From: Trinickia terrae
Lineage (GTDB): Bacteria > Pseudomonadota > Gammaproteobacteria > Burkholderiales > Burkholderiaceae
Reading direction: 5' to 3'
Length of the DNA stretch: 64,000 nucleotides
Assembly (NCBI RefSeq): GCF_005144415.1
Contig: NZ_SWJE01000005.1
Coordinates: 596,134 to 660,133, forward strand
The position numbers were made by a program, and so were the translations under genes. The notes beneath the pieces are model-generated. The model saw only the letters and a program-made list of their open reading frames with translations. It did no database searches and was not told where the DNA came from. Positions 1-64,000 of the stretch are shown here, one piece after another; within the stretch, counting starts at the first letter, position 1; each line of letters begins with the position of its first letter.

Positions 1-2
1 GC

Positions 3-89
3 GACGAGAGCCGCGAACTGCTGCGCCGCATGAAGCACGCGCTCGACGCGCATCGCGGCGGCGGCGAACGCCAACCGCTAGGAGACTGA
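3..89 (+). CDS. C-terminal fragment of an unidentified protein
   Basis: An open frame runs from the window edge to a TGA at 87-89 and encodes a charged 28-residue tail, basic and alanine-rich, ending in LGD. The D-aminoacylase ATG follows four bases after this stop, so the two genes are probably co-transcribed. The fragment is too short to identify. In related genomes a regulator or a D-amino-acid enzyme often sits here, but the sequence does not show which. Confidence 0.55.
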   Translation, partial: DESRELLRRMKHALDAHRGGGERQPLGD

Positions 90-92
90 CTC

Positions 93-1574
93 ATGCACTC
101 GCATCCGGAAGCTGCCGATACGCTGATCGTTGGCGCGCAACTCTACGACGGCACGGGCGCGCCGCCTGTCGAGCGCGACGTCGCGCTGCGCGGCGGCAAG
201 ATCGCGGCGATCGGCAACCTGTCGAACTGGCTCGCCGAGGAGGTCGTCGAGGCGAACGGGCATGCGCTTGCACCCGGTTTCATCGACGTCCACACGCACG
301 ACGACACCCACGTGATCCGCGCGCCGCAGATGCTGCCGAAGATCTCGCAAGGCGTGACGACGGTTATCGTCGGCAACTGCGGGATCAGCGCGTCGCCGGT
401 TACGTTGAAGGGCGATCCGCCCGATCCGATGAACCTGCTCGGTGAGCGCGACGCGTTCCGCTATCCGACCTTCGCCGCCTATGTCGACGCGGTGAACGCG
501 GCGCGGCCGGCCGTCAACGTCGCGGCGCTGATCGGGCACACGGCGCTGCGCAACAACCAGATGGACCGGCTCGATAGGGCCGCGAGCGCGGCCGAGATCG
601 AAGCGATGTGCGCGCAGCTCGAGGAAGCGCTCGCGCACGGCGCGCTCGGGCTCAGCTCGGGGCTCGCGTACGGCTCGGCCTTGGCCGCGCCGACGGAGGA
701 AGTGATGGCGCTCGCCGAGCCGCTCGCGGCGGCGGGCGCGCTCTACACGACGCACATGCGCACCGAGTTCGACGCGATCCTCGACGCGATGGACGAGGCG
801 TACCGCGTCGGCCGCCACGCGCGCGTGCCCGTGGTGATCTCGCACCTGAAGTGCGCGGGGCCGTCGAACTGGGGGCGCAGCACCGAAGTGCTCGCGTCGC
901 TCGAAGGCGCGCGGCGCATGCAGCCGGTCGGCTGCGACTGCTATCCCTACAATCGCAGCTCGTCGACGCTCGATCTCAAGCAGGTGACGGGCGAGATCGA
1001 TATCACGATCACGTGGTCGACGCCGCATCCCGAGATGGCGGGCAAGCTCGTGAAGGACATCGCAGCCGTTTGGGGCGTGACGCAGCGCGAGGCCGCCGAG
1101 CGCCTGCAGCCGGCGGGAGCGGTCTATCACAACATGTCGGAAGAGGACGTGCGGCGCATCCTGTCGCACCCGGCGACGATGGTCGGCTCCGACGGCCTGC
1201 CGAACGATCCGCTGCCGCATCCGCGCTTGTGGGGCGCGTTCCCGCGTGTGCTCGGCCACTACGCGCGCGACGCGCATTTGATCCTGCTCGAGGAGGCTGT
1301 GCGCAAGATGACGGGGCTGTCTGCGCGGCGCTTCGGGCTTGCGCAGCGCGGCGAGATCCACGTCGGCTACCACGCCGATCTCGTCCTGTTCGATCCGGCG
1401 CGCGTGCGCGATGCCGCCACCTTCGACAACCCGCAGCAGCCCGCGGACGGCATCGAGGCGGTCTGGGTGAACGGCGTGCTGTCGTACCGCGACGGGCAGC
1501 CGACAGGCGAGCGTGCCGGCCACTTCGTCGCGCGCGGCGCGCGGTCGTTGGGCGATGCGCACGGGGCGTTCTGA
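93..1574 (+). CDS. N-acyl-D-amino-acid deacylase (D-aminoacylase)
   Basis: Amidohydrolase-superfamily enzyme of 493 residues that removes the acyl group from N-acyl-D-amino acids. Seen directly: the HTH metal motif at residues 67-69 in FIDVHTHDD, and GNCGIS with the cysteine at residue 96. These are the same positions as the zinc ligands of the Alcaligenes D-aminoacylase. A second cluster, SHLKCAG, lies near residue 250. The start follows the upstream stop by three bases, and GGAG lies about ten bases upstream. A RidA protein follows, which suits a D-amino-acid catabolic unit in which RidA removes reactive imine intermediates. Substrate preference among D-amino acids cannot be read from the sequence. 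Confidence 0.92.
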   Translation: MHSHPEAADTLIVGAQLYDGTGAPPVERDVALRGGKIAAIGNLSNWLAEEVVEANGHALAPGFIDVHTHDDTHVIRAPQMLPKISQGVTTVIVGNCGISASPVTLKGDPPDPMNLLGERDAFRYPTFAAYVDAVNAARPAVNVAALIGHTALRNNQMDRLDRAASAAEIEAMCAQLEEALAHGALGLSSGLAYGSALAAPTEEVMALAEPLAAAGALYTTHMRTEFDAILDAMDEAYRVGRHARVPVVISHLKCAGPSNWGRSTEVLASLEGARRMQPVGCDCYPYNRSSSTLDLKQVTGEIDITITWSTPHPEMAGKLVKDIAAVWGVTQREAAERLQPAGAVYHNMSEEDVRRILSHPATMVGSDGLPNDPLPHPRLWGAFPRVLGHYARDAHLILLEEAVRKMTGLSARRFGLAQRGEIHVGYHADLVLFDPARVRDAATFDNPQQPADGIEAVWVNGVLSYRDGQPTGERAGHFVARGARSLGDAHGAF

Positions 1575-1581
1575 TTCCGAT

Positions 1582-1599
1582 CGGCGTCGATCGACGCCG
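1582..1599. repeat. 18-bp perfect palindrome between D-aminoacylase and ridA
   Basis: The sequence reads CGGCGTCGA then TCGACGCCG, an uninterrupted palindrome just after the D-aminoacylase stop. It has no loop and no following T-run, so it is not a typical terminator. It could be a protein-binding site or a chance palindrome in high-G+C DNA. Confidence 0.4.
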
Positions 1600-1675
1600 C
1601 AGGCGAAACCAGTCAACAGTGAAGGTGCGGGCCGGCACGGCGCGCGCCGCAACCCACGAGAAGGAGTGAAAGGCG

Positions 1676-2068
1676 ATGAAGCGTTATGGAGTTGGCGATG
1701 CCAAGGGTACCGGCGGTCAGGTGATGCCGTTTGCGCGGGCGGTTGAGGCGGATGGCTGGCTGTACGTGTCGGGCCAGACGCCGATGGTCAACGGCGAGGT
1801 GGTCGAGGGCGGCATCGTCACGCAATCGAAGCAGGCGATCGAGAACGTGATCGCGATCCTCGAGGAAGCGGGCTACGGCCCGGAGCATGTCGTGCGCTGC
1901 GGCGTGTGGCTCGACGATGCGCGCGATTTCGCGTCGTTCAACAAGGTGTTTTTGTCGTACTTCGGCGCGAATCCGCCGGCACGCGCGTGTGTGCAGTCGA
2001 GCATGGTGATCGACTGCAAGGTGGAAGTGGATTGCGTTGCGTACAAGGCGCCGGCGGGGAAGGCGTGA
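1676..2068 (+). CDS. RidA family (YjgF/YER057c/UK114) protein
   Basis: 130-residue protein of the usual RidA length. RidA proteins hydrolyse 2-aminoacrylate and related enamines/imines released by PLP enzymes and flavin oxidases. The family's central strand LYVSGQTP is present near residue 30, and the C-terminal block with the conserved arginine (PPARAC) and the ID-EV strand is near residues 103-120. AGAAGGAG lies about nine bases before the ATG. It follows D-aminoacylase after 101 bp, so a role in clearing imines from D-amino-acid breakdown is likely but inferred. Confidence 0.9.
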   Translation: MKRYGVGDAKGTGGQVMPFARAVEADGWLYVSGQTPMVNGEVVEGGIVTQSKQAIENVIAILEEAGYGPEHVVRCGVWLDDARDFASFNKVFLSYFGANPPARACVQSSMVIDCKVEVDCVAYKAPAGKA

Positions 2069-2090
2069 CGCCGTTTGCAGTTTAAGATAA

Positions 2091-2128
2091 CGAACTGACC
2101 TCCGACTTTGCCTTCGGCGGTCAGTTCG
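2091..2128. repeat. Long inverted repeat between ridA and the orphan gene
   Basis: CGAACTGACC (2091-2100) is exactly complementary to GGTCAGTTCG (2119-2128). After one mismatch, CCGA (2102-2105) and TCGG (2114-2117) can also pair, giving a long hairpin with an 8-base loop. An A-run (2131-2136) follows on the plus strand. No T-run follows, so it is not a standard plus-strand terminator. It marks the left edge of the lower-G+C orphan gene. Confidence 0.5.
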
Positions 2129-2188
2129 GTAAAAAAGATCGGTGCGTGATATGCGGCGGACGGGCCGGGGAAACCGCATAATGCTGAT

Positions 2189-3079
2189 ATGAACAATCAC
2201 GAACACTTCAACGTCGTTTATGACGGCCCCGCTCTGGCCGAACACCGCATGGATGTTCGCGATCTGGCGCCTGCGCTTGTCGCGATCTCGGACCTGTTCG
2301 CAGCGGCGAACAAGGAGTTAAATGGCGACTCCGCGGACGTCCGAGTGGAAGTGAAAGAGAGCTTCAAGGCCGGATCGTTCCACCTCGATCTGATTTTTGT
2401 TCAGAACCTGCTCACGCAACTGCGCGACATGTTTGCCGGTGCGAACGCATCTGCAATTTCGAATGCCTATACGATCCTTGGAATGTTGGGGCTGATTGGA
2501 GGCGGCGGGCTTATTCACCTTGCGCGAAAGTTGCAAGGTCGACGTCCGCATCGTATCGAGCAGACGGGGGAGGTTTCCAAGGTTTGGATTACCGAAGCCG
2601 AAACGATCGAGATCGACGAGCGAGTCGTTCGGCTATGGCGCAATAAAACGATCCGAACGAGTCTTCATAAAACGCTCTCACCTCTGGAGCGTGACGGCAT
2701 CATGAATTTCGGCATCCTTCGTAACGACAAAGTGGAGCTCGTTGTCGAGGCCGATGAACTGGCGTCGTTTGCCGTCTTCGACAATGATGGTGAGGTGGTC
2801 TCCGATTCGACGTCCCGAAAGGTTCTGTTGCTCGAGTCGGTCGTGTTCAAGGATGGCAATAAGTGGCGGGTTCACGATGGTCAGTACCCGTTCTTCGCCG
2901 CCCTTGACGACGAGGCGTTTCTTGCCAAAGTCGATGCTGGCGAACGATTCGGCAAGGGGGATGTGCTCATCGTCGAGCTTCGGCAGATTCAGACGATCGC
3001 CGACGGTACGCTGAAGACAGAGTACCGGATCAGCAAGGTCCGCGAGCATCGCGCGCCGCTACAGCACTCGCTGCTTTAG
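2189..3079 (+). CDS. Orphan hypothetical protein with one membrane-like segment
   Basis: A 296-residue protein that I cannot assign to a named family with confidence. Residues 1-75 look like a compact alpha/beta region. Residues about 84-107 form a glycine-rich hydrophobic stretch (ILGMLGLIGGGGLIHLA) that could be one transmembrane helix or a pore-like hairpin. The remainder is charged and looks soluble. Base composition is close to 50% G+C on sampled lines, clearly below both flanks, and codon use is less GC-biased at third positions. This indicates horizontal acquisition. The neighbours are housekeeping genes and no other mobility gene is visible, so it seems to be a single-gene insertion between ridA and queF. 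The N-terminal pattern recalls uncharacterised accessory-genome proteins, but that is only an impression. Confidence 0.75.
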   Translation: MNNHEHFNVVYDGPALAEHRMDVRDLAPALVAISDLFAAANKELNGDSADVRVEVKESFKAGSFHLDLIFVQNLLTQLRDMFAGANASAISNAYTILGMLGLIGGGGLIHLARKLQGRRPHRIEQTGEVSKVWITEAETIEIDERVVRLWRNKTIRTSLHKTLSPLERDGIMNFGILRNDKVELVVEADELASFAVFDNDGEVVSDSTSRKVLLLESVVFKDGNKWRVHDGQYPFFAALDDEAFLAKVDAGERFGKGDVLIVELRQIQTIADGTLKTEYRISKVREHRAPLQHSLL

Positions 3080-3126
3080 GCCATAACAACGGGCCCAGCT
3101 CGTGGACGAGACTGCTAGGTCTAACC

Positions 3127-3954
3127 CTATTGCCGTGCGAGCCGCGCGTTATCCGGCATCGGCAGGTTATAGCTGGTGCGGAACGGATTGATGTCGAGCC
3201 CGCCACGCCGCGTATAGCGCGCGTAGACCGCGAGCTTCACCGGCTGGCATTCGCGCATGATGTCGACGAAGATCCGCTCGACACATTGCTCGTGAAAGCC
3301 CGTATGGCTGCGATACGAAATGATGTAGCGCAAGAGCCCTGCATGGTCGATCTGCGGACCGACGTAGTGGACCTGCACGCTGCCCCAGTCGGGCTGCCCC
3401 GTCACCGGGCAGTTCGACTTCAGCAGGTTCGAAAACAGCGTCTCCTCCACCGGCGCTTCATTGAGCGCCGCCTTCAGCAACGAAGGATCGGGGTGATAGA
3501 CATCGGCGTCGAGATCGAGCCTGTCGAGCGACAGCCCCTCGAACTCCTCGAGCTTCAACTTCGCGAACTCCGCCGACGGCGTCGCCAGACGCACCGACAC
3601 GCTTGCCCCCGCCGCCGCCGACACATCGCGCTTGAGCATGTCGCGCAGCGCATCGAGCGACTCGACTTGCGTCTGCGCGAACGAGCCCAGATACAGCTTG
3701 AACGACTTCGACTCGACGATGTTCGGCGAATCGGCCGGGATATAGAACGTCGCGATCGCGATCTGCGGCTTGCCGCGCGGGTTCAGCCACGACAGCTCGT
3801 AGGCGTTCCAGATGTCGGTGCCGAAGAATGGCAATTGCGCGCCGATGCCGATTTCCTCGCGCGCCTTGCTGCGGGGGATCGGGAAGAGCAGCGTCGGGTC
3901 GTACTGCTCGCTGTACGTCGTGGTCTTGCCGAGAGGGGAGTGTTCGGGTGTCAT
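3127..3954 (-). CDS. queF: NADPH-dependent 7-cyano-7-deazaguanine reductase QueF
   Basis: Reduces preQ0 to preQ1 in queuosine tRNA modification. At 275 residues it matches the long, two-domain (E. coli-type) QueF. Seen directly: the QueF motif ESKSFKLY at residues 81-88, and the nucleophile cysteine at residue 182 in [10 protein letters not shown]. The ATG overlaps the stop of the upstream 5'-nucleotidase (ATGA, four bases), so the two are translationally coupled. The frame extends far upstream, but [10 protein letters not shown] is the natural start because of that overlap and the family length. No preQ1 riboswitch is visible, as expected for an internal operon gene. Confidence 0.95.
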
Positions 3955-4856
3955 GATGCGTTCACGATGCCGCTCACCACGTGGCCGGTCGCCGTGACGA
4001 CGCGCGCCGACTCGCAATGGCGGATTTGATCGTCGAAGAAGAAGTCGGGCTCGAACTCGCGCAGGAACGCGCCTTTGTCGAGTCCGCCGAGGAACATCGC
4101 TTCGTCGATTTCGATGTTCCAGGCCATCAGGGTGCGGATCGCACGCTCGTGCGCCGGCGCCGAGCGCGCGGTGACCAAAGCCGTGCGGATGCGCGGCTTC
4201 ACGCCGCCGTCCGCGAGCTTTTGAAGCTTGTGGAGCGCTTGGAGCAGCGGTTTCAAGGGACCGTCGGCGAGCGGCAGGTCCTTGTTGTCGAGCTCGTGGC
4301 TGACGAACGCGCGGATGCCCTGCGCCTGGAAGACGCGCTCGGCCTCGTCGGAGAACAGCACGGCGTCGCCGTCGAAGGCGATGCGGATCTCGTCGGGATA
4401 GGTGCTCGCCATGCGCGCCGATTCGGGCAACACGCGCGCCGCCGCAAAGCCTGATGCGAGCGCATCGCGCACGTCGTCCTGATTCGCGGACAAAAACAGC
4501 GACGCGTTCAGCGCCTGCAGATACCCGAACGGCGCGCGCCCGCGCGTGAACACGCCGCGCTCGATCGCGAGCCCATGCTCGGCGCACGAGCGGAATGCGC
4601 GCAGGCCGCTGATCGGATCACTGCGCGAGAGCAGCACGACTTCGACGCGGTGATGCGCTCCCGCATTGAGCGCGAGCAGCTTGCGGATCAGCGCGAATGC
4701 AACGCCTGGCTTGGCAGCGACGTTCAGGCGCGAGCGCTGCAGCGCTTCGTAGGCCTTCAGGTCGCCCTGCTCGAAGACTCGGTTCTCCTCCTCGAAGTCG
4801 AACAATGCCCGCGACGAGATCGCCACGACCAGCTTGTCATCGAGCGAGAAAGCCAT
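3951..4856 (-). CDS. Cytosolic 5'-nucleotidase (PF06189-type)
   Basis: 301-residue protein matching the 5'-nucleotidase family related to cytosolic type-1 nucleotidases, which dephosphorylate nucleoside monophosphates. Family features seen: the N-terminal [12 protein letters not shown] stretch, the VVLLSRSDP segment near residue 75, and the acidic FFFDDQ motif near residue 275. It starts 18 bases after the ilvA stop, and its stop overlaps the queF start, so ilvA, this gene and queF probably form one transcript. Its link to queuosine or isoleucine biosynthesis is not evident and may be purely positional. Confidence 0.85.
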
Positions 4857-4874
4857 GCGCGCGCTCCAGCCCGG

Positions 4875-6398
4875 TCAAGCGAGGAACAGCCGGTAGACCG
4901 GGTTCTTGCTCTCGTCCCAGTACGGATAGCCGAGCGTCGACAGGAACTGCTGGAACTCGGCGTCTTCCGCGGCCGGCACCTGGATGCCGACGAGAATCGA
5001 GCTGTAGTCCGCGCCCTGGTTGCGGTAGTGGAACAGGCTGATGTTCCAGTTCGGCGCCATCGACGACAGGAACTTCATCAGCGCGCCCGGCCGCTCCGGA
5101 AACTCGAAGCGGAACAGGCGCTCGTCGTGCGCGAGCGGCGAGTGGCCCCCGACCATGTAGCGGATGTGCTGTTTCGAGAGCTCGTCATGGGTCAGGTCGA
5201 CGGTGGCGAAGCCGTGCGCCTCGAAGTTTTTCGCAATCACGTCGGACTCGCCGCGGCTCTTGATCTGCACGCCGACGAAGATATGCGCGGATTTTGCATC
5301 GGCGATCCGGTAGTTGAACTCGGTGACATTGCGAGCGCCGACGAGCTCGCAAAAGCGCTTGAAGCTGCCGCGCTCTTCGGGGATCGTCACGGCGAACACC
5401 GCTTCGCGCGCCTCGCCGACCTCGGCCCGTTCGGCGACGAAGCGCATGCGGTCGAAGTTCATGTTCGCGCCGGAGGTGACCGCGATCAGCGTTTCGTTCT
5501 CGATGCCGTCGCGCTCCGCGTATTGCTTCGCGCCTGCCACCGAGAGCGCGCCGGACGGCTCGAGGACGCTGCGCGTGTCGAGGAAGACGTCCTTGATCGC
5601 CGCACAGAGGGCATCGGTGTTGACCGTCAGCACTTCGTCGAGGTATTCGCGGCACAGGCGGAACGTCTCCTCGCCGACGAGCTTGACCGCGGTGCCGTCG
5701 GCGAAGAGGCCCACTTCGGCGAGCGTCACGCGTTCGCCGGCCTTGATCGACTGCGCCATCGCGCACGAATCCTCGGCTTGCACGCCGATGACCTTGATCT
5801 CCGGGCGCACCGATTTCACATAGGCGGCGACGCCCGCCGCCAGCCCGCCGCCGCCGATCGGCACGAAGATCGCGTGGATCGGGGCTTGGTGCTGGCTCAG
5901 GATCTCCATCGCGGCCGTGCCCTGGCCGGCGATCACGTACGGGTCGTCGAACGGGTGCACGAAGGTCAGGCCGCGCTCTTCCTGGAGCTTCACGGCGTGC
6001 GCGTAGGCGTCGCTATACGATTCGCCCGCCTGCACCACCTCGACGGTCGGGCCGCCGTGGGCGCGCACGGCATCGACCTTGACCTGGGGCGTCGTCACCG
6101 GCACCACGATCACCGCTTTCACGCCCATCTTCGCCGCCGAGTACGCCACGCCTTGCGCGTGGTTGCCCGCCGAGGCCGTAATCACGCCGCGCGCGAGCGC
6201 ATCGGCCGGAATATGCGCCATCTTGTTGTAGGCGCCGCGCAGCTTGAACGAGAAGACGGGCTGATTGTCTTCGCGCTTCAGGTAGACACGGTTCTTCAAC
6301 CGGGCGGACAGGTTGCGGGCGGGTTCGAGCTCGGTTTCGCGGGCGACGTCGTAGACGCGCGCCGTGAGGATTTTCTTCAGGTAATCGTGAGAAGCCAT
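4875..6398 (-). CDS. ilvA: Threonine ammonia-lyase, biosynthetic
   Basis: PLP enzyme that converts threonine to 2-oxobutanoate, the first step of isoleucine synthesis. The 507-residue product from MASHDYLKKIL matches the biosynthetic form. The PLP lysine is residue 52 in FSFKLRGAYN, and the glycine-rich phosphate loop GGGGLAAG is present. Two ACT-like regulatory domains, which bind isoleucine and valine in this family, occupy roughly residues 330-507. An in-frame extension reaches about 6656 but is low-quality sequence, so I start at 6398. The only odd sequence nearby is a 12-bp palindrome at 6453-6464 in the putative promoter region. Confidence 0.95.
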   Translation of the reverse strand: MASHDYLKKILTARVYDVARETELEPARNLSARLKNRVYLKREDNQPVFSFKLRGAYNKMAHIPADALARGVITASAGNHAQGVAYSAAKMGVKAVIVVPVTTPQVKVDAVRAHGGPTVEVVQAGESYSDAYAHAVKLQEERGLTFVHPFDDPYVIAGQGTAAMEILSQHQAPIHAIFVPIGGGGLAAGVAAYVKSVRPEIKVIGVQAEDSCAMAQSIKAGERVTLAEVGLFADGTAVKLVGEETFRLCREYLDEVLTVNTDALCAAIKDVFLDTRSVLEPSGALSVAGAKQYAERDGIENETLIAVTSGANMNFDRMRFVAERAEVGEAREAVFAVTIPEERGSFKRFCELVGARNVTEFNYRIADAKSAHIFVGVQIKSRGESDVIAKNFEAHGFATVDLTHDELSKQHIRYMVGGHSPLAHDERLFRFEFPERPGALMKFLSSMAPNWNISLFHYRNQGADYSSILVGIQVPAAEDAEFQQFLSTLGYPYWDESKNPVYRLFLA

Positions 6399-6943
6399 GG
6401 GATGACGCGCGATGCGCTCGGCAGTACGTAAAAAGGCAGGGAAAAGATGAATGATAGCGCTATCGGCTTCGATTCCTCCGATACGGGCCGATGAATTCGG
6501 GCCGGTACGGGCATTTTGCCAACCGTCCGTTCGGTAAATTTTCATGCGGAAACTTTGCCCGCCAACGCGCGTTTCGGTCGCGTGAACATCGGTTTCGGCA
6601 GATTTCGAGCATCTACGCGTATTGAGATCATGGGGTAGAATTCCGTTTTGAAACAAGGATCGGAAGATGCACTGGCAGCCACGGACCGCCCATTTGATGC
6701 CGACTTCGCGCGACGCCTGTCCCGCGGCGCAGCGGCACGTCCGTCACGCACGATCGTGTAGCTGCATCTGATTTGCGAAGGCCCGCGCGCTCGCGCCTTG
6801 TCGTGTCTTGCAGTTCGGCATTGCGCGCTTGAGCAGCGGTTTGCGCTTCGCCCCAGAGAAGAATCCCTAGAATTGCGCCCCATGCGCATGCCGGCCGAGT
6901 GCTCGTCAACGAGCGGGCCGCCGGCACATAGAGTCGTCCGACC
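6399..6943. other. Intergenic region between divergent ilvA and the FAD/Fe-S oxidoreductase
   Basis: 545 bases with no convincing gene. It should contain promoters in both directions. A perfect 12-bp palindrome, GATAGCGCTATC, lies at 6453-6464 on the ilvA side. Weak -10-like boxes (TAGAAT) occur on the plus strand at 6636-6641 and 6868-6873, but neither has a good -35 at normal spacing. A minus-strand open frame covers part of the region but looks like random high-G+C coding potential. No structured RNA was recognised. Confidence 0.5.
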
Positions 6944-9900
6944 ATGAACGCACCTCAAGTTTTCGATCCGAACGGCGCCGCCGCCGCCCTGGCTGCCGAT
7001 CCCGAACCGCGCTTGCGCGAAATTCCCTACAACTACACGTCGTTCTCCGACCGCGAAATCGTCATCCGTCTCTTGGGCGACGATGCCTGGGCCGTGCTCG
7101 ACGAGCTGCGCGCCGAACGCCGCACCGGCCGCTCGGCGCGGATGCTGTACGAAGTGCTGGGCGACATCTGGGTCGTGCGCCGCAATCCCTACCTGCAGGA
7201 CGACCTGCTCGACAATCCGAAGCGCCGCGCGCTCCTGATCGAAGCGCTCGACCACCGCCTGAACGAAATCGAGAAGCGGCGCCGCGCCGATTTGTCGGAG
7301 CATCGCGAGGATGCCGGCAGCGTGGAGCGCGCCGCGCGCGTCGAGACGCTCGTGATCGCCGCGCGCCGCGCGGTCGAGGAATTCGCCGCCGAATTCGACA
7401 AGAGCGCCGAGCTGCGCCGCCGCGCCACCAGGGTGCTGGGCCGCTGCACGCAGAAGGACAACATCCGCTTCGACGGCCTCTCGCGCGTCTCCCACGTGAC
7501 TGACGCAACCGACTGGCGCGTCGAATACCCGTTCGTCGTGCTGACGCCCGATACCGAAGCCGAGATCGCCGGCCTCATCAAGGCCTGCTTCGAGCTCGGC
7601 CTCACGGTGATTCCGCGCGGCGGCGGCACGGGCTACACGGGCGGTGCGGTGCCGCTCACGCCGTTCTCGGCCGTCATCAACACCGAGAAGCTGGAGCAGC
7701 TGGGCGCGATCGAGCTGACCGAGCTGCCGGGCGTCGCGCGCAAGGTGCCGACGATCTTCTCGGGCGCGGGCGTCGTCACGCGCCGCGTGACCGAGGCGGC
7801 CGAAGCGGCGGGCTATGTGTTCGCGGTCGATCCGACTTCCCTCGACGCTTCCTGCATCGGCGGCAACGTCGCGATGAACGCGGGCGGCAAGAAGGCCGTG
7901 CTGTGGGGCACGGCGCTCGACAATCTCGCCTGGTGGCGGATGGTCGACCCGCAAGGCAACTGGCTCGAAGTCACGCGCCTCGAGCACAACCTCGGCAAGA
8001 TCCACGACATCGCGGTCGCTCGCTTCGAGCTGAAGTGGTTCGACGGCGAGTACGCGCCGGGCGAAAAGCTCTTGCGCACCGAGACGCTCGACATCGAAGG
8101 CAAGCGCTTCCGCAAGGAAGGCCTCGGCAAGGACGTCACCGATAAATTTCTCGCCGGCCTGCCCGGCGTGCAGAAGGAAGGCTGCGACGGGCTCATCACG
8201 TCCGCGCGCTGGGTGCTGCACAAGATGCCCGCGCATACGCGCACCGTCTGCCTCGAGTTCTTCGGCCAGGCGCGCGAGGCGATCCCGAGCATCGTCGAGA
8301 TCAAGGACTACCTGTTCGAGACGTCGAAGCAGGGCGGCGCGATTCTCGCGGGCCTCGAGCACCTCGACGAGCGCTACCTGCGCGCGGTCGGCTACGCGAC
8401 GAAGAGCAAGCGCAACGCGTTCCCGAAGATGGTGCTGATCGGCGATATCGTCGGCGATGATGCCGATGCGGTCGCCACGGCCACCTCCGAAGTCGTCCGG
8501 ATGGCAAACGGCAAGAGCGGCGAGGGCTTCGTCGCGGTGAGCGCCGAAGCGCGCAAGCGCTTCTGGCTCGACCGCAGCCGCACGGCCGCCATCGCCAAGC
8601 ACACTAACGCGTTCAAGATCAACGAAGACGTCGTGATCCCGCTCAACCGGATGGGCGAGTACACCGACGGCATCGAGCGGATCAACATCGAGCTGTCGAT
8701 CAAGAACAAGCTGCAGCTTGTCGGCGCGCTCGAAGCGTTCTTCAAGGGCGGCAAGCTGCCGCTCGGCAAGAGCGACGACGCCAACGAGATCCCGAGCGCC
8801 GAGCTGCTCGAAGACCGCGTGCAGCACGCCCTCGAGCTGCTGCAGCGCGTGCGCGTGCGCTGGGAGTTCCTGCGCGATCACCTCGACATGCCGCTCGCCG
8901 AAGCTCAGCACCATCTGCTGCAGCTCGGCTACGAAGCGCTCGCGGAGAAGTTCGCGGACCGCGTCGACATCCAGCCCGGCGCGCGCGTGTTCGACGTGAC
9001 GCAGGACCGCACGGTGCGCGTGTCGTGGAAGCAGGAGATTCGCGCCGAGCTGCGGCAGATCTTCAACGGCGGCGAGTTCAAGCCGATCCTCGACGAAGCG
9101 CAGGCCGTGCACAAGCAGGTGCTGCGCGGCCGCGTGTTCGTCGCGCTGCACATGCACGCGGGCGACGGCAACGTCCACACGAACATTCCGGTCAACTCCG
9201 ACAACTACGAGATGCTGCAGGACGCGCACAAGGCCGTCGCGCGCATCATGACGCTCGCGCGCTCGCTCGACGGCGTGATTTCCGGCGAGCACGGCATCGG
9301 CATCACGAAGCTCGAGTTCCTGACCGACGCCGAGATCGGCGAATTCCGCGAGTACAAGAAGCGCGTCGATCCGGAAGGGCGTTTCAACAAGGGCAAGCTG
9401 CTGGAAGGCGCCGACCTGCGCAACGCCTACACGCCGAGCTTCGGCCTGATGGGCTACGAGTCGCTGATCATGCAGCAGTCCGACATCGGCGCGATTTCCG
9501 ATTCCGTGAAGGACTGCCTGCGCTGCGGCAAGTGCAAGCCCGTGTGCGCGACCCACGTGCCGCGCGCGAACCTGCTGTACAGCCCGCGCAACAAGATTCT
9601 CGCGACGTCGCTCCTGATCGAAGCCTTCCTGTACGAAGAGCAGACGCGCCGCGGCGTGTCGATCAAGCACTGGGACGAGTTCAACGACGTGGCCGACCAT
9701 TGCACGGTTTGCCACAAGTGCGCGACGCCGTGCCCGGTGAAAATCGACTTCGGCGACGTGACGATGAACATGCGCAACCTGTTGCGCAAGATGGGCAAGA
9801 AGAAGTTCAACGCGGGCTCGGCCGCGGGCATGTTCTTCCTGAACGCGACCAATCCGCAGACGATCAACGTCGCGCGCGCCGCGATGATGGGCTTCGGCTA

Positions 9901-10993
9901 CAAGGCGCAGCGCCTCGCCAACGACATGCTGAAGAAGGTCGCGAAAAAGCAGACCGCGCACCCGCCCGCGACGACCGGCAAGCCGCCCGTGGTCGAGCAG
10001 GTGATCCACTTCGTCAACAAGAAGATGCCGGGCAACCTGCCGAAGAAGACTGCGCGCGCGCTGCTCGACATCGAGGACAACAAGATCGTGCCGATCATCC
10101 GCAACCCGAAGACGACGACCGTCGATTCGGAAGCGGTGTTCTACTTCCCGGGCTGCGGCTCCGAGCGCCTGTTCTCGCAGGTCGGGCTCGCGACGCAGGC
10201 GATGCTTTGGGAAGCGGGCGTGCAGACGGTGCTGCCGCCGGGCTACCTGTGCTGCGGCTACCCGCAGCGCGGCGCGGGCCAGTACGACAAGGCCGAGAAG
10301 ATCGTCACCGACAACCGCGTGCTGTTCCACCGCGTCGCAAACACGCTGAACTATCTCGACATCAAGACTGTGGTGGTGTCGTGCGGCACTTGCTACGACC
10401 AGCTGGCGGGCTACGAATTCGAGAAGATCTTCCCGGGCTGCCGGATCATCGACATCCACGAGTTCCTGCTGGAGAAGGGCATCAAGCTCGACGGCGTGAA
10501 GGGCACGCGCTACATGTACCACGACCCGTGCCACACGCCGATCAAGACCATCGACCCGGTGAAGCTCGTCAATGAGCTGATGGGCTCGGAGAAGGACGGC
10601 TACAAGATCGAAAAGAGCGAGCGTTGCTGTGGCGAATCGGGCACGCTCGCGGTCACGCGCCCGGACATCTCGACGCAGGTGCGCTTCCGCAAGGAAGAGG
10701 AGATCAGGAAGGGGGCGGCCAAGCTGCGTAGCATCCCGGTTGTGGCGGGCGGCGCGCAGCCGAACGGCGCAAGCAACGGCTTGGCCCCTGCAGCCAATGG
10801 CGCGGCGCCGGACGTCAAGATCCTGACGAGCTGCCCGTCGTGCCTGCAGGGGCTGTCGCGCTACAACGAGGATGCGAACGTCGAAGCCGACTACATCGTC
10901 GTCGAAATCGCGCGCCACGTGCTCGGGGAAGACTGGATGGCCGACTATGTGCAGCGCGCGAACAATGGCGGGATCGAACGAGTGCTGGTCTAA
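6944..10993 (+). CDS. Giant FAD-linked oxidase / Fe-S (CCG-domain) fusion oxidoreductase with DUF3683 N-terminus
   Basis: A single 1349-residue chain combining the parts of a GlcD/GlcF- or D-lactate-dehydrogenase-type enzyme. Order: N-terminal DUF3683-like region (about 1-170); PCMH-type FAD-binding domain (about 185-420) with [14 protein letters not shown]-oxidase C-terminal domain (to about 830) with [10 protein letters not shown] and [10 protein letters not shown]; two 4Fe-4S motifs, [11 protein letters not shown] (near 860) and [12 protein letters not shown] (near 920); then two CCG cysteine-rich modules, with CCGYPQRG near 1103 and CCGESG near 1228. The likely reaction is oxidation of a 2-hydroxy acid with electrons passed to the quinone pool. 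The substrate is unknown. An alanine/asparagine-rich linker near residue 1265 is unusual. The HIT gene follows after 37 bp. Confidence 0.93.
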
Positions 10994-11030
10994 TACCGGC
11001 ACCAAACGTACCTACCGCTAGAGGCCGACG

Positions 11031-11459
11031 ATGGAATGCGTATTCTGCCGTGAAGAGGGCGGCGCCGTGCTGTGGCAGGACGACGTGCTGCGCGTCGTCC
11101 TCGCCGACGAACATGATTACCCGGGCTTTTGCCGGGTTATCTGGAACCAGCACGTCGCCGAGTTTTCCGATCTCGACGATGCGGGCCGCGACCGCGTGAT
11201 GCGCGCGGTCAACGCGGTCGAGCGCGCAATGCGGCGCGTGATGCAGCCGGTCAAGGTGAACCTCGCGAGCCTCGGCAACCAGGTGCCGCACGTGCACTGG
11301 CACGTCATCCCGCGCTTCACCAACGACGCCCATTTCCCGCTGCCCGTCTGGGCGCCGCGCCAGCGCACGGTCTCGGAGGCGCTGCTGTCGCAGCGGCGCG
11401 CCCAGGCCACGCTGCTCGCCGAGGCGGTGCGCCACGAAATCGAACGCGCCTTTGCTTGA
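11031..11459 (+). CDS. HIT family protein
   Basis: 142-residue histidine-triad protein, a nucleotide hydrolase or transferase acting on AMP-linked substrates. The triad H-V-H-W-H is at about residues 87-91, followed by the family's IPRF. A CVFC pair at residues 3-6 resembles the N-terminal zinc-type cysteines of some HIT proteins. It is probably co-transcribed with the oxidoreductase upstream (37 bp) and the DUF971 gene downstream. Confidence 0.9.
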   Translation: MECVFCREEGGAVLWQDDVLRVVLADEHDYPGFCRVIWNQHVAEFSDLDDAGRDRVMRAVNAVERAMRRVMQPVKVNLASLGNQVPHVHWHVIPRFTNDAHFPLPVWAPRQRTVSEALLSQRRAQATLLAEAVRHEIERAFA

Positions 11460-11528
11460 TGATGGCCGCAGCGGTGCTCATGCGCCGCCGCGGCTGTCTG
11501 TATCTATCGATTGCCAGACGAGGTTGCG

Positions 11529-11942
11529 ATGCCCGGACTGACCCCAGCCACGCCGGTGCCGACCGGCGTCGTCGTGCACGCCAAATCGCGCGTGCTCGAA
11601 CTTCAATACGCGAACGGCGAGACTTACCGGGTGTCGTTCGAGTTGCTGCGCGTTTATTCGCCGTCGGCCGAGGTGCGCGGCCACGGGCCGGGGCAGGAGA
11701 CGCTGCAGACCGGCAAGCGCGACGTGTCGATCGTGGCGATCGAAGGCGTCGGCAACTACGCGCTGCAGCCGACCTTCTCCGACGGCCACTCGACCGGCAT
11801 CTATTCCTGGGACCTGCTGTACGACCTCGCGACCCGGCAGGATGAACTCTGGCGCGAGTATCTCGACAAACTGGAAGCGGCGGGCGTCGACCGCGACGCC
11901 CCGATGGCCGCATCCGACACCCCGCACGGCCATCGTCACTGA
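11529..11942 (+). CDS. DUF971 domain protein (gamma-butyrobetaine hydroxylase-like N-terminal domain)
   Basis: A 137-residue single-domain protein. The sequence reads as the DUF971 fold: a [10 protein letters not shown] strand, then [11 protein letters not shown], then the [22 protein letters not shown] segment typical of the family. DUF971 proteins resemble the N-terminal domain of gamma-butyrobetaine dioxygenase and are linked to Fe-S carrier proteins in some bacteria. That role is not shown here. I use the ATG at 11529, which has AGACGAGG about six bases upstream; a TTG at 11511 is the alternative. The gene immediately precedes ubiE, a common arrangement in this lineage. Confidence 0.88.
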
Positions 11943-12012
11943 TACGATCGCGGCTGCTTGCCGCCAAAATCGTGCGGCGCAACAATTTCAGAATACACAG
12001 AGGACGAGCGCG

Positions 12013-12744
12013 ATGACCAAGACCCACTTCGGCTTTCAGGCAGTCGACGAACAAGACAAGGCGAAAAAGGTTGCCGGCGTGTTCCACTCGGTGGCGAGCA
12101 ACTACGACTTGATGAACGACCTGATGTCGGGCGGGCTGCACCGCGTGTGGAAGGCGTTCACGATCGCGCAGGCGAACGTGCGGCCCGGCTTCAAGGTGCT
12201 CGATATCGCGGGCGGCACGGGCGACCTGTCGATGGCGTTCGCGAAGCAGGCGGGCCCGGCGGGCGAGGTCTGGCACACGGACATCAACGAATCGATGCTG
12301 CGTGTGGGCCGCGACCGCCTGCTCGACAAAGGCGTCATCACGCCGGCGCTGCTTTGCGACGCCGAAAAAATTCCCTTTCCGGACAACTACTTCGATGTGG
12401 TGACGGTGGCGTTCGGCCTGCGCAACATGACGCACAAGGACGCCGCGCTCGCCGAGATGCGGCGCGTGCTGAAGCCGGCCGGGCGCTTGCTGGTGCTGGA
12501 ATTCTCGAAGGTGTGGGATCCGCTGAAGAAAGCCTACGACGTCTATTCGTTCAGGGTGTTGCCGTGGCTCGGCGACAAGTTCGCGAAGGACGCCGAGAGC
12601 TATCGCTATCTGGCGGAATCGATCCGGATGCATCCGGACCAGGAAACTTTGAAGACGATGATGGAACAAGTCGGCCTTGATGCCGTCAAATATTACAATT
12701 TGTCAGCTGGCGTGGTAGCCTTGCACGTCGCGACAAAGTATTAG
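12013..12744 (+). CDS. ubiE: Bifunctional demethylmenaquinone / 2-methoxy-6-polyprenyl-benzoquinol methyltransferase
   Basis: SAM-dependent C-methyltransferase of ubiquinone and menaquinone synthesis. The 243-residue product has the UbiE signatures: [17 protein letters not shown] near residues 36-52, the SAM-binding loop [10 protein letters not shown] near residue 66, and [13 protein letters not shown] near 135. The start MTKTHFGF is chosen over longer in-frame extensions because GAGGACGAG precedes it. It opens the ubiE-Tim44-ubiJ-ubiB cluster and so probably supplies the aerobic quinone pathway. Confidence 0.96.
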
Positions 12745-12780
12745 TGTTCCCAACTCATTGTCTTTCAAAGGATTTTATCC

Positions 12781-13791
12781 ATGACCGCTTCGCTTTCCGT
12801 GTCTTCCAAAAAGCTTTCAGCTTCGCTGGCAAGGCGAATCGGACGGGCCGCTGTGGTCGGTTTGATCGTCGTCGGCACGTTCGCTGCGCTTGATGCCGAA
12901 GCGAAACGCATGGGCGGAGGCCGCAGCGTCGGCCGCCAATCACAGACGGTCCAGCAGCGTTCCGCATCACCCGCCCAGCAGCCGATGCAGCAGCAATCGA
13001 CGCAGCCGTCGCAATTGCAGCGTCCCGCAACAGCCCAGCCGGCGCCGGCTGCCGCGGCGTCCAACCGTTCGCGCTGGCTGGGGCCGATCGCCGGCCTGGC
13101 CGCGGGCCTCGGCATCGCGGCGCTCCTGTCGCACTTCGGGCTCGGCGAGGCGTTCGCCGGCGCGATGGCCAATTTCATCGTGATCGCGCTGATCGCGATG
13201 GCCGCGATCTGGCTGATCCGCAAGTTCATGTCGCGCCGCCGTCAGAACGAGCCGGCATACGGCGGGGCAGGCGCCACTTCGATGAACGCGGGCGGCATGG
13301 GTTCGGGCTACCCGCAGGAGCCGCGGTATGCGCAGCCGGCAGCGGCCGGGGCATTCGGTTCCTCGTCGGCAGGTTTCGGTGCGGCGCCGGAAGTGAGCGC
13401 GGCGCCGTCGGTTCCGGCTGGCTTCGATACGGAAGCGTTCCTGCGTAGCGCGAAGGTCAATTTCGTGCGCCTGCAGGCCGCTTGGGACGAAGGCAATCTT
13501 GCCGACATCCGCGAGTTCACTACGCCGGAAATGTTCGCCGAATTGAAGATCGATATCGACGGGCGCGGCGCCGAGCGCAACCAGACCGACGTCGTGCAGC
13601 TGGATGCGCAGCTGATCGAGGTCGTCGACCGCGGCAGCGAGTACTTCGCGAGCGTGCGCTTCAGCGGCTTGATCCGCGAAACGGCGGCGGCTGCTGCCGA
13701 GCCGTTCGCCGAAGTTTGGAACCTGTCGAGGGCGTCGCGTGCGGGAGAAGGCTGGTTGCTGGCGGGTATCCAGCAGCTGACCGCGCACTGA
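12781..13791 (+). CDS. Tim44-like domain membrane protein
   Basis: 336 residues. An N-terminal signal or anchor segment (about 22-40, ending AEAKRMGGGRSVG) is followed by a glutamine-rich, low-complexity linker (about 55-90), then two hydrophobic segments (about 99-117 and 124-142). A basic turn, a glycine/alanine-rich linker and a C-terminal Tim44-like domain (about 210-336) complete it. The bacterial relatives are inner-membrane proteins of unclear function. Position between ubiE and ubiJ is conserved in beta-proteobacteria. An intrinsic terminator follows at 13853. Confidence 0.87.
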   Translation: MTASLSVSSKKLSASLARRIGRAAVVGLIVVGTFAALDAEAKRMGGGRSVGRQSQTVQQRSASPAQQPMQQQSTQPSQLQRPATAQPAPAAAASNRSRWLGPIAGLAAGLGIAALLSHFGLGEAFAGAMANFIVIALIAMAAIWLIRKFMSRRRQNEPAYGGAGATSMNAGGMGSGYPQEPRYAQPAAAGAFGSSSAGFGAAPEVSAAPSVPAGFDTEAFLRSAKVNFVRLQAAWDEGNLADIREFTTPEMFAELKIDIDGRGAERNQTDVVQLDAQLIEVVDRGSEYFASVRFSGLIRETAAAAAEPFAEVWNLSRASRAGEGWLLAGIQQLTAH

Positions 13792-13817
13792 AGCCGCGTC
13801 TCGTAGGCCGTTCGGTC

Positions 13818-13849
13818 TAGACAGGCCGATGGCGAACGGACGTTACAAT
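13818..13849 (+). promoter_or_regulatory. Candidate promoter upstream of the ubiJ hairpin
   Basis: TAGACA (13818-13823) and TACAAT (13844-13849) resemble sigma-70 boxes, but the spacer is 20 bases, longer than ideal. If used, transcription would begin at the base of the following hairpin. It is offered because ubiJ has no room for a promoter downstream of that terminator. Confidence 0.3.
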
Positions 13850-13852
13850 AGG

Positions 13853-13886
13853 AACCCGCGCGGGCCGTCGCCCGCGCGGGTTTTTT
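13853..13886 (+). terminator. Strong intrinsic terminator between Tim44-like gene and ubiJ
   Basis: A perfect 12-bp stem, AACCCGCGCGGG with CCCGCGCGGGTT, encloses the loop CCGTCG. The stem's last two T residues and the TTTT after it form an uninterrupted T-run to 13886. This is a textbook rho-independent terminator. Its end lies only 13 bases before the ubiJ ATG. Confidence 0.85.
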
Positions 13887-13899
13887 CATCCCGCTCCCG

Positions 13900-14547
13900 A
13901 TGACCCTCGCCGCCAAGCCTTTTTCCTCCGCTGTCAATCACCTGCTCGCTCGCGAATCGTGGGCCCGCGAGCGCCTCGCTCCTTATGCCGGCAAGACTGC
14001 CCGGCTTGCTTGTCCGCCTGTCGTCATGGTGCTGCTCGTGCAGCCTGATGGCTATCTGACGGCCGTCGAGGAGAGCGAAGCGCAGCAATGCGACGTCTCC
14101 ATCTCGGTGCCGGCCGATGCGCTGGCGGCCTTTGTGCAAGGTGGGCAGGCCGCGGTGATGAAGCACGTGAGGATCGAAGGCGACGCCGAGTTCGCGACGC
14201 AGATCGCGAAGCTCGCCGAGCATTTGCGCTGGGAGCCGGAGGAGGATCTCGCGAAGCTGATCGGCGATGCGCCGGCTTACCGCGTCGCTACGCTGGTTCG
14301 CAGCGCAGGCGAACGTGCGATGCGGGCCGGGCGCAATCTGCGCGATTCCGTTGCCGAGTATCTGCTCGACGAGAATCCGCAGCTCGTGCGCCGCACGGCG
14401 CTCACCGACTTCAACGCCGAGCTGGCGCGCGCGCGCGACGCGCTCGCACGCGTCGAGAAGCGGGTCGAGCGCATCGAGCAAAAGGCAGAAGCCCGCATGA
14501 GCGCCAGCGCGCCGGGCGGCAGCGCCACGTCGCGCGGCACGCGCTAG
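13900..14547 (+). CDS. ubiJ: Ubiquinone biosynthesis accessory factor UbiJ (SCP2 domain)
   Basis: 215-residue protein with an N-terminal SCP2-like lipid-binding domain (about 15-110) and a C-terminal coiled coil rich in Glu/Arg (about 165-200). UbiJ scaffolds the cytosolic ubiquinone-biosynthesis complex and binds the polyprenyl intermediates. The stop is 15 bp before ubiB. The start MTLAAKPF is preceded by the terminator and lacks a clear Shine-Dalgarno sequence, so expression control here is unusual. No better internal start exists, because the SCP2 domain begins within the first 20 residues. Confidence 0.9.
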   Translation: MTLAAKPFSSAVNHLLARESWARERLAPYAGKTARLACPPVVMVLLVQPDGYLTAVEESEAQQCDVSISVPADALAAFVQGGQAAVMKHVRIEGDAEFATQIAKLAEHLRWEPEEDLAKLIGDAPAYRVATLVRSAGERAMRAGRNLRDSVAEYLLDENPQLVRRTALTDFNAELARARDALARVEKRVERIEQKAEARMSASAPGGSATSRGTR

Positions 14548-14562
14548 TCACCGGATTCGCCC

Positions 14563-16140
14563 ATGCGTTTTCTGCGTTTCATCAAGATCGTTTTCACCGT
14601 CATCCGTTTCGGCCTCGACGAGATGATGCTCGCCCGCATCAACGACCGCCGGGTGCGGCTGCTGCTGCGTGTCGCTACCTTCGGACGGCGTTTCAAGGAG
14701 CCGCCCGCGGTGCGGCTGCGTCTCGCGCTCGAAAGCCTGGGCCCGATCTTCGTCAAATTCGGGCAGGTGCTGTCGACTCGCCGCGATCTCCTTTCCCCCG
14801 ATATCGCCGCCGAGCTCGCGAAGCTCCAGGATCAGGTGCCGCCGTTCGATTCCGCGGTGGCGATCGGCATCATCGAAAAGTCGCTGGGCGCGTCCGTCGA
14901 CGAGCTGTTCGACGAGTTCGAGCGGGTGCCGGTGGCGAGCGCGTCGATCGCGCAGGTGCACTTCGCCAAGGTGAAGGCCGGGCAGCACGTGGGCAAGGCG
15001 GTGGCGGTCAAGGTGCTGCGGCCGAACATGCTGCCCGTGATCGACTCCGATCTCGCGCTCCTGCGCGACATCGCCATCTGGGCCGAGCGCCTGTGGGCCG
15101 ACGGCAAGCGCCTGAAGCCACGCGAGGTCGTCGCCGAGTTCGACAAATACCTGCACGACGAGCTCGACCTCATGCGCGAGGCAGCCAACGGCAGCCAGCT
15201 GCGGCGCAATTTCGCCGGGCTCGACCTGCTGCTCGTGCCGGAAATGTACTGGGAGTTCTGCACGGCCAACGTGCTCGTGATGGAGCGGATGGTGGGCGTG
15301 CCGATCAGTCAGGTCGACACGCTGCGCGCGGCTGGCGTCGACATTCCGAAGCTCGCGCGCGAAGGCGTCGAGATCTTCTTCACGCAGGTGTTCCGCGACG
15401 GCTTCTTCCACGCCGATATGCACCCCGGCAACATCCAGGTGAGCCTGAGCCGTGAGCATTTCGGGCGCTATATCGCGCTCGATTTCGGGATCATCGGCGC
15501 GCTGTCCGACTTCGACAAGAACTACCTCGCGCAGAACTTCCTCGCATTCTTCAAGCGCGACTACCACCGGGTCGCGACGCTGCACCTCGAGTCGGGCTGG
15601 GTGCCGTCCACCACGCGCGTCGAGGAGCTCGAAAGCGCGATTCGCGCGGTGTGCGAGCCGTATTTCGATCGCGCGCTGAAGGACATCTCGCTGGGGCAGG
15701 TGCTGATGCGGCTCTTTTCGACGTCGCGCCGCTTCAATGTCGAGATCCAGCCGCAGCTCGTGCTGCTGCAAAAGACCATGCTGAACGTCGAGGGGCTCGG
15801 CCGCTCGCTCGATCCGGAGCTGGATCTCTGGAAGACGGCCAAGCCCTATCTCGAGCGCTGGATGAACGAGCAGATCGGCTTGCGCGGATGGGTCGAGCGG
15901 CTGAAGATCGAAGCGCCGCAGTGGAGCAAGACGCTGCCTCAGTTGCCGCGGCTGATCCATCATGTGCTGTCCGATCGCCACGATTCGTCGCGCGGGGCGA
16001 AAGAAGAAGCGATGCGGATGATTCTGCTCGAGCAGAAACGGACGAACCGCCTGCTGCAAGGCCTGCTGGTGTTCGGCATTGCAGTGGGCGTCGGAGCCGT
16101 GGTCGCCCGGGTGTGGCTTGCCTTGGCTTATGGGGCGTAG
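14563..16140 (+). CDS. ubiB: Ubiquinone biosynthesis regulatory protein kinase-like UbiB
   Basis: 525-residue atypical kinase/ATPase of the ABC1/ADCK/UbiB family, needed for ubiquinone synthesis. Seen directly: the KxGQ motif in [11 protein letters not shown] near residue 65; the alanine-rich nucleotide loop [10 protein letters not shown] near 127; the catalytic-loop equivalent [10 protein letters not shown] near 287; and the DFG-like DFGIIG near 307. A C-terminal hydrophobic segment (about 498-520) is the expected membrane anchor. It lies 15 bp after ubiJ, so the two are co-transcribed. Confidence 0.96.
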
Positions 16141-16176
16141 CAGAACAAGCGTAGGCTAGTGAAGGGGAGTGTCTCC

Positions 16177-16821
16177 ATGAGCGATTCGAAAAAACCGTCC
16201 GTGCCGGAGAATTTCGATCCGAACGCCCCGATTTTCAGCGCGCGGGACCCGAATGCCGCGGCGTTCTGGGATGAACGCTTCCAGGCGGGTCACAAGCCAT
16301 GGGACCAGGCCGGCGTGCCCGATGCATTCCGCGCCTTTGCCGCGCGCCACGACAAGCGGCCGGTCCTGATCCCGGGCTGCGGCAGCGCCTATGAAGCGCT
16401 GTGGCTTGCGCAGGCGGGCTGGCCCGTGCGGGCGATCGATTTCGCGGAGCGCGCGGTCGCCGAGGCAAAAGCGCAACTCGGCGCTCACGCCGATCTCGTC
16501 GAGCAAGCCGATTTCTTCGCCTATGAGCCGCCGTTTGCGCCCGGATGGATCTACGAGCGAGCCTTCCTGTGCGCGTTGCCGGCGTCGCGCCGCCGCGACT
16601 ACGCCGAGCGCATGGCTGCCTTGCTTGCACCGCAGGCGCTGCTCGCGGGATTTTTCTTCCTCGGAGCCACCCCCAAGGGGCCGCCGTTCGGCATCGAGCG
16701 CGATGAGCTCGACGCGTTGCTGGCGCCTCACTTCGAGTTGATCGAGGACGAACCGGTGACCGGCTCGATTCCCGTTTTCGCGGGGCGTGAGCGATGGCTG
16801 ACCTGGCGCCGCCGGTCGTAG
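16177..16821 (+). CDS. SAM-dependent methyltransferase, thiopurine S-methyltransferase-like
   Basis: 214 residues. The N-terminal FWDERFQAGHKPWDQ resembles the tryptophan-rich start of TPMT-family enzymes. The SAM loop is VLIPGCGSAYEALWLA (about 69-84), followed by an acidic strand end and a VEQADFF motif (about 108-115). The family methylates thiol or chalcogen groups (including tellurite/selenite in some bacteria). The natural substrate is unknown. The ATG at 16177 has GAAGGGGAG nine bases upstream. It follows ubiB by 36 bp, but there is no known role in quinone synthesis. Confidence 0.85.
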   Translation: MSDSKKPSVPENFDPNAPIFSARDPNAAAFWDERFQAGHKPWDQAGVPDAFRAFAARHDKRPVLIPGCGSAYEALWLAQAGWPVRAIDFAERAVAEAKAQLGAHADLVEQADFFAYEPPFAPGWIYERAFLCALPASRRRDYAERMAALLAPQALLAGFFFLGATPKGPPFGIERDELDALLAPHFELIEDEPVTGSIPVFAGRERWLTWRRRS

Positions 16822-16917
16822 TCGAGGCTTGATTTACGCGGCGCCGGCCTCACCTGCGGACACCGGTCTGTACGCCGCCGCCGTCCCGGAATTCCAGGTG
16901 GACAACTGGTTTGCAGC

Positions 16918-16923
16918 TATAAT
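16918..16923 (+). promoter_or_regulatory. Candidate -10 box for the fmdB-like gene
   Basis: A consensus TATAAT lies at 16918-16923, 57 bases before the zinc-ribbon gene start. No -35 box fits the usual 16-18-base spacing (TGGACA at 16899 is only 13 bases away), so the promoter call rests mainly on the -10. Confidence 0.4.
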
Positions 16924-16980
16924 TCAACGCTTTGCAAACGTCTCGAAGTTTATTTGTCGGGAAAAGCCGGGAAGGGAATC

Positions 16981-17349
16981 ATGCCGATCTATGCCTATCG
17001 CTGCGAATCGTGCGGCTTCGAAAAAGACGTGCTCCAGAAGATGAGCGATGCGCCGTTGACGCAGTGCCCGGAGTGCTCGAAAGAGACGTTTCGCAAGCAG
17101 GTGACGGCCGCTGGTTTTCAACTGAAAGGCTCCGGCTGGTACGTCACTGATTTCCGCGGCGGCGCGAACGCCTCCAACGGTGCGAAATCCGGCGACGCGG
17201 CGAGCGGCGAGCCGGCCAAGGCCGACAGCGGCAAATCCGACGCTGGTTCGAGCGAAAGCGCAAGCTCCGCATCGGCTTCGGCAGCACCGGCGACGAGCAC
17301 GACCAGCGCCGCCGCTGCGCCGGCTGCGACGAGCAGCACCAGCGCCTAG
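16981..17349 (+). CDS. FmdB-family zinc-ribbon protein with low-complexity tail
   Basis: 122 residues. Residues 1-45 form the FmdB/CxxC zinc ribbon, with cysteine pairs CESC (8-11) and CPEC (about 29-32). These are small regulatory or assembly proteins of unclear role. From about residue 65 the chain is almost entirely Ala, Ser, Gly and Asp/Lys, a disordered tail longer than the minimal family member. GAAGGG precedes the ATG by four bases. DUF502 and aspS follow in a conserved order. Confidence 0.88.
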   Translation: MPIYAYRCESCGFEKDVLQKMSDAPLTQCPECSKETFRKQVTAAGFQLKGSGWYVTDFRGGANASNGAKSGDAASGEPAKADSGKSDAGSSESASSASASAAPATSTTSAAAAPAATSSTSA

Positions 17350-17367
17350 CCGCACACGGCAACCCAA

Positions 17368-17440
17368 GGCGCCCGAAGGCGGGCGCCCAACCGGCACTGA
17401 ATAGGGCTACCCCGCGCCAATCGGCATCCGGCGCGGTTTT
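17368..17440 (+). terminator. Two consecutive hairpins between the fmdB-like and DUF502 genes
   Basis: First hairpin: GGCGCCCG (17368-17375) pairs with CGGGCGCC (17380-17387) over an AAGG loop, without a T-run. Second: CCGCGCC (17412-17418) pairs with GGCGCGG (17430-17436) and is followed by TTTT. The second has the form of an intrinsic terminator and ends 12 bases before the DUF502 ATG. Confidence 0.55.
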
Positions 17441-17452
17441 CTGGCGGTACAC

Positions 17453-18103
17453 ATGAAAAAGACGACGCTCAAATCCGTGTTTCTGACTGGTCTCCTGGTG
17501 CTCGTGCCGCTGGCGATCACGTTGTGGGTGCTCGGACTCGTCATTGGCACGATGGACCAGACCCTGCTGCTGCTGCCCGAATCGTGGCAACCGGAGCGGC
17601 TGTTGGGCTTTCACCTGCCCGGCATCGGCGCGGTCCTGACGCTGGCGTTCATTTTCATCGTCGGCCTGTTCACGCAGAACTTCATCGGCCAGAAGCTCGT
17701 CACGTGGTGGGACGCGGTGCTGCGCCACATTCCGGTGGTCGGCCCGCTCTACACGAGCGTCAAGCAGGTGTCGGACACGCTGCTTTCCAGCAGCGGCAAT
17801 GCGTTTCGCAAGGCGCTCCTGATCGAGTATCCGCGCCGGGGTTCCTACACGATCGCGTTTCTGACCGGCATTCCCGGCGGTGACGTGGTCAATCACCTGA
17901 GGGACGAGCACGTGAGCGTCTACGTGCCGACGACGCCGAACCCCACGTCGGGCTTCTTCCTGATGGTGCCGAAGAGCGAGGTCATCGAGCTCGACATGTC
18001 GGTCGACGCGGCGCTGAAGTACATCGTCTCGATGGGCGTCGTGGCGCCGTCCGTGCCCACGGTGGCGCCGCCGGTGCGCCGCCCCGTCGAGCCCCCGCTC
18101 TAA
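17453..18103 (+). CDS. DUF502 family inner-membrane protein
   Basis: 216 residues with two transmembrane helices, about 10-34 and 59-81, and the family-conserved segment GPLYTSVKQVSDTLLSS near residue 97. DUF502 proteins occur widely in bacteria and have no established function. Placement between an FmdB-like gene and aspS is typical of Burkholderiales. A terminator-like hairpin precedes the start, so its expression may depend on read-through or a promoter inside the leader. The C-terminus is proline-rich. Confidence 0.88.
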   Translation: MKKTTLKSVFLTGLLVLVPLAITLWVLGLVIGTMDQTLLLLPESWQPERLLGFHLPGIGAVLTLAFIFIVGLFTQNFIGQKLVTWWDAVLRHIPVVGPLYTSVKQVSDTLLSSSGNAFRKALLIEYPRRGSYTIAFLTGIPGGDVVNHLRDEHVSVYVPTTPNPTSGFFLMVPKSEVIELDMSVDAALKYIVSMGVVAPSVPTVAPPVRRPVEPPL

Positions 18104-18164
18104 TGCCGGGCCGCTTGCAAAACGAGCGCGTCCCCTTGATCAAACCAAACGATAGACAAATACC

Positions 18165-19967
18165 ATGTCGATGAGATCTGAATACTGCGGTCTGGTGACC
18201 GAACACCTGCTGGGGCAAACCGTGTCGCTGTGCGGCTGGGTGCATCGCCGGCGCGACCACGGCGGCGTCATTTTCATCGACCTTCGCGATCGCGAGGGCC
18301 TGGTTCAGGTCGTCTGCGACCCCGATCGCGCCGAGATGTTCAAGGCCGCTGAGGGCGTGCGCAACGAATTCTGCGTCCAGGTGAAGGGCGTCGTGCGCAA
18401 CCGTCCGGAAGGCACGATCAACACCGGCCTGACAAGCGGCAAGATCGAAGTGCTGTGCCACGAGCTGACGGTGCTGAACGCGTCCGTCACGCCGCCGTTC
18501 CAGCTCGACGACGACAACCTCTCCGAAACCACGCGGCTCACGCACCGCGTGCTCGACCTGCGCCGCCCGCAGATGCAGGAGAACCTGCGCCTGCGCTATC
18601 GCGTGACGATGGAAGTGCGCAAGTACCTCGACGCGCAAGGCTTCATCGACGTCGAAACGCCGATGCTCACGAAGAGCACGCCGGAAGGCGCGCGCGACTA
18701 CCTCGTGCCGTCGCGCGTGAACGCGGGCCAATTCTTCGCGCTGCCGCAGTCTCCGCAGCTCTTCAAGCAGCTCCTGATGGTCGCGAACTTCGATCGCTAC
18801 TACCAGATCGTCAAGTGCTTCCGCGACGAAGACCTGCGGGCCGACCGCCAGCCGGAATTCACGCAGATCGACTGCGAGACCTCGTTCCTCTCCGAGCAGG
18901 ATATCCGCGACTTGTTCGAGAAGATGATCCGTCACGTCTTCGACGCGACGATCGGCGTGCAGCTCGACGAGAAGTTCCCGGTGATGCAGTACTCGGAAGC
19001 GATGGCGCGCTTCGGCTCGGACAAGCCCGACCTGCGCGTGAAGCTCGAGTTCACCGAGCTGACCGACGCGATGAAGGACGTCGACTTCAAGGTGTTCAGC
19101 TCGCCGGCCAATACCAAGGACGGCCGCGTCGCGGCGCTGCGCGTGCCGAAGGGCGGCGAGCTGTCGCGCGGCGACATCGATGGCTACACGGAATTCGTGC
19201 GCATCTACGGCGCGAAGGGCCTCGCGTGGATCAAGGTCAACGAAGCGGCGAAGGGCCGTGACGGCCTGCAGAGCCCGATCGTGAAGAACCTGCACGACGC
19301 GTCGATCGCGGCGATCCTCGAGCGCACGGGCGCTCAAGATGGCGACATCATCTTCTTCGCGGCCGATCGCTCGAAGGTCGTCAACGACAGCCTCGGCGCG
19401 CTGCGCCTGAAGATCGGCCATTCGGAGTTCGGCAAGGCGAACGGCCTCGTCCAGCCGGGCTGGAAGCCGCTGTGGGTCGTCGATTTCCCGATGTTCGAGT
19501 ACGACGAGGAAGACGCGCGCTACGTCGCGGCGCACCATCCGTTCACGAGCCCGAAGGACGAGCACCTCGAGTACCTCGAGACCGACCCGGGCCGCTGCCT
19601 CGCGAAGGCGTACGACATGGTGCTCAACGGCTGGGAAATCGGCGGCGGCTCGGTGCGGATCTATCGCGAGGAAGTGCAGAGCAAGGTGTTCCGTGCGCTG
19701 AAGATCGGGCCGGAAGAGGCGCGTGCGAAGTTCGGCTTCCTGCTCGACGCGCTGCAGTACGGCGCGCCGCCGCACGGCGGCATCGCGTTCGGTCTCGACC
19801 GCATCGTCACGATGATGGCGGGCGCCGATTCGATCCGCGACGTGATCGCCTTCCCGAAGACGCAGCGCGCGCAATGTCTGCTCACGCAGGCGCCGAGCGC
19901 GGTCGACGAGCGCCAGCTGCGCGAACTGCACATCCGCCTGCGTCAGCCGGAGCAGGCGAAGGCGTAA
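18165..19967 (+). CDS. aspS: Aspartyl-tRNA synthetase
   Basis: 600-residue bacterial-type class II synthetase. It has an N-terminal OB-fold anticodon-binding domain (about 1-105) and the class II core with motif 2 [18 protein letters not shown] near residue 220. A bacterial GAD insertion domain (about 285-415) and motif 3 [10 protein letters not shown] near 539-548 complete it. The start [11 protein letters not shown] fits the family. Many beta-proteobacteria use a non-discriminating AspRS that also charges tRNA-Asn; whether this one does cannot be decided here. Confidence 0.97.
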
Positions 19968-20070
19968 GCGGCGCTTGCGCGTGCTTGTTTGGCGGCCGTT
20001 TGCCGGACCAGATCCGGGAAGCGGCCGAGCGCGGCCCGCCAGCGGCATGGCGAAGCATCGAAGCAGTACG

Positions 20071-20095
20071 GAAAAGGCGCGTCACGCGCCTTTTC
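20071..20095 (+). terminator. Terminator after aspS
   Basis: GAAAAGGCGCG (20071-20081) pairs perfectly with CGCGCCTTTTC (20085-20095) across a TCA loop, and the 3' arm supplies the T-run. An intrinsic terminator for aspS, about 80 bases before nudB. Confidence 0.75.
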
Positions 20096-20174
20096 TGCTT
20101 TTTGCGTTACAGTCGCTCCACTGCCTTCTTCGACATCATCGATCGAACCGCGCGCGGTGCGCCGTCCCCGAATC

Positions 20175-20651
20175 ATGCCGAAACCGCTGAAAATTCCCGA
20201 ATCCGTCCTCGTCGTCATCCATACGCCCGAACTCGACGTGCTGATCATCGAGCGGGCCGACCGCCCCGGATTCTGGCAATCGGTGACCGGCTCGAAGGAC
20301 CGGCTTGACGAGCCGCTCGTCGAGACCGCGGTGCGCGAAGTCGCCGAGGAGACAGGGATCGCGATCGGCAGCGCACTGGTGCCGCAACGCGCTCTTGTCG
20401 ACTGGCGCCATCAGATCGACTACGAGATCTATCCGGTCTGGCGCCATCGCTACGCCGAGGGCGTCACGCGCAACACCGAGCACTGGTTCAGCCTTGAAGT
20501 GCCGTATCGCGTCGAAGTGGCGCTCGCGCCGCGCGAGCACACGGCGTATCTATGGCTGCCCTGCGAGGAGGCGGCCGCGCGCTGCTTCTCGTGGTCGAAC
20601 CGCGAGGCAATCCTGCAACTGCCGCGCCGTGTGCGCGGACGTCTCGCATGA
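20175..20651 (+). CDS. nudB: Dihydroneopterin triphosphate diphosphatase (Nudix)
   Basis: 158-residue Nudix hydrolase that removes pyrophosphate from dihydroneopterin triphosphate in folate synthesis. The Nudix box is visible as GSKDRLDEPLVETAVREVAEETGI (residues about 38-61), with the essential REVAEE. The later HNTEHWF-type segment is typical of NudB. Its stop overlaps the start of the phospholipase-D-type gene (ATGA), which suggests coupled translation. The aspS-nudB-cls neighbourhood is conserved in this group. Confidence 0.9.
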   Translation: MPKPLKIPESVLVVIHTPELDVLIIERADRPGFWQSVTGSKDRLDEPLVETAVREVAEETGIAIGSALVPQRALVDWRHQIDYEIYPVWRHRYAEGVTRNTEHWFSLEVPYRVEVALAPREHTAYLWLPCEEAAARCFSWSNREAILQLPRRVRGRLA

Positions 20652-21943
20652 CGGCTGCCGAAGCCGATACCGATACGCGCCGGCCTTTCGCGCGGCTTCG
20701 GCAGACGCTCGCATCGGGGCGGCCCTCGCGGCTGCTCCTCACCGCCGGCAATACGGTGCGTCTTCTGCGCTGCGGCGTGGAGTTCTTTCCGGCGCTGATC
20801 GAACGCATCGACGCCGCGCGCGAATCGGTCGCGCTCGAAACCTACATCTTCTGCGACGACGCGGCGGGGCGCCCGGTTTCCGACGCGCTGATGCGCGCGG
20901 CGCGGCGCGGCGTCCAAGTCCGCGTGATCACCGACGGCATCGGCACCGACCGCCTGCCCATGTTCAAGGACTGGCCCGCGGCCGGTATTGAGCACCGCAT
21001 CTTCAACCCGCATCTGTTCGGCCGCTTCGGCTTCTCTCGCACGCATCGCAAGCTGGCCGTCGTCGACGGCCGGTTCGCGTTTTGCGGCGGCATCAACATC
21101 GTCGACGACTTCGCGCAGAACGGCGGGCGCCTGCCGCATCCGCGCTGGGATTTCGCGGTCGAGTTGAGCGGTCCGGCCGTCGCCCAGGTCGGCGCGGCGT
21201 TCGATCTGCAATGGCAGCGCATCGAGCTCGGCCATCGGCCGCGTCCGCTGCAGGCGCTGGGCTCCGAGGCGCGGGCGTCGTTGCCGGACAATGCGGTCGC
21301 TGGCGCCTTGATGGGCCGCTCGGCGCGCGCGCGGCGCCGGTCGCTGGCGGCGGCGCGAGCAGTTCGGGAGCCGAGCGTCGCGCTTCTTGCGCGCGACAAC
21401 GTCATCAACCGGCGCGCGATCGAAAAGGCCTACCTGGCCGCGATCGGACGGGCGCGCCGCGAGGTGCTGCTCGCCAATCCCTACTTCATGCCGGGGCGTA
21501 AGCTGCGCCGCGCGCTCGTGCGGGCGGCGCGGCGGGGCGTCGACGTGCGTATCCTGATCGGGCGCAAGGAGTTCGCCGCGCTCGACTACGCGGTGCCGTA
21601 TCTCTATCGCACGCTGCTGAGCGCGGGTGCGCGCATCGCCGAGTATGAAAAGACGATGCTGCACGGCAAAGTCGCCGTCGTCGACTCGAATTGGGGTACA
21701 GTCGGCTCCTCGAATCTCGACGCGCTGAGCCTCGTCCTGAACAACGAGGCGAACGTGGTGCTCATCAAGCACCGGGAGATCGAGGCGCTGCGCGACGCGA
21801 TCCTCATGGCCTTCGCCGAAGCCCGTCCGATCGACGCCGCGCACTATGCGGCGCGTCCGCTCGGCGAGCGGCTCTTGAACTGGTTCGCGTATCAGGGCTA
21901 CCGTACCCTCATGAAGCTGCTGACGGTCGGCGGCTACGACTGA
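20648..21943 (+). CDS. clsB: Cardiolipin synthase B-like phospholipase D family protein
   Basis: 431 residues with two HKD catalytic motifs: THRKLAVVDGRFAFCGG near residue 133, and MLHGKVAVVDSNWGTVGSSN near residue 338. This arrangement and the lack of N-terminal transmembrane helices fit the ClsB type, which makes cardiolipin from phospholipids at the inner membrane. The ATG overlaps the nudB stop. A longer in-frame upstream extension falls inside nudB and is not used. The middle segment (about 200-245) is arginine-rich and less conserved. Confidence 0.9.
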   Translation: MTAAEADTDTRRPFARLRQTLASGRPSRLLLTAGNTVRLLRCGVEFFPALIERIDAARESVALETYIFCDDAAGRPVSDALMRAARRGVQVRVITDGIGTDRLPMFKDWPAAGIEHRIFNPHLFGRFGFSRTHRKLAVVDGRFAFCGGINIVDDFAQNGGRLPHPRWDFAVELSGPAVAQVGAAFDLQWQRIELGHRPRPLQALGSEARASLPDNAVAGALMGRSARARRRSLAAARAVREPSVALLARDNVINRRAIEKAYLAAIGRARREVLLANPYFMPGRKLRRALVRAARRGVDVRILIGRKEFAALDYAVPYLYRTLLSAGARIAEYEKTMLHGKVAVVDSNWGTVGSSNLDALSLVLNNEANVVLIKHREIEALRDAILMAFAEARPIDAAHYAARPLGERLLNWFAYQGYRTLMKLLTVGGYD

Positions 21944-22113
21944 GGCGGCTGCGGCCGATTCGCTGTGCCATGCCAGGCGGTCACCACGCAATCGGCAAAA
22001 GGCCCGCTACCTGGGATGTGGCGGCGCCGCAAAAATAGAAGGCTGGCGTGGAGGGCCGCACGCAAGACCCGTGCCGGCAAGACTCGGTTAGACATCGGTG
22101 TCTAATAAAGTCC

Positions 22114-22142
22114 TTGTTTTAGAGATGGTCGCACCCAATAAT
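22114..22142 (+). promoter_or_regulatory. Candidate promoter of the TetR-type regulator
   Basis: TTGTTT (22114-22119), a 17-base spacer and AATAAT (22137-22142) form a plausible sigma-70 promoter in an AT-richer stretch about 50 bases before the regulator start. The match is moderate. Confidence 0.35.
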
Positions 22143-22148
22143 GGTACG

Positions 22149-22185
22149 ACCGTTCTATTTTCAATTTCGGTCATACAAGAACGGT
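22149..22185. promoter_or_regulatory. Inverted repeat, candidate TetR operator
   Basis: ACCGTTCT (22149-22156) is the exact inverse of AGAACGGT (22178-22185), separated by 21 bases, between the candidate promoter and the ATG of the TetR gene. The position suits autoregulation, although TetR operators usually have shorter spacing. Confidence 0.4.
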
Positions 22186-22193
22186 ACAAAGCT

Positions 22194-22793
22194 ATGCGAA
22201 AAGGCGAACAGACACGCGCCGCGATTCTCGATGCAGCATTGGACTTGGCAAGCCGCGACGGGCTCGAGGGCCTCACGATCGGCCTGCTCGCCGAGCGCAT
22301 GCAGATGAGCAAGAGCGGGGTGTTCGCGCATTTCGGGTCGCGCGAGGACTTGCAGGTCGAGGTCGTGCGCGAGTATCACCGCCGTTTCGAGGACGAGGTG
22401 TTCTTCCCGAGCTTGCGCGAGCCGCGCGGGTTGCCGCGCCTGCGTGCGATGCTGCGCCGCTGGACCGAGAAGCGCATCCAGGAAGTGACGACCGGATGCA
22501 TCTACATCAGCGGCGCGGTCGAATATGACGACCGCGGGGACAACCCGGTGCGCGAGCAACTGGTGCTGAGCGTCACGACGTGGCGCGCGGCGCTCCTGAG
22601 GGCCATTTCGCAGTCGATGGAAGAAGGGCATCTGCGCCGGGACACCGACCCGAACCTGATGCTCTTCGAAGTCTATAGCTTCACGCTCGGCCTGCATCAC
22701 GACGCGCGTTTCCTGCATCTGCCGGATGCGGTGCGTCTTACGTGGGCCGCGCTGGAAAAACTGATTGTTTCGTATCAGAGCGAAAGCCGCTAG
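22194..22793 (+). CDS. TetR/AcrR family regulator of the fatty-acid oxidation cluster
   Basis: 199 residues. The N-terminal helix-turn-helix (about 8-55) has the typical TIGLLAERMQMSKSGVFAHFGSREDL. The C-terminal ligand domain is of the type found in regulators beside acyl-CoA dehydrogenases. The start MRKGEQTRAAIL is the normal TetR N-terminus; an in-frame extension upstream runs through the operator region and is rejected. It precedes the acyl-CoA dehydrogenase by 55 bases in the same direction and probably represses the downstream beta-oxidation genes in response to an acyl-CoA (inference). Confidence 0.9.
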   Translation: MRKGEQTRAAILDAALDLASRDGLEGLTIGLLAERMQMSKSGVFAHFGSREDLQVEVVREYHRRFEDEVFFPSLREPRGLPRLRAMLRRWTEKRIQEVTTGCIYISGAVEYDDRGDNPVREQLVLSVTTWRAALLRAISQSMEEGHLRRDTDPNLMLFEVYSFTLGLHHDARFLHLPDAVRLTWAALEKLIVSYQSESR

Positions 22794-22848
22794 CGCTCGA
22801 ACACTTGCGTGGCGGCCGACCTCGTTGCCCCAACCTTTGGAGAGAGTC

Positions 22849-24636
22849 ATGGGACAGTACGCCGCGCCGCTGCGCGACATGCAATTCGTGTTGCACGAGC
22901 TGCTCAACGTGGAAGCCGCCGTCAAGGAGATGCCGAAGCACGCGGACCTCGACGCCGACACGATCAACCAGGTGCTCGAAGAAGCCGGCAAGTTCTGCTC
23001 CGAAGTGCTGTTCCCGCTGAACCAGAGCGGCGACCAGGAGGGCTGCACGTACGCCGGCGACGGCGTCGTGACGACGCCCAAGGGTTTCAAGGAAGCCTAC
23101 AAGCAGTACGTCGAAGCGGGCTGGCCCGCGCTCGGCTGCGATCCCGAATACGGCGGGCAGGGCCTGCCGGCGTTCGTGAACAACGCCCTCTATGAAATGC
23201 TCAACTCGGCGAACCAGGCCTGGACGATGTACCCGGGCCTCTCGCACGGCGCCTACGAGTGTCTGCATGCACACGGCACGCCCGAGCAGCAGCAGACCTA
23301 TCTGACGAAGCTCGTCTCCGGCGTGTGGACCGGCACGATGTGCCTGACCGAGCCGCACTGCGGCACCGACCTCGGCATCCTGCGCACCAAGGCCGAGCCG
23401 AACGGCGACGGCTCCTACTCGATCACCGGCACCAAGATCTTCATCTCGAGCGGCGAGCACGACCTCGCCGAGAACATCGTCCACCTCGTGCTCGCGCGCC
23501 TGCCGGATGCGCCGCCGGGAACCAAGGGCATTTCGCTGTTCATCGTGCCGAAGTTCGTGCCCGACGCTTCGGGCGAGCCGGGCGAGCGCAACGGCATCAA
23601 GTGCGGCTCGATCGAGCACAAGATGGGCATTCACGCGAACGCCACCTGCGTGATGAATCTCGATAACGCCAAGGGCTGGCTCGTCGGCGAAGCGAACCGC
23701 GGCCTGCAGGCGATGTTCGTGATGATGAACGCGGCGCGTCTCGGTGTCGGGATGCAGAGCCTGGGTCTCACCGAAGTCGCCTATCAGAACTCGCTCACTT
23801 ACGCGAAAGACCGTCTCCAGATGCGCTCGCTGACGGGCCCGAAGGCGCCCGAGAAAGCGGCCGATCCGATCATCGTCCATCCCGACGTGCGCCGCATGCT
23901 GCTCACGCAGAAGGCCTACGCGGAAGGCGCGCGCGCTTTCTCGTACTGGTCGGCGCTGCATATCGACATGGAGCTGTCGCATGCCGACGAAGCAGTGAAG
24001 AAAGAAGCCGCCGACCTCGTCGCGCTGCTCACGCCGATCTTGAAGGCGTTCCTCTCCGACAACGCGTTCGAATGCACGAACCACGCGATGCAGATCTACG
24101 GCGGCCACGGCTTCATCGCCGAGTGGGGCATGGAGCAATACGTGCGCGACGCGCGCATCAACATGATCTACGAAGGCACGAACGCGGTTCAGTCGCTCGA
24201 TCTGCTGGGCCGCAAGGTGCTCGGCGACATGGGTGCGAAGATGAAGAAGTTCGGCAAGCTCGTGACCGATTTCATCGACGCCGAAGGCGTGAAGCCGGAG
24301 ATGCAGGAGTTCGTCAATCCGCTCGCGGACATCGGCGACAAGGTCCAGAAGCTGACGATGGAAATCGGCATGAAGGCGATGCAGAACCCGGACGAAGTCG
24401 GCGCGGCGGCCGTGCCGTATCTGCGCACCGTCGGCCATCTGGTGTTCTCGTACTTCTGGGCTCGCATGGCGCGCATCGCGCTCGACAAGGAAGCGTCGGG
24501 CGATCCGTTCTACAAGTCGAAGCTCGCGACCGCGCGCTTCTACTTCGCGAAGCTCTTGCCCGAGACGGCATCGACGATCCGGGCCGCGCGCGCCGGCTCG
24601 AAGACGCTGATGGAAATCGACGAAGCGCTGTTCTAA
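22849..24636 (+). CDS. Acyl-CoA dehydrogenase (long, with C-terminal extension)
   Basis: 595-residue FAD enzyme that introduces the first double bond in beta-oxidation. It belongs to the approximately 600-residue type with an extra C-terminal domain. Seen: MCLTEPHCGTDLG near residue 165 (FAD/substrate region), SGTKIFIS-type strand near 200, and the IYEGTNAVQSLDLLGRK motif near 440, which carries the catalytic glutamate equivalent. AGAGAG precedes the ATG by three bases. The order TetR, dehydrogenase, FadB-like, thiolase shows one catabolic unit. Confidence 0.93.
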   Translation: MGQYAAPLRDMQFVLHELLNVEAAVKEMPKHADLDADTINQVLEEAGKFCSEVLFPLNQSGDQEGCTYAGDGVVTTPKGFKEAYKQYVEAGWPALGCDPEYGGQGLPAFVNNALYEMLNSANQAWTMYPGLSHGAYECLHAHGTPEQQQTYLTKLVSGVWTGTMCLTEPHCGTDLGILRTKAEPNGDGSYSITGTKIFISSGEHDLAENIVHLVLARLPDAPPGTKGISLFIVPKFVPDASGEPGERNGIKCGSIEHKMGIHANATCVMNLDNAKGWLVGEANRGLQAMFVMMNAARLGVGMQSLGLTEVAYQNSLTYAKDRLQMRSLTGPKAPEKAADPIIVHPDVRRMLLTQKAYAEGARAFSYWSALHIDMELSHADEAVKKEAADLVALLTPILKAFLSDNAFECTNHAMQIYGGHGFIAEWGMEQYVRDARINMIYEGTNAVQSLDLLGRKVLGDMGAKMKKFGKLVTDFIDAEGVKPEMQEFVNPLADIGDKVQKLTMEIGMKAMQNPDEVGAAAVPYLRTVGHLVFSYFWARMARIALDKEASGDPFYKSKLATARFYFAKLLPETASTIRAARAGSKTLMEIDEALF

Positions 24637-24650
24637 ACGGCTCTACTCGC

Positions 24651-24676
24651 GCGCCACGTCGCGTTCGACGTGGCGC
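24651..24676. repeat. Hairpin between the acyl-CoA dehydrogenase and FadB-like genes
   Basis: GCGCCACGTC (24651-24660) pairs with GACGTGGCGC (24667-24676) over GCGTTC. No T-run follows, so full termination is unlikely. It may be a processing or attenuation hairpin inside the operon. Confidence 0.45.
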
Positions 24677-24766
24677 GTTACGCTGTCCAGATCTTGCAAC
24701 TGACGTGCGATTGAGCGCGTGCCGCGAAAGGCGCCGCGCCAAAACGCAAACCCCCGGAGGAAAGAC

Positions 24767-27199
24767 GTGAGCAATCTGATCATTCGCAAGGTCGCCGTGC
24801 TCGGCGCCGGCGTGATGGGCGCGCAGATCGCCGCGCACCTGATCAACGCCAAGGTGCCAGTGCTGCTGTTCGACCTGCCCGCCAAGGAAGGTCCGAAGAA
24901 CGGGATCGCCCTGAAGGCGATCGAGAACCTCAAGAAGCTGTCGCCCGCGCCGTTCGGCGTGAAGGAAGACGCGCAATACATCGAGCCTGCCAACTACGAA
25001 GACGATCTCGCCAAGCTCGCCGAGTGCGATCTCGTGATCGAGGCGATCGCCGAGCGGATGGACTGGAAGCACGACCTGTACAAGAATGTATCGCCGCACA
25101 TCGGCGCGAACGCGATCTTCGCGAGCAACACTTCGGGCCTGTCGATCACGACGCTGTCCGAAGGTTTCGCCGACGAGCTCAAGGCGCGCTTCTGCGGCGT
25201 GCACTTCTTCAATCCGCCGCGCTACATGCACCTCGTCGAGCTGATTCCGACGGCGCACACGCGGCCGGAAATCCTCGACCAGCTCGAGACCTTCCTGACG
25301 AGCGTCGTCGGCAAGGGCGTCGTGCGCGCGAAGGATACGCCGAACTTCATCGCGAACCGTGTCGGCATTTTCTCGATCCTCGCGGTCGTGGCCGAAGCGG
25401 CGAAATTCGGACTGCGCTTCGACGAAGTCGACGACCTGACCGGCGCGCGCCTCGGCCGCGCGAAGTCGGCAACGTTCCGCACCGCCGACGTGGTCGGCCT
25501 CGACACGATGGCGCACGTCATCAAGACGATGCAGGACAACCTCGCCGACGATCCTTTTTTCCCCGTCTACGAGACGCCGGCCGTGCTGGCTGGGCTCGTG
25601 CAGGCAGGCGCGCTTGGCCAGAAGACGGGTGCCGGCTTCTACAAGAAGGAAGGCAAGACGATCAAAGTGCTCGATCCGAAGACGGGCACCTATGTCGAGA
25701 GCGGCGCGAAGGCCGACGAGCTGATCGGCCGCATCCTCAAGCGTCCGCCCGCGGAGCGCCTGAAGCTCCTGCGCGAATCGGAGCACCCGCAGGCGCAGTT
25801 CCTGTGGGCGATCTTCCGCGACGTGTTCCACTACATCGGCGTGCATCTCGAATCGATCGCCGACAATGCGCGCGACGTCGACCTCGCGATCCGCTGGGGC
25901 TTCGGCTGGAACGAAGGCCCGTTCGAGGGCTGGCAGGCGGCGGGCTGGAAGCAGGTCGCCGAGTGGGTGCGGGAAGACATCGCCGCGGGCAAGGCGCTGT
26001 CGAAGGCGCCGCTGCCCTCGTGGGTGCTCGAAGGGCCGGTCGCCGAGCAGGGCGGCGTGCATACGAATGAAGGCTCGTGGTCGCCTGCTTCGAAGACGTT
26101 TGCGCCGCGCTCGACGCTCTCCGTCTACGGCAAGCAGGTGTTCCGCGCACCGATCATCGGCGAGACCGTCGATCCGAAGCGCTATGGCAAGACGCTGTTC
26201 GAGACGGATGCCGTGCGCGCGTGGGTCGATGACCGCGCGGGCGAGGACGACGTCGTCATCGTCTCGTTCAAGAGCAAGATGAACACGATGGGCCCGAGCG
26301 TGATCGACGGCCTCGTGCAGGCGATCGAGCTGGCCGAGAAGAGCTACAAGGGCGTTGTCGTGTGGCAGCCGACTTCGCTCAAGCTCGGCACGCCGGGCGG
26401 CCCGTTCTCGGCGGGCGCGAATCTCGAAGAGGCAATGCCCGCCTTCATGATGGGCGGCGCCAAGGGCATCGAGCCGTTCGTCAAGAAGTTCCAGCAAGGG
26501 ATGCTGCGCGTGAAGTACGCGAGCGTGCCGGTCGTTTCGGCCGTGTCGGGCATCGCGCTCGGCGGCGGCTGCGAGCTCGTGCTGCATAGCGCGAAGCGCG
26601 TCGCGCACGTCGAGAGCTATATCGGGCTCGTGGAGGTGGGCGTCGGCCTCGTGCCGGCCGGCGGCGGCCTCAAGGAAGCCGCCGTGCGCGCCGCCGAAGC
26701 CGCGGGCGCGGTCGGCCTGACGAGCGAGATCCTCAAGTTCGTCGTGAAGTCGTTCGAGAACGCCGCGATGGCGAAGGTCTCGGGCTCCGCGCTCGAAGCG
26801 CGTTCGATGGGCTACCTGAAGGCGTCCGACACCATCGTCTTCAACGTGTTCGAGCTGCTCGACACGGCGAAGAAGGAAGCGCGTGCGCTGTCCGCCGCGG
26901 GCTATCGTCCGCCGCTCTCCGCGACGCAGATTCCGGTCGCGGGCCGCTCGGGGATTTCGACCATCAAGGCGCAGCTCGTCAACATGCGCGACGGCGGCTT
27001 CATCAGCGCGCACGATTTCCTGATCGCGAGCCGCATCGCGGAAGCCGTCTGCGGCGGGGATGTCGAAGCGGGCAGCCTCGTCGACGAAGAATGGCTGTTG
27101 GCGCTCGAGCGCCGCGCGTTCGTCGATCTGCTCGGCACGCAGAAGACGCAGGAACGGATCATGGGCATGCTGCAAACCGGCAAGCCGGTGCGCAACTGA
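24767..27199 (+). CDS. 3-hydroxyacyl-CoA dehydrogenase / enoyl-CoA hydratase, FadN-like order
   Basis: 810 residues. The dehydrogenase domain comes first: the NAD loop VAVLGAGVMGAQIA is near residues 9-22 and the FFNPPRYMHLVEL catalytic region near 145. A crotonase-type hydratase domain lies at about 480-700, with the oxyanion glycines in SGIALGGGCELV near 593. This order is opposite to classic E. coli FadB and matches FadN-like proteins. The start is GTG with a strong CGGAGGAAA six bases upstream; the longer frame lacks family similarity. It catalyses the middle steps of beta-oxidation with the thiolase 34 bp downstream. Confidence 0.93.
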   Translation: MSNLIIRKVAVLGAGVMGAQIAAHLINAKVPVLLFDLPAKEGPKNGIALKAIENLKKLSPAPFGVKEDAQYIEPANYEDDLAKLAECDLVIEAIAERMDWKHDLYKNVSPHIGANAIFASNTSGLSITTLSEGFADELKARFCGVHFFNPPRYMHLVELIPTAHTRPEILDQLETFLTSVVGKGVVRAKDTPNFIANRVGIFSILAVVAEAAKFGLRFDEVDDLTGARLGRAKSATFRTADVVGLDTMAHVIKTMQDNLADDPFFPVYETPAVLAGLVQAGALGQKTGAGFYKKEGKTIKVLDPKTGTYVESGAKADELIGRILKRPPAERLKLLRESEHPQAQFLWAIFRDVFHYIGVHLESIADNARDVDLAIRWGFGWNEGPFEGWQAAGWKQVAEWVREDIAAGKALSKAPLPSWVLEGPVAEQGGVHTNEGSWSPASKTFAPRSTLSVYGKQVFRAPIIGETVDPKRYGKTLFETDAVRAWVDDRAGEDDVVIVSFKSKMNTMGPSVIDGLVQAIELAEKSYKGVVVWQPTSLKLGTPGGPFSAGANLEEAMPAFMMGGAKGIEPFVKKFQQGMLRVKYASVPVVSAVSGIALGGGCELVLHSAKRVAHVESYIGLVEVGVGLVPAGGGLKEAAVRAAEAAGAVGLTSEILKFVVKSFENAAMAKVSGSALEARSMGYLKASDTIVFNVFELLDTAKKEARALSAAGYRPPLSATQIPVAGRSGISTIKAQLVNMRDGGFISAHDFLIASRIAEAVCGGDVEAGSLVDEEWLLALERRAFVDLLGTQKTQERIMGMLQTGKPVRN

Positions 27200-27233
27200 T
27201 CGAGTGCGTTTGGCGAGAATTTAGGAGCTACAC

Positions 27234-28433
27234 ATGAGCAAACAATTGCAAGACGCATATATCGTCGCCGCCAGCCGCACGCCGATCGGCAAGGCGCCGC
27301 GCGGCGCGTTCAAGAACACGCGCCCCGATGAACTGCTGGTCCACGCGATCAAGTCCGCCGTGGCGCAGGTGCCGGGGCTCGATACGAAGGTGATCGAAGA
27401 CGCAATCGTCGGCTGTGCGATTCCCGAAGCCGAGCAAGGCCTCAACGTCGCGCGCATCGGCGCGCTGCTCGCGGGCCTGCCGCAATCGGTCGGCGGCGTG
27501 ACCGTCAACCGCTTCTGCGCGTCGGGTGTGACCGCGCTCGCGATGGCCGCCGACCGCATTCGCGTCGGCGAGGCCGAGGCGATGATCGCGGGCGGCTGCG
27601 AATCGATGAGCATGGTGCCGATGATGGGCAACAAGCCGTCGATGTCGCCGCACATCTTCGATCGCAATGAGGACGTCGGCATTGCCTACGGCATGGGCCT
27701 GACGGCCGAGAAGGTCGCCGAGCGCTGGAAGGTGAGCCGCGAGGCGCAGGACCAGTTCTCGCTCGAATCGCACCGCAAGGCGATCGCCGCGCAGCAGTCG
27801 GGCGAGTTCAAGGACGAGATCGCGCCGTACACGCTCGCCGAGCGCTTCCCGGATCTCGCGACGGGCGAGGTCGCGGTGAAGACGCGCGAAATCCTGCTCG
27901 ACGAAGGTCCGCGCGCCGATACGTCGCTCGAAGGCCTCGCGAAATTGCGTGCGGTGTTCGCGGCGAAGGGCTCGGTCACGGCCGGCAACAGCTCGCAGAC
28001 CTCCGATGGCGCGGGCGCGCTGATCGTCGTGTCGGAAAAGATCCTCAAGCAGTTCAACCTGACCCCGCTCGCGCGCTTCGTGAGCTTCGCGGTGCGCGGC
28101 GTGCCGCCCGAGATCATGGGTATCGGTCCCAAGGAGGCGATTCCGGCCGCGCTCAAGGCCGCGGGCCTGAAGCAGGACGACCTCGACTGGATCGAGCTCA
28201 ACGAGGCGTTCGCGGCGCAGTCGCTCGCGGTGATCCAGGACCTCGGGCTCGACCCGGCCAAGGTCAATCCGCTCGGCGGCGCGATCGCGCTCGGCCACCC
28301 GCTCGGCGCGACGGGCGCGATCCGCGCGGCGACGGTCGTGCATGGCCTGCGCCGCCGCAACCTGAAGTACGGGATGGTGACGATGTGCGTCGGCACCGGC
28401 ATGGGCGCGGCGGGCATCATCGAGCGCTTGTAG
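27234..28433 (+). CDS. fadA: Acetyl-CoA C-acyltransferase (3-ketoacyl-CoA thiolase)
   Basis: 399-residue thiolase that releases acetyl-CoA in the last step of beta-oxidation. The nucleophile cysteine is residue 95 in VNRFCASGVTAL. The C-terminal catalytic blocks GGAIALGHPLGATGA (near 344) and CVGTGMGAAG (near 386) are present, and NEAFAAQ is near 323. TTAGGAG lies about seven bases before the ATG. It ends just before the giant inverted repeat, whose left arm starts 12 bases after the stop and may act as its terminator. Confidence 0.95.
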   Translation: MSKQLQDAYIVAASRTPIGKAPRGAFKNTRPDELLVHAIKSAVAQVPGLDTKVIEDAIVGCAIPEAEQGLNVARIGALLAGLPQSVGGVTVNRFCASGVTALAMAADRIRVGEAEAMIAGGCESMSMVPMMGNKPSMSPHIFDRNEDVGIAYGMGLTAEKVAERWKVSREAQDQFSLESHRKAIAAQQSGEFKDEIAPYTLAERFPDLATGEVAVKTREILLDEGPRADTSLEGLAKLRAVFAAKGSVTAGNSSQTSDGAGALIVVSEKILKQFNLTPLARFVSFAVRGVPPEIMGIGPKEAIPAALKAAGLKQDDLDWIELNEAFAAQSLAVIQDLGLDPAKVNPLGGAIALGHPLGATGAIRAATVVHGLRRRNLKYGMVTMCVGTGMGAAGIIERL

Positions 28434-28444
28434 TGGTTTTGCCT

Positions 28445-28594
28445 GCGGTGGTTCGCATCGCCGTTCGTGGGCATCCGCGATAGCGCCTCGTGGCGCGGGC
28501 GTTGCCCCTGTGCGGGGCGGCAGTCACTTTCTTTGCCGCCGCAAAGAAAGTAACCAAAGAAAGCGGGCTCACACCGCCAGTGCTTGACGTTTAC
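28445..28594 (+). repeat. Left arm of a perfect 150-bp inverted repeat
   Basis: Bases 28445-28594 are the exact reverse complement of 28971-29120. The arm itself contains short hairpins: CTTTCTTTGCCGCC with GGCGGC-like partners, and GCCCCTGTGCGGGGC at about 28504-28518. The motif family (CTTTCTTTG, GCACAGGGGCAACGC) resembles a dispersed repeat that I recall from Burkholderiales genomes. Confidence 0.9.
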
Positions 28595-28970
28595 CCACGG
28601 GCTCTCAACGTCCCCGTGTTTCGCACGGCTGTGTGTGCTGGCTGATGTGTGTTGCCAGCGCACCTGGGTTAATGCCTCACCTGCGTCAAGCACCCGTACA
28701 GCGGCGAAAGGAGCCGGACGTCTTGGCGCCCACGTGCGGCAAACAATGTGTAGGTTGCCGTACCGTAAGGGGCTGCGCCTCACAGTAGAGGCGCATCGCG
28801 AAGCGAAGGTGCCCCGAGCGCCGCGAATGCCTACACATAGTTTGTCTCATGGGGGAGTGCAGGCCTTGACGCAGGAGCATGAAGTGGGTGAGGCCTCCAA
28901 TCAGCGCGTTGGCAACGAACATGGATCAGCACGCTGCCGCGCGAAGCATGGGGACGTTGAGAGCCTGTGA
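28595..28970. repeat. Diverged inner part of the inverted repeat
   Basis: The inner arms still align in inverted orientation. 28596-28624 matches 28941-28969 with about four differences in 30 bases. GTTGCCAGCGCACCTGG (28651 on) matches the complement of 28896-28914. CCTGCGTCAAG (28680-28690) pairs with CTTGACGCAGG (28865-28875). The symmetry centre is near 28780, so the element consists of two roughly 330-bp copies facing each other, with older or faster divergence towards the centre. Confidence 0.7.
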
Positions 28971-29120
28971 GTAAACGTCAAGCACTGGCGGTGTGAGCCC
29001 GCTTTCTTTGGTTACTTTCTTTGCGGCGGCAAAGAAAGTGACTGCCGCCCCGCACAGGGGCAACGCCCGCGCCACGAGGCGCTATCGCGGATGCCCACGA
29101 ACGGCGATGCGAACCACCGC
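28971..29120 (-). repeat. Right arm of the perfect 150-bp inverted repeat
   Basis: Exact reverse complement of 28445-28594. It ends 52 bases before the enoyl-CoA hydratase ATG. A transcript crossing the region could fold into a very stable hairpin. Confidence 0.9.
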
Positions 29121-29172
29121 TTCGCGGACGCCCGCTACACCGCGAAACAAGCTTCGAAGGAGAAGACACGCA

Positions 29173-29937
29173 ATGGACATCTTGATCGAACACACCGAAG
29201 GCGTCATGGCGATTGCCTTCAACCGGCCGGACAAGAAGAACGCGATCACCGCCGCGATGTACCAGACGATGGCGGACGCGCTCGCCGCCGCGCAGGACGA
29301 TCACCAGGTGCGCGCGGTTCTGATCCGCGGCAGCGTGGGCATCTTCAGCGCGGGCAACGATCTGGAGGACTTCATGAAGGCGCCGCCGAAGGGCGAGGAC
29401 GCGCCAGTGTTCCAGTTCCTGCGCCGCATCAGCGGCTTCGGCAAGCCCGTGGTCGCCTCGGTGGCGGGCGCGGCGATCGGCATCGGCACGACGCTGCTCT
29501 TGCATTGCGACCTCGTCTACGCAGCCGAAACGGCGACCTTCTCACTGCCGTTCGCGCAACTCGGGCTGTGCCCGGAAGCGGCGTCGAGCCTCTTGCTGCC
29601 GCGCATCGCGGGCTACCAGCTGGCCGCGGAAAAGCTGCTGCTCGGTGAAGCGTTCGATGCGAAGGAGGCGCAGCGCATGGGGATCGTCAACCGCGTGCTG
29701 AGCGCGGCGGAAGTCGATGCCTTCGCCCTCGCGCAGGCGGCGAAGCTCGCCGCGCTGCCCGCATCGTCGCTGCGCGTGACGAAGTCGCTGATGAAGCATG
29801 CGCACGAACGCGAGATCGCCGTGCAGATGACCGATGAGGCCGTGCACTTCGGCAAGATGCTGCTCGCGCCGGAAGCGCGCGAGGCGTTCAAGGCGTTCTT
29901 CGAAAAGCGCAAGCCGGACTTCAAGCAGTTCGACTGA
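29173..29937 (+). CDS. Enoyl-CoA hydratase/isomerase family protein
   Basis: 254-residue crotonase-fold enzyme. Seen: FNRPDKKNAIT near residue 15; the first oxyanion segment FSAGNDLEDF near 58; the second, VAGAAIGIGTTLLLHCD, near 97; and the SLPFAQLGLCPEAASS region near 122. The glutamates of classical hydratases are not clearly both present, so isomerase activity is possible. The start at 29173 is preceded by GAAGGAGAAG. An in-frame extension runs into the inverted repeat and is rejected. It belongs functionally with the three upstream beta-oxidation genes. Confidence 0.9.
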   Translation: MDILIEHTEGVMAIAFNRPDKKNAITAAMYQTMADALAAAQDDHQVRAVLIRGSVGIFSAGNDLEDFMKAPPKGEDAPVFQFLRRISGFGKPVVASVAGAAIGIGTTLLLHCDLVYAAETATFSLPFAQLGLCPEAASSLLLPRIAGYQLAAEKLLLGEAFDAKEAQRMGIVNRVLSAAEVDAFALAQAAKLAALPASSLRVTKSLMKHAHEREIAVQMTDEAVHFGKMLLAPEAREAFKAFFEKRKPDFKQFD

Positions 29938-29961
29938 AGCCCGTAGGGCAGGCGCCCAAGG

Positions 29962-30789
29962 TCACTGGGTGTCGTAATCGACGTAACTGGTCTCGCGGCA
30001 GAAACTCACGAGGCGCACACCCGCCTGCCGCGCGATCGCGATCGCCAGCGACGACGGCGCCGAGATCGTCGCCACCATCGGAATGTTCACGCGCGCCGCC
30101 TTGCGCACCAGCTCGTAGCTCGCGCGGCTCGACAGGAACACGAAGCCGTCGGTAGTGTCGGTGCGGTCGAGCACGAGCTGGCCGATGAGCTTGTCGAGCG
30201 CGTTGTGGCGTCCGACGTCCTCGAACGCGTGCCGGATCGCACCTTGCGCGTCGCACCAGGCGGCCGCGTGCAGGCCGCCCGTCAGCCGCGTGAGCGCCTG
30301 GCGGGCGGGCAGCTCGCGGGCGGCCCGCGCGATGGCATCCGGCGCGAGGCGCGCAAGGAAGCCGGTATCGGGCACGCGCTCCGGCGTGAGATCGAGCAAG
30401 TCGATGCTCTCGATGCCGCACACGCCGCAGCCGGTGCGTCCGGCGAGCGCGCGGCGCTTGTCTTTCAGCGCGGCGAACGCCTGCTGCACGACGGTCAGTT
30501 GCACTTCCGCATGCGGGATCTCGCCCGGATGCTGCGTGACCTCGATGTCCTTGATGTCGCTGCCGCGCTCGACGATCCCCTCCGAGACTGCAAACCCGAC
30601 CGCGAACGCTTCGAGATCGCGCGGCGTCGCCATCATGACGGCGTGGGAAATGCCGTTGAAGACGAGCGCGACGGGCCACTCCTGGCCGATCTGGTCGGTG
30701 ACGGATTCGATCTTGCCGGCCCGGTGCCGGCGCACGTTTTGCTCGACGACGCCGGGTTGCTCGGCGGATTCCAATGGGTCCAAGTTCAC
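29962..30789 (-). CDS. fdhD: Formate dehydrogenase accessory sulfurtransferase FdhD
   Basis: 275-residue protein that transfers sulfur from IscS to the molybdenum cofactor of formate dehydrogenase. The catalytic pair is the CGVC motif (about residues 121-124 in TGCGVCGIE), followed by the family blocks DVGRHNALDK and SSRASYELV. The first codon is GTG, but the purine-rich AGGAG abuts it. A TTG two codons later would have better spacing, so the exact start is uncertain. No formate dehydrogenase subunit gene lies in the window. Confidence 0.92.
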   Translation of the reverse strand: MNLDPLESAEQPGVVEQNVRRHRAGKIESVTDQIGQEWPVALVFNGISHAVMMATPRDLEAFAVGFAVSEGIVERGSDIKDIEVTQHPGEIPHAEVQLTVVQQAFAALKDKRRALAGRTGCGVCGIESIDLLDLTPERVPDTGFLARLAPDAIARAARELPARQALTRLTGGLHAAAWCDAQGAIRHAFEDVGRHNALDKLIGQLVLDRTDTTDGFVFLSSRASYELVRKAARVNIPMVATISAPSSLAIAIARQAGVRLVSFCRETSYVDYDTQ

Positions 30790-30893
30790 TCCTCGCGGCG
30801 CGGCGTCCAGCCGCCGGCTGGCTTCGCCCGTTGCGTGTCCGATAAGGTTCTAAAATACCCCAAGCAGGCAACGCGCGCCGCGTGCCGTCTATG

Positions 30894-30971
30894 AGCGCCC
30901 CCAAACCTGTCGCTACGCGTCAGGCCCCCCGAGGGGGGCAAGAAGACTTGGGGCGGCCCGGCGTCTTCTTG
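30894..30971 (+). repeat. Dispersed palindromic repeat, copy 1 (fdhD / nitrate-reductase-associated gene)
   Basis: A 78-bp unit made of three successive hairpins: CCTG...CAGG with an inner CGC/GCG stem, GCCCCCC/GGGGGGC, and CAAGAAGAC/GTCTTCTTG enclosing TTGGGGCGGCCCGGC. It aligns over its full length with the reverse complement of 39361-39439. It ends 14 bases before the downstream ATG. Confidence 0.8.
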
Positions 30972-30985
30972 AAGGAAAAATCGCC

Positions 30986-31462
30986 ATGGGACTGCATGAC
31001 AAGCCACTGCTCTTCGATTTCGAAGTGATTTCCTCCGAAAATCTCACCTTCATGCCGATGTCGGTGCGCTTCAATCTCGACCGCTTCGGCCTGCGCATTT
31101 CGCTCGCGCAATGGCAGATGCTGCCGCTCGAGGACCGCGCGCTGCTCGCGCGTTTCCCAGTCGAAGAGGATGCGGCGATCGAGCCGAACTTCGATCACGC
31201 GCTCTTCGAAATGATGCGCACCCATGCCAACGTCGAGCCCGACTGGTTTTCGCCCGACGGCGAGCCGGCCTGGCGCAATACCCAGGTCGTGCCGGAAGGC
31301 GTGATCCATCAGAGCGGCATCGCCAGTCTGAGCGCGCCGACGCCGGAAAAATGGGCGCAGCTCGATCCGTTCAAGCGGTACGTGCTGACGAAGCTGTCGA
31401 GGAAGCCCGGGGGCAACCACGATTTCATTCCCGCGATGAAGGAGTTCGGGCTCGCGCCGTAG
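30986..31462 (+). CDS. Nitrate reductase associated protein
   Basis: 158 residues resembling the small family annotated as nitrate reductase associated protein, found near narB/nirA-type genes in some bacteria. Conserved features as I recall them: FDFE near the start, RFNLDRFGLRISLAQWQML near residues 28-46, and a C-terminal KRYVLTKLSRK near 133. The function is unknown. No nitrate reductase is present in the window, and the divergent neighbour is the molybdoenzyme factor fdhD, which gives a loose link to molybdenum enzymes. The leader contains repeat copy 1. GAAGGAAAAA precedes the ATG by about six bases. Confidence 0.75.
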   Translation: MGLHDKPLLFDFEVISSENLTFMPMSVRFNLDRFGLRISLAQWQMLPLEDRALLARFPVEEDAAIEPNFDHALFEMMRTHANVEPDWFSPDGEPAWRNTQVVPEGVIHQSGIASLSAPTPEKWAQLDPFKRYVLTKLSRKPGGNHDFIPAMKEFGLAP

Positions 31463-31490
31463 CGCCTGCCTTTCGCGCATCGCCCTTCCA

Positions 31491-31534
31491 GCCGCGCGTG
31501 AGCCGTTCACTCGGTCACACGCGGCGAATTTTTA
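31491..31534 (+). terminator. Terminator after the nitrate-reductase-associated gene
   Basis: GCCGCGCGTGA (31491-31501) pairs with TCACACGCGGC (31515-31525) with a single mismatch, followed by GAATTTTTA. Good form for an intrinsic terminator. Confidence 0.7.
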
Positions 31535-31695
31535 TCCGACTTTCTCTTTTCAGCACCCTTCAATCTTTGCCGGACTCTGCCGATATCCATGAGTTGGCGC
31601 GCAAAGAGCCCGTATTCGTCCGATGAAATGCGAGTGCGGGCAAGCCCAGAACGATAGCCGCGCCTGCCTCCCAGAACGAACGGCGTTCGTAATTC

Positions 31696-34600
31696 ATGAC
31701 CTTTTCCTTCTCGAAGCGGCTGCTGATCAATTTGGCAGTCGTCGCCGCGGCAGTCGGCGCGAATGCGTTTGTCGCTTACACGCAGATCCGCAGTCAGCGC
31801 GCGGCCGACGAGCGCACGATGCGCTCGATGAGCGTCAAGCACGATCTCGAGGCCTATCGCGCGACGCTCGGCGAAGGGCTCGTGGCGCTCGGCAACTTCG
31901 AATCGTCGGGCGTGCTGGTGCCCGACGGCTGGCGCGACAGCGCGCGCACCGCACGCCTCACGGAGCTTGCGGCGTCGCTGCGGTCCCAGCTGGCGGGCGA
32001 TGCCGACACCCGCCAGCCGCTCGATTGGCTGCTTGCGAGCGGGCAGAGCTTCGAGCGCGACGCGCAGGCGGTGCTCGCCGATGCCGCGACGCTGCCGGAG
32101 GCGGCCGCGCGCGCCTGGGCGGCGTCCGCCTACACACGGCTCGGCTCGGAGCTCAACAGTGTCGATACCGCGCTCGCCTTGCTGCGCCAGCGCGAGGACG
32201 AAGCGCTCGATGCGTCGCTCGCCGATTCCGCGCGCTCCACACGGCGCGCGACCTGGGTGCTGATCTTCACGATGATCGTGGGCAGCGGCCTCCTGATCTA
32301 CACCTTCGGCATGCGCGAGAGCGCGGCGCGCGCCAAGATCCGCGTCGCGCGCGCGATGCGCCGCAGCGACGAGCGGTTTCGCGAGCTGTTCGACGCGCAT
32401 CCGGTGCCGATGTGGATCTACGACCGCGAGACATTGCGCTTTCTCGCGATCAACGCGGCGGCGGTCAGGCATTACGGCTATAGCGAAGAAGACTTCCTGG
32501 CGATGACGATCCGCGACATCCGTCCGGCCGACGAGCTCCCGCGCCTCGAATCCTATCTGGCGCGCAGCCACGCGTCGCCGCAGCGCGGCCGCGTGAGCGC
32601 GGGCGTGTGGCGGCACGTGCGCCGCGACGGGACGCTCCTCGCCGCCGACATTTCGCGCCACGCGCTCACCTTCGTGGGGCGGCCGGCGATGTTCGTCCTC
32701 GCCGACGACGTGACCGACCAGATCAACGCCGAAGCGGAGGCGCAGCGCTCGACGCAGATGCTCGAGACGGTGATCGACAACATCCCGCAGCGCATTTCGT
32801 GGAAGGACCGCGAGCTGCGCTACCTGGGCTGCAACATGACGTTCGCGCGCGACGCCGGGCTCGTGTACACCGAGCAGTTGATCGGCAAGAGCGACTTCGA
32901 CTTGCCGTGGAAGGCGCTGGCCGGCGCGCTCTCCCGCGCCGACGAGGAGGTGATCGAGACCGGCGTGCCGAAGATGAACCTGGAGTTCGAGCTGTTGATC
33001 GACGGCGCGCATCGCGCGGCGGTGATGAGCAAGATCCCGCTCACCAACGCCGACGGCGAGGTGATGGGCGTGCTCAGCTCGTACACCGACGTCACCGACC
33101 GCAAGCGCTCCGATCTCGCGCTGCGTCTGCAGAGCCGCGCGCTCGACGCGAGCGTCAACGCCATCCTGATCACCGGCCCGTCCGAGCGCGGCCACCTGAT
33201 CGAATACGTGAACCCGGCGTTCAAGCGCATCACGGGCTACGACCCGGCGGACGTGATCGGCCAGGACTGCCGCTTCCTGCAGCGCGACGACCGCGACCAG
33301 GAAGGCCTCATCGCGATCCGCGAAGGCCTCGCGGCGAACCGCGAGGTGAGCGCCGTGCTGCGCAACTACCGCAAGGACGGCGCGCTGTTCTGGAATCAGC
33401 TCTTCATCGCTCCGGTGCCGAACGCCGACGGCGAGACGACGCACCACATCGGCGTGATCAACGAGGTGACCGACCTGATCCGCTACCAGGAGCAGCTCGA
33501 ATACCAGGCGAACTACGATGGCCTGACGCGCCTGCCGAACCGCAACCTGCTGCGCGAGCGGCTGCAGCAGGCGCTCTCGACGGCGCAGCGGCGCGACAAG
33601 CGCGTGGCCGTGGTGTTCATCGATCTCGACGGCTTCAAGAACGTCAACGACAGCCTGGGCCACAGCGTCGGCGACCGGCTGCTGGCGGTGGTGGCCGAGC
33701 GCCTCGCGAGGAGCGCGCGGGCGAGCGACACCGTCGCGCGCCACGGCGGCGACGAGTTCGTGACGGTGCTGACCGACGTCAACGACGAGCAATCGCTGAT
33801 CGCCTGGATGGAGCGCGTGCGCGCGGCGATCTCCGAGCCGGTGCCGCTCGACGGCACCGAGCTCTACGTCGGCTGCAGCATGGGCGCGAGCCTCTTCCCG
33901 CAGGACGGCGAGGACGCCGAGACGCTGATGAAGAAGGCCGACCTCGCCATGTATCGCGCGAAGGATATGGGCCGCAACACGTTCCAGTTCTATCAGCCGG
34001 AGATGAACACGAGCGTCGGCGCGCGCCTGAGCCTCGAGCGGCGCTTGCGGCGCGCCCTGCGCGACGATGAGTTCCTGCTCCACTACCAGCCGCAGGTCGA
34101 CATCGCGACGGGCAGAATCGTGGGCATGGAGGCGCTCGTGCGCTGGCTCGACCCCGAGGCGGGGCTCGTCCCGCCTTCCGCCTTCATTCCGGTCGCGGAG
34201 GAGAGCGGCCTGATCGGGCCGTTGTCGGAATGGGTGCTGCGCGAGGCCTGCCGGCAGAACAAGGCGTGGCAGGATGCCGGGCTGCCCCCGGCGCGCGTGT
34301 CGGTGAACCTGTCGGCGCGGCAGTTCCAGCAGCGCGACATCGCCAAGCTCGTGATGTCGGTGCTCGAGGAGACGGGCCTCGCGCCCGAGTATCTCGAACT
34401 CGAGCTGACCGAGAGCACGATCATGCGCAACGCCGAGGAGGCCGTCGTGATGCTCAACGAGCTGCACGCGCTCGGCATCAGCATCGCGATCGACGACTTC
34501 GGCACCGGCTACTCGAGCCTCGGCTATCTGAAGCGCTTCCCGGTCGACCGGCTGAAGATCGACCGCTCGTTCGTGTCGGACATCGGCGCATCGGACGACG

Positions 34601-34812
34601 ACGAGACGATCACCTCGGCCATCATCGCGCTTGCGCATTCACTGGAGCTGCAGGTGATCGCGGAAGGCGTCGAGACCTCGTTGCAGCTCGATTTCCTCCG
34701 GGAGCGCTCGTGCCACGAGATGCAGGGCTTCTTCTTCGCGAAGCCGCTGCCGCGCGACGCGATTCCGGGCTTGCTGCGGCAAGGGATGGCGCTGGCCGAG
34801 CCAATGGCCTGA
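31696..34812 (+). CDS. Membrane PAS/LOV-like/GGDEF/EAL cyclic-di-GMP protein
   Basis: 1038 residues. Transmembrane helices at about 8-30 and 190-212 flank a periplasmic sensor region. Three PAS modules follow (about 225-345, 350-465, 475-600), then GGDEF (about 615-775) and EAL (about 790-1030). The cyclase motif GGDEF is intact at 684-688, with an inhibitory-site RxxD (RASD) five residues upstream. EAL is intact at 812-814 with DDFGTGYSSL later, so both synthesis and breakdown of c-di-GMP are possible. The third PAS carries GQDCRFLQ with cysteine 525, asparagines 557 and 567, and isoleucine 588 where LOV domains have glutamine. This makes a flavin-binding light or redox input plausible. It is monocistronic, with a terminator on its 5' side and a hairpin on its 3' side. 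Confidence 0.93.
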   Translation: MTFSFSKRLLINLAVVAAAVGANAFVAYTQIRSQRAADERTMRSMSVKHDLEAYRATLGEGLVALGNFESSGVLVPDGWRDSARTARLTELAASLRSQLAGDADTRQPLDWLLASGQSFERDAQAVLADAATLPEAAARAWAASAYTRLGSELNSVDTALALLRQREDEALDASLADSARSTRRATWVLIFTMIVGSGLLIYTFGMRESAARAKIRVARAMRRSDERFRELFDAHPVPMWIYDRETLRFLAINAAAVRHYGYSEEDFLAMTIRDIRPADELPRLESYLARSHASPQRGRVSAGVWRHVRRDGTLLAADISRHALTFVGRPAMFVLADDVTDQINAEAEAQRSTQMLETVIDNIPQRISWKDRELRYLGCNMTFARDAGLVYTEQLIGKSDFDLPWKALAGALSRADEEVIETGVPKMNLEFELLIDGAHRAAVMSKIPLTNADGEVMGVLSSYTDVTDRKRSDLALRLQSRALDASVNAILITGPSERGHLIEYVNPAFKRITGYDPADVIGQDCRFLQRDDRDQEGLIAIREGLAANREVSAVLRNYRKDGALFWNQLFIAPVPNADGETTHHIGVINEVTDLIRYQEQLEYQANYDGLTRLPNRNLLRERLQQALSTAQRRDKRVAVVFIDLDGFKNVNDSLGHSVGDRLLAVVAERLARSARASDTVARHGGDEFVTVLTDVNDEQSLIAWMERVRAAISEPVPLDGTELYVGCSMGASLFPQDGEDAETLMKKADLAMYRAKDMGRNTFQFYQPEMNTSVGARLSLERRLRRALRDDEFLLHYQPQVDIATGRIVGMEALVRWLDPEAGLVPPSAFIPVAEESGLIGPLSEWVLREACRQNKAWQDAGLPPARVSVNLSARQFQQRDIAKLVMSVLEETGLAPEYLELELTESTIMRNAEEAVVMLNELHALGISIAIDDFGTGYSSLGYLKRFPVDRLKIDRSFVSDIGASDDDETITSAIIALAHSLELQVIAEGVETSLQLDFLRERSCHEMQGFFFAKPLPRDAIPGLLRQGMALAEPMA

Positions 34813-34848
34813 GGCGGCAGGAAAGTGAGGACGAAGGGAGCGGGCGAA

Positions 34849-34880
34849 GGCGGCGCGCAGCGCCTACGGGGCGCGCCGCC
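34849..34880. terminator. Bidirectional hairpin between convergent genes
   Basis: GGCGGCGCGC (34849-34858) pairs with GCGCGCCGCC (34871-34880) between the c-di-GMP gene and the convergent thioesterase gene. There is no T-run on the plus side, so it may act with other factors. Confidence 0.4.
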
Positions 34881-34894
34881 TGGAAAACGCAGGC

Positions 34895-35290
34895 TCAGGC
34901 GAAATCGGGCAGCTTGCGCGGACGGCGGTCGAGGTCGGTCGCGACGTAGGTGAGCTCGGCTTCGGTGACCTTCACGGTCTCGTCGGCGAGGCTCATGCGC
35001 TGCGCGAACACCTCGACCGACACCGTCACTGACGTATTGCCCGTCTTCACGATCTCGGCGTAGAAGCTCAGCAGGTCGCCGACGAACACCGGCTGCTTGA
35101 AGACGAACGAGTTGACCGCGACGGTTGCGACGCGGCCGTTGGCGCGCCGGCTCGCCGGAATCGAGCCGGCGATGTCGACTTGCGCCATGATCCAGCCGCC
35201 GAACACATCGCCATGGACGTTCGCGTCCGAAGGCTGCGGCACGACGCGCAGCGCGCACGGTTTTTGCGGAAGCACGGGGGTGGAGGTCAT
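34895..35290 (-). CDS. Acyl-CoA thioesterase (YciA-type hotdog protein)
   Basis: 131-residue single hotdog domain. Family features: DANVHGDVFGGWIMAQVDIAG (about residues 22-42), with the catalytic aspartate region and the central helix, and AVNSFVFKQPVFVGDLL near 57-73. It hydrolyses acyl-CoAs, typically short to medium chains. I start at MTSTPVLPQK; longer in-frame sequence upstream has no family similarity and overlaps the promoter region of the divergent ABC exporter gene. Confidence 0.9.
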   Translation of the reverse strand: MTSTPVLPQKPCALRVVPQPSDANVHGDVFGGWIMAQVDIAGSIPASRRANGRVATVAVNSFVFKQPVFVGDLLSFYAEIVKTGNTSVTVSVEVFAQRMSLADETVKVTEAELTYVATDLDRRPRKLPDFA

Positions 35291-35381
35291 CTTGGTATCC
35301 GTAAATAAAAAGCCGCGGAAAGCGGCGCCAGTCGGCTTCTGAGACAATACGTAGCAGAGCGTGGAAATTGTACGGGAAACC

Positions 35382-37328
35382 ATGCATTCCGACGTTCCAA
35401 CGTTTTCATCCCGCCGCTTTCTTCGCCCCATGCGCCGCTACGCCGCCCCGACCGAACCCGCACCCGTCTCGACCGGGCCGCGCAACGACTGGCAGACGAT
35501 CGTCTCGCTGATGCCGTATCTCGCCACCTACAAATGGCGCGTCGTGCTGGCGCTCACTTGCCTGATCGGCGCGAAGGTCGCGAACCTCGGCGTGCCGATC
35601 GTGATGAAGCGCATCGTCGACGGTCTCGTGCCGGTGCAGCACCTCACCGCGCTCGGCCGCGCGCAGCACGAGCCGGCGATCGTGCTGGCGGGCGGCATCG
35701 GCCTCCTGGTGGTCGCCTATGCGCTCGTGCGGCTGTCGACGTCGATGTTCAACGAGCTGCGCGAAATCCTCTTCGCGAAGGTGACCGAGAGCGCGGTGCG
35801 CCAGCTCGCGCTGAAGGTGTTCCGCCACCTGCATTCGCTCTCGCTGCGCTTTCACCTCGACCGGCAGACGGGCGGCATGTCGCGCGACATCGAGCGCGGC
35901 ACGCGCGGCATCCAGCAGCTCATTTCGTATTCGCTCTACAGCATCCTGCCGACGCTCGTCGAAGTCGGCCTCGTGCTCGGCTTCTTCGTCGTCAAGTACG
36001 ACGCGTGGTATGCGCTCATCACGGGTATCGCGCTCGCCGCGTACATCGTGTTCACGATCAAGGTCACCGAGTGGCGCACGCATTTCCGGCGCACCATGAA
36101 CGAGCTCGATTCGCGCGCGAACTCGCGGGCGATCGACTCGCTGCTCAACTACGAGACGGTCAAGTACTTCGGCAACGAGGAGTGGGAAGCGCGGCGCTAC
36201 GACGAGAACCTGAAGCGCTATCGCGCGGCGGCGATCAAGTCGCAGAACTCGCTGTCGTTCCTGAACTTCGGACAGCAGGCGATCATCGGCTGCGGGCTCG
36301 TGTTCATCCTGTGGCGCGCGACGCAAGGCGTGATGGCGGGGCGCTTGACGCTCGGCGACCTCGTGCTCATCAACACGTTCATGCTGCAGCTCTATATTCC
36401 GCTGAATTTTCTCGGCGTCGTCTACCGCGAGCTCAAGCAGAGCCTGACCGACATGGACCGCATGTTCACCCTGCTCGGCGCGGCGCGCGAAGTGCCGGAC
36501 GCGCCCGGCGCGCCGGCGCTCGCGGTGACGGGCGGCGAGGTGCGCTTCGAGCACGTGGGCTTCGCCTACGAGGCCGAGCGGCAGATTCTCTTCGACGTGA
36601 GCTTCACCATTCCCGCGGGCACGACGACGGCGGTGGTCGGGCACAGCGGCTCCGGCAAGTCGACGCTCGCGCGGCTCCTGTTCCGCTTCTACGATCTCGA
36701 CCGCGCGACGGGCGGGGCGATCACGATCGACGGCCAGGACATCCGCGACGTGACGCAGGAAACGCTGCGCGCGTCGATCGGGATCGTGCCGCAGGATACG
36801 GTGCTCTTCAACGATTCGATCTACTACAACATCGCCTACGGCAGGCCGGCGGCCACCCGCGACGAAGTGATCGCGGCGGCGCGCGCGGCGCACATCCACG
36901 ATTTCATCGAGGGCTTGCCGAAGGGCTATGACACGCCGGTGGGCGAGCGCGGCTTGAAGCTGTCGGGCGGGGAGAAGCAGCGCGTCGCGATCGCGCGGAC
37001 GATCTTGAAGAACCCGCCGATCCTGCTGTTCGACGAGGCGACGTCGGCGCTCGATTCGCGCTCCGAGCGCGCGATCCAGCACGAGCTCGACCAGATCGCG
37101 CGCGAGCGCACCACGCTCGTCATCGCGCACCGGCTGTCGACGGTCGTGCACGCCCAGCAGATCATCGTGATGGACCGCGGCAGGATCGTCGAGCGCGGCA
37201 CGCATGCCGAGCTGCTGCGCGCGGGCGGGCTGTTCGCGCAGATGTGGGCGCTGCAGCAGCAGAAGGCGGCGTCGCAGAGCGAGGCGTCGTCGGACGAGCG
37301 CGCCACCCTGGGGGGCAATGGAGCGTGA
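35382..37328 (+). CDS. Atm1/HMT1-type ABC exporter, fused permease and ATPase
   Basis: A half-transporter of about 648 residues. Six transmembrane helices (about 35-330) precede the ATP-binding domain, with Walker A GHSGSGKST near residue 423, signature LSGGEKQRVA near 527, and Walker B ILLFDEATSALD near 546. The family exports glutathione-linked or sulfur compounds and heavy-metal conjugates (Atm1, NaAtm1). In Rickettsiales and mitochondria it serves Fe-S protein assembly outside the compartment. Possible starts are GTG 35361, ATG 35382 and ATG 35430; the last gives an N-terminus (MRRYAAP) like relatives I recall. Confidence 0.9.
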   Translation: MHSDVPTFSSRRFLRPMRRYAAPTEPAPVSTGPRNDWQTIVSLMPYLATYKWRVVLALTCLIGAKVANLGVPIVMKRIVDGLVPVQHLTALGRAQHEPAIVLAGGIGLLVVAYALVRLSTSMFNELREILFAKVTESAVRQLALKVFRHLHSLSLRFHLDRQTGGMSRDIERGTRGIQQLISYSLYSILPTLVEVGLVLGFFVVKYDAWYALITGIALAAYIVFTIKVTEWRTHFRRTMNELDSRANSRAIDSLLNYETVKYFGNEEWEARRYDENLKRYRAAAIKSQNSLSFLNFGQQAIIGCGLVFILWRATQGVMAGRLTLGDLVLINTFMLQLYIPLNFLGVVYRELKQSLTDMDRMFTLLGAAREVPDAPGAPALAVTGGEVRFEHVGFAYEAERQILFDVSFTIPAGTTTAVVGHSGSGKSTLARLLFRFYDLDRATGGAITIDGQDIRDVTQETLRASIGIVPQDTVLFNDSIYYNIAYGRPAATRDEVIAAARAAHIHDFIEGLPKGYDTPVGERGLKLSGGEKQRVAIARTILKNPPILLFDEATSALDSRSERAIQHELDQIARERTTLVIAHRLSTVVHAQQIIVMDRGRIVERGTHAELLRAGGLFAQMWALQQQKAASQSEASSDERATLGGNGA

Positions 37329-37335
37329 GACGGGG

Positions 37336-38058
37336 TTATGGCCGGGCGCGCGAGCGCAGCGCCTCGTCCAGCGTCCTGAGTTGCGCAGGCGTGCCGACGT
37401 TCTCCCAGATCCCCTCATAAAGCTCGCCGCTCACGCGCTGCGCGCCGATCGCCTCGCGATAGTAGGGCGTCAGCGGCCGCCGCGTGCCGGGCGGCAGGTC
37501 GCGGAACATCCGCGTGTCGTAGAGCGCGATGCTGCCGAACGTGTGGCGCGGTGAACCGTCGAGCGAGACTTTGCCGTCGGCCAGCGCGAAATCCCCGGCC
37601 GGGTGAAACGCGGGGTTCGGCACCATCACGAGATGCATGCCGGGCTCGGCCGCCGACGCCATCCGCAACGCATGCTCGCGCAAGCGTGCATAGTCGAATT
37701 CGCAGTACACGTCGCCGGCCACCCCGAGGAAGACTTGCGCCGCGCCCGCGTCTTCGAGCAGCGGCAGCGCCTGCGCGATCCCGCCCGCGGTTTCGAGCGC
37801 CTCGCCTTCGGCCGAGTACGCGAGGCGCACGCCCCAGCGCGAGCCGTCGCCGAGCGCGCTTTCGAACTGCTCCCCGAGCCACGCGTGGTTGATCACGATG
37901 GTCTCGAAGCCGGCGGCTGCCAGGCGCTCGATCTGCCAGACGATCAGCGATTTGCCGCCCGCTTCCAGGAGCGGCTTCGGACAGATGTCGGTGAGCGGGC
38001 GCATCCGTTCGCCGCGCCCCGCTGCGAAGATCATCGCTTTGGTCAAGAGGTGCGTCAT
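37336..38058 (-). CDS. murU: N-acetylmuramate alpha-1-phosphate uridylyltransferase-like nucleotidyltransferase
   Basis: 240-residue sugar-phosphate nucleotidyltransferase. The signature AAGRGERMRPLTDICPKPLLEAGGK is at about residues 12-36, and the metal-binding aspartate region GVAGDVYCEFD is near 103. With the kinase gene directly upstream it matches the AmgK-MurU route, which converts recycled MurNAc to UDP-MurNAc, bypassing the fosfomycin-sensitive MurA step. It starts three bases after the amgK stop. Assignment to MurU rests on this neighbour; the domain alone would allow other sugar substrates. Confidence 0.85.
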   Translation of the reverse strand: MTHLLTKAMIFAAGRGERMRPLTDICPKPLLEAGGKSLIVWQIERLAAAGFETIVINHAWLGEQFESALGDGSRWGVRLAYSAEGEALETAGGIAQALPLLEDAGAAQVFLGVAGDVYCEFDYARLREHALRMASAAEPGMHLVMVPNPAFHPAGDFALADGKVSLDGSPRHTFGSIALYDTRMFRDLPPGTRRPLTPYYREAIGAQRVSGELYEGIWENVGTPAQLRTLDEALRSRARP

Positions 38059-38061
38059 CGT

Positions 38062-39096
38062 TCAGAACGTGTAGCCGACTTCCGCTCCGCGGCCCTCGAG
38101 CTCGTCGAGCAGCTTCGCGAATGCCGCGAGCGGGCGGTAGCGCTCGCTGGCCTTGCGCGCGTACTGGATGAAGCGCGGCAGGTCGGCGAGGTAATGCGGC
38201 TTGCCGTCGCGATAGTTGATGCGGGCGAACAGGCCGAGCACCTTGATGTGCCGCTGCAGGCCCATCCATTCGAGCTGACGGTAGAACTCGCCGAAGTCGG
38301 CATCGACGGGCAGCCCCGCTTTCTTCGCGCGCTCCCAGTAATAGGCGAAGCAGTCGAGCTCGAATTCCTCGTCCCAGCTGATGAACGCGTCGCGCAGGAG
38401 CGAGGCGACGTCGTAGGTGATCGGGCCGTAGACCGCGTCCTGGAAGTCGAGCACGCCGGGGTTCGGCTCGGCGACCATCAGGTTGCGCGGCATGAAATCG
38501 CGCAGCATGTAGACCTGCGGCTGAGCGCGCGCGCTCGCGATCAGGAGCGCAAACGTGCGATCCAGGACCTCGCGCTGGCGTTCGTCGAGCGTGCGGCCGA
38601 GGTGGCGGCCGACGAACCACTCCGGCATCAGCTCCATCTCGCGGCGCAGAAAGGCCTCGTCGAACTGCGGCAGCACGCCCTCGCGCGACGCGAGCTGCCA
38701 GCGGATCAGCGCATCGAGCGCCTCGCGCATCAGCGGCCGCGCGCCCGCCGTGTCGTTGGGATCGAGCGTGGCGATATACGACTGCGTGCCGAGATCGGTC
38801 ACGAGCATGAAACCTTGATCGAGATCGCACTCCAGCACGCGCGGCACGTGCACGCCCGCGGCGTCGAGCATGCGCGCGACATCAACGAATTCGCGGCATT
38901 TTTCGGGCGGCGGCGCATCGACCGCGATCAGCGTCGCGCCGTGCGCGCCCGCGCTTTTCAGCCGGAAATAGCGGCGAAAGCTGGCGTCGGCGGAGGCGGG
39001 GGCAAGCGAGGTGACGTCGAGGAGGTGGCGTTGTTCGAGCGAGGCGAGCCAGTTGGTAAGCAGTTCGCGGCGGGAATCGGCAGGAATCGGCGTCAT
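38062..39096 (-). CDS. amgK: N-acetylmuramate/N-acetylglucosamine anomeric kinase AmgK (aminoglycoside phosphotransferase family)
   Basis: 344 residues of the APH kinase fold. The phosphate/N-lobe segment SADASFRRYFRL is near residues 35-46. The catalytic loop YMLRDFMPRNLM (near 195) has Arg-Asp in place of the usual His-Asp. The metal motif DFQDAVYGP is near 217. It phosphorylates the anomeric position of MurNAc or GlcNAc in cell-wall recycling; MurU follows. It is divergent from lptD, a conserved arrangement in Burkholderia and Pseudomonas. MTPIPADSRRELL is the best start, since the region upstream is promoter-like. Confidence 0.88.
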   Translation of the reverse strand: MTPIPADSRRELLTNWLASLEQRHLLDVTSLAPASADASFRRYFRLKSAGAHGATLIAVDAPPPEKCREFVDVARMLDAAGVHVPRVLECDLDQGFMLVTDLGTQSYIATLDPNDTAGARPLMREALDALIRWQLASREGVLPQFDEAFLRREMELMPEWFVGRHLGRTLDERQREVLDRTFALLIASARAQPQVYMLRDFMPRNLMVAEPNPGVLDFQDAVYGPITYDVASLLRDAFISWDEEFELDCFAYYWERAKKAGLPVDADFGEFYRQLEWMGLQRHIKVLGLFARINYRDGKPHYLADLPRFIQYARKASERYRPLAAFAKLLDELEGRGAEVGYTF

Positions 39097-39123
39097 AAAA
39101 TGGGGGAGCAAAACATCTTGCCA

Positions 39124-39129
39124 TATAAT
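39124..39129 (+). promoter_or_regulatory. Candidate -10 box between amgK and lptD
   Basis: A consensus TATAAT lies at 39124-39129 in an AT-richer island of the divergent region. No clear -35 at standard spacing is present on either strand, and the box is nearly symmetric, so it could serve either gene. Confidence 0.3.
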
Positions 39130-39323
39130 ACCCCACGACTTTTTTGACGCACCCGTGCTCGGCCTTGGCACGGTTCTCACGATTTCAGTTCGACCGCCCG
39201 CTGTATCGCCCGATCGACAAATTCTCTTTCGTGCGCACTCAGACCGCCGCGTCCGCGCCGCGCGGGCGGCTCTTCGTGTGACCGTGCAATGCTTGGCTGC
39301 CGGGCCGATTCGCCAAACAATAC

Positions 39324-41786
39324 ATGCCGCCAAGACAGCCTTTCCCAACGACGAATCCCACGAGGAAATCGCCGGGCCGCCCCAAGATTTCCTCGCCCCC
39401 TCGGGGGGCCTGGCGCGAAGCGCCAGGTATGGGGGCGCTGTTGAGCGACGCGCCGCCGCGCAAACGGCGGCTCGTCGCGGCGTTGATCGCCGTGCCGGGC
39501 CTGCTGCCGTCAATATCGAACGCCCAGCTCTCGGGCGCTGCCGCGCAAGCGCAACAGATCGACGCGCCGTGGGGCCTGCGGCTCGCCCCGCAACTCGAGG
39601 AGCACCCGCTGAAGGAAGGCGACAAGCCTGCCATCTTCGTGCTCGGCGACCACGCGAGCGGCACCGCCGACCAGGACCTGGCGGCCAAGGGCTCGGCCGA
39701 GATTCGCCGCAACGTGACGGTGATGAAGGCGGACGCGCTGCACTACGACGAAGACACCGACATGGCCGACGCCTACGGCACGGTGCGCATCATCAACAAC
39801 GGCGTGTCGTTCGTGGGGCCCGAGGCGCACATGAAGGTGGAGGCGAGCCAGGGCTACATGCCGGCGCCGAAGTACCACTTCAACCTCACGGGCGGATCGG
39901 GCAGCGCCCAGCACGTGCAACTGCTCGACAGCGAGCGTTCGATTTTCCAGAAAGCCACCTACACGGCGTGCCAGTGCGAGAACCCGGCGTGGTACATCAA
40001 GGGCAGCGAGTTCGAGTTCGATACGGGCGCCGATGAAGGCGTCGCGCACAACGCCGTGGTGTTCTTCCAGGGCGTGCCGATTTTCGCGAGCCCGTGGCTG
40101 TCGTTTCCGCTGTCCGACGCGCGGCGCAGCGGGCTTTTGCCGCCGACCTGGACGACGAGCGGGACCAGCGGCTTCGAGCTGTCGGTGCCTTACTACTTCA
40201 ACATCGCGCCGAACCGGGACCTGCTGCTGACCCCGACGATCATCACGAAGCGCGGGCTGGAAACGGAGGCGCAGTTCCGTTATTTGTCGCCGACGTACTC
40301 CGGTTCGATCACGGGCGTCTTCCTGCCCGATGATGCGATCACGAAGACAAACCGCTACTCGATTTCGATTCAGCACAACCAGAACTTCGGTGGCGGGTTT
40401 GGCGGGTACATCTACTACAACCGCGTTTCGGACAACACGTTCCCCGAGGACCTGGGTTCGTCGACGGCCCAGATCGTCAACGGGACGCAGCTGCTGTACC
40501 AGCAGGAAGCCGGGCTGACCTACGGCAACGGCCCGTGGTCCGTGCTGACGCGCGTGCAGGACTGGCAGACACTGTATCCGTCCACCGCGCCGTACTCGCG
40601 GGAGCCGGAGCTCAACGTCAAGTACCAGAAGTACAACGTCGGCGGTTTCGACTACGGGGCGACGGCCGACTACACGCGCTTCTCGATCACTACAGCGAAC
40701 ACGACCCAGGGCGATCGCTTCACCTTCGATCCGTACCTGTCGTATTCGCTGGTCGGCCCCGGCTACTTCGTGACGCCGAAGGTGCAGTGGCACTTCGCGT
40801 CCTATCAGCTGAGCACGATCGGCCTGAGCCAGACGGGGCAGGCGGCGCCAGCCGGGCAGCCGAAGAATTTCACCGAGCAGATCCCGACGCTCTCATTCGA
40901 TTCGGGGTTGATCTTCGAGCGCTCGGTGCGGCTCTTCGGCAACGACTACATCCAGACGCTCGAGCCGCGCCTGTACTACGTCTATACCCCATACCGCAAC
41001 CAGGATTTCGCGCCGCTCTTCGACACGGCGGAAGCGGACTTCGGGCTCGCGGAAATCTTCACGCCCAACACGTTCGTTGGCGGCGACCGCGTCGCGGATG
41101 CGAACAAAATCACCGCGGCGTTGACGACGCGTTTCATCAACCCGGCCACCGGCGACGAGCGCTCGCGCTTCGTCCTCGCGCAGCAATACTATTTCACCGA
41201 CCAGCGCGTCACGCTGTTGCCGGGCCAAACGTCGACGCAGGCGACGCACTCGGACCTGATCGCGGGCGCCTCGATCAAGCTCGGCAGCGTTTTGTCGACG
41301 GAAAGCGCCGTCAAATATAATGCCGACGAGCACCAGCTCCGGCAGGCCGTCGCAGGTTTTGCCTACAGCCCGGCGGCGGGCAAGGTGCTCAATTTCGCGT
41401 ACAGGTATACGCGCGCGGACACCACGCTCAATTTCACGCCGGTCCGGCAGCTCACGATTTCCGCGCAGTGGCCGCTGACGCACCGCTTCTATGGCGTGGC
41501 GCGCCTCAACTACGATCTGGCCGGGCATTCGCTAGTCGATAGCCTGGTCGGGTTGCAGTACGATGCGGACTGCTGGGTGCTGGGGGTTGGCGTCCAGCGC
41601 TACGCGAACGGTGTGAGCTCGAGCGGTATCCCGACCCAGGGGACGAAATATCTGGTGCAGCTCACGCTCAAGGGCTTGTCCAACGTCGACAACGGCTTGG
41701 TCCAGTCCTTCCGCGCGGCGGTGCCCGGGTACACGCCGTTGCCTTCGCCGCCGCCGCCCGAGGCGCGGTTTACCGACTATGAATAA
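39324..41786 (+). CDS. lptD: LPS-assembly outer membrane protein LptD
   Basis: Beta-barrel protein that inserts lipopolysaccharide into the outer membrane with LptE. From ATG 39324 it has 820 residues; from ATG 39429 it has 785. The signal-peptide core is [22 protein letters not shown] (about 47-68). The OstA-type periplasmic domain covers about 105-215 ([23 protein letters not shown]), and the barrel fills the rest. Cysteines expected for disulfides are present, including the C-Q-C pair near 212-214 and one near 750. Bases 39361-39439 of the coding sequence are a dispersed palindromic repeat, translated in frame as a proline/arginine-rich stretch before the signal core. surA, pdxA and rsmA follow. 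Confidence 0.94.
39361..39439 (-). repeat. Dispersed palindromic repeat, copy 2 (inside the 5' end of lptD)
   Basis: A 79-bp unit whose reverse complement aligns with copy 1 at 30894-30971. The three hairpins are kept: CGAGGAAATC/GATTTCCTCG around CCGGGCCGCCCCAA, a C-run/G-run pair, and CCTGGCGCGAAGCGCCAGG. It lies in the reading frame of lptD and carries the alternative ATG at 39429. Confidence 0.8.
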
Positions 41787-41849
41787 GCAGGGCGACCTGT
41801 CGACGAACGGGCGGGGGACAAACCCGGGCCCGATATCTTTGGAGTAGCT

Positions 41850-43232
41850 GTGGCAATCATGAAGAAGCTTCGTTTGGCAACGCTCGCGGCCAGTCTCGCC
41901 GCCGCGGCCACCCTTTTGCCCGTGGCGAGCGCATCCGCTCAAGCAATGGGCTCGCCGAGCGGCCAGACGGCGGATTCCGTCGCGGCGGTCGTCAATAACG
42001 ACGTCATTACGCAGCGCGAGCTGGACGAGCGGGTCGGTCTGATCACGCGGCGCCTGCAGCAGCAGAACGCGCCGGTGCCGCCGCTCCAGCAGTTGCGCGT
42101 CCAGGTGCTGAACCAGATGGTGCTCGAGCGCATCCAGCTGGAAAAAGCGAAGGAAGACGGCATCCAGGTCGGCGATGCGCAGGTGCAGACGACGCTGCAG
42201 CGGCTCGCGCAGGCGAACAACATGCAGCTCGAGATGTACCGCGCGCGTCTGGAGGCGGAAGGCGTGCCCTGGTCCGTGTTCACGCGCGACGCGCGCACCG
42301 AGCTGACGCTTTCGAAGCTGCGCGAGAAGGAAGTCGACAGCAAGATCACGGTGTCGGACGCCGAAGTCGCGAACTACATCGCGAGCCAGCGCGGGCCGGC
42401 TGCGAAGGTGCAGCTCGACCTGCGCATGGAGCACATCCTCGTCAAGGTGCCGGACAACGCCCAGCAAGCCGACCTCGCCGCCGCGCAGACGAAGGCGCAG
42501 GCGATCCTGCAGCAGGCCATGGCTTCCGGCGCCAAGTTCGAATCGCTCGCAAAAGACAATTCGCAGGCCGCCGACGCCAAGAACGGCGGCGATCTCGGCT
42601 TCCTGCCGCCGTCGAAGCTGCCGGCCGATTTCGCCAGCGCCGCCTCGCAGCTGCGTCCCGGCCAGGTGAATCCCGAGTTGATCCGCACGAGCGACGGCTT
42701 CGAAATCGTGAAGCTCGTCGACCGCCGCGCCGGCCAGGGCGGCAATGCCGCCGACGCTCCGAAGCTCGTGCAGACGCACGTGCGCCATATCCTGCTGCGC
42801 GTCGGCGACGGCATGTCCGAGCAGGACGCACGCCAGAAGCTGCTCGACATCCGCCAGCAGGTCCTCGCCGGCGGCGATTTCGCGAAGTTCGCGCGCTCCT
42901 ACTCGCAGGACGGCTCGGCGTCGCAAGGCGGCGACCTCGGCTGGATCAGTCCGGGCGAGACCGTGCCCGACTTCGAGCGCGCCATGAACAACTTGAAGGA
43001 CCGCGAGGTCAGCGAGCCGGTGCGCAGCGAATACGGCTATCACCTGATCCAGGTGCTGGAGCGCCGCGAAGCGGAAGGGTCGGTCGCGCAGCAGATGGAC
43101 CTTGCCCGCCAGGCGATCGGCCAGCGCAAGGCCGAGCAGGCCTACGCCGACTGGCTGCGGGAGCTGCGCGATTCCGCCTATGTGCAGTACAAGGGCGATC
43201 TCGCCGGCCTGCAGCAGCAACAACAGCAATGA
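41850..43232 (+). CDS. surA: Periplasmic chaperone / peptidyl-prolyl isomerase SurA
   Basis: 460 residues. A signal peptide ([20 protein letters not shown], cleavage after ASA near residue 31) precedes the SurA N-terminal chaperone domain (about 45-190). Two parvulin domains follow, around 200-300 (MEHILVKVP...) and 315-420 ([11 protein letters not shown]...), and a glutamine-rich C-terminus. SurA escorts outer-membrane beta-barrel proteins, including LptD encoded just upstream. GGAG at 41841 lies five bases before GTG 41850, making this GTG a good start; ATG 41859 is the alternative. Confidence 0.95.
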
Positions 43233-43236
43233 CGCG

Positions 43237-44232
43237 ATGACCGCCGCCCGCGCGCCCCTGCAAATTGCGATCACGACGGGTGAGCCCGCCGGGGTCGGTC
43301 CCGAGCTGACGGCGCAGGCGCTCGCGGCTGCGGCGGCGCATTGGCCCGATGCGCAATTCACCGTGCTCGGCGACGCGGGGCTCCTCGCGGAGCGCGCCAA
43401 GGCGGTTGGCGTCGATTGGGCGGTGCTGACCGGCGGCGCTCGCGTGCGCGTCGCGCATCGGCCGCTCGCGGCGGCGGCTCAGGCCGGCAAGCTCGACGCG
43501 GCCAACGGCCGCTACGTGCTCGGGCTGCTCGACGACGCGATCGACGGCGCCGAGGCCGGCACCTACGACGCGATCGTGACGGCGCCGCTGCAAAAAAGCA
43601 CGATCAACGATGCCGGCGTGCCGTTCACGGGCCACACCGAATATCTCGCCGAACGCACGCGCACGCCGCGCGTCGTGATGATGCTGGCGGGCACCGGCGC
43701 GCGGCCGCTGCGGGTCGCGCTCGCGACGACCCATCTGCCGCTCAAGGACGTTCCGGCCGCGCTGACGATCGACGGCCTGCTGGAGACGCTCGCGATCATC
43801 GACCACGACTTGCGGCGCGACTTCGGCTTGCCCGTGCCGCGCATCCTCGTGACCGGGCTGAACCCGCACGCAGGCGAAAACGGCTATCTGGGCCGCGAGG
43901 AGATCGACGTGATTTCCCCCGCGCTCAAGCTGGCCGCCGAACGCGGCATCGACGCGCGCGGCCCTTATCCTGCCGATACGCTGTTCCAGCCGCGTTACCT
44001 CGAAGAAGCCGACTGCGTGCTCGCGATGTTCCACGACCAGGGCTTGCCGGTCCTCAAGTACGCGACGTTCGGCGAAGGCGTCAACATCACGCTGGGGCTG
44101 CCGATCATCCGCACCTCGGTCGACCATGGCACCGCGCTCGATCTCGCGGGCACGGGCCGCGCGGATGCGGGCAGCCTGGTTGCCGCGATTGACGCGGCGG
44201 TGTCGATGGCGCGCAACCGGCGCGGCGTGTGA
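43237..44232 (+). CDS. pdxA: 4-hydroxythreonine-4-phosphate dehydrogenase
   Basis: 331-residue NAD-dependent enzyme of pyridoxal phosphate synthesis. Seen: the N-terminal [13 protein letters not shown] near residues 12-24, the [10 protein letters not shown] substrate region near 133, metal-ligand histidines in [11 protein letters not shown] near 265, and the terminal [18 protein letters not shown] near 290. Four bases separate it from surA, and the longer in-frame extension lies inside surA. Part of the conserved lptD-surA-pdxA-rsmA unit. Confidence 0.96.
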
Positions 44233-44304
44233 GCGGCGTTCGAGCTGGGTTCACCCCTCGCGTTCAACTCTTTTCTTCCTTCGCTTCTCGTTTTCTCGAT
44301 TTCG

Positions 44305-45126
44305 ATGTCCACTAGCAGACAGCACCAAGGCCATTTCGCGCGCAAACGGTTCGGCCAGAACTTCCTGGTCGACCTGGGCGTGATCGACTCGATCGTTGCG
44401 GCGATTCGTCCGCAGCGCGGCGAACGGATGGTCGAGATCGGGCCGGGCCTGGGCGCGCTCACCGAGCCGCTGATCGAGCGGCTCGCGACGCCCGAGGCGC
44501 CGCTGCATGCGGTGGAGCTGGACCGCGACCTGATCGGGCGCTTGCAAAAGAAATTCGGTGGCTTGCTCGAGCTGCACGCGGGCGACGCGCTCGCATTCGA
44601 CTTCGCCTCGCTCGCAGCGCCCGGCGACAAGCCGACGCTGCGCATCGTCGGCAATCTGCCGTACAACATTTCGAGCCCGCTGCTGTTTCACCTGACCACG
44701 TTCGCGCCGGTCGTGATCGACCAGCACTTCATGCTGCAGAACGAGGTCGTCGAACGGATGGTGGCCGAGCCGGGCAGCAAGGAGTTCAGCCGGCTGTCGG
44801 TGATGCTCCAGTATCGCTACGTGATCGACAAGCTCATCGACGTCCCGCCCGAATCGTTCCAGCCGCCGCCCAAAGTGGATTCGGCGATCGTGCGCATGAT
44901 TCCGTATGCGCCGCACGAGCTCGCGCCGGTCGATCAGGCCGTGCTCGGCGAGGTGGTGACGGCGGCGTTTTCGCAGCGTCGCAAGATGCTGCGCAATACG
45001 TTGTCCGCCTATCGCGACACGGTCGATTTCGACGCGCTTGGCTTCGACTTGGCGCGGCGCGCGGAGGACGTACCTGTCGACGAGTACGTGCGCGTCGCGC
45101 AGGTCGTCGCGGCAGGCGCACAGTAG
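44305..45126 (+). CDS. rsmA: 16S rRNA (adenine1518-N6/adenine1519-N6)-dimethyltransferase
   Basis: 273-residue KsgA/Dim1 family enzyme that dimethylates the two adjacent adenosines near the 3' end of 16S rRNA. Seen: [10 protein letters not shown] near residue 13, SAM loop [14 protein letters not shown] near 42-55, the catalytic [10 protein letters not shown] near 116-125, and [10 protein letters not shown] near 187. Loss of this enzyme gives kasugamycin resistance in other bacteria. Last gene of the lptD-surA-pdxA-rsmA unit, convergent with the EamA gene. Confidence 0.96.
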
Positions 45127-45139
45127 GCGCGCCGCTCGC

Positions 45140-46072
45140 TCAGGGCTTTTGCCGTGTGGGCGAATTCACCATCAGGATTCCGGCCAGCACGAGTCCTGCG
45201 GCGAGCAGGAACCGTACGCTGAACGACTCCCCGAGCAGCAGCACGCCGAAGCTCACGCCGAACAGCGGCGTGAGAAACGAGAACACGGAAAGCCGCGACG
45301 CCATGTAGCGCTTGAGCAGCCAGAACCACGTCAGATAGCTGACGAATGCGACGATCACCGCCTGATACGCGAGGCTCGCGACGGCCAGCGGCGTCACACG
45401 GTGGACCTGGCCTTCGCCGAGCAGGAACGCCAGCGCCAGCAAGACCACGGCCGAGACGGCCAGCTGGTAGAAGAGCGTCTTGCTCGCGCTCGAATGCGAC
45501 AGCTTGGTGGCCCGCACGACGACAGTCGTCGCGGCCCAGAGGATGCCGGCCAGCACGCCGAGCGCGTCACCGATCAAGCCCGTCAGCATCGATGAACCCG
45601 GTGTCGGCGTGCGCGCAAAACCGTCGGCGAACGCGAGCGCCATGCCAGCAAATGCAGTGCCGATGCCGATCCATTGCGGGCGGCGCATCCGCTCGCCCGC
45701 CACGAACGCATGGAGCCCGAGCGCGGTGAAGCACGGCGCGGTGTACAGGAACACTGCCATGCGCGACGCGCTTGTCAACGTGAGGCCGATGAAGATGCAG
45801 ATGAATTCGCCCGCGAACAGCACGCCGGCGAGCAGCCCTGCGCCGAGCGTGCCGTCGTCGCGAAAGAGGGGCGTGCGCTGCGAGCGCGCCCAGGCCCACA
45901 CGAGCACGGTCGCGATCGCCGATCTCACGCCGGCCTGAAACATCGGCGCCAGCGCGGCGTTCGTGCTCTTGATGGCGACTTGCTGGAATCCCCAGATCGC
46001 GCACAGCACGATCATCAGCATGACGGCGAAACTGTCGAGCGGACGGCGCGTGGAGAGGGCGGCAGTGTTCAT
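45140..46072 (-). CDS. EamA-family (DMT superfamily) transporter
   Basis: 310 residues with ten predicted hydrophobic helices in two EamA repeats, the usual metabolite exporter topology. Motifs include AIWGFQQVAIKSTNAALAP at the first helix and the second-repeat GILWAATTVVVRATKL near residue 160. Substrate unknown; relatives export amino acids or related metabolites. MNTAALSTRRPL is the chosen start, as the longer frame runs into the divergent gloA region. It ends 13 bp from the convergent rsmA stop. Confidence 0.88.
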   Translation of the reverse strand: MNTAALSTRRPLDSFAVMLMIVLCAIWGFQQVAIKSTNAALAPMFQAGVRSAIATVLVWAWARSQRTPLFRDDGTLGAGLLAGVLFAGEFICIFIGLTLTSASRMAVFLYTAPCFTALGLHAFVAGERMRRPQWIGIGTAFAGMALAFADGFARTPTPGSSMLTGLIGDALGVLAGILWAATTVVVRATKLSHSSASKTLFYQLAVSAVVLLALAFLLGEGQVHRVTPLAVASLAYQAVIVAFVSYLTWFWLLKRYMASRLSVFSFLTPLFGVSFGVLLLGESFSVRFLLAAGLVLAGILMVNSPTRQKP

Positions 46073-46162
46073 CGAATGATTGCGGTAGTGGGGCTGGCGC
46101 GCGGGACCCGTACGATAGCAAACCGATGCTTGTCCTGCCAAAGACCGGTTGGTATCGGGGTT

Positions 46163-46190
46163 GCGCTGCGGGCGTCGCAGCGCCTTTCTT
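46163..46190 (+). terminator. Terminator-like hairpin in the gloA upstream region
   Basis: GCGCTGCG (46163-46170) pairs with CGCAGCGC (46176-46183) and is followed by CTTTCTT. It lies between divergent genes, 40 bases before gloA, where no plus-strand gene needs terminating. It may be a leader structure. Confidence 0.35.
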
Positions 46191-46230
46191 GATACATTCG
46201 CTTTTTTGACGAACCGAATCGGAGTGCAAG

Positions 46231-46617
46231 ATGCGCTTGCTTCACACGATGCTGCGGGTCGGCGACATGGATCGCTCGATCGCTTTTTATACCGGGCTGC
46301 TGGGCATGAAACTGCTGCGCCGCACCGACTATCCGGAAGGCAAATTCACGCTGGCATTCGTCGGCTATACGGAGGAGAGCGAGGGTGCGGTGCTGGAGTT
46401 GACCCACAACTGGGGCACCAGCTCGTACGAAATCGGCACGGCGTACGGCCACATTGCGATCGAAGTCGACGATGCGTACGTGGCCTGCGAAAAGATCAAG
46501 GCACAGGGCGGCACTGTGGTGCGCGAAGCGGGGCCGATGAAGCACGGCACGACGGTGATCGCCTTCGTCACCGATCCCGACGGCTACAAGATCGAGTTCA
46601 TCCAGAAGAAGCACTGA
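46231..46617 (+). CDS. gloA: Lactoylglutathione lyase (glyoxalase I)
   Basis: 128-residue VOC-fold metalloenzyme that converts the methylglyoxal-glutathione adduct to S-lactoylglutathione. Seen: [29 protein letters not shown] at the N-terminus with the first histidine ligand, VLELTHNWG near 54-62, [10 protein letters not shown] near 72, and the last ligand glutamate in GYKIEFIQ near 120. The length is that of proteobacterial, nickel-type GloA. GGAGTGCAAG precedes the ATG. Confidence 0.95.
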
Positions 46618-46638
46618 ACTCGATCGGAGCGGACCGCG

Positions 46639-47505
46639 TCACAGCGCGGGCAGCAGCTCCGGCGGATGATGCTTGAGCGTATGCCGCGCTTCGCGGAACT
46701 CGGGGAAGATCGACTCGACCGTCTGCCAGAAGCGCGGACCGTGGTTCATCTCGCGCAAGTGCGCGAGCTCGTGCGCGACGACATAATCGACGATCGACAG
46801 CGGAAAATGAATCAGGCGCCAGTTGAGGCGGATCTTCCCGTCGCTCGAGCAGCTGCCCCAGCGCGTCGCCGCCGACGATAGCGCGTACGCCCTGAAATTC
46901 ACCCCGAGCTTTTCCGCGTAGATCGCGAGTCGCTCGCCGAACAGGCGCTTCGCCTCGCTTTGCAGCCAGCCCTGCACACGGTCCTTGATCTGCTGCTCCT
47001 CGGCATGCGCGGGCAGCGCGAGCGCGAGCGACGCGAGCTCCGCATCGAACGCGAGCGTACCGTGCGGCGACGCGAGCGTGAGGCGCACGGGCTTGCCCAG
47101 ATACGGAATCTGCGCGCCTTCCTTCCAGTCGATGCGCGGCAGCGCGCGCTGCTCGACGCGCGTCTGCCACTCCGCGAGCTTCGCAAAGATCCAGCGTTCC
47201 TTGTCGGCGATCGCGACCTCGATATCGGCCAGCGTGACCCATCGCGGCGCGGTGATCGACAGGCCGCTGCCGTCGATCGAGAAGCCGATCGTGCGTCGCG
47301 AGGACCGCTTGAGCCGGTATTCGAGCGTGCGTCCGCTGATCGTCAGGCGGCGCAGCCGTGAACCGTCGGGTGCTGGCGGAGCCGATGGCGATGCGGGTTT
47401 CGTGGGCGGGGAGGGCGCGTCGGCGGCCGGCTCCCCGAAGAGCGGCAGGTCGAGTTGCCGGCTGTCGAGCGCCGCGGCGGGTCGCGGCGTGGAGGGCTTG
47501 TGCAT
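46639..47505 (-). CDS. YgjP-like zinc metallopeptidase (M48 family, DUF45)
   Basis: 288 residues. The N-terminal 75 residues are proline- and alanine-rich and probably disordered. The YgjP/DUF45 domain follows, with the zinc motif HELAHLREMNHG near residue 242 (HExxH plus a nearby third histidine). Preceding conserved blocks are SSAATRWGSCSSDGKIRLNWRL near 210. Members are putative cytosolic peptidases of unknown substrate. It lies downstream of plsC and gmhB on the same strand. Confidence 0.88.
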   Translation of the reverse strand: MHKPSTPRPAAALDSRQLDLPLFGEPAADAPSPPTKPASPSAPPAPDGSRLRRLTISGRTLEYRLKRSSRRTIGFSIDGSGLSITAPRWVTLADIEVAIADKERWIFAKLAEWQTRVEQRALPRIDWKEGAQIPYLGKPVRLTLASPHGTLAFDAELASLALALPAHAEEQQIKDRVQGWLQSEAKRLFGERLAIYAEKLGVNFRAYALSSAATRWGSCSSDGKIRLNWRLIHFPLSIVDYVVAHELAHLREMNHGPRFWQTVESIFPEFREARHTLKHHPPELLPAL

Positions 47506-47550
47506 CGATTTTGCTTCGCGCTAAAGCACGCCGCGAACGGCGCGGGCGCG

Positions 47551-48309
47551 TCAGATTCGGGCGGTGGCGGCCGCCTGGGCCGAGTCACGGTAGGCGGCTG
47601 GATCGATGCGCCGCATTTCCGTTTCGATCCACGTTTCGACGCGCGTGTTGACTTCGTCGGGCGTGAGCCCCGTTGTCTCGATCGGCTTGCCGATCGACAC
47701 CGTGACTATACCCGGATATTTGATGAACGAGTTGCGCGGCCATACGTGTCCGGCATTGTGCGCGATCGGCACGACAGGCGCGCCCGTCTCGATTGCAAAA
47801 CGCGGGCCACCCGTCTTGTACTTGCCTTGCTTGCCGACCGGAATGCGCGTGCCTTCGGGAAACATGATGACCCACGCGCCTTCGTCCATGCGCAGCCGTC
47901 CCTGCTTGATCATCGATGCGAAGGCGTACTTGCCTTCCTTGCGGTTGATGTGGACCATCTTCAGCATGCCGAGCGCCCAGCCGAAGAACGGCACGTACAG
48001 CAGCTCGCGCTTGAAGACGTAGCAGAGCGGCCGCGGCATCAGAGCCGGAAACGCGAGCGTCTCCCATGCCGACTGATGCTTCGACAGGATCACGGCGGGA
48101 CCATCAGGCAGGTTCTCGAGCCCTTCGACGCGATAGCGGATGCCGTTCAAGTGCCGGGTCACCGCGAGCGTGGTGCGGCACCAGCCCACCGCCATCCAGT
48201 AGCGGCGATCGGCGCGCAGGAACGGGAACGCGATGAAGCACGCGGTCGCGTAGGGAACGGTGTAGACGATGAAATAGATGAAGAGCAGCAGTGAGCGGAG
48301 AAAGCGCAT
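47551..48309 (-). CDS. plsC: 1-acyl-sn-glycerol-3-phosphate acyltransferase family protein
   Basis: 252-residue membrane acyltransferase of phospholipid synthesis. N-terminal helix at about 5-25. Motif I reads SKHQSAWE, with glutamate in place of the usual HxxxxD aspartate, a variant common in this subgroup. The FPEGTR substrate motif is near residue 151 and the PVVPIAHNAG segment near 178. It follows gmhB by 39 bp, in the conserved gmhB-plsC order. Confidence 0.92.
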   Translation of the reverse strand: MRFLRSLLLFIYFIVYTVPYATACFIAFPFLRADRRYWMAVGWCRTTLAVTRHLNGIRYRVEGLENLPDGPAVILSKHQSAWETLAFPALMPRPLCYVFKRELLYVPFFGWALGMLKMVHINRKEGKYAFASMIKQGRLRMDEGAWVIMFPEGTRIPVGKQGKYKTGGPRFAIETGAPVVPIAHNAGHVWPRNSFIKYPGIVTVSIGKPIETTGLTPDEVNTRVETWIETEMRRIDPAAYRDSAQAAATARI

Positions 48310-48348
48310 CGGTATGGCGAATCGGGGATGATGACGCGCTTGGCCGCG

Positions 48349-48912
48349 TCAGTCGTGTTCTTCGGAGAGGAAATCGAGTGCGAAGGCCTTCAGGTCGTTG
48401 TGGACCTTCGTGCCCTCCGGCAGGCCGCCCGCGGCGAGCGTTTCCTTGCCCTTGCCGGTCAGCACCAGATGCGTCGGGAAGCCGAGCGCCGCGCCTGCCT
48501 GCAGGTCGCGCAGCGAATCGCCGACCACGGGCGTCGTGGCCGGCTCGATGTCGAAGCGCTCGGCGATCATCTTCAGCATGCCGGGCTTGGGCTTGCGGCA
48601 CTCGCACTGGTCGTCGGCGGTGTGGGGGCAGAAGAACACCGCGTCGATGCGCCCGCCCGCCGACGCGACGGCCTTCTGCATCTTCACGTGCATCGCATTG
48701 AGCGCAGCCATGTCGAACAGGCCGCGCCCGATGCCCGACTGGTTCGTCGCGACCGCGACGCGGTAGCCGTGCTGGTTCAGGCGCGCGATCGCCTCCAGGC
48801 TGCCGGGAATCGCGACCCATTCGTCCGGCGATTTGATGAACGCGTCCGAATCGACGTTGATCACACCGTCGCGATCGAGAATCACCAGCTTCTTGGTTGA
48901 GCTCATGGGCAT
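48349..48912 (-). CDS. gmhB: D-glycero-beta-D-manno-heptose 1,7-bisphosphate 7-phosphatase
   Basis: 187-residue HAD phosphatase that makes heptose 1-phosphate for the LPS inner core. The nucleophile motif LDRDGVINVD begins near residue 12. The zinc loop is CPHTADDQCEC near residues 101-111, typical of GmhB, and the last HAD motif VGDSLRDLQAG is near 137. Two starts (48912, 48906) are possible; the first has GAGG at eight bases. It begins 10 bp after glyS. Confidence 0.93.
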   Translation of the reverse strand: MPMSSTKKLVILDRDGVINVDSDAFIKSPDEWVAIPGSLEAIARLNQHGYRVAVATNQSGIGRGLFDMAALNAMHVKMQKAVASAGGRIDAVFFCPHTADDQCECRKPKPGMLKMIAERFDIEPATTPVVGDSLRDLQAGAALGFPTHLVLTGKGKETLAAGGLPEGTKVHNDLKAFALDFLSEEHD

Positions 48913-48922
48913 CGCTTGCGCC

Positions 48923-51097
48923 TCAGGCCGCGAGTTTGGAGATGTCGGCGACGCAGTTCATCTGCGAATGCAGCGCGCCGAGCAAGGCCAGACGGTTCGC
49001 GCGCAACGCCGGGTCTTCCGCGTTGACCATCACGTCGTTGAAGAACGTGTCGACGGGATCGCGCAGGGCGGCGAGCGCCGACAATGCGCGCGTATAGTCG
49101 CGCCGCGCGAGTTGCGATTGGACGTCCGGTCCGACCTTGTTGAGTTGGACGTTCAAAGCTTTTTCCGCTTCCTCGACCAAAAGCGCCAGTTGAATCTGGC
49201 GGCTCATGTTGCTTGGAGCCTTCAACGTGTTGCCAACGGTGTTGCCCGTTTCCGCTTCCGACTTCTTCAGGATATTCGAAATCCGCTTGTTCGCCGCGGC
49301 GAGCGCGCTCGCTTCGGGCAGCGACGCGAATTCGCGCACCGCATCGAGGCGTGCGACGACGTCGTCGAGGCGCGTCGGATTCAGGCTCAGCACCGCGTCG
49401 ATTTCGCTCGCCGCGTAGCCGCGCTCGCGCAAGAGGCCGCGCAGGCGGTCCATGAAGAACGCGTAGAGGGCGTCGACCGGATCGCTGACTTGCGACTCGC
49501 CCGCGAAGCGCGCGTAGGCGACGCGCAGCAGCGCAACGATGTCGATCGGCAATTGCTTCTCGACGAGGATGCGCAGCACGCCGAGCGCATGGCGGCGCAG
49601 CGCGAACGGGTCTTTCTCGCCGGTCGGCTGCAGGCCGATGCCCCAGATGCCGACGAGCGTTTCGAGCTTGTCGGCGAGCGCGGCGACGGTGCCGGTCGGC
49701 GTCGACGGCAAGGCGTCGCCCGAGAAGCGCGGCTGGTAGTGCTCGGCGCAGGCGAGCGCGACTTCCTCGTGTTCGCCGTCGTGGCGCGCGTAGTAGGTGC
49801 CCATCGTGCCTTGCAGCTCGGGGAACTCGCCGACCATGTCGGTCAGCAAGTCGGCCTTTGCTATGTGCGCCGCGCGCGCAGCCAGCTCGGGATCGGCATA
49901 AAACGATGGCGACAGTATCGGGGTGAGCCAAGACGACGCGATCTCGCGCGCCAGCGCTTCGACGCGCTCGACGCGCTGCAGCGCCGAGCCGAGCTTGTTG
50001 TGATAGACGACGTTCGCGAGCAGCGGCACGCGCGCCGCGAGCGTCTTCTTCTTGTCCTGCTCGAAGAAGAACTTCGCATCGGCGAGACGCGGACGCACGA
50101 CGCGCTCGTTGCCTTCGACGATGTCGCCGGGCGTGGCGGTCTCGATGTTCGAGACGATCAGGAAGCGCGAGCGCAGCTTGCCGGACTTGTCGGTGAGCGC
50201 GAAATACTTCTGGTTGGTCTGCATCGTGAGGATCAGGCATTCCTGCGGCACTTGCAGGAACTCGTCCTCGAAACGGCACGCGTAGACGACCGGCCATTCG
50301 ACGAGCGACGTCACTTCGTCGAGCAGCGCGTCGGGCATCACGACCTCTTCGCCGTCGGCTTGCGCGAGCAACTGCTCGCGGATCGTCTGCTTGCGCTCGG
50401 CGAAGCTGGCGATCACGCGGCCCTTGGTGCGCAGCGTCGCGGCGTACTGGTCGGCGTGCAGCATCGCGACGAGGCCTTCCGACAGGAAGCGGTGGCCGAG
50501 CGTCGTATCGCCGGCGTCGATGCCGAAGGCGGTGACGGGCACGACCTTCTCGCCGTGCAGCACGGTCAGGCGCTGCACCGGACGCACGAACTGCACGTTG
50601 GCGCCGTCCGGGCGCTGGTAGGTCATGACCTTCGGGATCGGCAGCTTGTTGATCGAGGTGGCTTCGTCGAGCGCGGCCTGCAAGCCGTCGGCGAGCGTTG
50701 CGCCGGGTGCCGCGTAGCGCAGGAAGAAGGCATCGGCCTTGCCGTCGGACGCGCGTTCGAGATCGCTCACCGCGACATCGGGGAAACCGAGCGCTGCGAG
50801 CTTCTTCGCGAGCGGCGCGGTGGGCTGGCCGTTGGCGTCGAGCGCGACCGAGACGGGCAGCACCTTCTCCCGCACTTGCTTCTCGGGCGCGACGTCGCGC
50901 ACGTTCTTGACGACGACGCCAAGACGGCGCGGCGTCGCGAAGTGTTCATACGACGGCTCTCCGTCGATCAGGTCGCGCGCGGCGAGCCGTTCGACGAAGC
51001 TCGTGGCAAAGGCTTCGCCAAGGCGCGCGAGGGCCTTCGGCGGCAACTCCTCGGTCAGCAGTTCGACGAGCAGGGTGGCTTGATGGGCTTGAGTCAT
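48923..51097 (-). CDS. glyS: Glycyl-tRNA synthetase beta subunit
   Basis: 724-residue beta chain of the alpha2-beta2 glycyl-tRNA synthetase. It begins with [15 protein letters not shown] (near residue 10), the family signature, and continues through the DFATPRRL-type region ([10 protein letters not shown] near 54). A metal-dependent HD-like segment ([20 protein letters not shown]) lies near 445, with a DALR-type anticodon region at the C-terminus. It follows glyQ by 15 bp and must act with it. Confidence 0.96.
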
Positions 51098-51112
51098 TTT
51101 TGGGTAGTTTCG

Positions 51113-52120
51113 TCAATCCTGGTCGATCTTGCGCTCGACTTTGAGCGGCGGCGCCCACGCGGGCATCGCGGCGTCCTGTGCGTCGGTGGTGAGGCCCGGT
51201 ACGCCGTGCACGGGGTTGCCGAGCATCGGGAAGCCGAGCTTTTCGCGCGAATCGTAGTAGGCCTGCGCGACGAGGCGCGACAGCGCGCGAATGCGGCCGA
51301 TGTAGGCCGCGCGCTCGGTGACCGAGATCGCGCCTCGCGCGTCGAGCAGGTTGAACGTGTGGGCGGCTTTCAGCACGAGCTCATAGGCGGGCAGCGCGAG
51401 CGACGATTCGATCATCCGCTTCGCTTCCGATTCGTAGCTCGCGAACTGCGAGAACAGCAGCTCGACGTTCGCGTATTCGAAGTTGTAGGTCGACTGCTCG
51501 ACTTCGTTCTGGTGATAGACGTCGCCGTAGGTGAGGCGGCGCAGCTCGTTGCCGTTCGGGCCGGCTTCTTCCCATTCGGTCCAGACGAGGTCGTAGACGT
51601 TCTCGACTTTCTGCAGATACATCGCGAGGCGCTCGAGACCGTAGGTGATCTCGCCGAGCACCGGCTTGCAATCGAGGCCGCCGACTTGCTGGAAGTAGGT
51701 GAACTGCGTCACTTCCATGCCGTTCAGCCAGACTTCCCAGCCGAGGCCCCAGGCGCCGAGCGTCGGGTTCTCCCAGTCGTCCTCGACGAAGCGCACGTCG
51801 TTCTGCTTCAGGTCGAAGCCGAGCGCTTCGAGCGAGCCGAGATAGAGGTCGAGGATGTTTTCGGGCGCGGGCTTCAGCACCACCTGGTACTGGTAGTAGT
51901 GCTGCAGGCGGTTCGGGTTGTCGCCGTAGCGGCCGTCCTTGGGGCGGCGCGACGGCTGCACGTAGGCGGCGCGCCATGGCTCGGGGCCGACCGCGCGCAG
52001 GAACGTATGCACGTGCGATGTGCCGGCGCCGACTTCCATGTCGATCGGCTGGAGCAGCGCGCAACCCTGTTGGTCCCAATAGGATTGCAGCGTCAGGATG
52101 ATTTGCTGAAACGTGAGCAT
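51113..52120 (-). CDS. glyQ: Glycyl-tRNA synthetase alpha subunit
   Basis: 335-residue catalytic alpha chain (class II). Seen: [19 protein letters not shown] at the N-terminus, the [14 protein letters not shown] region near 31, [26 protein letters not shown] near 56, and [19 protein letters not shown] near 128. Paired with glyS immediately downstream. The C-terminal 25 residues are longer than the E. coli form. A gap of 173 bp separates it from lnt, so the promoter may lie there. Confidence 0.97.
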
Positions 52121-52293
52121 GTAGTGCCTTCAGGCAGGAGACGGCGTGAGGAGCGGCCGCCGGGCCGAGCGTGGAGCGCAAGGCTCGGCGGACTCGCGCG
52201 ATTGGGCGCGGCTCGGTGCTAAAACGTCGAATTTTACCGGATTGATGCCCGCTTGCCGATTTTTGCGGGTGCTTGGCGGGTGCAATGCCGGGC

Positions 52294-54024
52294 TCAGGTG
52301 CGCGTGCCGCCGTTCTTGTCGCCGTTTTGGCGCTTTCTGAGTTTTCCGTTCGTCCGCGCCGGCGAGAACGCAAACCCGAACGCAAGCAGGATCAGCGACA
52401 CCGCCAGCACCGTATTGTTGCCGCTCGTCACATACGGTGTGTTGCCCGCCGTGCCCTGAACCGTCACGTCGAGCGAGCCCGTCGTGAATACCGGCAGACG
52501 GCCGATCACCTTGCCGTGCGCGTCGATGGCGGCAGTCGCGCCGGTGTTGGTTGCGCGCAGCATCGGGCGGCCGGTTTCGAGCGAGCGCATCCGCGCGATC
52601 TGCAGATGCTGGTCGAGCGCGATCGTGTTGCCGAACCACGCGAGATTCGTCGAGTTGACGAGCACGCCCGCCGGCACGGCGTTCTCGCGCAGCGAGCGGG
52701 CGATCTCCTCGCCGAAGATGTCCTCGTAGCAGATGTCGGCGTCGACGGGCTGGTTGTGGACCATGAACGGTTTTTGCACCGGCGCGCCGCGCGCGAAATC
52801 GCCGAGCGGGATCTTCATCAGGTCGACGAACCAGCGGAAGCCCCAGGGCACGAACTCCCCGAAGGGCACGAGATGGTGCTTGTCGTAGCGGTACAGCTCG
52901 CGCGAGTTGGGCGTGACGCCGTAGAGGCTGTTCGTGTAGTCGACGAGCCGGCCCTCGGGCGTGACCGTGCCGCCGATCGCGCCGAACAGGAGCGACGTGC
53001 CGGTGGAATCGGAGAACTGGCGCACCGCGCGGGCGAAGTCTTCCGGCACCTGCTGCACGAGCACCGGGATCGCCGTCTCGGGAGTGATGGTCAGGTCGGC
53101 GGGCTTCTCGGTGATCATGCGCTGGTACATCGTGATCGCGGCCGAGATGCCCACCGGATCGAACTTCATCTCCTGCTTCACGTTGCCTTGCAGAAGGCGC
53201 ACTTTCAGCGGCGCGTTGGCGGGCAGCGTCCAGGTGACGAGCGGGAGCAGCAGGCCGCTCGCGACGACTGCCGCCGCCACGGCGGCAGGCAGGATCGCGC
53301 GCGCCGGATGGCGCCATCCGGGCGCTGCCGCCGACCCGGAAGCCTCCGGCGCGCGGCGCAGTTGCGCGATCGCCAGCACGGCCTGCACGATCAGCGCCGC
53401 GACGAGCGCGAGCACCCAGCCGACCCCGTACACGCCCGCCACGGGAGCGAAGCCCGCGAGCGGCCCGTCGACTTGCGCATAGCCGCTCGCGAGCCATGGA
53501 AAGCCGGTGAACACCGTGCCGCGCAGCCATTCGCCGAGCGCCCAGGCGCTCGCGAAGGCGAACGCGCCGTGCCAGGTCGGCGAGAACGGCAGGTCGGGCG
53601 CGTTGGCGGTTTTCGCGTGCCCCGCGCAGAACGACCAGAGCCCGGCGGCGAGAGCCGGATAGAGCGCGAGATAGAGCGAGAACAGCACGAGCGCCGCACT
53701 CGCGAGCGGCGCGGCCATGCCGCCGTAATCGTGCATGCTGACGTAGAGCCACCAGACGCCGGTCACGAAGTTGCCGAAGCCGAATGCGCCGCCCGTCAGC
53801 GCGGCGCTCTTCCAGCCCGTGGTGCGTGTGAGCCACGCGTAGAGGAACACGAAGATGGCGATTTCGAGCCAGCCGCCGCGCGGCGTCGGCGCGAACGAAA
53901 GCGTGTTGACGGCGCCCGCCGCGAGCGCGGCGAGGTAATGCCACCGCGGCAGCGCGCGGCCGCCCGAGTCTGCGGCGGCGGGCGTCACGCCGGGGCGCAG
54001 ACGGGAAGTAATCGGTTCGGCCAT
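52294..54024 (-). CDS. lnt: Apolipoprotein N-acyltransferase
   Basis: 576-residue inner-membrane enzyme that adds the third acyl chain to lipoproteins. About eight hydrophobic helices cover residues 25-220 and one helix lies at the C-terminus (about 540-558). The periplasmic nitrilase-type domain lies between, with catalytic glutamate in ITPETAIPV near 278, the lysine region YDKHHLVPFGEF near 345, and nucleophile cysteine in ADICYEDIFGEE near 400. It follows corC by 28 bp; corC-lnt pairing is conserved. Confidence 0.95.
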   Translation of the reverse strand: MAEPITSRLRPGVTPAAADSGGRALPRWHYLAALAAGAVNTLSFAPTPRGGWLEIAIFVFLYAWLTRTTGWKSAALTGGAFGFGNFVTGVWWLYVSMHDYGGMAAPLASAALVLFSLYLALYPALAAGLWSFCAGHAKTANAPDLPFSPTWHGAFAFASAWALGEWLRGTVFTGFPWLASGYAQVDGPLAGFAPVAGVYGVGWVLALVAALIVQAVLAIAQLRRAPEASGSAAAPGWRHPARAILPAAVAAAVVASGLLLPLVTWTLPANAPLKVRLLQGNVKQEMKFDPVGISAAITMYQRMITEKPADLTITPETAIPVLVQQVPEDFARAVRQFSDSTGTSLLFGAIGGTVTPEGRLVDYTNSLYGVTPNSRELYRYDKHHLVPFGEFVPWGFRWFVDLMKIPLGDFARGAPVQKPFMVHNQPVDADICYEDIFGEEIARSLRENAVPAGVLVNSTNLAWFGNTIALDQHLQIARMRSLETGRPMLRATNTGATAAIDAHGKVIGRLPVFTTGSLDVTVQGTAGNTPYVTSGNNTVLAVSLILLAFGFAFSPARTNGKLRKRQNGDKNGGTRT

Positions 54025-54052
54025 GGGTTCGCGGATGTGCCCGGTCGGGCGC

Positions 54053-54946
54053 TTACGTCTCCACGTGCTGCGCTTCGCGCTCGCGCTGGCCGGCGAGCGG
54101 ATCGCGCCGCACGAGCAGCATGTGGACCTGGCGCGCGTCGCCGCGCAGGATCTCGAAGATCAGGTCGTCGATGCGGACTTTCTCGCCCCGGTGCGGCACG
54201 CGCCCGAAATGATGCGTGACGAGCCCGCCGATCGTATCGACCTCTTCGTCCGAATAGTGCGTGCCGAATGTGTCGTTGAATTGTTCGATCTCGGTGAGCG
54301 CGCGAACGCGGTAGCGGCCGTCGGGCGAGGCGATGATGTTGCCGCTTTCCTCGTCGAAATCGTATTCGTCCTCGATGTCGCCGACGATTTGCTCGAGCAC
54401 GTCCTCGATCGTGATGAGGCCCGCGACGCCGCCGTATTCGTCGACGACGATCGCGATGTGGTTGCGGTTCACGCGGAAGTCGTGCAGCAGCACGTTCAGG
54501 CGCTTCGACTCGGGGATGAACACCGCGGGGCGCAGCATGCCGCGCACGTCGAATTCCTCTTCGGCGTAGTAGCGCAGCAGGTCTTTCGCGAGCAGCACGC
54601 CGATCACGTTGTCGCGGTTGCCTTCGTAGACCGGATAGCGCGAGTGCGCCTTTTCCAGCACGAAGGGAATGAATTCGTCGGGACTTTGCTCGATGTTGAT
54701 CGCGTCCATCTGGGCGCGCGGGACCATGATGTCGCGCGCGCAGAGCTCGGAGACCTGGAACACGCCTTCGATCATCGACAGCGAATCGGCGTCGATCAGG
54801 TTGCGTTCGTGCGCGTCTTGAAGGATTTCGAGCAGCTCGGCCCGCGAATCGGGCTCGGGCGATATGAAGTCGGTCAGGCGCTCTAGCAGGGAGCGCTTTT
54901 CTTGCGGTTTGCCAGTGTGTCGTCGACTGGGATAGGAGTCGTTCAT
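54053..54946 (-). CDS. corC: HlyC/CorC family protein with CBS pair
   Basis: 297 residues without transmembrane helices. A tandem CBS domain (about 70-195) contains RDIMVPRAQMDAI and FVVDEYGGVAGLITIEDVLEQIVG-type sequence, and a C-terminal CorC_HlyC domain (about 210-290) follows. The soluble CorC class is linked to magnesium/cobalt handling and binds adenine nucleotides through the CBS pair. It precedes lnt in a conserved order. Start MNDSYPSRRH is the normal N-terminus. Confidence 0.92.
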   Translation of the reverse strand: MNDSYPSRRHTGKPQEKRSLLERLTDFISPEPDSRAELLEILQDAHERNLIDADSLSMIEGVFQVSELCARDIMVPRAQMDAINIEQSPDEFIPFVLEKAHSRYPVYEGNRDNVIGVLLAKDLLRYYAEEEFDVRGMLRPAVFIPESKRLNVLLHDFRVNRNHIAIVVDEYGGVAGLITIEDVLEQIVGDIEDEYDFDEESGNIIASPDGRYRVRALTEIEQFNDTFGTHYSDEEVDTIGGLVTHHFGRVPHRGEKVRIDDLIFEILRGDARQVHMLLVRRDPLAGQREREAQHVET

Positions 54947-55167
54947 GGTGATGCGCGCGGCGGCGCCGGGCGCGTTGTTGCAGAGCGGTTAAGGATACAC
55001 CAGGCGTGTTGCGCGTCCGTGTCGGCGGGGCCGCATGAGGCGATGGGCTGTTACAGGCCGGCGGGCCGCGGCAGCTGCCATTTGCAAACGGTTCCTGATA
55101 AAGTCCGGCGGCGGGGCGGCAGCACGCCGCTTTGCTCTCCATCCTAACTTATCTGCGCGAAGAAAGT

Positions 55168-55776
55168 ATGTCGGAAGAATTTGAAGTGCGTGGCCCGCAC
55201 GACGAGGCCCTGGAGCATCCCGGCCACGCCGGGCACGCGGGACCGGAAGGGCACGGCGCGCCGCCGGACTCGTTCGCCGGCCGCATCGCGGTGATGACCG
55301 CCGTACTGGCGACGATCGGCGCAATTTTTTCCTACCAGGGCGGCTCGACCGAGGGACTTGCCCTTTTCTACAAGAACGAAGCGGCGATCCGCAAGACCGA
55401 GGCGGCGAATCAGTGGAGCTACTACCAGGCGAAGGGCGAGAAGGAGAATCTCGCCGAGCTGGGGGCGGCGCTGACTGCAAGCGATCCGAAAGCGCACGCG
55501 AAATTCTCGGCCGATGTCGAGAAGTACGTGCAGCAGAAGCAGGACATCATGGCGAAGGCGCAGGCGCTGGAGAAGTCGGTCGAAGAGGCGGACAAGATGA
55601 GCGAGGAGCAGCTGCATCGCCATCACCGCTGGGCGCAGGCGACCACGCTCACGCAGATCGCCATCTCGCTCGCCGCGATCACGCTGCTCACGCGCCGCCG
55701 ATGGCTGCAGGTGGCGGCTTACGGCGTGGCCGGGGTCGGTGCGCTGGTGGGTGTGGCGGCGTTTTTGGGCCTTTGA
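55168..55776 (+). CDS. DUF4337 family membrane protein
   Basis: 202 residues. A histidine- and glycine-rich N-terminus (about 10-30) could bind metal. Then come a transmembrane helix (about 38-58), the conserved YKNEAAIRKTEAANQWSYYQAK region (about 69-90), a helical middle, and two hydrophobic helices at the end (about 155-200). DUF4337 proteins have no known function. It is the only plus-strand gene within the minus-strand miaB-to-plsC series, inserted between ybeY-side and corC-side genes. Confidence 0.87.
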   Translation: MSEEFEVRGPHDEALEHPGHAGHAGPEGHGAPPDSFAGRIAVMTAVLATIGAIFSYQGGSTEGLALFYKNEAAIRKTEAANQWSYYQAKGEKENLAELGAALTASDPKAHAKFSADVEKYVQQKQDIMAKAQALEKSVEEADKMSEEQLHRHHRWAQATTLTQIAISLAAITLLTRRRWLQVAAYGVAGVGALVGVAAFLGL

Positions 55777-55818
55777 GCGGCGCGTTTCCCCGCGTTCCTT
55801 CGCGTTGGCTTCCGCGCC

Positions 55819-56475
55819 TTACCGGCAGCGCTTGAGCAACGCCTCGAGCGCGCGGTCCGGCATGCCGCTGTCGCGCAGCGCCTCGACCGTGCGGCTCACG
55901 TAGTCGAGCGTGGTGCCATAGCGGCCGCGCGCGCACCCGAGCACCGTCTTGACGATCGCATCCGGCAGCTTGCCGGTGTAGGTGGCCGCGTCGCGCCGCA
56001 TCACGAACGAGAGCGCCGTGACGCGCTGCCCGTCGGCGAGCGAGCACGGCAGCCACGACGGGCGGTACGAGCCCATCGCCATTTCGCGCCGCCAGAGCGC
56101 TTCGAGATGCGGCATCGCGCCCGCGCCGGCCAGCCGAAAGGCGATGCCGCTGCACGAGCCGCCGCGATCGAGCGCGAGCACGAGGCCTGGCTGCTCCGGC
56201 GTGCCGCGATTGACGCGGGACCACAGGTAGAGGCCGCGGTGATAGCCGTGCACGCGTGCGCGCACGGCTTCGAGGGTCGGCAGCCCGGGGTTCCAGATCA
56301 GTGAGCCATAGCCGAAGAGCCAGAGGTCGCTCTGGCCGTCCCAGCCTTGCAGCGCGCCGGCAAGCGACGCCGCCATTTCCTCGTCCGTCAGATACTGGGC
56401 GACACCGAGGCTGGGCGGGTAGCCGGGGCACGCAAGGACGTCGGGGGCGTCAGGGGCGAAGTGGGAGTCGGTCAC
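55819..56475 (-). CDS. ChaC-like gamma-glutamylcyclotransferase
   Basis: 218 residues from a GTG start. The fold's glycine loop is LWLFGYGSLIWNPG near residues 52-65, followed by ARVHGYHRGLYLWS and later LRRDAATYTGKLP. ChaC enzymes cleave glutathione to 5-oxoproline and Cys-Gly. The proposed GTG (VTDSHFAPD) keeps the frame clear of ybeY; a much longer frame overlaps ybeY and is rejected. The Shine-Dalgarno sequence is weak, so the start is uncertain. It lies 34 bp after ybeY. Confidence 0.85.
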   Translation of the reverse strand: MTDSHFAPDAPDVLACPGYPPSLGVAQYLTDEEMAASLAGALQGWDGQSDLWLFGYGSLIWNPGLPTLEAVRARVHGYHRGLYLWSRVNRGTPEQPGLVLALDRGGSCSGIAFRLAGAGAMPHLEALWRREMAMGSYRPSWLPCSLADGQRVTALSFVMRRDAATYTGKLPDAIVKTVLGCARGRYGTTLDYVSRTVEALRDSGMPDRALEALLKRCR

Positions 56476-56509
56476 GGGATGCGGCGGGCTTCGGTCGAGG
56501 TTCCGGCGA

Positions 56510-56983
56510 TTATCGGCCTTCGTCCCGGTACGGGTCGGGAAAGCCCAGCGTCCCGAGGATTTCGGTTTCGAGCGCTTCCATTTCCTGCGCTTCCTCATCC
56601 TCTTCGTGGTCGTAGCCCTGCGCGTGCAGCGTGCCGTGCACGACCAGGTGCGCGTAGTGCGCCTCGAGCGGCTTGCCCTGCTCGGCGGCTTCCTTCTCGA
56701 TCACGGGGCAGCAGAGGATCAGGTCGCCCGCGACAGGATCGTCCTCGGTCTCGGCGTAGGCGAACGTCAGCACGTTGGTCGCGTAGTCCTTGCCGCGATA
56801 GGTGCGATTGAGCGTGCGGCCTTCGTCCGCGTCGACGAAGCGCACGGTCAGCTCGCCGTCGGCGAAAAGCGCCGCCTTGATCCAGCTCGCGACCGTCGCG
56901 CGCGGCAACAGCGCCTTGTGCTCCGGATAGGCTTTCGCCGCCGGGAATTGCAGGTTGAGCGTCAGTTTGGGCGCGCGGGTCAT
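56510..56983 (-). CDS. ybeY: Endoribonuclease YbeY
   Basis: 157-residue zinc endoribonuclease for 16S rRNA 3'-end maturation and late ribosome quality control. The metal motif [18 protein letters not shown] (about residues 121-138) has all three histidines. The [20 protein letters not shown] segment near 55-75 is the other signature. It is 37 bp downstream of the phoH-like gene, the standard order with miaB upstream. Confidence 0.94.
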
Positions 56984-57020
56984 GCGGGGGTCGTTGGTGT
57001 GGGTATCGATGGCATGGAGA

Positions 57021-58091
57021 TCAGCGCGCGTCGGGCTGGCGATGCGCTTCGTCGTCCTTGTGCGAATGCGCGTCGTAGGCTTCGACGATGCGCGCCACGA
57101 GCGGATGCCGCACGACGTCCGCGCTCGTGAAGCGCGTGAGCGCGATGCCGCGCACGTCAGCCAGCACCTGCTGCGCCTCGATGAGCCCGCTCTTGTGGCC
57201 GCGCGGCAGGTCGATCTGCGTCGTGTCGCCGGTGACGACCGCTTTCGAGCCGAAGCCGATGCGCGTCAGGAACATCTTCATCTGCTCGGGCGTGGTGTTC
57301 TGCGCCTCGTCGAGGATGATGAAGGCGTGATTGAGCGTGCGGCCGCGCATGTACGCGAGCGGCGCGATCTCGATCATCTGGCGCTCGAACATCTTCGCGG
57401 TCTTGTCGAAGCCGAGCAGGTCGTAGAGCGCGTCGTAGAGCGGACGCAGGTACGGGTCGACCTTCTGCGCGAGGTCGCCAGGCAGGAAGCCCAGGCGCTC
57501 GCCCGCTTCGACGGCCGGACGCGTGAGCACGATGCGCTTGACCTGGTCGCGCTCGAGCGCGTCAACGGCGCAGGCGACTGCGAGATAGGTCTTGCCCGTG
57601 CCCGCAGGCCCGACGCCGAACGTCACGTCGTGCGAGACGATCTGCTTCAAGTACTCGCGCTGCGCGGGCGTGCGGCCGCGCAGGTCGGCGCGGCGCGTGT
57701 AGAGCTTCGGCCCGAGCTCTTCGAGGTTCTCTTCGTCGAGCAGGCCCGCCGGCTCGTCGAACGGATGGTCGGGATCGCCGCGAAAGCGCACGTCGATCTC
57801 GGCACCGCCGTTCGGGCCCTTGTTGCCGGGGTGGCGCGCTTCGACGAGCGCGAGCTGGATGTCGTCGACTGACAGCGGCTCGCGCGCGCGGTTGTAGAAG
57901 TTTTCGAGGGCGCCTAGCGCGAGCTTCGCGCCGCGCCCGCGGATCGCGATCCGGTGGCCGCGCCGCTGCAGCGTGACGTCGAGCGCTTGCTCGATCTGCC
58001 GCAGGTTTTCGTCGAGCGGGCCGCAGAGGTTGGCGAGGCGCGCGTTGTCTTCGTGCGGCGCGGTGAATTCCAGGGGCTGGGCGACTTTCAA
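57021..58091 (-). CDS. ybeZ: PhoH family ATPase (YbeZ)
   Basis: 356-residue PhoH-like ATPase. N-terminal KH-like region about 20-90; Walker [12 protein letters not shown] near residue 161; Walker [10 protein letters not shown] near 265; and a [10 protein letters not shown] sensor region near 292. YbeZ works with YbeY in rRNA processing. Encoded between miaB and ybeY. Start MKVAQPLEF lies 33 bp after the miaB stop. Confidence 0.94.
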
Positions 58092-58124
58092 GGCGAAGGT
58101 TCGATCCTTAACTGAGCGGATGCG

Positions 58125-59495
58125 TTAATGCGTCGATGCGGACGTTTCCGGCGTGAGCACGAGCTCGCCGCGCAGCGAGTGCGGGTAGGCGTGCACGATC
58201 TTCACGTCGATCATCTGGCCGATCAGCCGCTCGTGCGACGCCACGGGCGCCGGGAAATTCACGACGCGGTTGTTCGCGGTGCGCCCGGCGAGCTCGTTCG
58301 GGTCCTTGCGCGCGGGCCGCTCGACGAGGATGCGTTCCACGTTGCCGACCATCGCTTCGCTGATCCGGTTCACGTTGGCGTCGATCGTCGCTTGCAGGTG
58401 CTGCAGGCGGCGCAGCTTCACTTCGCGCGGCGTGTCGTCGTGCAGGTTCGCGGCGGGCGTGCCGGGGCGCGGGCTGTAGATGAACGAGAAGCTCGTGTCG
58501 TAGCTCATCTCGTGGACGAGCGCCATGGTCTTCTCGAAGTCCTCTTCCGTCTCGCCGGGGAAGCCGACGATGATGTCGGTCGACAGCGACAGGTCCGGGC
58601 GGATCGCGCGCAGCTTGCGGATCACCGATTTGTACTCGAGCACCGTGTAGCCGCGCTTCATCGCCATCAGGACGCGGTCGGAGCCGTGCTGCACGGGCAG
58701 GTGCAGGTGCGAGACGAGCTTCGGCACCTTCGCGTAGGTGTCGATCAGGCGCTGCGTGAATTCCTTCGGATGGGACGTGGTGTAGCGGATCCGCTCGATG
58801 CCGGGGATCTCGGCGACGTATTCGATCAGCGTCGCGAAATCGGCGATCTCGGTGGCGCCCAACGTCAGCGCGCCGCGGTAGGCGTTCACGTTCTGGCCGA
58901 GCAGCGTGACTTCGCGCACGCCCTGGTCGGCGAGGCCGGCGATCTCGGTGAGCACGTCGTCGAGCGGGCGCGACACTTCCTCGCCGCGCGTGTACGGCAC
59001 GACGCAGTAGCTGCAGTACTTGCTGCACCCTTCCATGATCGACACGTACGCGCTCGGCCCTTCGACGCGCGCGGGCGGCAGGTGGTCGAACTTCTCGATT
59101 TCGGGAAACGAGATATCGACCTGCGGACGGCCGCTCGCGCGGCGCGCGTCGATCATCTGCGGCAGGCGGTGCAGCGTCTGCGGGCCGAACACGAGGTCGA
59201 CATAGGGCGCGCGCGCGACGATCGACGCGCCTTCCTGGCTCGCGACGCAACCGCCCACGCCGATCAGCAGGTTCGGGTTCGCTTCCTTCAGTTCGCGCAC
59301 GCGGCCGAGGTCGGAGAACACTTTTTCCTGGGCTTTTTCCCGCACCGAGCAGGTATTGAAGAGGATGACGTCCGCGTCTTCCGGGGAGTCGGTCTTGATG
59401 AGGCCTTCGGCAGCGCCGAGCACGTCGACCATCTTGTCGGAGTCGTACTCGTTCATCTGGCAGCCGAAGGTCTTTACATAAACTTTCTTGGTCAT
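58125..59495 (-). CDS. miaB: tRNA-2-methylthio-N6-dimethylallyladenosine synthase
   Basis: 456-residue radical SAM methylthiotransferase acting on i6A37 of tRNAs. Three cysteines of the N-terminal cluster are visible (FGCQMNEYD near residue 11, NTCSVRE near 47, GGCVASQ near 82). The radical [11 protein letters not shown] motif is near 156-163, and a C-terminal TRAM domain (about 385-445) binds tRNA. It heads the miaB-ybeZ-ybeY series. A consensus -10 box lies upstream on the same strand. Confidence 0.97.
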
Positions 59496-59589
59496 TGAGG
59501 TTCGCCGTTCGCAGTGGTTGACCTGGGGGCGTCCGTCGTCAGTGGGGTTGATCGGAAATAGGGCGCAAATCCGCGTCGCCTAGCCCACT

Positions 59590-59595
59590 ATTATA
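59590..59595 (-). promoter_or_regulatory. Candidate -10 box for miaB
   Basis: On the minus strand TATAAT lies at 59595-59590, about 95 bases before the miaB ATG and next to the stop codon of the LysR gene. The -35 region is poor, so the call depends on the -10. Confidence 0.4.
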
Positions 59596-59600
59596 GCCTT

Positions 59601-60569
59601 TCAGGCTTTGCGGGCCCGGGCGCGGGGCTTGGGGCCGAGGCGGTTCAGCAGTGCCTCGAGCGCGCGCTCCTCGCGCGCGAAGCGCTCGCGCAGGAACTCC
59701 AGCAGCGCCGTCACGCGCGGCGGCTGGTAGCGGTTGCGGTGGTAGAACGCGTGCAGCGGCTGATCCCCCGTGTAGCGCCAGTCAGGCAGCACGATCTTCA
59801 GGCGCCCGGCACACAGGTCCGCATCGACGTCCCACATCGATTTCAACGAGATGCCGTGGCCGGCGAGCGTCCAGATGCGCGCGACGGCGCCGTCGTTCGT
59901 CTCGCGCGAGGTGTCGAGCGGCGCCGTGTAGTGCTCGATCTCGGCGCCGCGCGCGAAGGTCCATTCGTTGAGCGGCCCGGAGGCGATCGTCAGGACGATG
60001 CAGGGAAAGCGCGCGAGGCCGGCCGGCGTCTCCGGCGCGCCGTGGCGCGCGAGGAAATCCGGCGAGGCGACCAGAATGCGCCGGTTGGCGGCGATCGGCC
60101 GGGCGACGAGCGAGCTGTCCTCGCGCGGGCCGCCGAAGCGAATCGCCAGGTCGATGTCGTCCTGCAGCAGGTTCGACACCGAATCGGAGAGCGTCAGCGC
60201 GAACGTGACCTCGGGGTAGCTCGCGTTGAATTCGTCTAGCCAGCCCATCAGCAGGTTGCGGCCGAAGTCCGAGGTCGTCGACACCCGGATCTTGCCGCGA
60301 ACCACGTTGCGTCCGGCGTGCAGCGCCGCCTGGCCGTCGTCGAGCGCCTGCAGTGCCTGCTGGCAGTGGTTCAGGTAGAGGCGGCCTTCCTCGGTGAGGC
60401 GCAGCTGGCGCGTCGTGCGCTCGAAGAGCCGCGTGGCGAGCGCCGCTTCCAGCTTGGCAAGGCGCGCGCTCGCCGCCGCGGGCGTGAGGCCGAGCTTGCG
60501 GCCCGCCGCCGAGATGCCGCCGTGCTGTGCGGCTTCCACGAAAAGCCTGATATCGCCGAGCCGGTCCAT
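59601..60569 (-). CDS. LysR family transcriptional regulator
   Basis: 322 residues. The N-terminal winged helix-turn-helix (about 3-62) includes LFVEAAQHGGISAAGRKLGLTPAAASARLAKLE, and a periplasmic-binding-protein-like effector domain covers about 90-295. It is transcribed away from the MFS gene, a layout in which LysR regulators usually control the divergent gene. The 120-bp interval holds an AT-rich stretch (about 60590-60625) suited to the operator. Effector unknown. Confidence 0.93.
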   Translation of the reverse strand: MDRLGDIRLFVEAAQHGGISAAGRKLGLTPAAASARLAKLEAALATRLFERTTRQLRLTEEGRLYLNHCQQALQALDDGQAALHAGRNVVRGKIRVSTTSDFGRNLLMGWLDEFNASYPEVTFALTLSDSVSNLLQDDIDLAIRFGGPREDSSLVARPIAANRRILVASPDFLARHGAPETPAGLARFPCIVLTIASGPLNEWTFARGAEIEHYTAPLDTSRETNDGAVARIWTLAGHGISLKSMWDVDADLCAGRLKIVLPDWRYTGDQPLHAFYHRNRYQPPRVTALLEFLRERFAREERALEALLNRLGPKPRARARKA

Positions 60570-60689
60570 GCGCGATCCGATTGTTCGATTCTGTTTGAAA
60601 ATGATTTAAATGCTACGCCAATTATCAAACGGCGCAGCCCTCGGGAAAATTCGTCCTTGTCCCAATCCGCTCCCGAGGAGCCTTCCACC

Positions 60690-61862
60690 ATGCCTATTCC
60701 GCTGCTTGCGCTCGCGATGAGCGCGTTCGCGATCGGCACGACCGAGTTCGTCATCATGGGCATCCTGCCCGACGTCGCGCGTGACCTCTCCGTATCGATT
60801 CCCTCCGCCGGCATGCTCGTCTCCGGCTATGCGCTCGGCGTCGCCGCCGGCGCGCCGCTGCTGGCCGCCGTCACGAGCAAGCTGCCGCGCAAGCTCGCGC
60901 TGCTGATGCTGATGGCGATCTTCATCGTCGGCAACGTGCTCTGCGCCGTTTCGCCCGGCTACACCGTGCTGATGGTGGCGCGCGTCGTCACCTCGTTTGC
61001 TCACGGCTCGTTCTTCGGCATCGGCGCTGTGGTCGCAGCCTCGCTCGTGCCGCAGGAGAAGCGCGCCAGCGCGATCGCGATGATGTTCACCGGGCTCACG
61101 CTCGCGAACGTGCTCGGCGTGCCGTTCGGCACCTTGATCGGGCAGGAGTTCGGCTGGCGCTCGACGTTCTGGGTCGTGAGCGCGATCGGCGTGGTCTCGC
61201 TCGCGAGCGTCGCCGCGCTGGTGCCTGCCCGTCATGACGCGGGACCCGCCGGGCTCGGCCACGAAGTGCGCGTGCTGAAGGAGCCGCAGGTGTGGCTCGC
61301 GCTCGCGATGACCGTCCTCGGCTTCGGCGGCGTGTTCGTCGTGTTCACCTATATCGCGCCGATCCTCGAGCAGCTGAGCGGTTTCTCGCCGCGCGCGGTG
61401 ACGCTGGTGCTCGTGCTGTTCGGCGTGGGGCTGACCGTCGGCAACACGCTCGGCGGCAAGCTCGCGGATCGCGCGCTGATGCCGTCGCTGATGGGCATTC
61501 TGGCGGTGCTCGCGATGGTGATGCTCGTGTTCGCGAAGACGAGCCATTCGCCGCTGCTGTCGGCAGCGACGGTGTTCGTCTGGGGGATCGCCGCGTTCGC
61601 GACGGTGCCGCCGCTGCAGATGCGCGTCGTCGAGAAGGCGAAGCATGCGCCGAACCTCGCTTCCACGCTGAACATCGGCGCGTTCAACCTCGGCAACGCG
61701 GCCGGCGCATGGCTGGGCGGGCTCGTGCTGACGCACGGTCACGGGCTCGACGCGCTGCCGCTTGCCGCTGCGGGCGTGGCCGGCGCCGCCCTGATTCTCA
61801 CGTGGTTTGCGGCGCGGCTCGACGCGCCGGTCGTCAAGCGGATCGCCGAGCGGGTTTCGTGA
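60690..61862 (+). CDS. MFS transporter, DHA1/AraJ-type efflux protein
   Basis: 390 residues with twelve hydrophobic helices. The first, ALAMSAFAIGTTEFVIMGILPD, is typical of AraJ/Cmr-like sugar or drug efflux proteins. The LPRKLALL stretch between helices 2 and 3 and a central loop near residue 190 are visible. GAGGAG lies nine bases before the ATG. It is divergent from the LysR regulator, which probably controls it. Substrate cannot be inferred; drug names attached to this family should not be assumed. Confidence 0.9.
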   Translation: MPIPLLALAMSAFAIGTTEFVIMGILPDVARDLSVSIPSAGMLVSGYALGVAAGAPLLAAVTSKLPRKLALLMLMAIFIVGNVLCAVSPGYTVLMVARVVTSFAHGSFFGIGAVVAASLVPQEKRASAIAMMFTGLTLANVLGVPFGTLIGQEFGWRSTFWVVSAIGVVSLASVAALVPARHDAGPAGLGHEVRVLKEPQVWLALAMTVLGFGGVFVVFTYIAPILEQLSGFSPRAVTLVLVLFGVGLTVGNTLGGKLADRALMPSLMGILAVLAMVMLVFAKTSHSPLLSAATVFVWGIAAFATVPPLQMRVVEKAKHAPNLASTLNIGAFNLGNAAGAWLGGLVLTHGHGLDALPLAAAGVAGAALILTWFAARLDAPVVKRIAERVS

Positions 61863-62030
61863 TCGCGCGGGCGCAACCGCCTCTTGCGCGGCAGCGGGAG
61901 CGGCGCCCGATGCCGCGCCCAGTGATAACAGTGTGACGATTTCTTCGTTTGAGCGCCGCTACCCCGATGCTAGTCTTGCCTCCATTCTGAGTTTGCCCGC
62001 CGCGCCGCGGCGGCCACGGAGGCAGCCGCC

Positions 62031-62699
62031 ATGCATTCCCCGTTAGCCCTGGTCCGCGAACCGGCCGATGCCGCGCCTCGTTCGAGCGAATCCTTCGAGG
62101 CGCTCGAGCACGTCGTCGGTGTGAACCTCTCGCGGCTGCGCGCCGAGCGGCAGCTTTCGCTCGATGCGCTGGCCCGGGCGTCGGGCGTGTCGCGGGCCAT
62201 GCTCGCGCAGATCGAATCGGCGCGCAGCATTCCATCCATCAAGGTGCTCTGCAAGATCGCGGCGGCGCTGAAGGTGTCGGTGGCCGCGTTTTTGCGGCGT
62301 CATGCAGTCAACGGCTTCGAGCACCTGCCGGCCGAGCAGGCGCGGCGCGTCGTCAGCTCCAATGGACGTTTTTCCTCGCGGGCGCTCTATCCCGATGCCG
62401 AGCCGGCCGGCGCCGAGTTCCACGAATTGCGGATCGCGCCGCTGCACACCGAGCCCGGCACGCCGCGCGCACCAGGGACCACGATCAATCTCGTCGTCAG
62501 CGACGGCACGCTCGAGCTCAGCCTGCACGACCGGCGGCAATTGCTCGCGACCGGCGACGCGATCGTCTTCGACGCCGACCAGCCGCACACGCTGCGCAAT
62601 CCCGGCGACAAGGAAGCGCGCGCATATCAGGTGACGGTCAACGCGGAAACGCCGCCGCGCTGGGAGGTTCCGCGCGACGGCGCACGCGAGGCGCTCTAG
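62031..62699 (+). CDS. XRE-type regulator with C-terminal cupin domain
   Basis: 222 residues. A helix-turn-helix of the XRE type occupies about 28-85 (LSRLRAERQLSLDALARASGVSRAMLAQIE). A cupin sensor domain follows at about 135-210, with RQLLATGDAIVFDADQPH. These regulators sense small metabolites such as amines, sulfur compounds or amino acids. It may regulate the MFS gene 168 bp upstream or act elsewhere. It is followed by the ribB leader, with no obvious terminator. Confidence 0.9.
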   Translation: MHSPLALVREPADAAPRSSESFEALEHVVGVNLSRLRAERQLSLDALARASGVSRAMLAQIESARSIPSIKVLCKIAAALKVSVAAFLRRHAVNGFEHLPAEQARRVVSSNGRFSSRALYPDAEPAGAEFHELRIAPLHTEPGTPRAPGTTINLVVSDGTLELSLHDRRQLLATGDAIVFDADQPHTLRNPGDKEARAYQVTVNAETPPRWEVPRDGAREAL

Positions 62700-62743
62700 A
62701 GGAAAGGCTTCGACGGATTTCCCGCTGTTCGCTCCGCGACGTC

Positions 62744-62772
62744 CTGCAAGCCGCGCGGGGCTGTTGTATGCT
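62744..62772 (+). promoter_or_regulatory. Candidate promoter of the ribB leader
   Basis: CTGCAA (62744-62749), a 17-base spacer and TATGCT (62767-62772) lie 28 bases before the FMN aptamer. The boxes are weak matches; the position is what makes it plausible. Confidence 0.3.
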
Positions 62773-62800
62773 CTAGCCCGCCGGTCGAACCGGCAATCAG

Positions 62801-62979
62801 TGCGTCTTCAGGGCGGGGTGAAATTCCCCACCGGCGGTATGCCGGCGATCAGCCGGCGAGCCCGCGAGCGCCCGCACTCGTCATGGCGTGATTCCGTCGC
62901 GCCGCCGGCGGTGCGGGGTCAGCAGATCTGGTGCGATGCCAGGGCCGACGGTCACAGTCCGGATGGAAGAAGATGTGCA
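62801..62979 (+). promoter_or_regulatory. FMN riboswitch (RFN element)
   Basis: All core segments of the RFN aptamer are present in order: TCTTCAGGGCGGGGTGAAAT at 62805, CCCCACCGGCGGTA, AGCCCGCGAGCG, the variable arm, GATCTGGTG, GCCGACGGTCACAGTCCGGATG, and the closing GAAGAAGATG near 62966. The paired ends TGCGTCTTC and GAAGATGTG form P1. It senses FMN and lowers expression of the riboflavin gene that follows. The aptamer ends about 120 bases before the ribB start, leaving room for the expression platform. Confidence 0.95.
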
Positions 62980-63054
62980 GATGGTCACGTCCGTTTCGCT
63001 CGCGGCGTGCGGCTCACGCTGCGCGGCGCGAGCGTCGTTGTGTCTGTTTGCAAT

Positions 63055-63099
63055 GCCCTGAAACGTTTTTCGCCCATGCTCATTGCGAGGAGCGTTTCA
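63055..63099 (+). promoter_or_regulatory. Expression platform of the FMN riboswitch: Shine-Dalgarno-sequestering hairpin
   Basis: Bases 63059-63071 (TGAAACGTTTTTC) pair with 63087-63099 (GAGGAGCGTTTCA) in a 13-bp stem with three G-U wobbles. The second arm contains the GAGGAG ribosome-binding site of ribB, so the hairpin would block translation. GCCCTGAA (63055-63062), overlapping the first arm, is complementary to TTCAGGGC in the aptamer (62807-62814) and could act as the anti-sequestor. Confidence 0.65.
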
Positions 63100-63100
63100 C

Positions 63101-63814
63101 ATGTCTCAAGCTGTCTCTACCTCTGCCGTCTCCACGGCATTCGCCGAACTTCCGCTGCTGGCCACCGAAGCCATTCCGCCGCGCATCGACGCCGCTCTCA
63201 AGGCGCTGCGCGAAGGCCGCGCCGTCGTGCTGCAGGACGACCATGACCGCGAGAACGAAGCCGACCTGATCGTCGCCGCAGAGCGGCTGACGGTCGAAAC
63301 GATGGCGCTTTTGATCCGCGAATGCAGCGGCATCGTGTGCCTGTGCTTGCCCGACGACAAGATCCGCGCTCTCGAATTGCCGCCGATGGTCGCGCAAAAC
63401 GAGAGCCGCAACGGCACGGCGTTCACGGTCTCGATCGAAGCGCGTCACGGCGTGAGCACGGGCGTCTCGGCGGCCGACCGCCTGACGACGATCCGCGCGG
63501 CGATTGCCGACGACGCCAAGCCTGCCGACATCGTGCGCCCGGGTCACGTGTTCCCGTTGCGCGCGCAGCCGGGTGGCGTGCTGGCGCGCCGCGGACACAC
63601 CGAGGGCACGATCGATCTGGCGATTCTCGCGGGACTGAAGCCTGCTGGCGTGTTGTGCGAGCTGATGAATCCGGACGGCACGATGACGCGCGGCGCGGAC
63701 GTCGAGCGTTTCGCGGCGAAACACGGCCTGCCGATGCTGACGATCGCCGAGCTGGTGGAGTTTCGTGAGGCGTTGGCGGCAGCGGCGAGCGAGTGCGTCG
63801 CCGATGCGGCTTGA
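63101..63814 (+). CDS. ribB: 3,4-dihydroxy-2-butanone 4-phosphate synthase
   Basis: 237-residue riboflavin-pathway enzyme that makes the four-carbon unit from ribulose 5-phosphate. Seen: the acidic [15 protein letters not shown] motif near residue 43, [10 protein letters not shown] near 80, and [28 protein letters not shown] near 147-175, with the catalytic residues. It carries only the DHBP domain and no fused GTP cyclohydrolase II. The ATG at 63101 has GAGGAG eight bases upstream; an upstream TTG in frame is not needed. It is controlled by the preceding FMN riboswitch. Confidence 0.95.
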
Positions 63815-63837
63815 TGGTGGCGTGACGGCGGTGTGAT

Positions 63838-63866
63838 GTGACGGCCGGCCTCGGCCCGGCCGTCAC
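63838..63866. terminator. Hairpin between ribB and the convergent terminal gene
   Basis: GTGACGGCCGG (63838-63848) pairs with CCGGCCGTCAC (63856-63866) over a 7-base loop. It lies between convergent genes and probably serves both, though no T-run is present on the plus strand. Confidence 0.45.
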
Positions 63867-64000
63867 TACGACTGCACGTCCCCGAACTCCCCGCGCACGC
63901 CGGCCGCGACGAGCGCCGGCAACTGCTCCATCCGCTCGATGATGCGGGTCACGCCGAGACTGCGCAGCACCTCGGCGTAGCCGTCGGGAATATGGCTCGC
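63866..64000 (-). CDS. C-terminal fragment of an unidentified protein
   Basis: A minus-strand frame open to the window edge ends at a TAG (63866-63868) and gives 44 residues, including SHIPDGYAEVLRSLGVTRII and a C-terminal GEFGDVQS. The composition is that of a normal coding region. I do not recognise the family from this tail. Confidence 0.6.
   Translation of the reverse strand, partial: ASHIPDGYAEVLRSLGVTRIIERMEQLPALVAAGVRGEFGDVQS

Follow-up and report, generated by a model that had tools for sequence, protein, structure and literature searches.

The gene described here lies in a window of 64,000 nucleotides of Trinickia terrae DNA, the whole stretch that was analyzed (contig NZ_SWJE01000005.1, positions 596,134 to 660,133). 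It is a single open frame on the + strand, as are all its features below, at 31696..34812, and it encodes a membrane-bound PAS-PAS-LOV-GGDEF-EAL protein of 1038 aa in which Pfam found EAL, GGDEF, and three PAS stretches starting at about residues 226, 361, and 489. Pfam and hydropathy together gave the order TM-periplasm-TM-PAS-PAS-LOV-GGDEF-EAL. The two transmembrane segments span residues 9-27 (31720..31776; Kyte-Doolittle peak 2.14) and 188-206 (32257..32313; peak 2.00). The approximately 160 residues between them (28-187) presumably form a periplasmic sensor domain, and the predicted topology suggests that the PAS-PAS-LOV-GGDEF-EAL chain after the second segment is cytoplasmic. The first two PAS domains are a PAS_8 stretch at residues 226-278 (32371..32529) and a PAS_4 stretch at residues 361-471 (32776..33108). 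The third PAS module, which the sequence-only reading had placed at 33127-33480, was confirmed as residues 478-595 of this frame (33127..33480), and it was assigned as a glutamine-less LOV domain (LOV-deltaQ) from PDB matches, NCBIfam, AlphaFold2, Foldseek, and VIA. A long open frame at 31507-34638 also runs across the gene on the reverse strand. A LOV signal was sought in this frame and none was found; we take it to be the usual shadow frame of GC-rich DNA.

The LOV domain is followed by a 21-residue LOV-GGDEF linker running from (D/E)VT to DGL (residues 590-610; 33463..33525). The Pfam GGDEF domain covers residues 605-761 (33508..33978), with the GGDEF motif at residues 684-688 (33745-33759) and an inhibitory RxxD at residues 675-678 (33718-33729). 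The Pfam EAL domain covers residues 782-1017 (34039..34746) and has complete catalytic motifs, the EAL motif itself being residues 812-814. Conservation was assessed in an orthologue set of 171 loci, which reduced to 156 distinct sequences from Paraburkholderia, Caballeronia, Pararobbsia, and related genera. Orthologues were 61-92% identical across nearly the whole protein, and the GGDEF, RxxD, EAL, NLSAR, ELTE, DDFGTG, LKID, and AEGVE motifs were present and near-invariant in the 156. Judged by these motifs, both catalytic sites look intact, in agreement with what had first been proposed for GGDEF with RxxD and for EAL.

The gene order at the locus is fdhD (opposite strand), a small gene of 158 aa, the LOV gene, a thioesterase (opposite strand), and an ABC transporter. 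The neighbors were named by eye, the small protein as nitrate-reductase-associated-like and the thioesterase as acyl-CoA-thioesterase-like. The order was whole in 36 of 45 relatives and largely kept in 43, so the locus was probably inherited vertically and not carried by a mobile element. In the window, the conserved neighbor stretches are 29962-31462 and 34895-37328. Synteny with fdhD reaching as far as Massilia was considered and dropped since fdhD was nearby in only three Massilia-type loci and in another orientation.

The identity of the third PAS module was examined with profiles, PDB sequence matches, and fold comparisons. The YtvA_fam model of NCBIfam (YtvA blue-light family) scored the domain at 115.6 bits and the LOV histidine kinase model at 93.3 bits, compared to 55.7 bits for the generic sensory_box and 13.9 bits for the heme-PAS DosP, which places the LOV profiles ahead by about 60 bits. 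On the same LOV models, two PAS-like domains encoded elsewhere in the genome scored below 46 bits. The best PDB matches with phmmer were Pseudomonas short LOV proteins (7r5n, E=1.4e-29; 7a6p, E=1.5e-29), and the top matches listed were LOV proteins nearly without exception. An AlphaFold2 model of the domain (mean pLDDT 92.9) gave short LOV proteins as its best Foldseek matches (7a6p, TM 0.89, 1.4 A) and a VIA-align Z of 20.8 to 6gg9. The LOV-activated diguanylate cyclase 8c05 matched with Z 19.5, and the 50 best PDB fold matches were LOV proteins or LOV-based designs, so that LOV structures topped both fold searches. The motif GX(N/D)CRFLQ, including the adduct-cysteine position, is present as GQDCRFLQ, and its Asp variant is also found in PF5-LOV. 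By every available test, all of them on sequences and models, the third PAS module is a LOV domain. Pfam matches no LOV-specific family here and files the domain as PAS_9, which is what an ordinary PAS domain with a LOV motif by chance would predict. Against the lead over generic PAS profiles, the low scores of the other PAS-like domains of the genome, and the LOV matches in PDB sequence and fold, this explanation is so improbable that we regarded chance resemblance as ruled out. The lead over generic PAS profiles thus left the original LOV claim standing.

The domain aligned to AsLOV2 without gaps, with Cys525 at Cys450, Asn557 at Asn482, Asn567 at Asn492, and Ile588 at Gln513. The AsLOV2 reference was checked against PDB 2v1a/2v0u and the register was set by the Cys, NY(R/T)K, and GV(I/Q) blocks. 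The offsets from Cys525 (+32, +42, +63) are the same as in AsLOV2, and the proposed Ile at the Gln513 position was verified at the codon level. Together with the profile, PDB, and fold matches, this register bears out the reading of the module as a LOV-type PAS domain with Cys525, Asn557, and Asn567. The adduct-cysteine position, Cys525 (TGC, 33268..33270), is Cys in 149 of the 156 orthologues and Ser in the other 7, a level of retention at which the LOV assignment stands. Asn557 (AAC, 33364..33366) and Asn567 (AAT, 33394..33396) are invariant in all 156, and position 524 is Asp in 155. Pocket residues matching LOV domains are Asn557, Asn567, Arg526, Arg542, and Gln529, with the exceptions of His500 (Asn425) and His584 (Phe509). 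The Asp at the Asn449 position and the Leu at the Phe494 position both occur in photoactive Pseudomonas LOV domains as well. Ala489, at the AsLOV2 Asn414 position, is a second aliphatic residue at the signaling site besides Ile588. Of 129 orthologous LOV sequences, 128 have this His584 (33445..33447); nearly all other LOV domains sampled have Phe or Tyr instead, and the His marks this Burkholderiaceae family. Compensation by His584 for the loss of the glutamine was considered and disfavored because in known LOV structures the Phe509 position adjoins the dimethylbenzene side of the flavin.

The signaling glutamine of strand I-beta is absent from the entire orthologue set. Position 588 (ATC, 33457..33459) is Ile in 150 and Val in 6 of the 156 sequences. 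The codon ATC in 150 of the 156 excludes a sequencing or translation quirk, and the absence of Gln from all 156 excludes a recent, species-specific loss. Gln is already missing from the nearest clades of the LOV tree, and this tree, of few columns and with many open forks, gave a count of at least 19 switches between Gln and non-Gln. Outside the orthologue set, 43 of 64 unique Cys-bearing LOV-like domains from Burkholderiales had no Gln, in a sample biased to relatives of a Gln-less query. When the query was a Gln-bearing LOV domain from Pseudomonas, the 30 Burkholderiales loci that were the top matches from 300 genomes included 24 with the Cys, 14 of which lacked Gln. By these counts, Gln-less, Cys-bearing LOV domains are common in Burkholderiales. 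The T. terrae genome also encodes a LOV-GGDEF-EAL paralogue (L227, G000:C67:168389-171403) that is 45% identical, keeps the Cys, and has Val at the Gln513 position. The only other [ND]CRFL[QH] motif in the genome is in this Gln-less paralogue. BLUF and phytochrome PHY domains were sought in the genome and neither was found. Any LOV-based sensing of blue light in T. terrae would have to manage with no such glutamine. Within the literature collection searched, no paper combined LOV with Paraburkholderia and c-di-GMP.

Loss of this glutamine has been described before. In YF1, PAL, and AsLOV2 it was generally dispensable, and most substitutions at its position left signaling largely intact (Dietler 2022; PMC9098866). 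The 2022 catalogue of natural LOV-deltaQ receptors has about 350 entries, Leu and Ile being the most frequent replacements, and the LOV-GGDEF fragment of a Mesorhizobium loti LOV-deltaQ-GGDEF-EAL protein behaved as a blue-light-repressed cyclase (145 to 30 Miller units) that changed little when Gln was put back (PMC9098866). Residues 478-595 have the LOV-conserved residues and no Gln, which is how LOV-deltaQ is defined. The LOV-deltaQ-GGDEF-EAL protein of the window therefore falls inside this published class, output domains included (PMC9098866). Ile588 is thus, on sequence grounds, a common and already published kind of variation. The sequence-only reading had held that the Ile makes the domain peculiar or probably mute, and this view is not supported, since Gln-less LOV domains are common and most substitutions still signal (PMC9098866).

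The constraint on the adduct cysteine was measured as changes on a tree of 154 rows computed from the protein outside the LOV domain. Cys525 changed three times, always between Cys and Ser, and ranked 68 of the 118 LOV columns, for which the median was 2 and the mean 5.3 changes. Change was less frequent in 67 of the 118 columns, and 38 columns never changed, including Asn557, Asn567, Leu528, and Arg542; Thr493 and Leu569 also had zero changes over the orthologue tree. As judged from these counts, Cys525 is only averagely constrained for this LOV domain and has no special protection. The Cys was lost to Ser in three Burkholderiaceae lineages. In the orthologues with Ser for Cys (L152, L203, L093, L215, L213, L096, and L099), the remaining pocket is complete. 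A related clade, mostly Massilia (L111-L114, L116-L119, L121, L122, L126-L128, L132, L134, L136, and L137), replaces the Cys by Ser or Pro and the Gln by Ile or Leu, yet nearly always keeps the flavin Asn pair. On the LOV tree, no group lies nearer to the orthologues and their paralogues. The pocket of this clade has further changes, and many Cys-less relatives have Arg at the Val463 position. Relatives with Ser and Pro still scored 101-111 bits on the LOV models, so a LOV profile score does not by itself require the Cys. The pattern fits, at the sequence level, a flavin domain in which binding or redox chemistry is essential and adduct formation is optional, an idea already put forward for LOV proteins without the Cys (PMC4682037).

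The linker was compared with those of LOV-activated diguanylate cyclases (LadCs), in which 21 or 35 residues separate D(I/V)(T/S) from DxLT (PMC10396304). The window protein has this spacing, with 21 residues from (D/E)VT to DxL in 156 of 156 orthologues. Since this is the length of the short-linker LadC class, 14 residues (two heptads) shorter than in MsLadC, it is mechanically plausible that a signal passes from LOV to GGDEF through helix register. The precedents for the sign of the output conflict. Light raises the activity of the short-linker LadC class about 15-fold (PMC10396304), but it represses the one LOV-deltaQ-GGDEF that has been tested. When LOV-GGDEF-EAL proteins with linkers of 21 residues were truncated to LOV-GGDEF, light did not affect cyclase activity (PMC10396304), and for RprR, a Ralstonia PAS-LOV-GGDEF-EAL protein, hardly any rprR-dependent effect of blue light was seen in vitro (PMC12802281). 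By analogy, the last two results would count against light control of the window protein. In Synechococcus SL2, blue light brings on EAL (phosphodiesterase) activity.

We think that the domain is probably a LOV-deltaQ photoreceptor in a membrane-anchored, multi-sensor c-di-GMP enzyme, with FMN binding, the Cys525 adduct, signaling, and its direction as predictions. The intact pocket suggests that the domain binds FMN, oxidized in the dark. According to known LOV chemistry, blue light would form a Cys525-FMN C4a adduct and protonate N5. With no Gln513, water and strand shifts could carry this protonation onward, the route suggested for YF1, PAL, and AsLOV2 variants lacking the Gln, and the missing Gln would probably blue-shift the absorption peak by several nm, slow dark recovery, and dampen the output. 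From the C-terminal helix, the signal may travel through the 21-residue linker to GGDEF and then EAL, shifting c-di-GMP turnover, and this output is probably also gated by the periplasmic domain and both upstream PAS domains. The retention of Cys525 by most orthologues, across several genera, argues for a photoreceptor. Its average constraint argues against one, as does the Massilia clade, in which the Asn pair is accompanied by Ser or Pro in place of the Cys.

Light or redox state had been suggested as plausible inputs, and both gain support from this analysis. A redox role is a serious rival because Cys525 changed to Ser three times, the Massilia clade lacks the Cys, and the flavin Asn residues are unchanged. 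Here the bound FMN would report the redox state of the cell or oxygen through its semiquinone or hydroquinone, the Cys would be a dispensable relic, and light would be incidental. We consider this a real but less likely explanation. Apart from the Cys, the pocket of the Ser versions is preserved, the Massilia clade retains the Asn pair with neither Cys nor Gln, and reduction, by light or by chemical means, can trigger signaling in LOV proteins without the Cys (PMC4682037). The gene also adjoins fdhD and the small gene recognized as nitrate-reductase-associated, and this formate dehydrogenase/nitrate-reductase flavor is compatible with a redox role; yet the neighbors are suggestive only, as their order is not operon-like and fdhD is on the other strand. 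The wide retention of the Cys speaks against a relic. Another possible explanation, which appears rather improbable, is that the domain is LOV-derived and mute, with little or no flavin or no signaling, and serves as a structural dimerizer in the PAS-PAS-LOV stack while the signals originate in the periplasmic domain or the other PAS domains. Ile588 and Ala489, aliphatic at the AsLOV2 signaling residues Gln513 and Asn414, and the His for Phe509 in the pocket wall could be explained in this way, and the Gln513-equivalent position is often aliphatic in ordinary PAS domains. A mute spacer, however, would not need the flavin pocket, which is largely invariant; small residues occupy the Asn414 position in working Pseudomonas LOV domains, and most Gln substitutions still signal (PMC9098866).

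Whichever input applies, a Gln-less LOV domain is the rule and not the exception in this widespread membrane-bound c-di-GMP enzyme of Paraburkholderia and Caballeronia, and among close natural proteins that all lack the Gln, the adduct position holds either Cys or Ser. Such native Cys/Ser pairs, as opposed to engineered mutants, make a gradation from LOV photoreceptor to redox flavoprotein testable. Tentatively, the family could be a natural series in which Gln was lost first, in all members, and Cys repeatedly thereafter, while the flavin Asn residues were kept. The doubly deficient members would then be redox or photoreduction c-di-GMP switches, and the window form a photoreceptor/redox intermediate. 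The repeated natural loss of the Cys in a Gln-less background is the part worth pursuing.

Among known systems, M. loti WP_140774521.1 (PMC9098866) shares the adduct Cys, the flavin Asn pair, the missing Gln, and the GGDEF-EAL fusion, but it has Met where the window protein has Ile588, and the latter has two TM segments and two further PAS domains. The short LOV proteins PF5-LOV (7r5n), PpSB2-LOV (7a6p), and PpSB1-LOV are about 40% identical and share the DCRFLQ, NYRKDG, and FWN motifs; in contrast to the window protein, they keep the Gln, have Phe or Tyr for His584, and carry no output domain. The short-linker AoLadC and DpLadC likewise couple LOV directly to GGDEF through 21 residues, MsLadC (8c05) being the long-linker form. 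The LadCs were chosen for characteristic LOV motifs and are without EAL, upstream PAS, and membrane segments, whereas the window protein has additional PAS, TM, and EAL domains and lacks the Gln. RprR (Rsp0254) of Ralstonia pseudosolanacearum is also a membrane-bound multi-PAS LOV-GGDEF-EAL protein, from the same taxonomic order and with the variant motif GRNCRFLH, and it differs in its periplasmic Cache domain (PMC12802281). The LOV-like flavin/redox sensing of BAT-LOV and RmcA PASd is comparable to the Ser and Pro members of the family. BAT keeps the Gln and lacks the Cys, while the window protein keeps the Cys and lacks the Gln.
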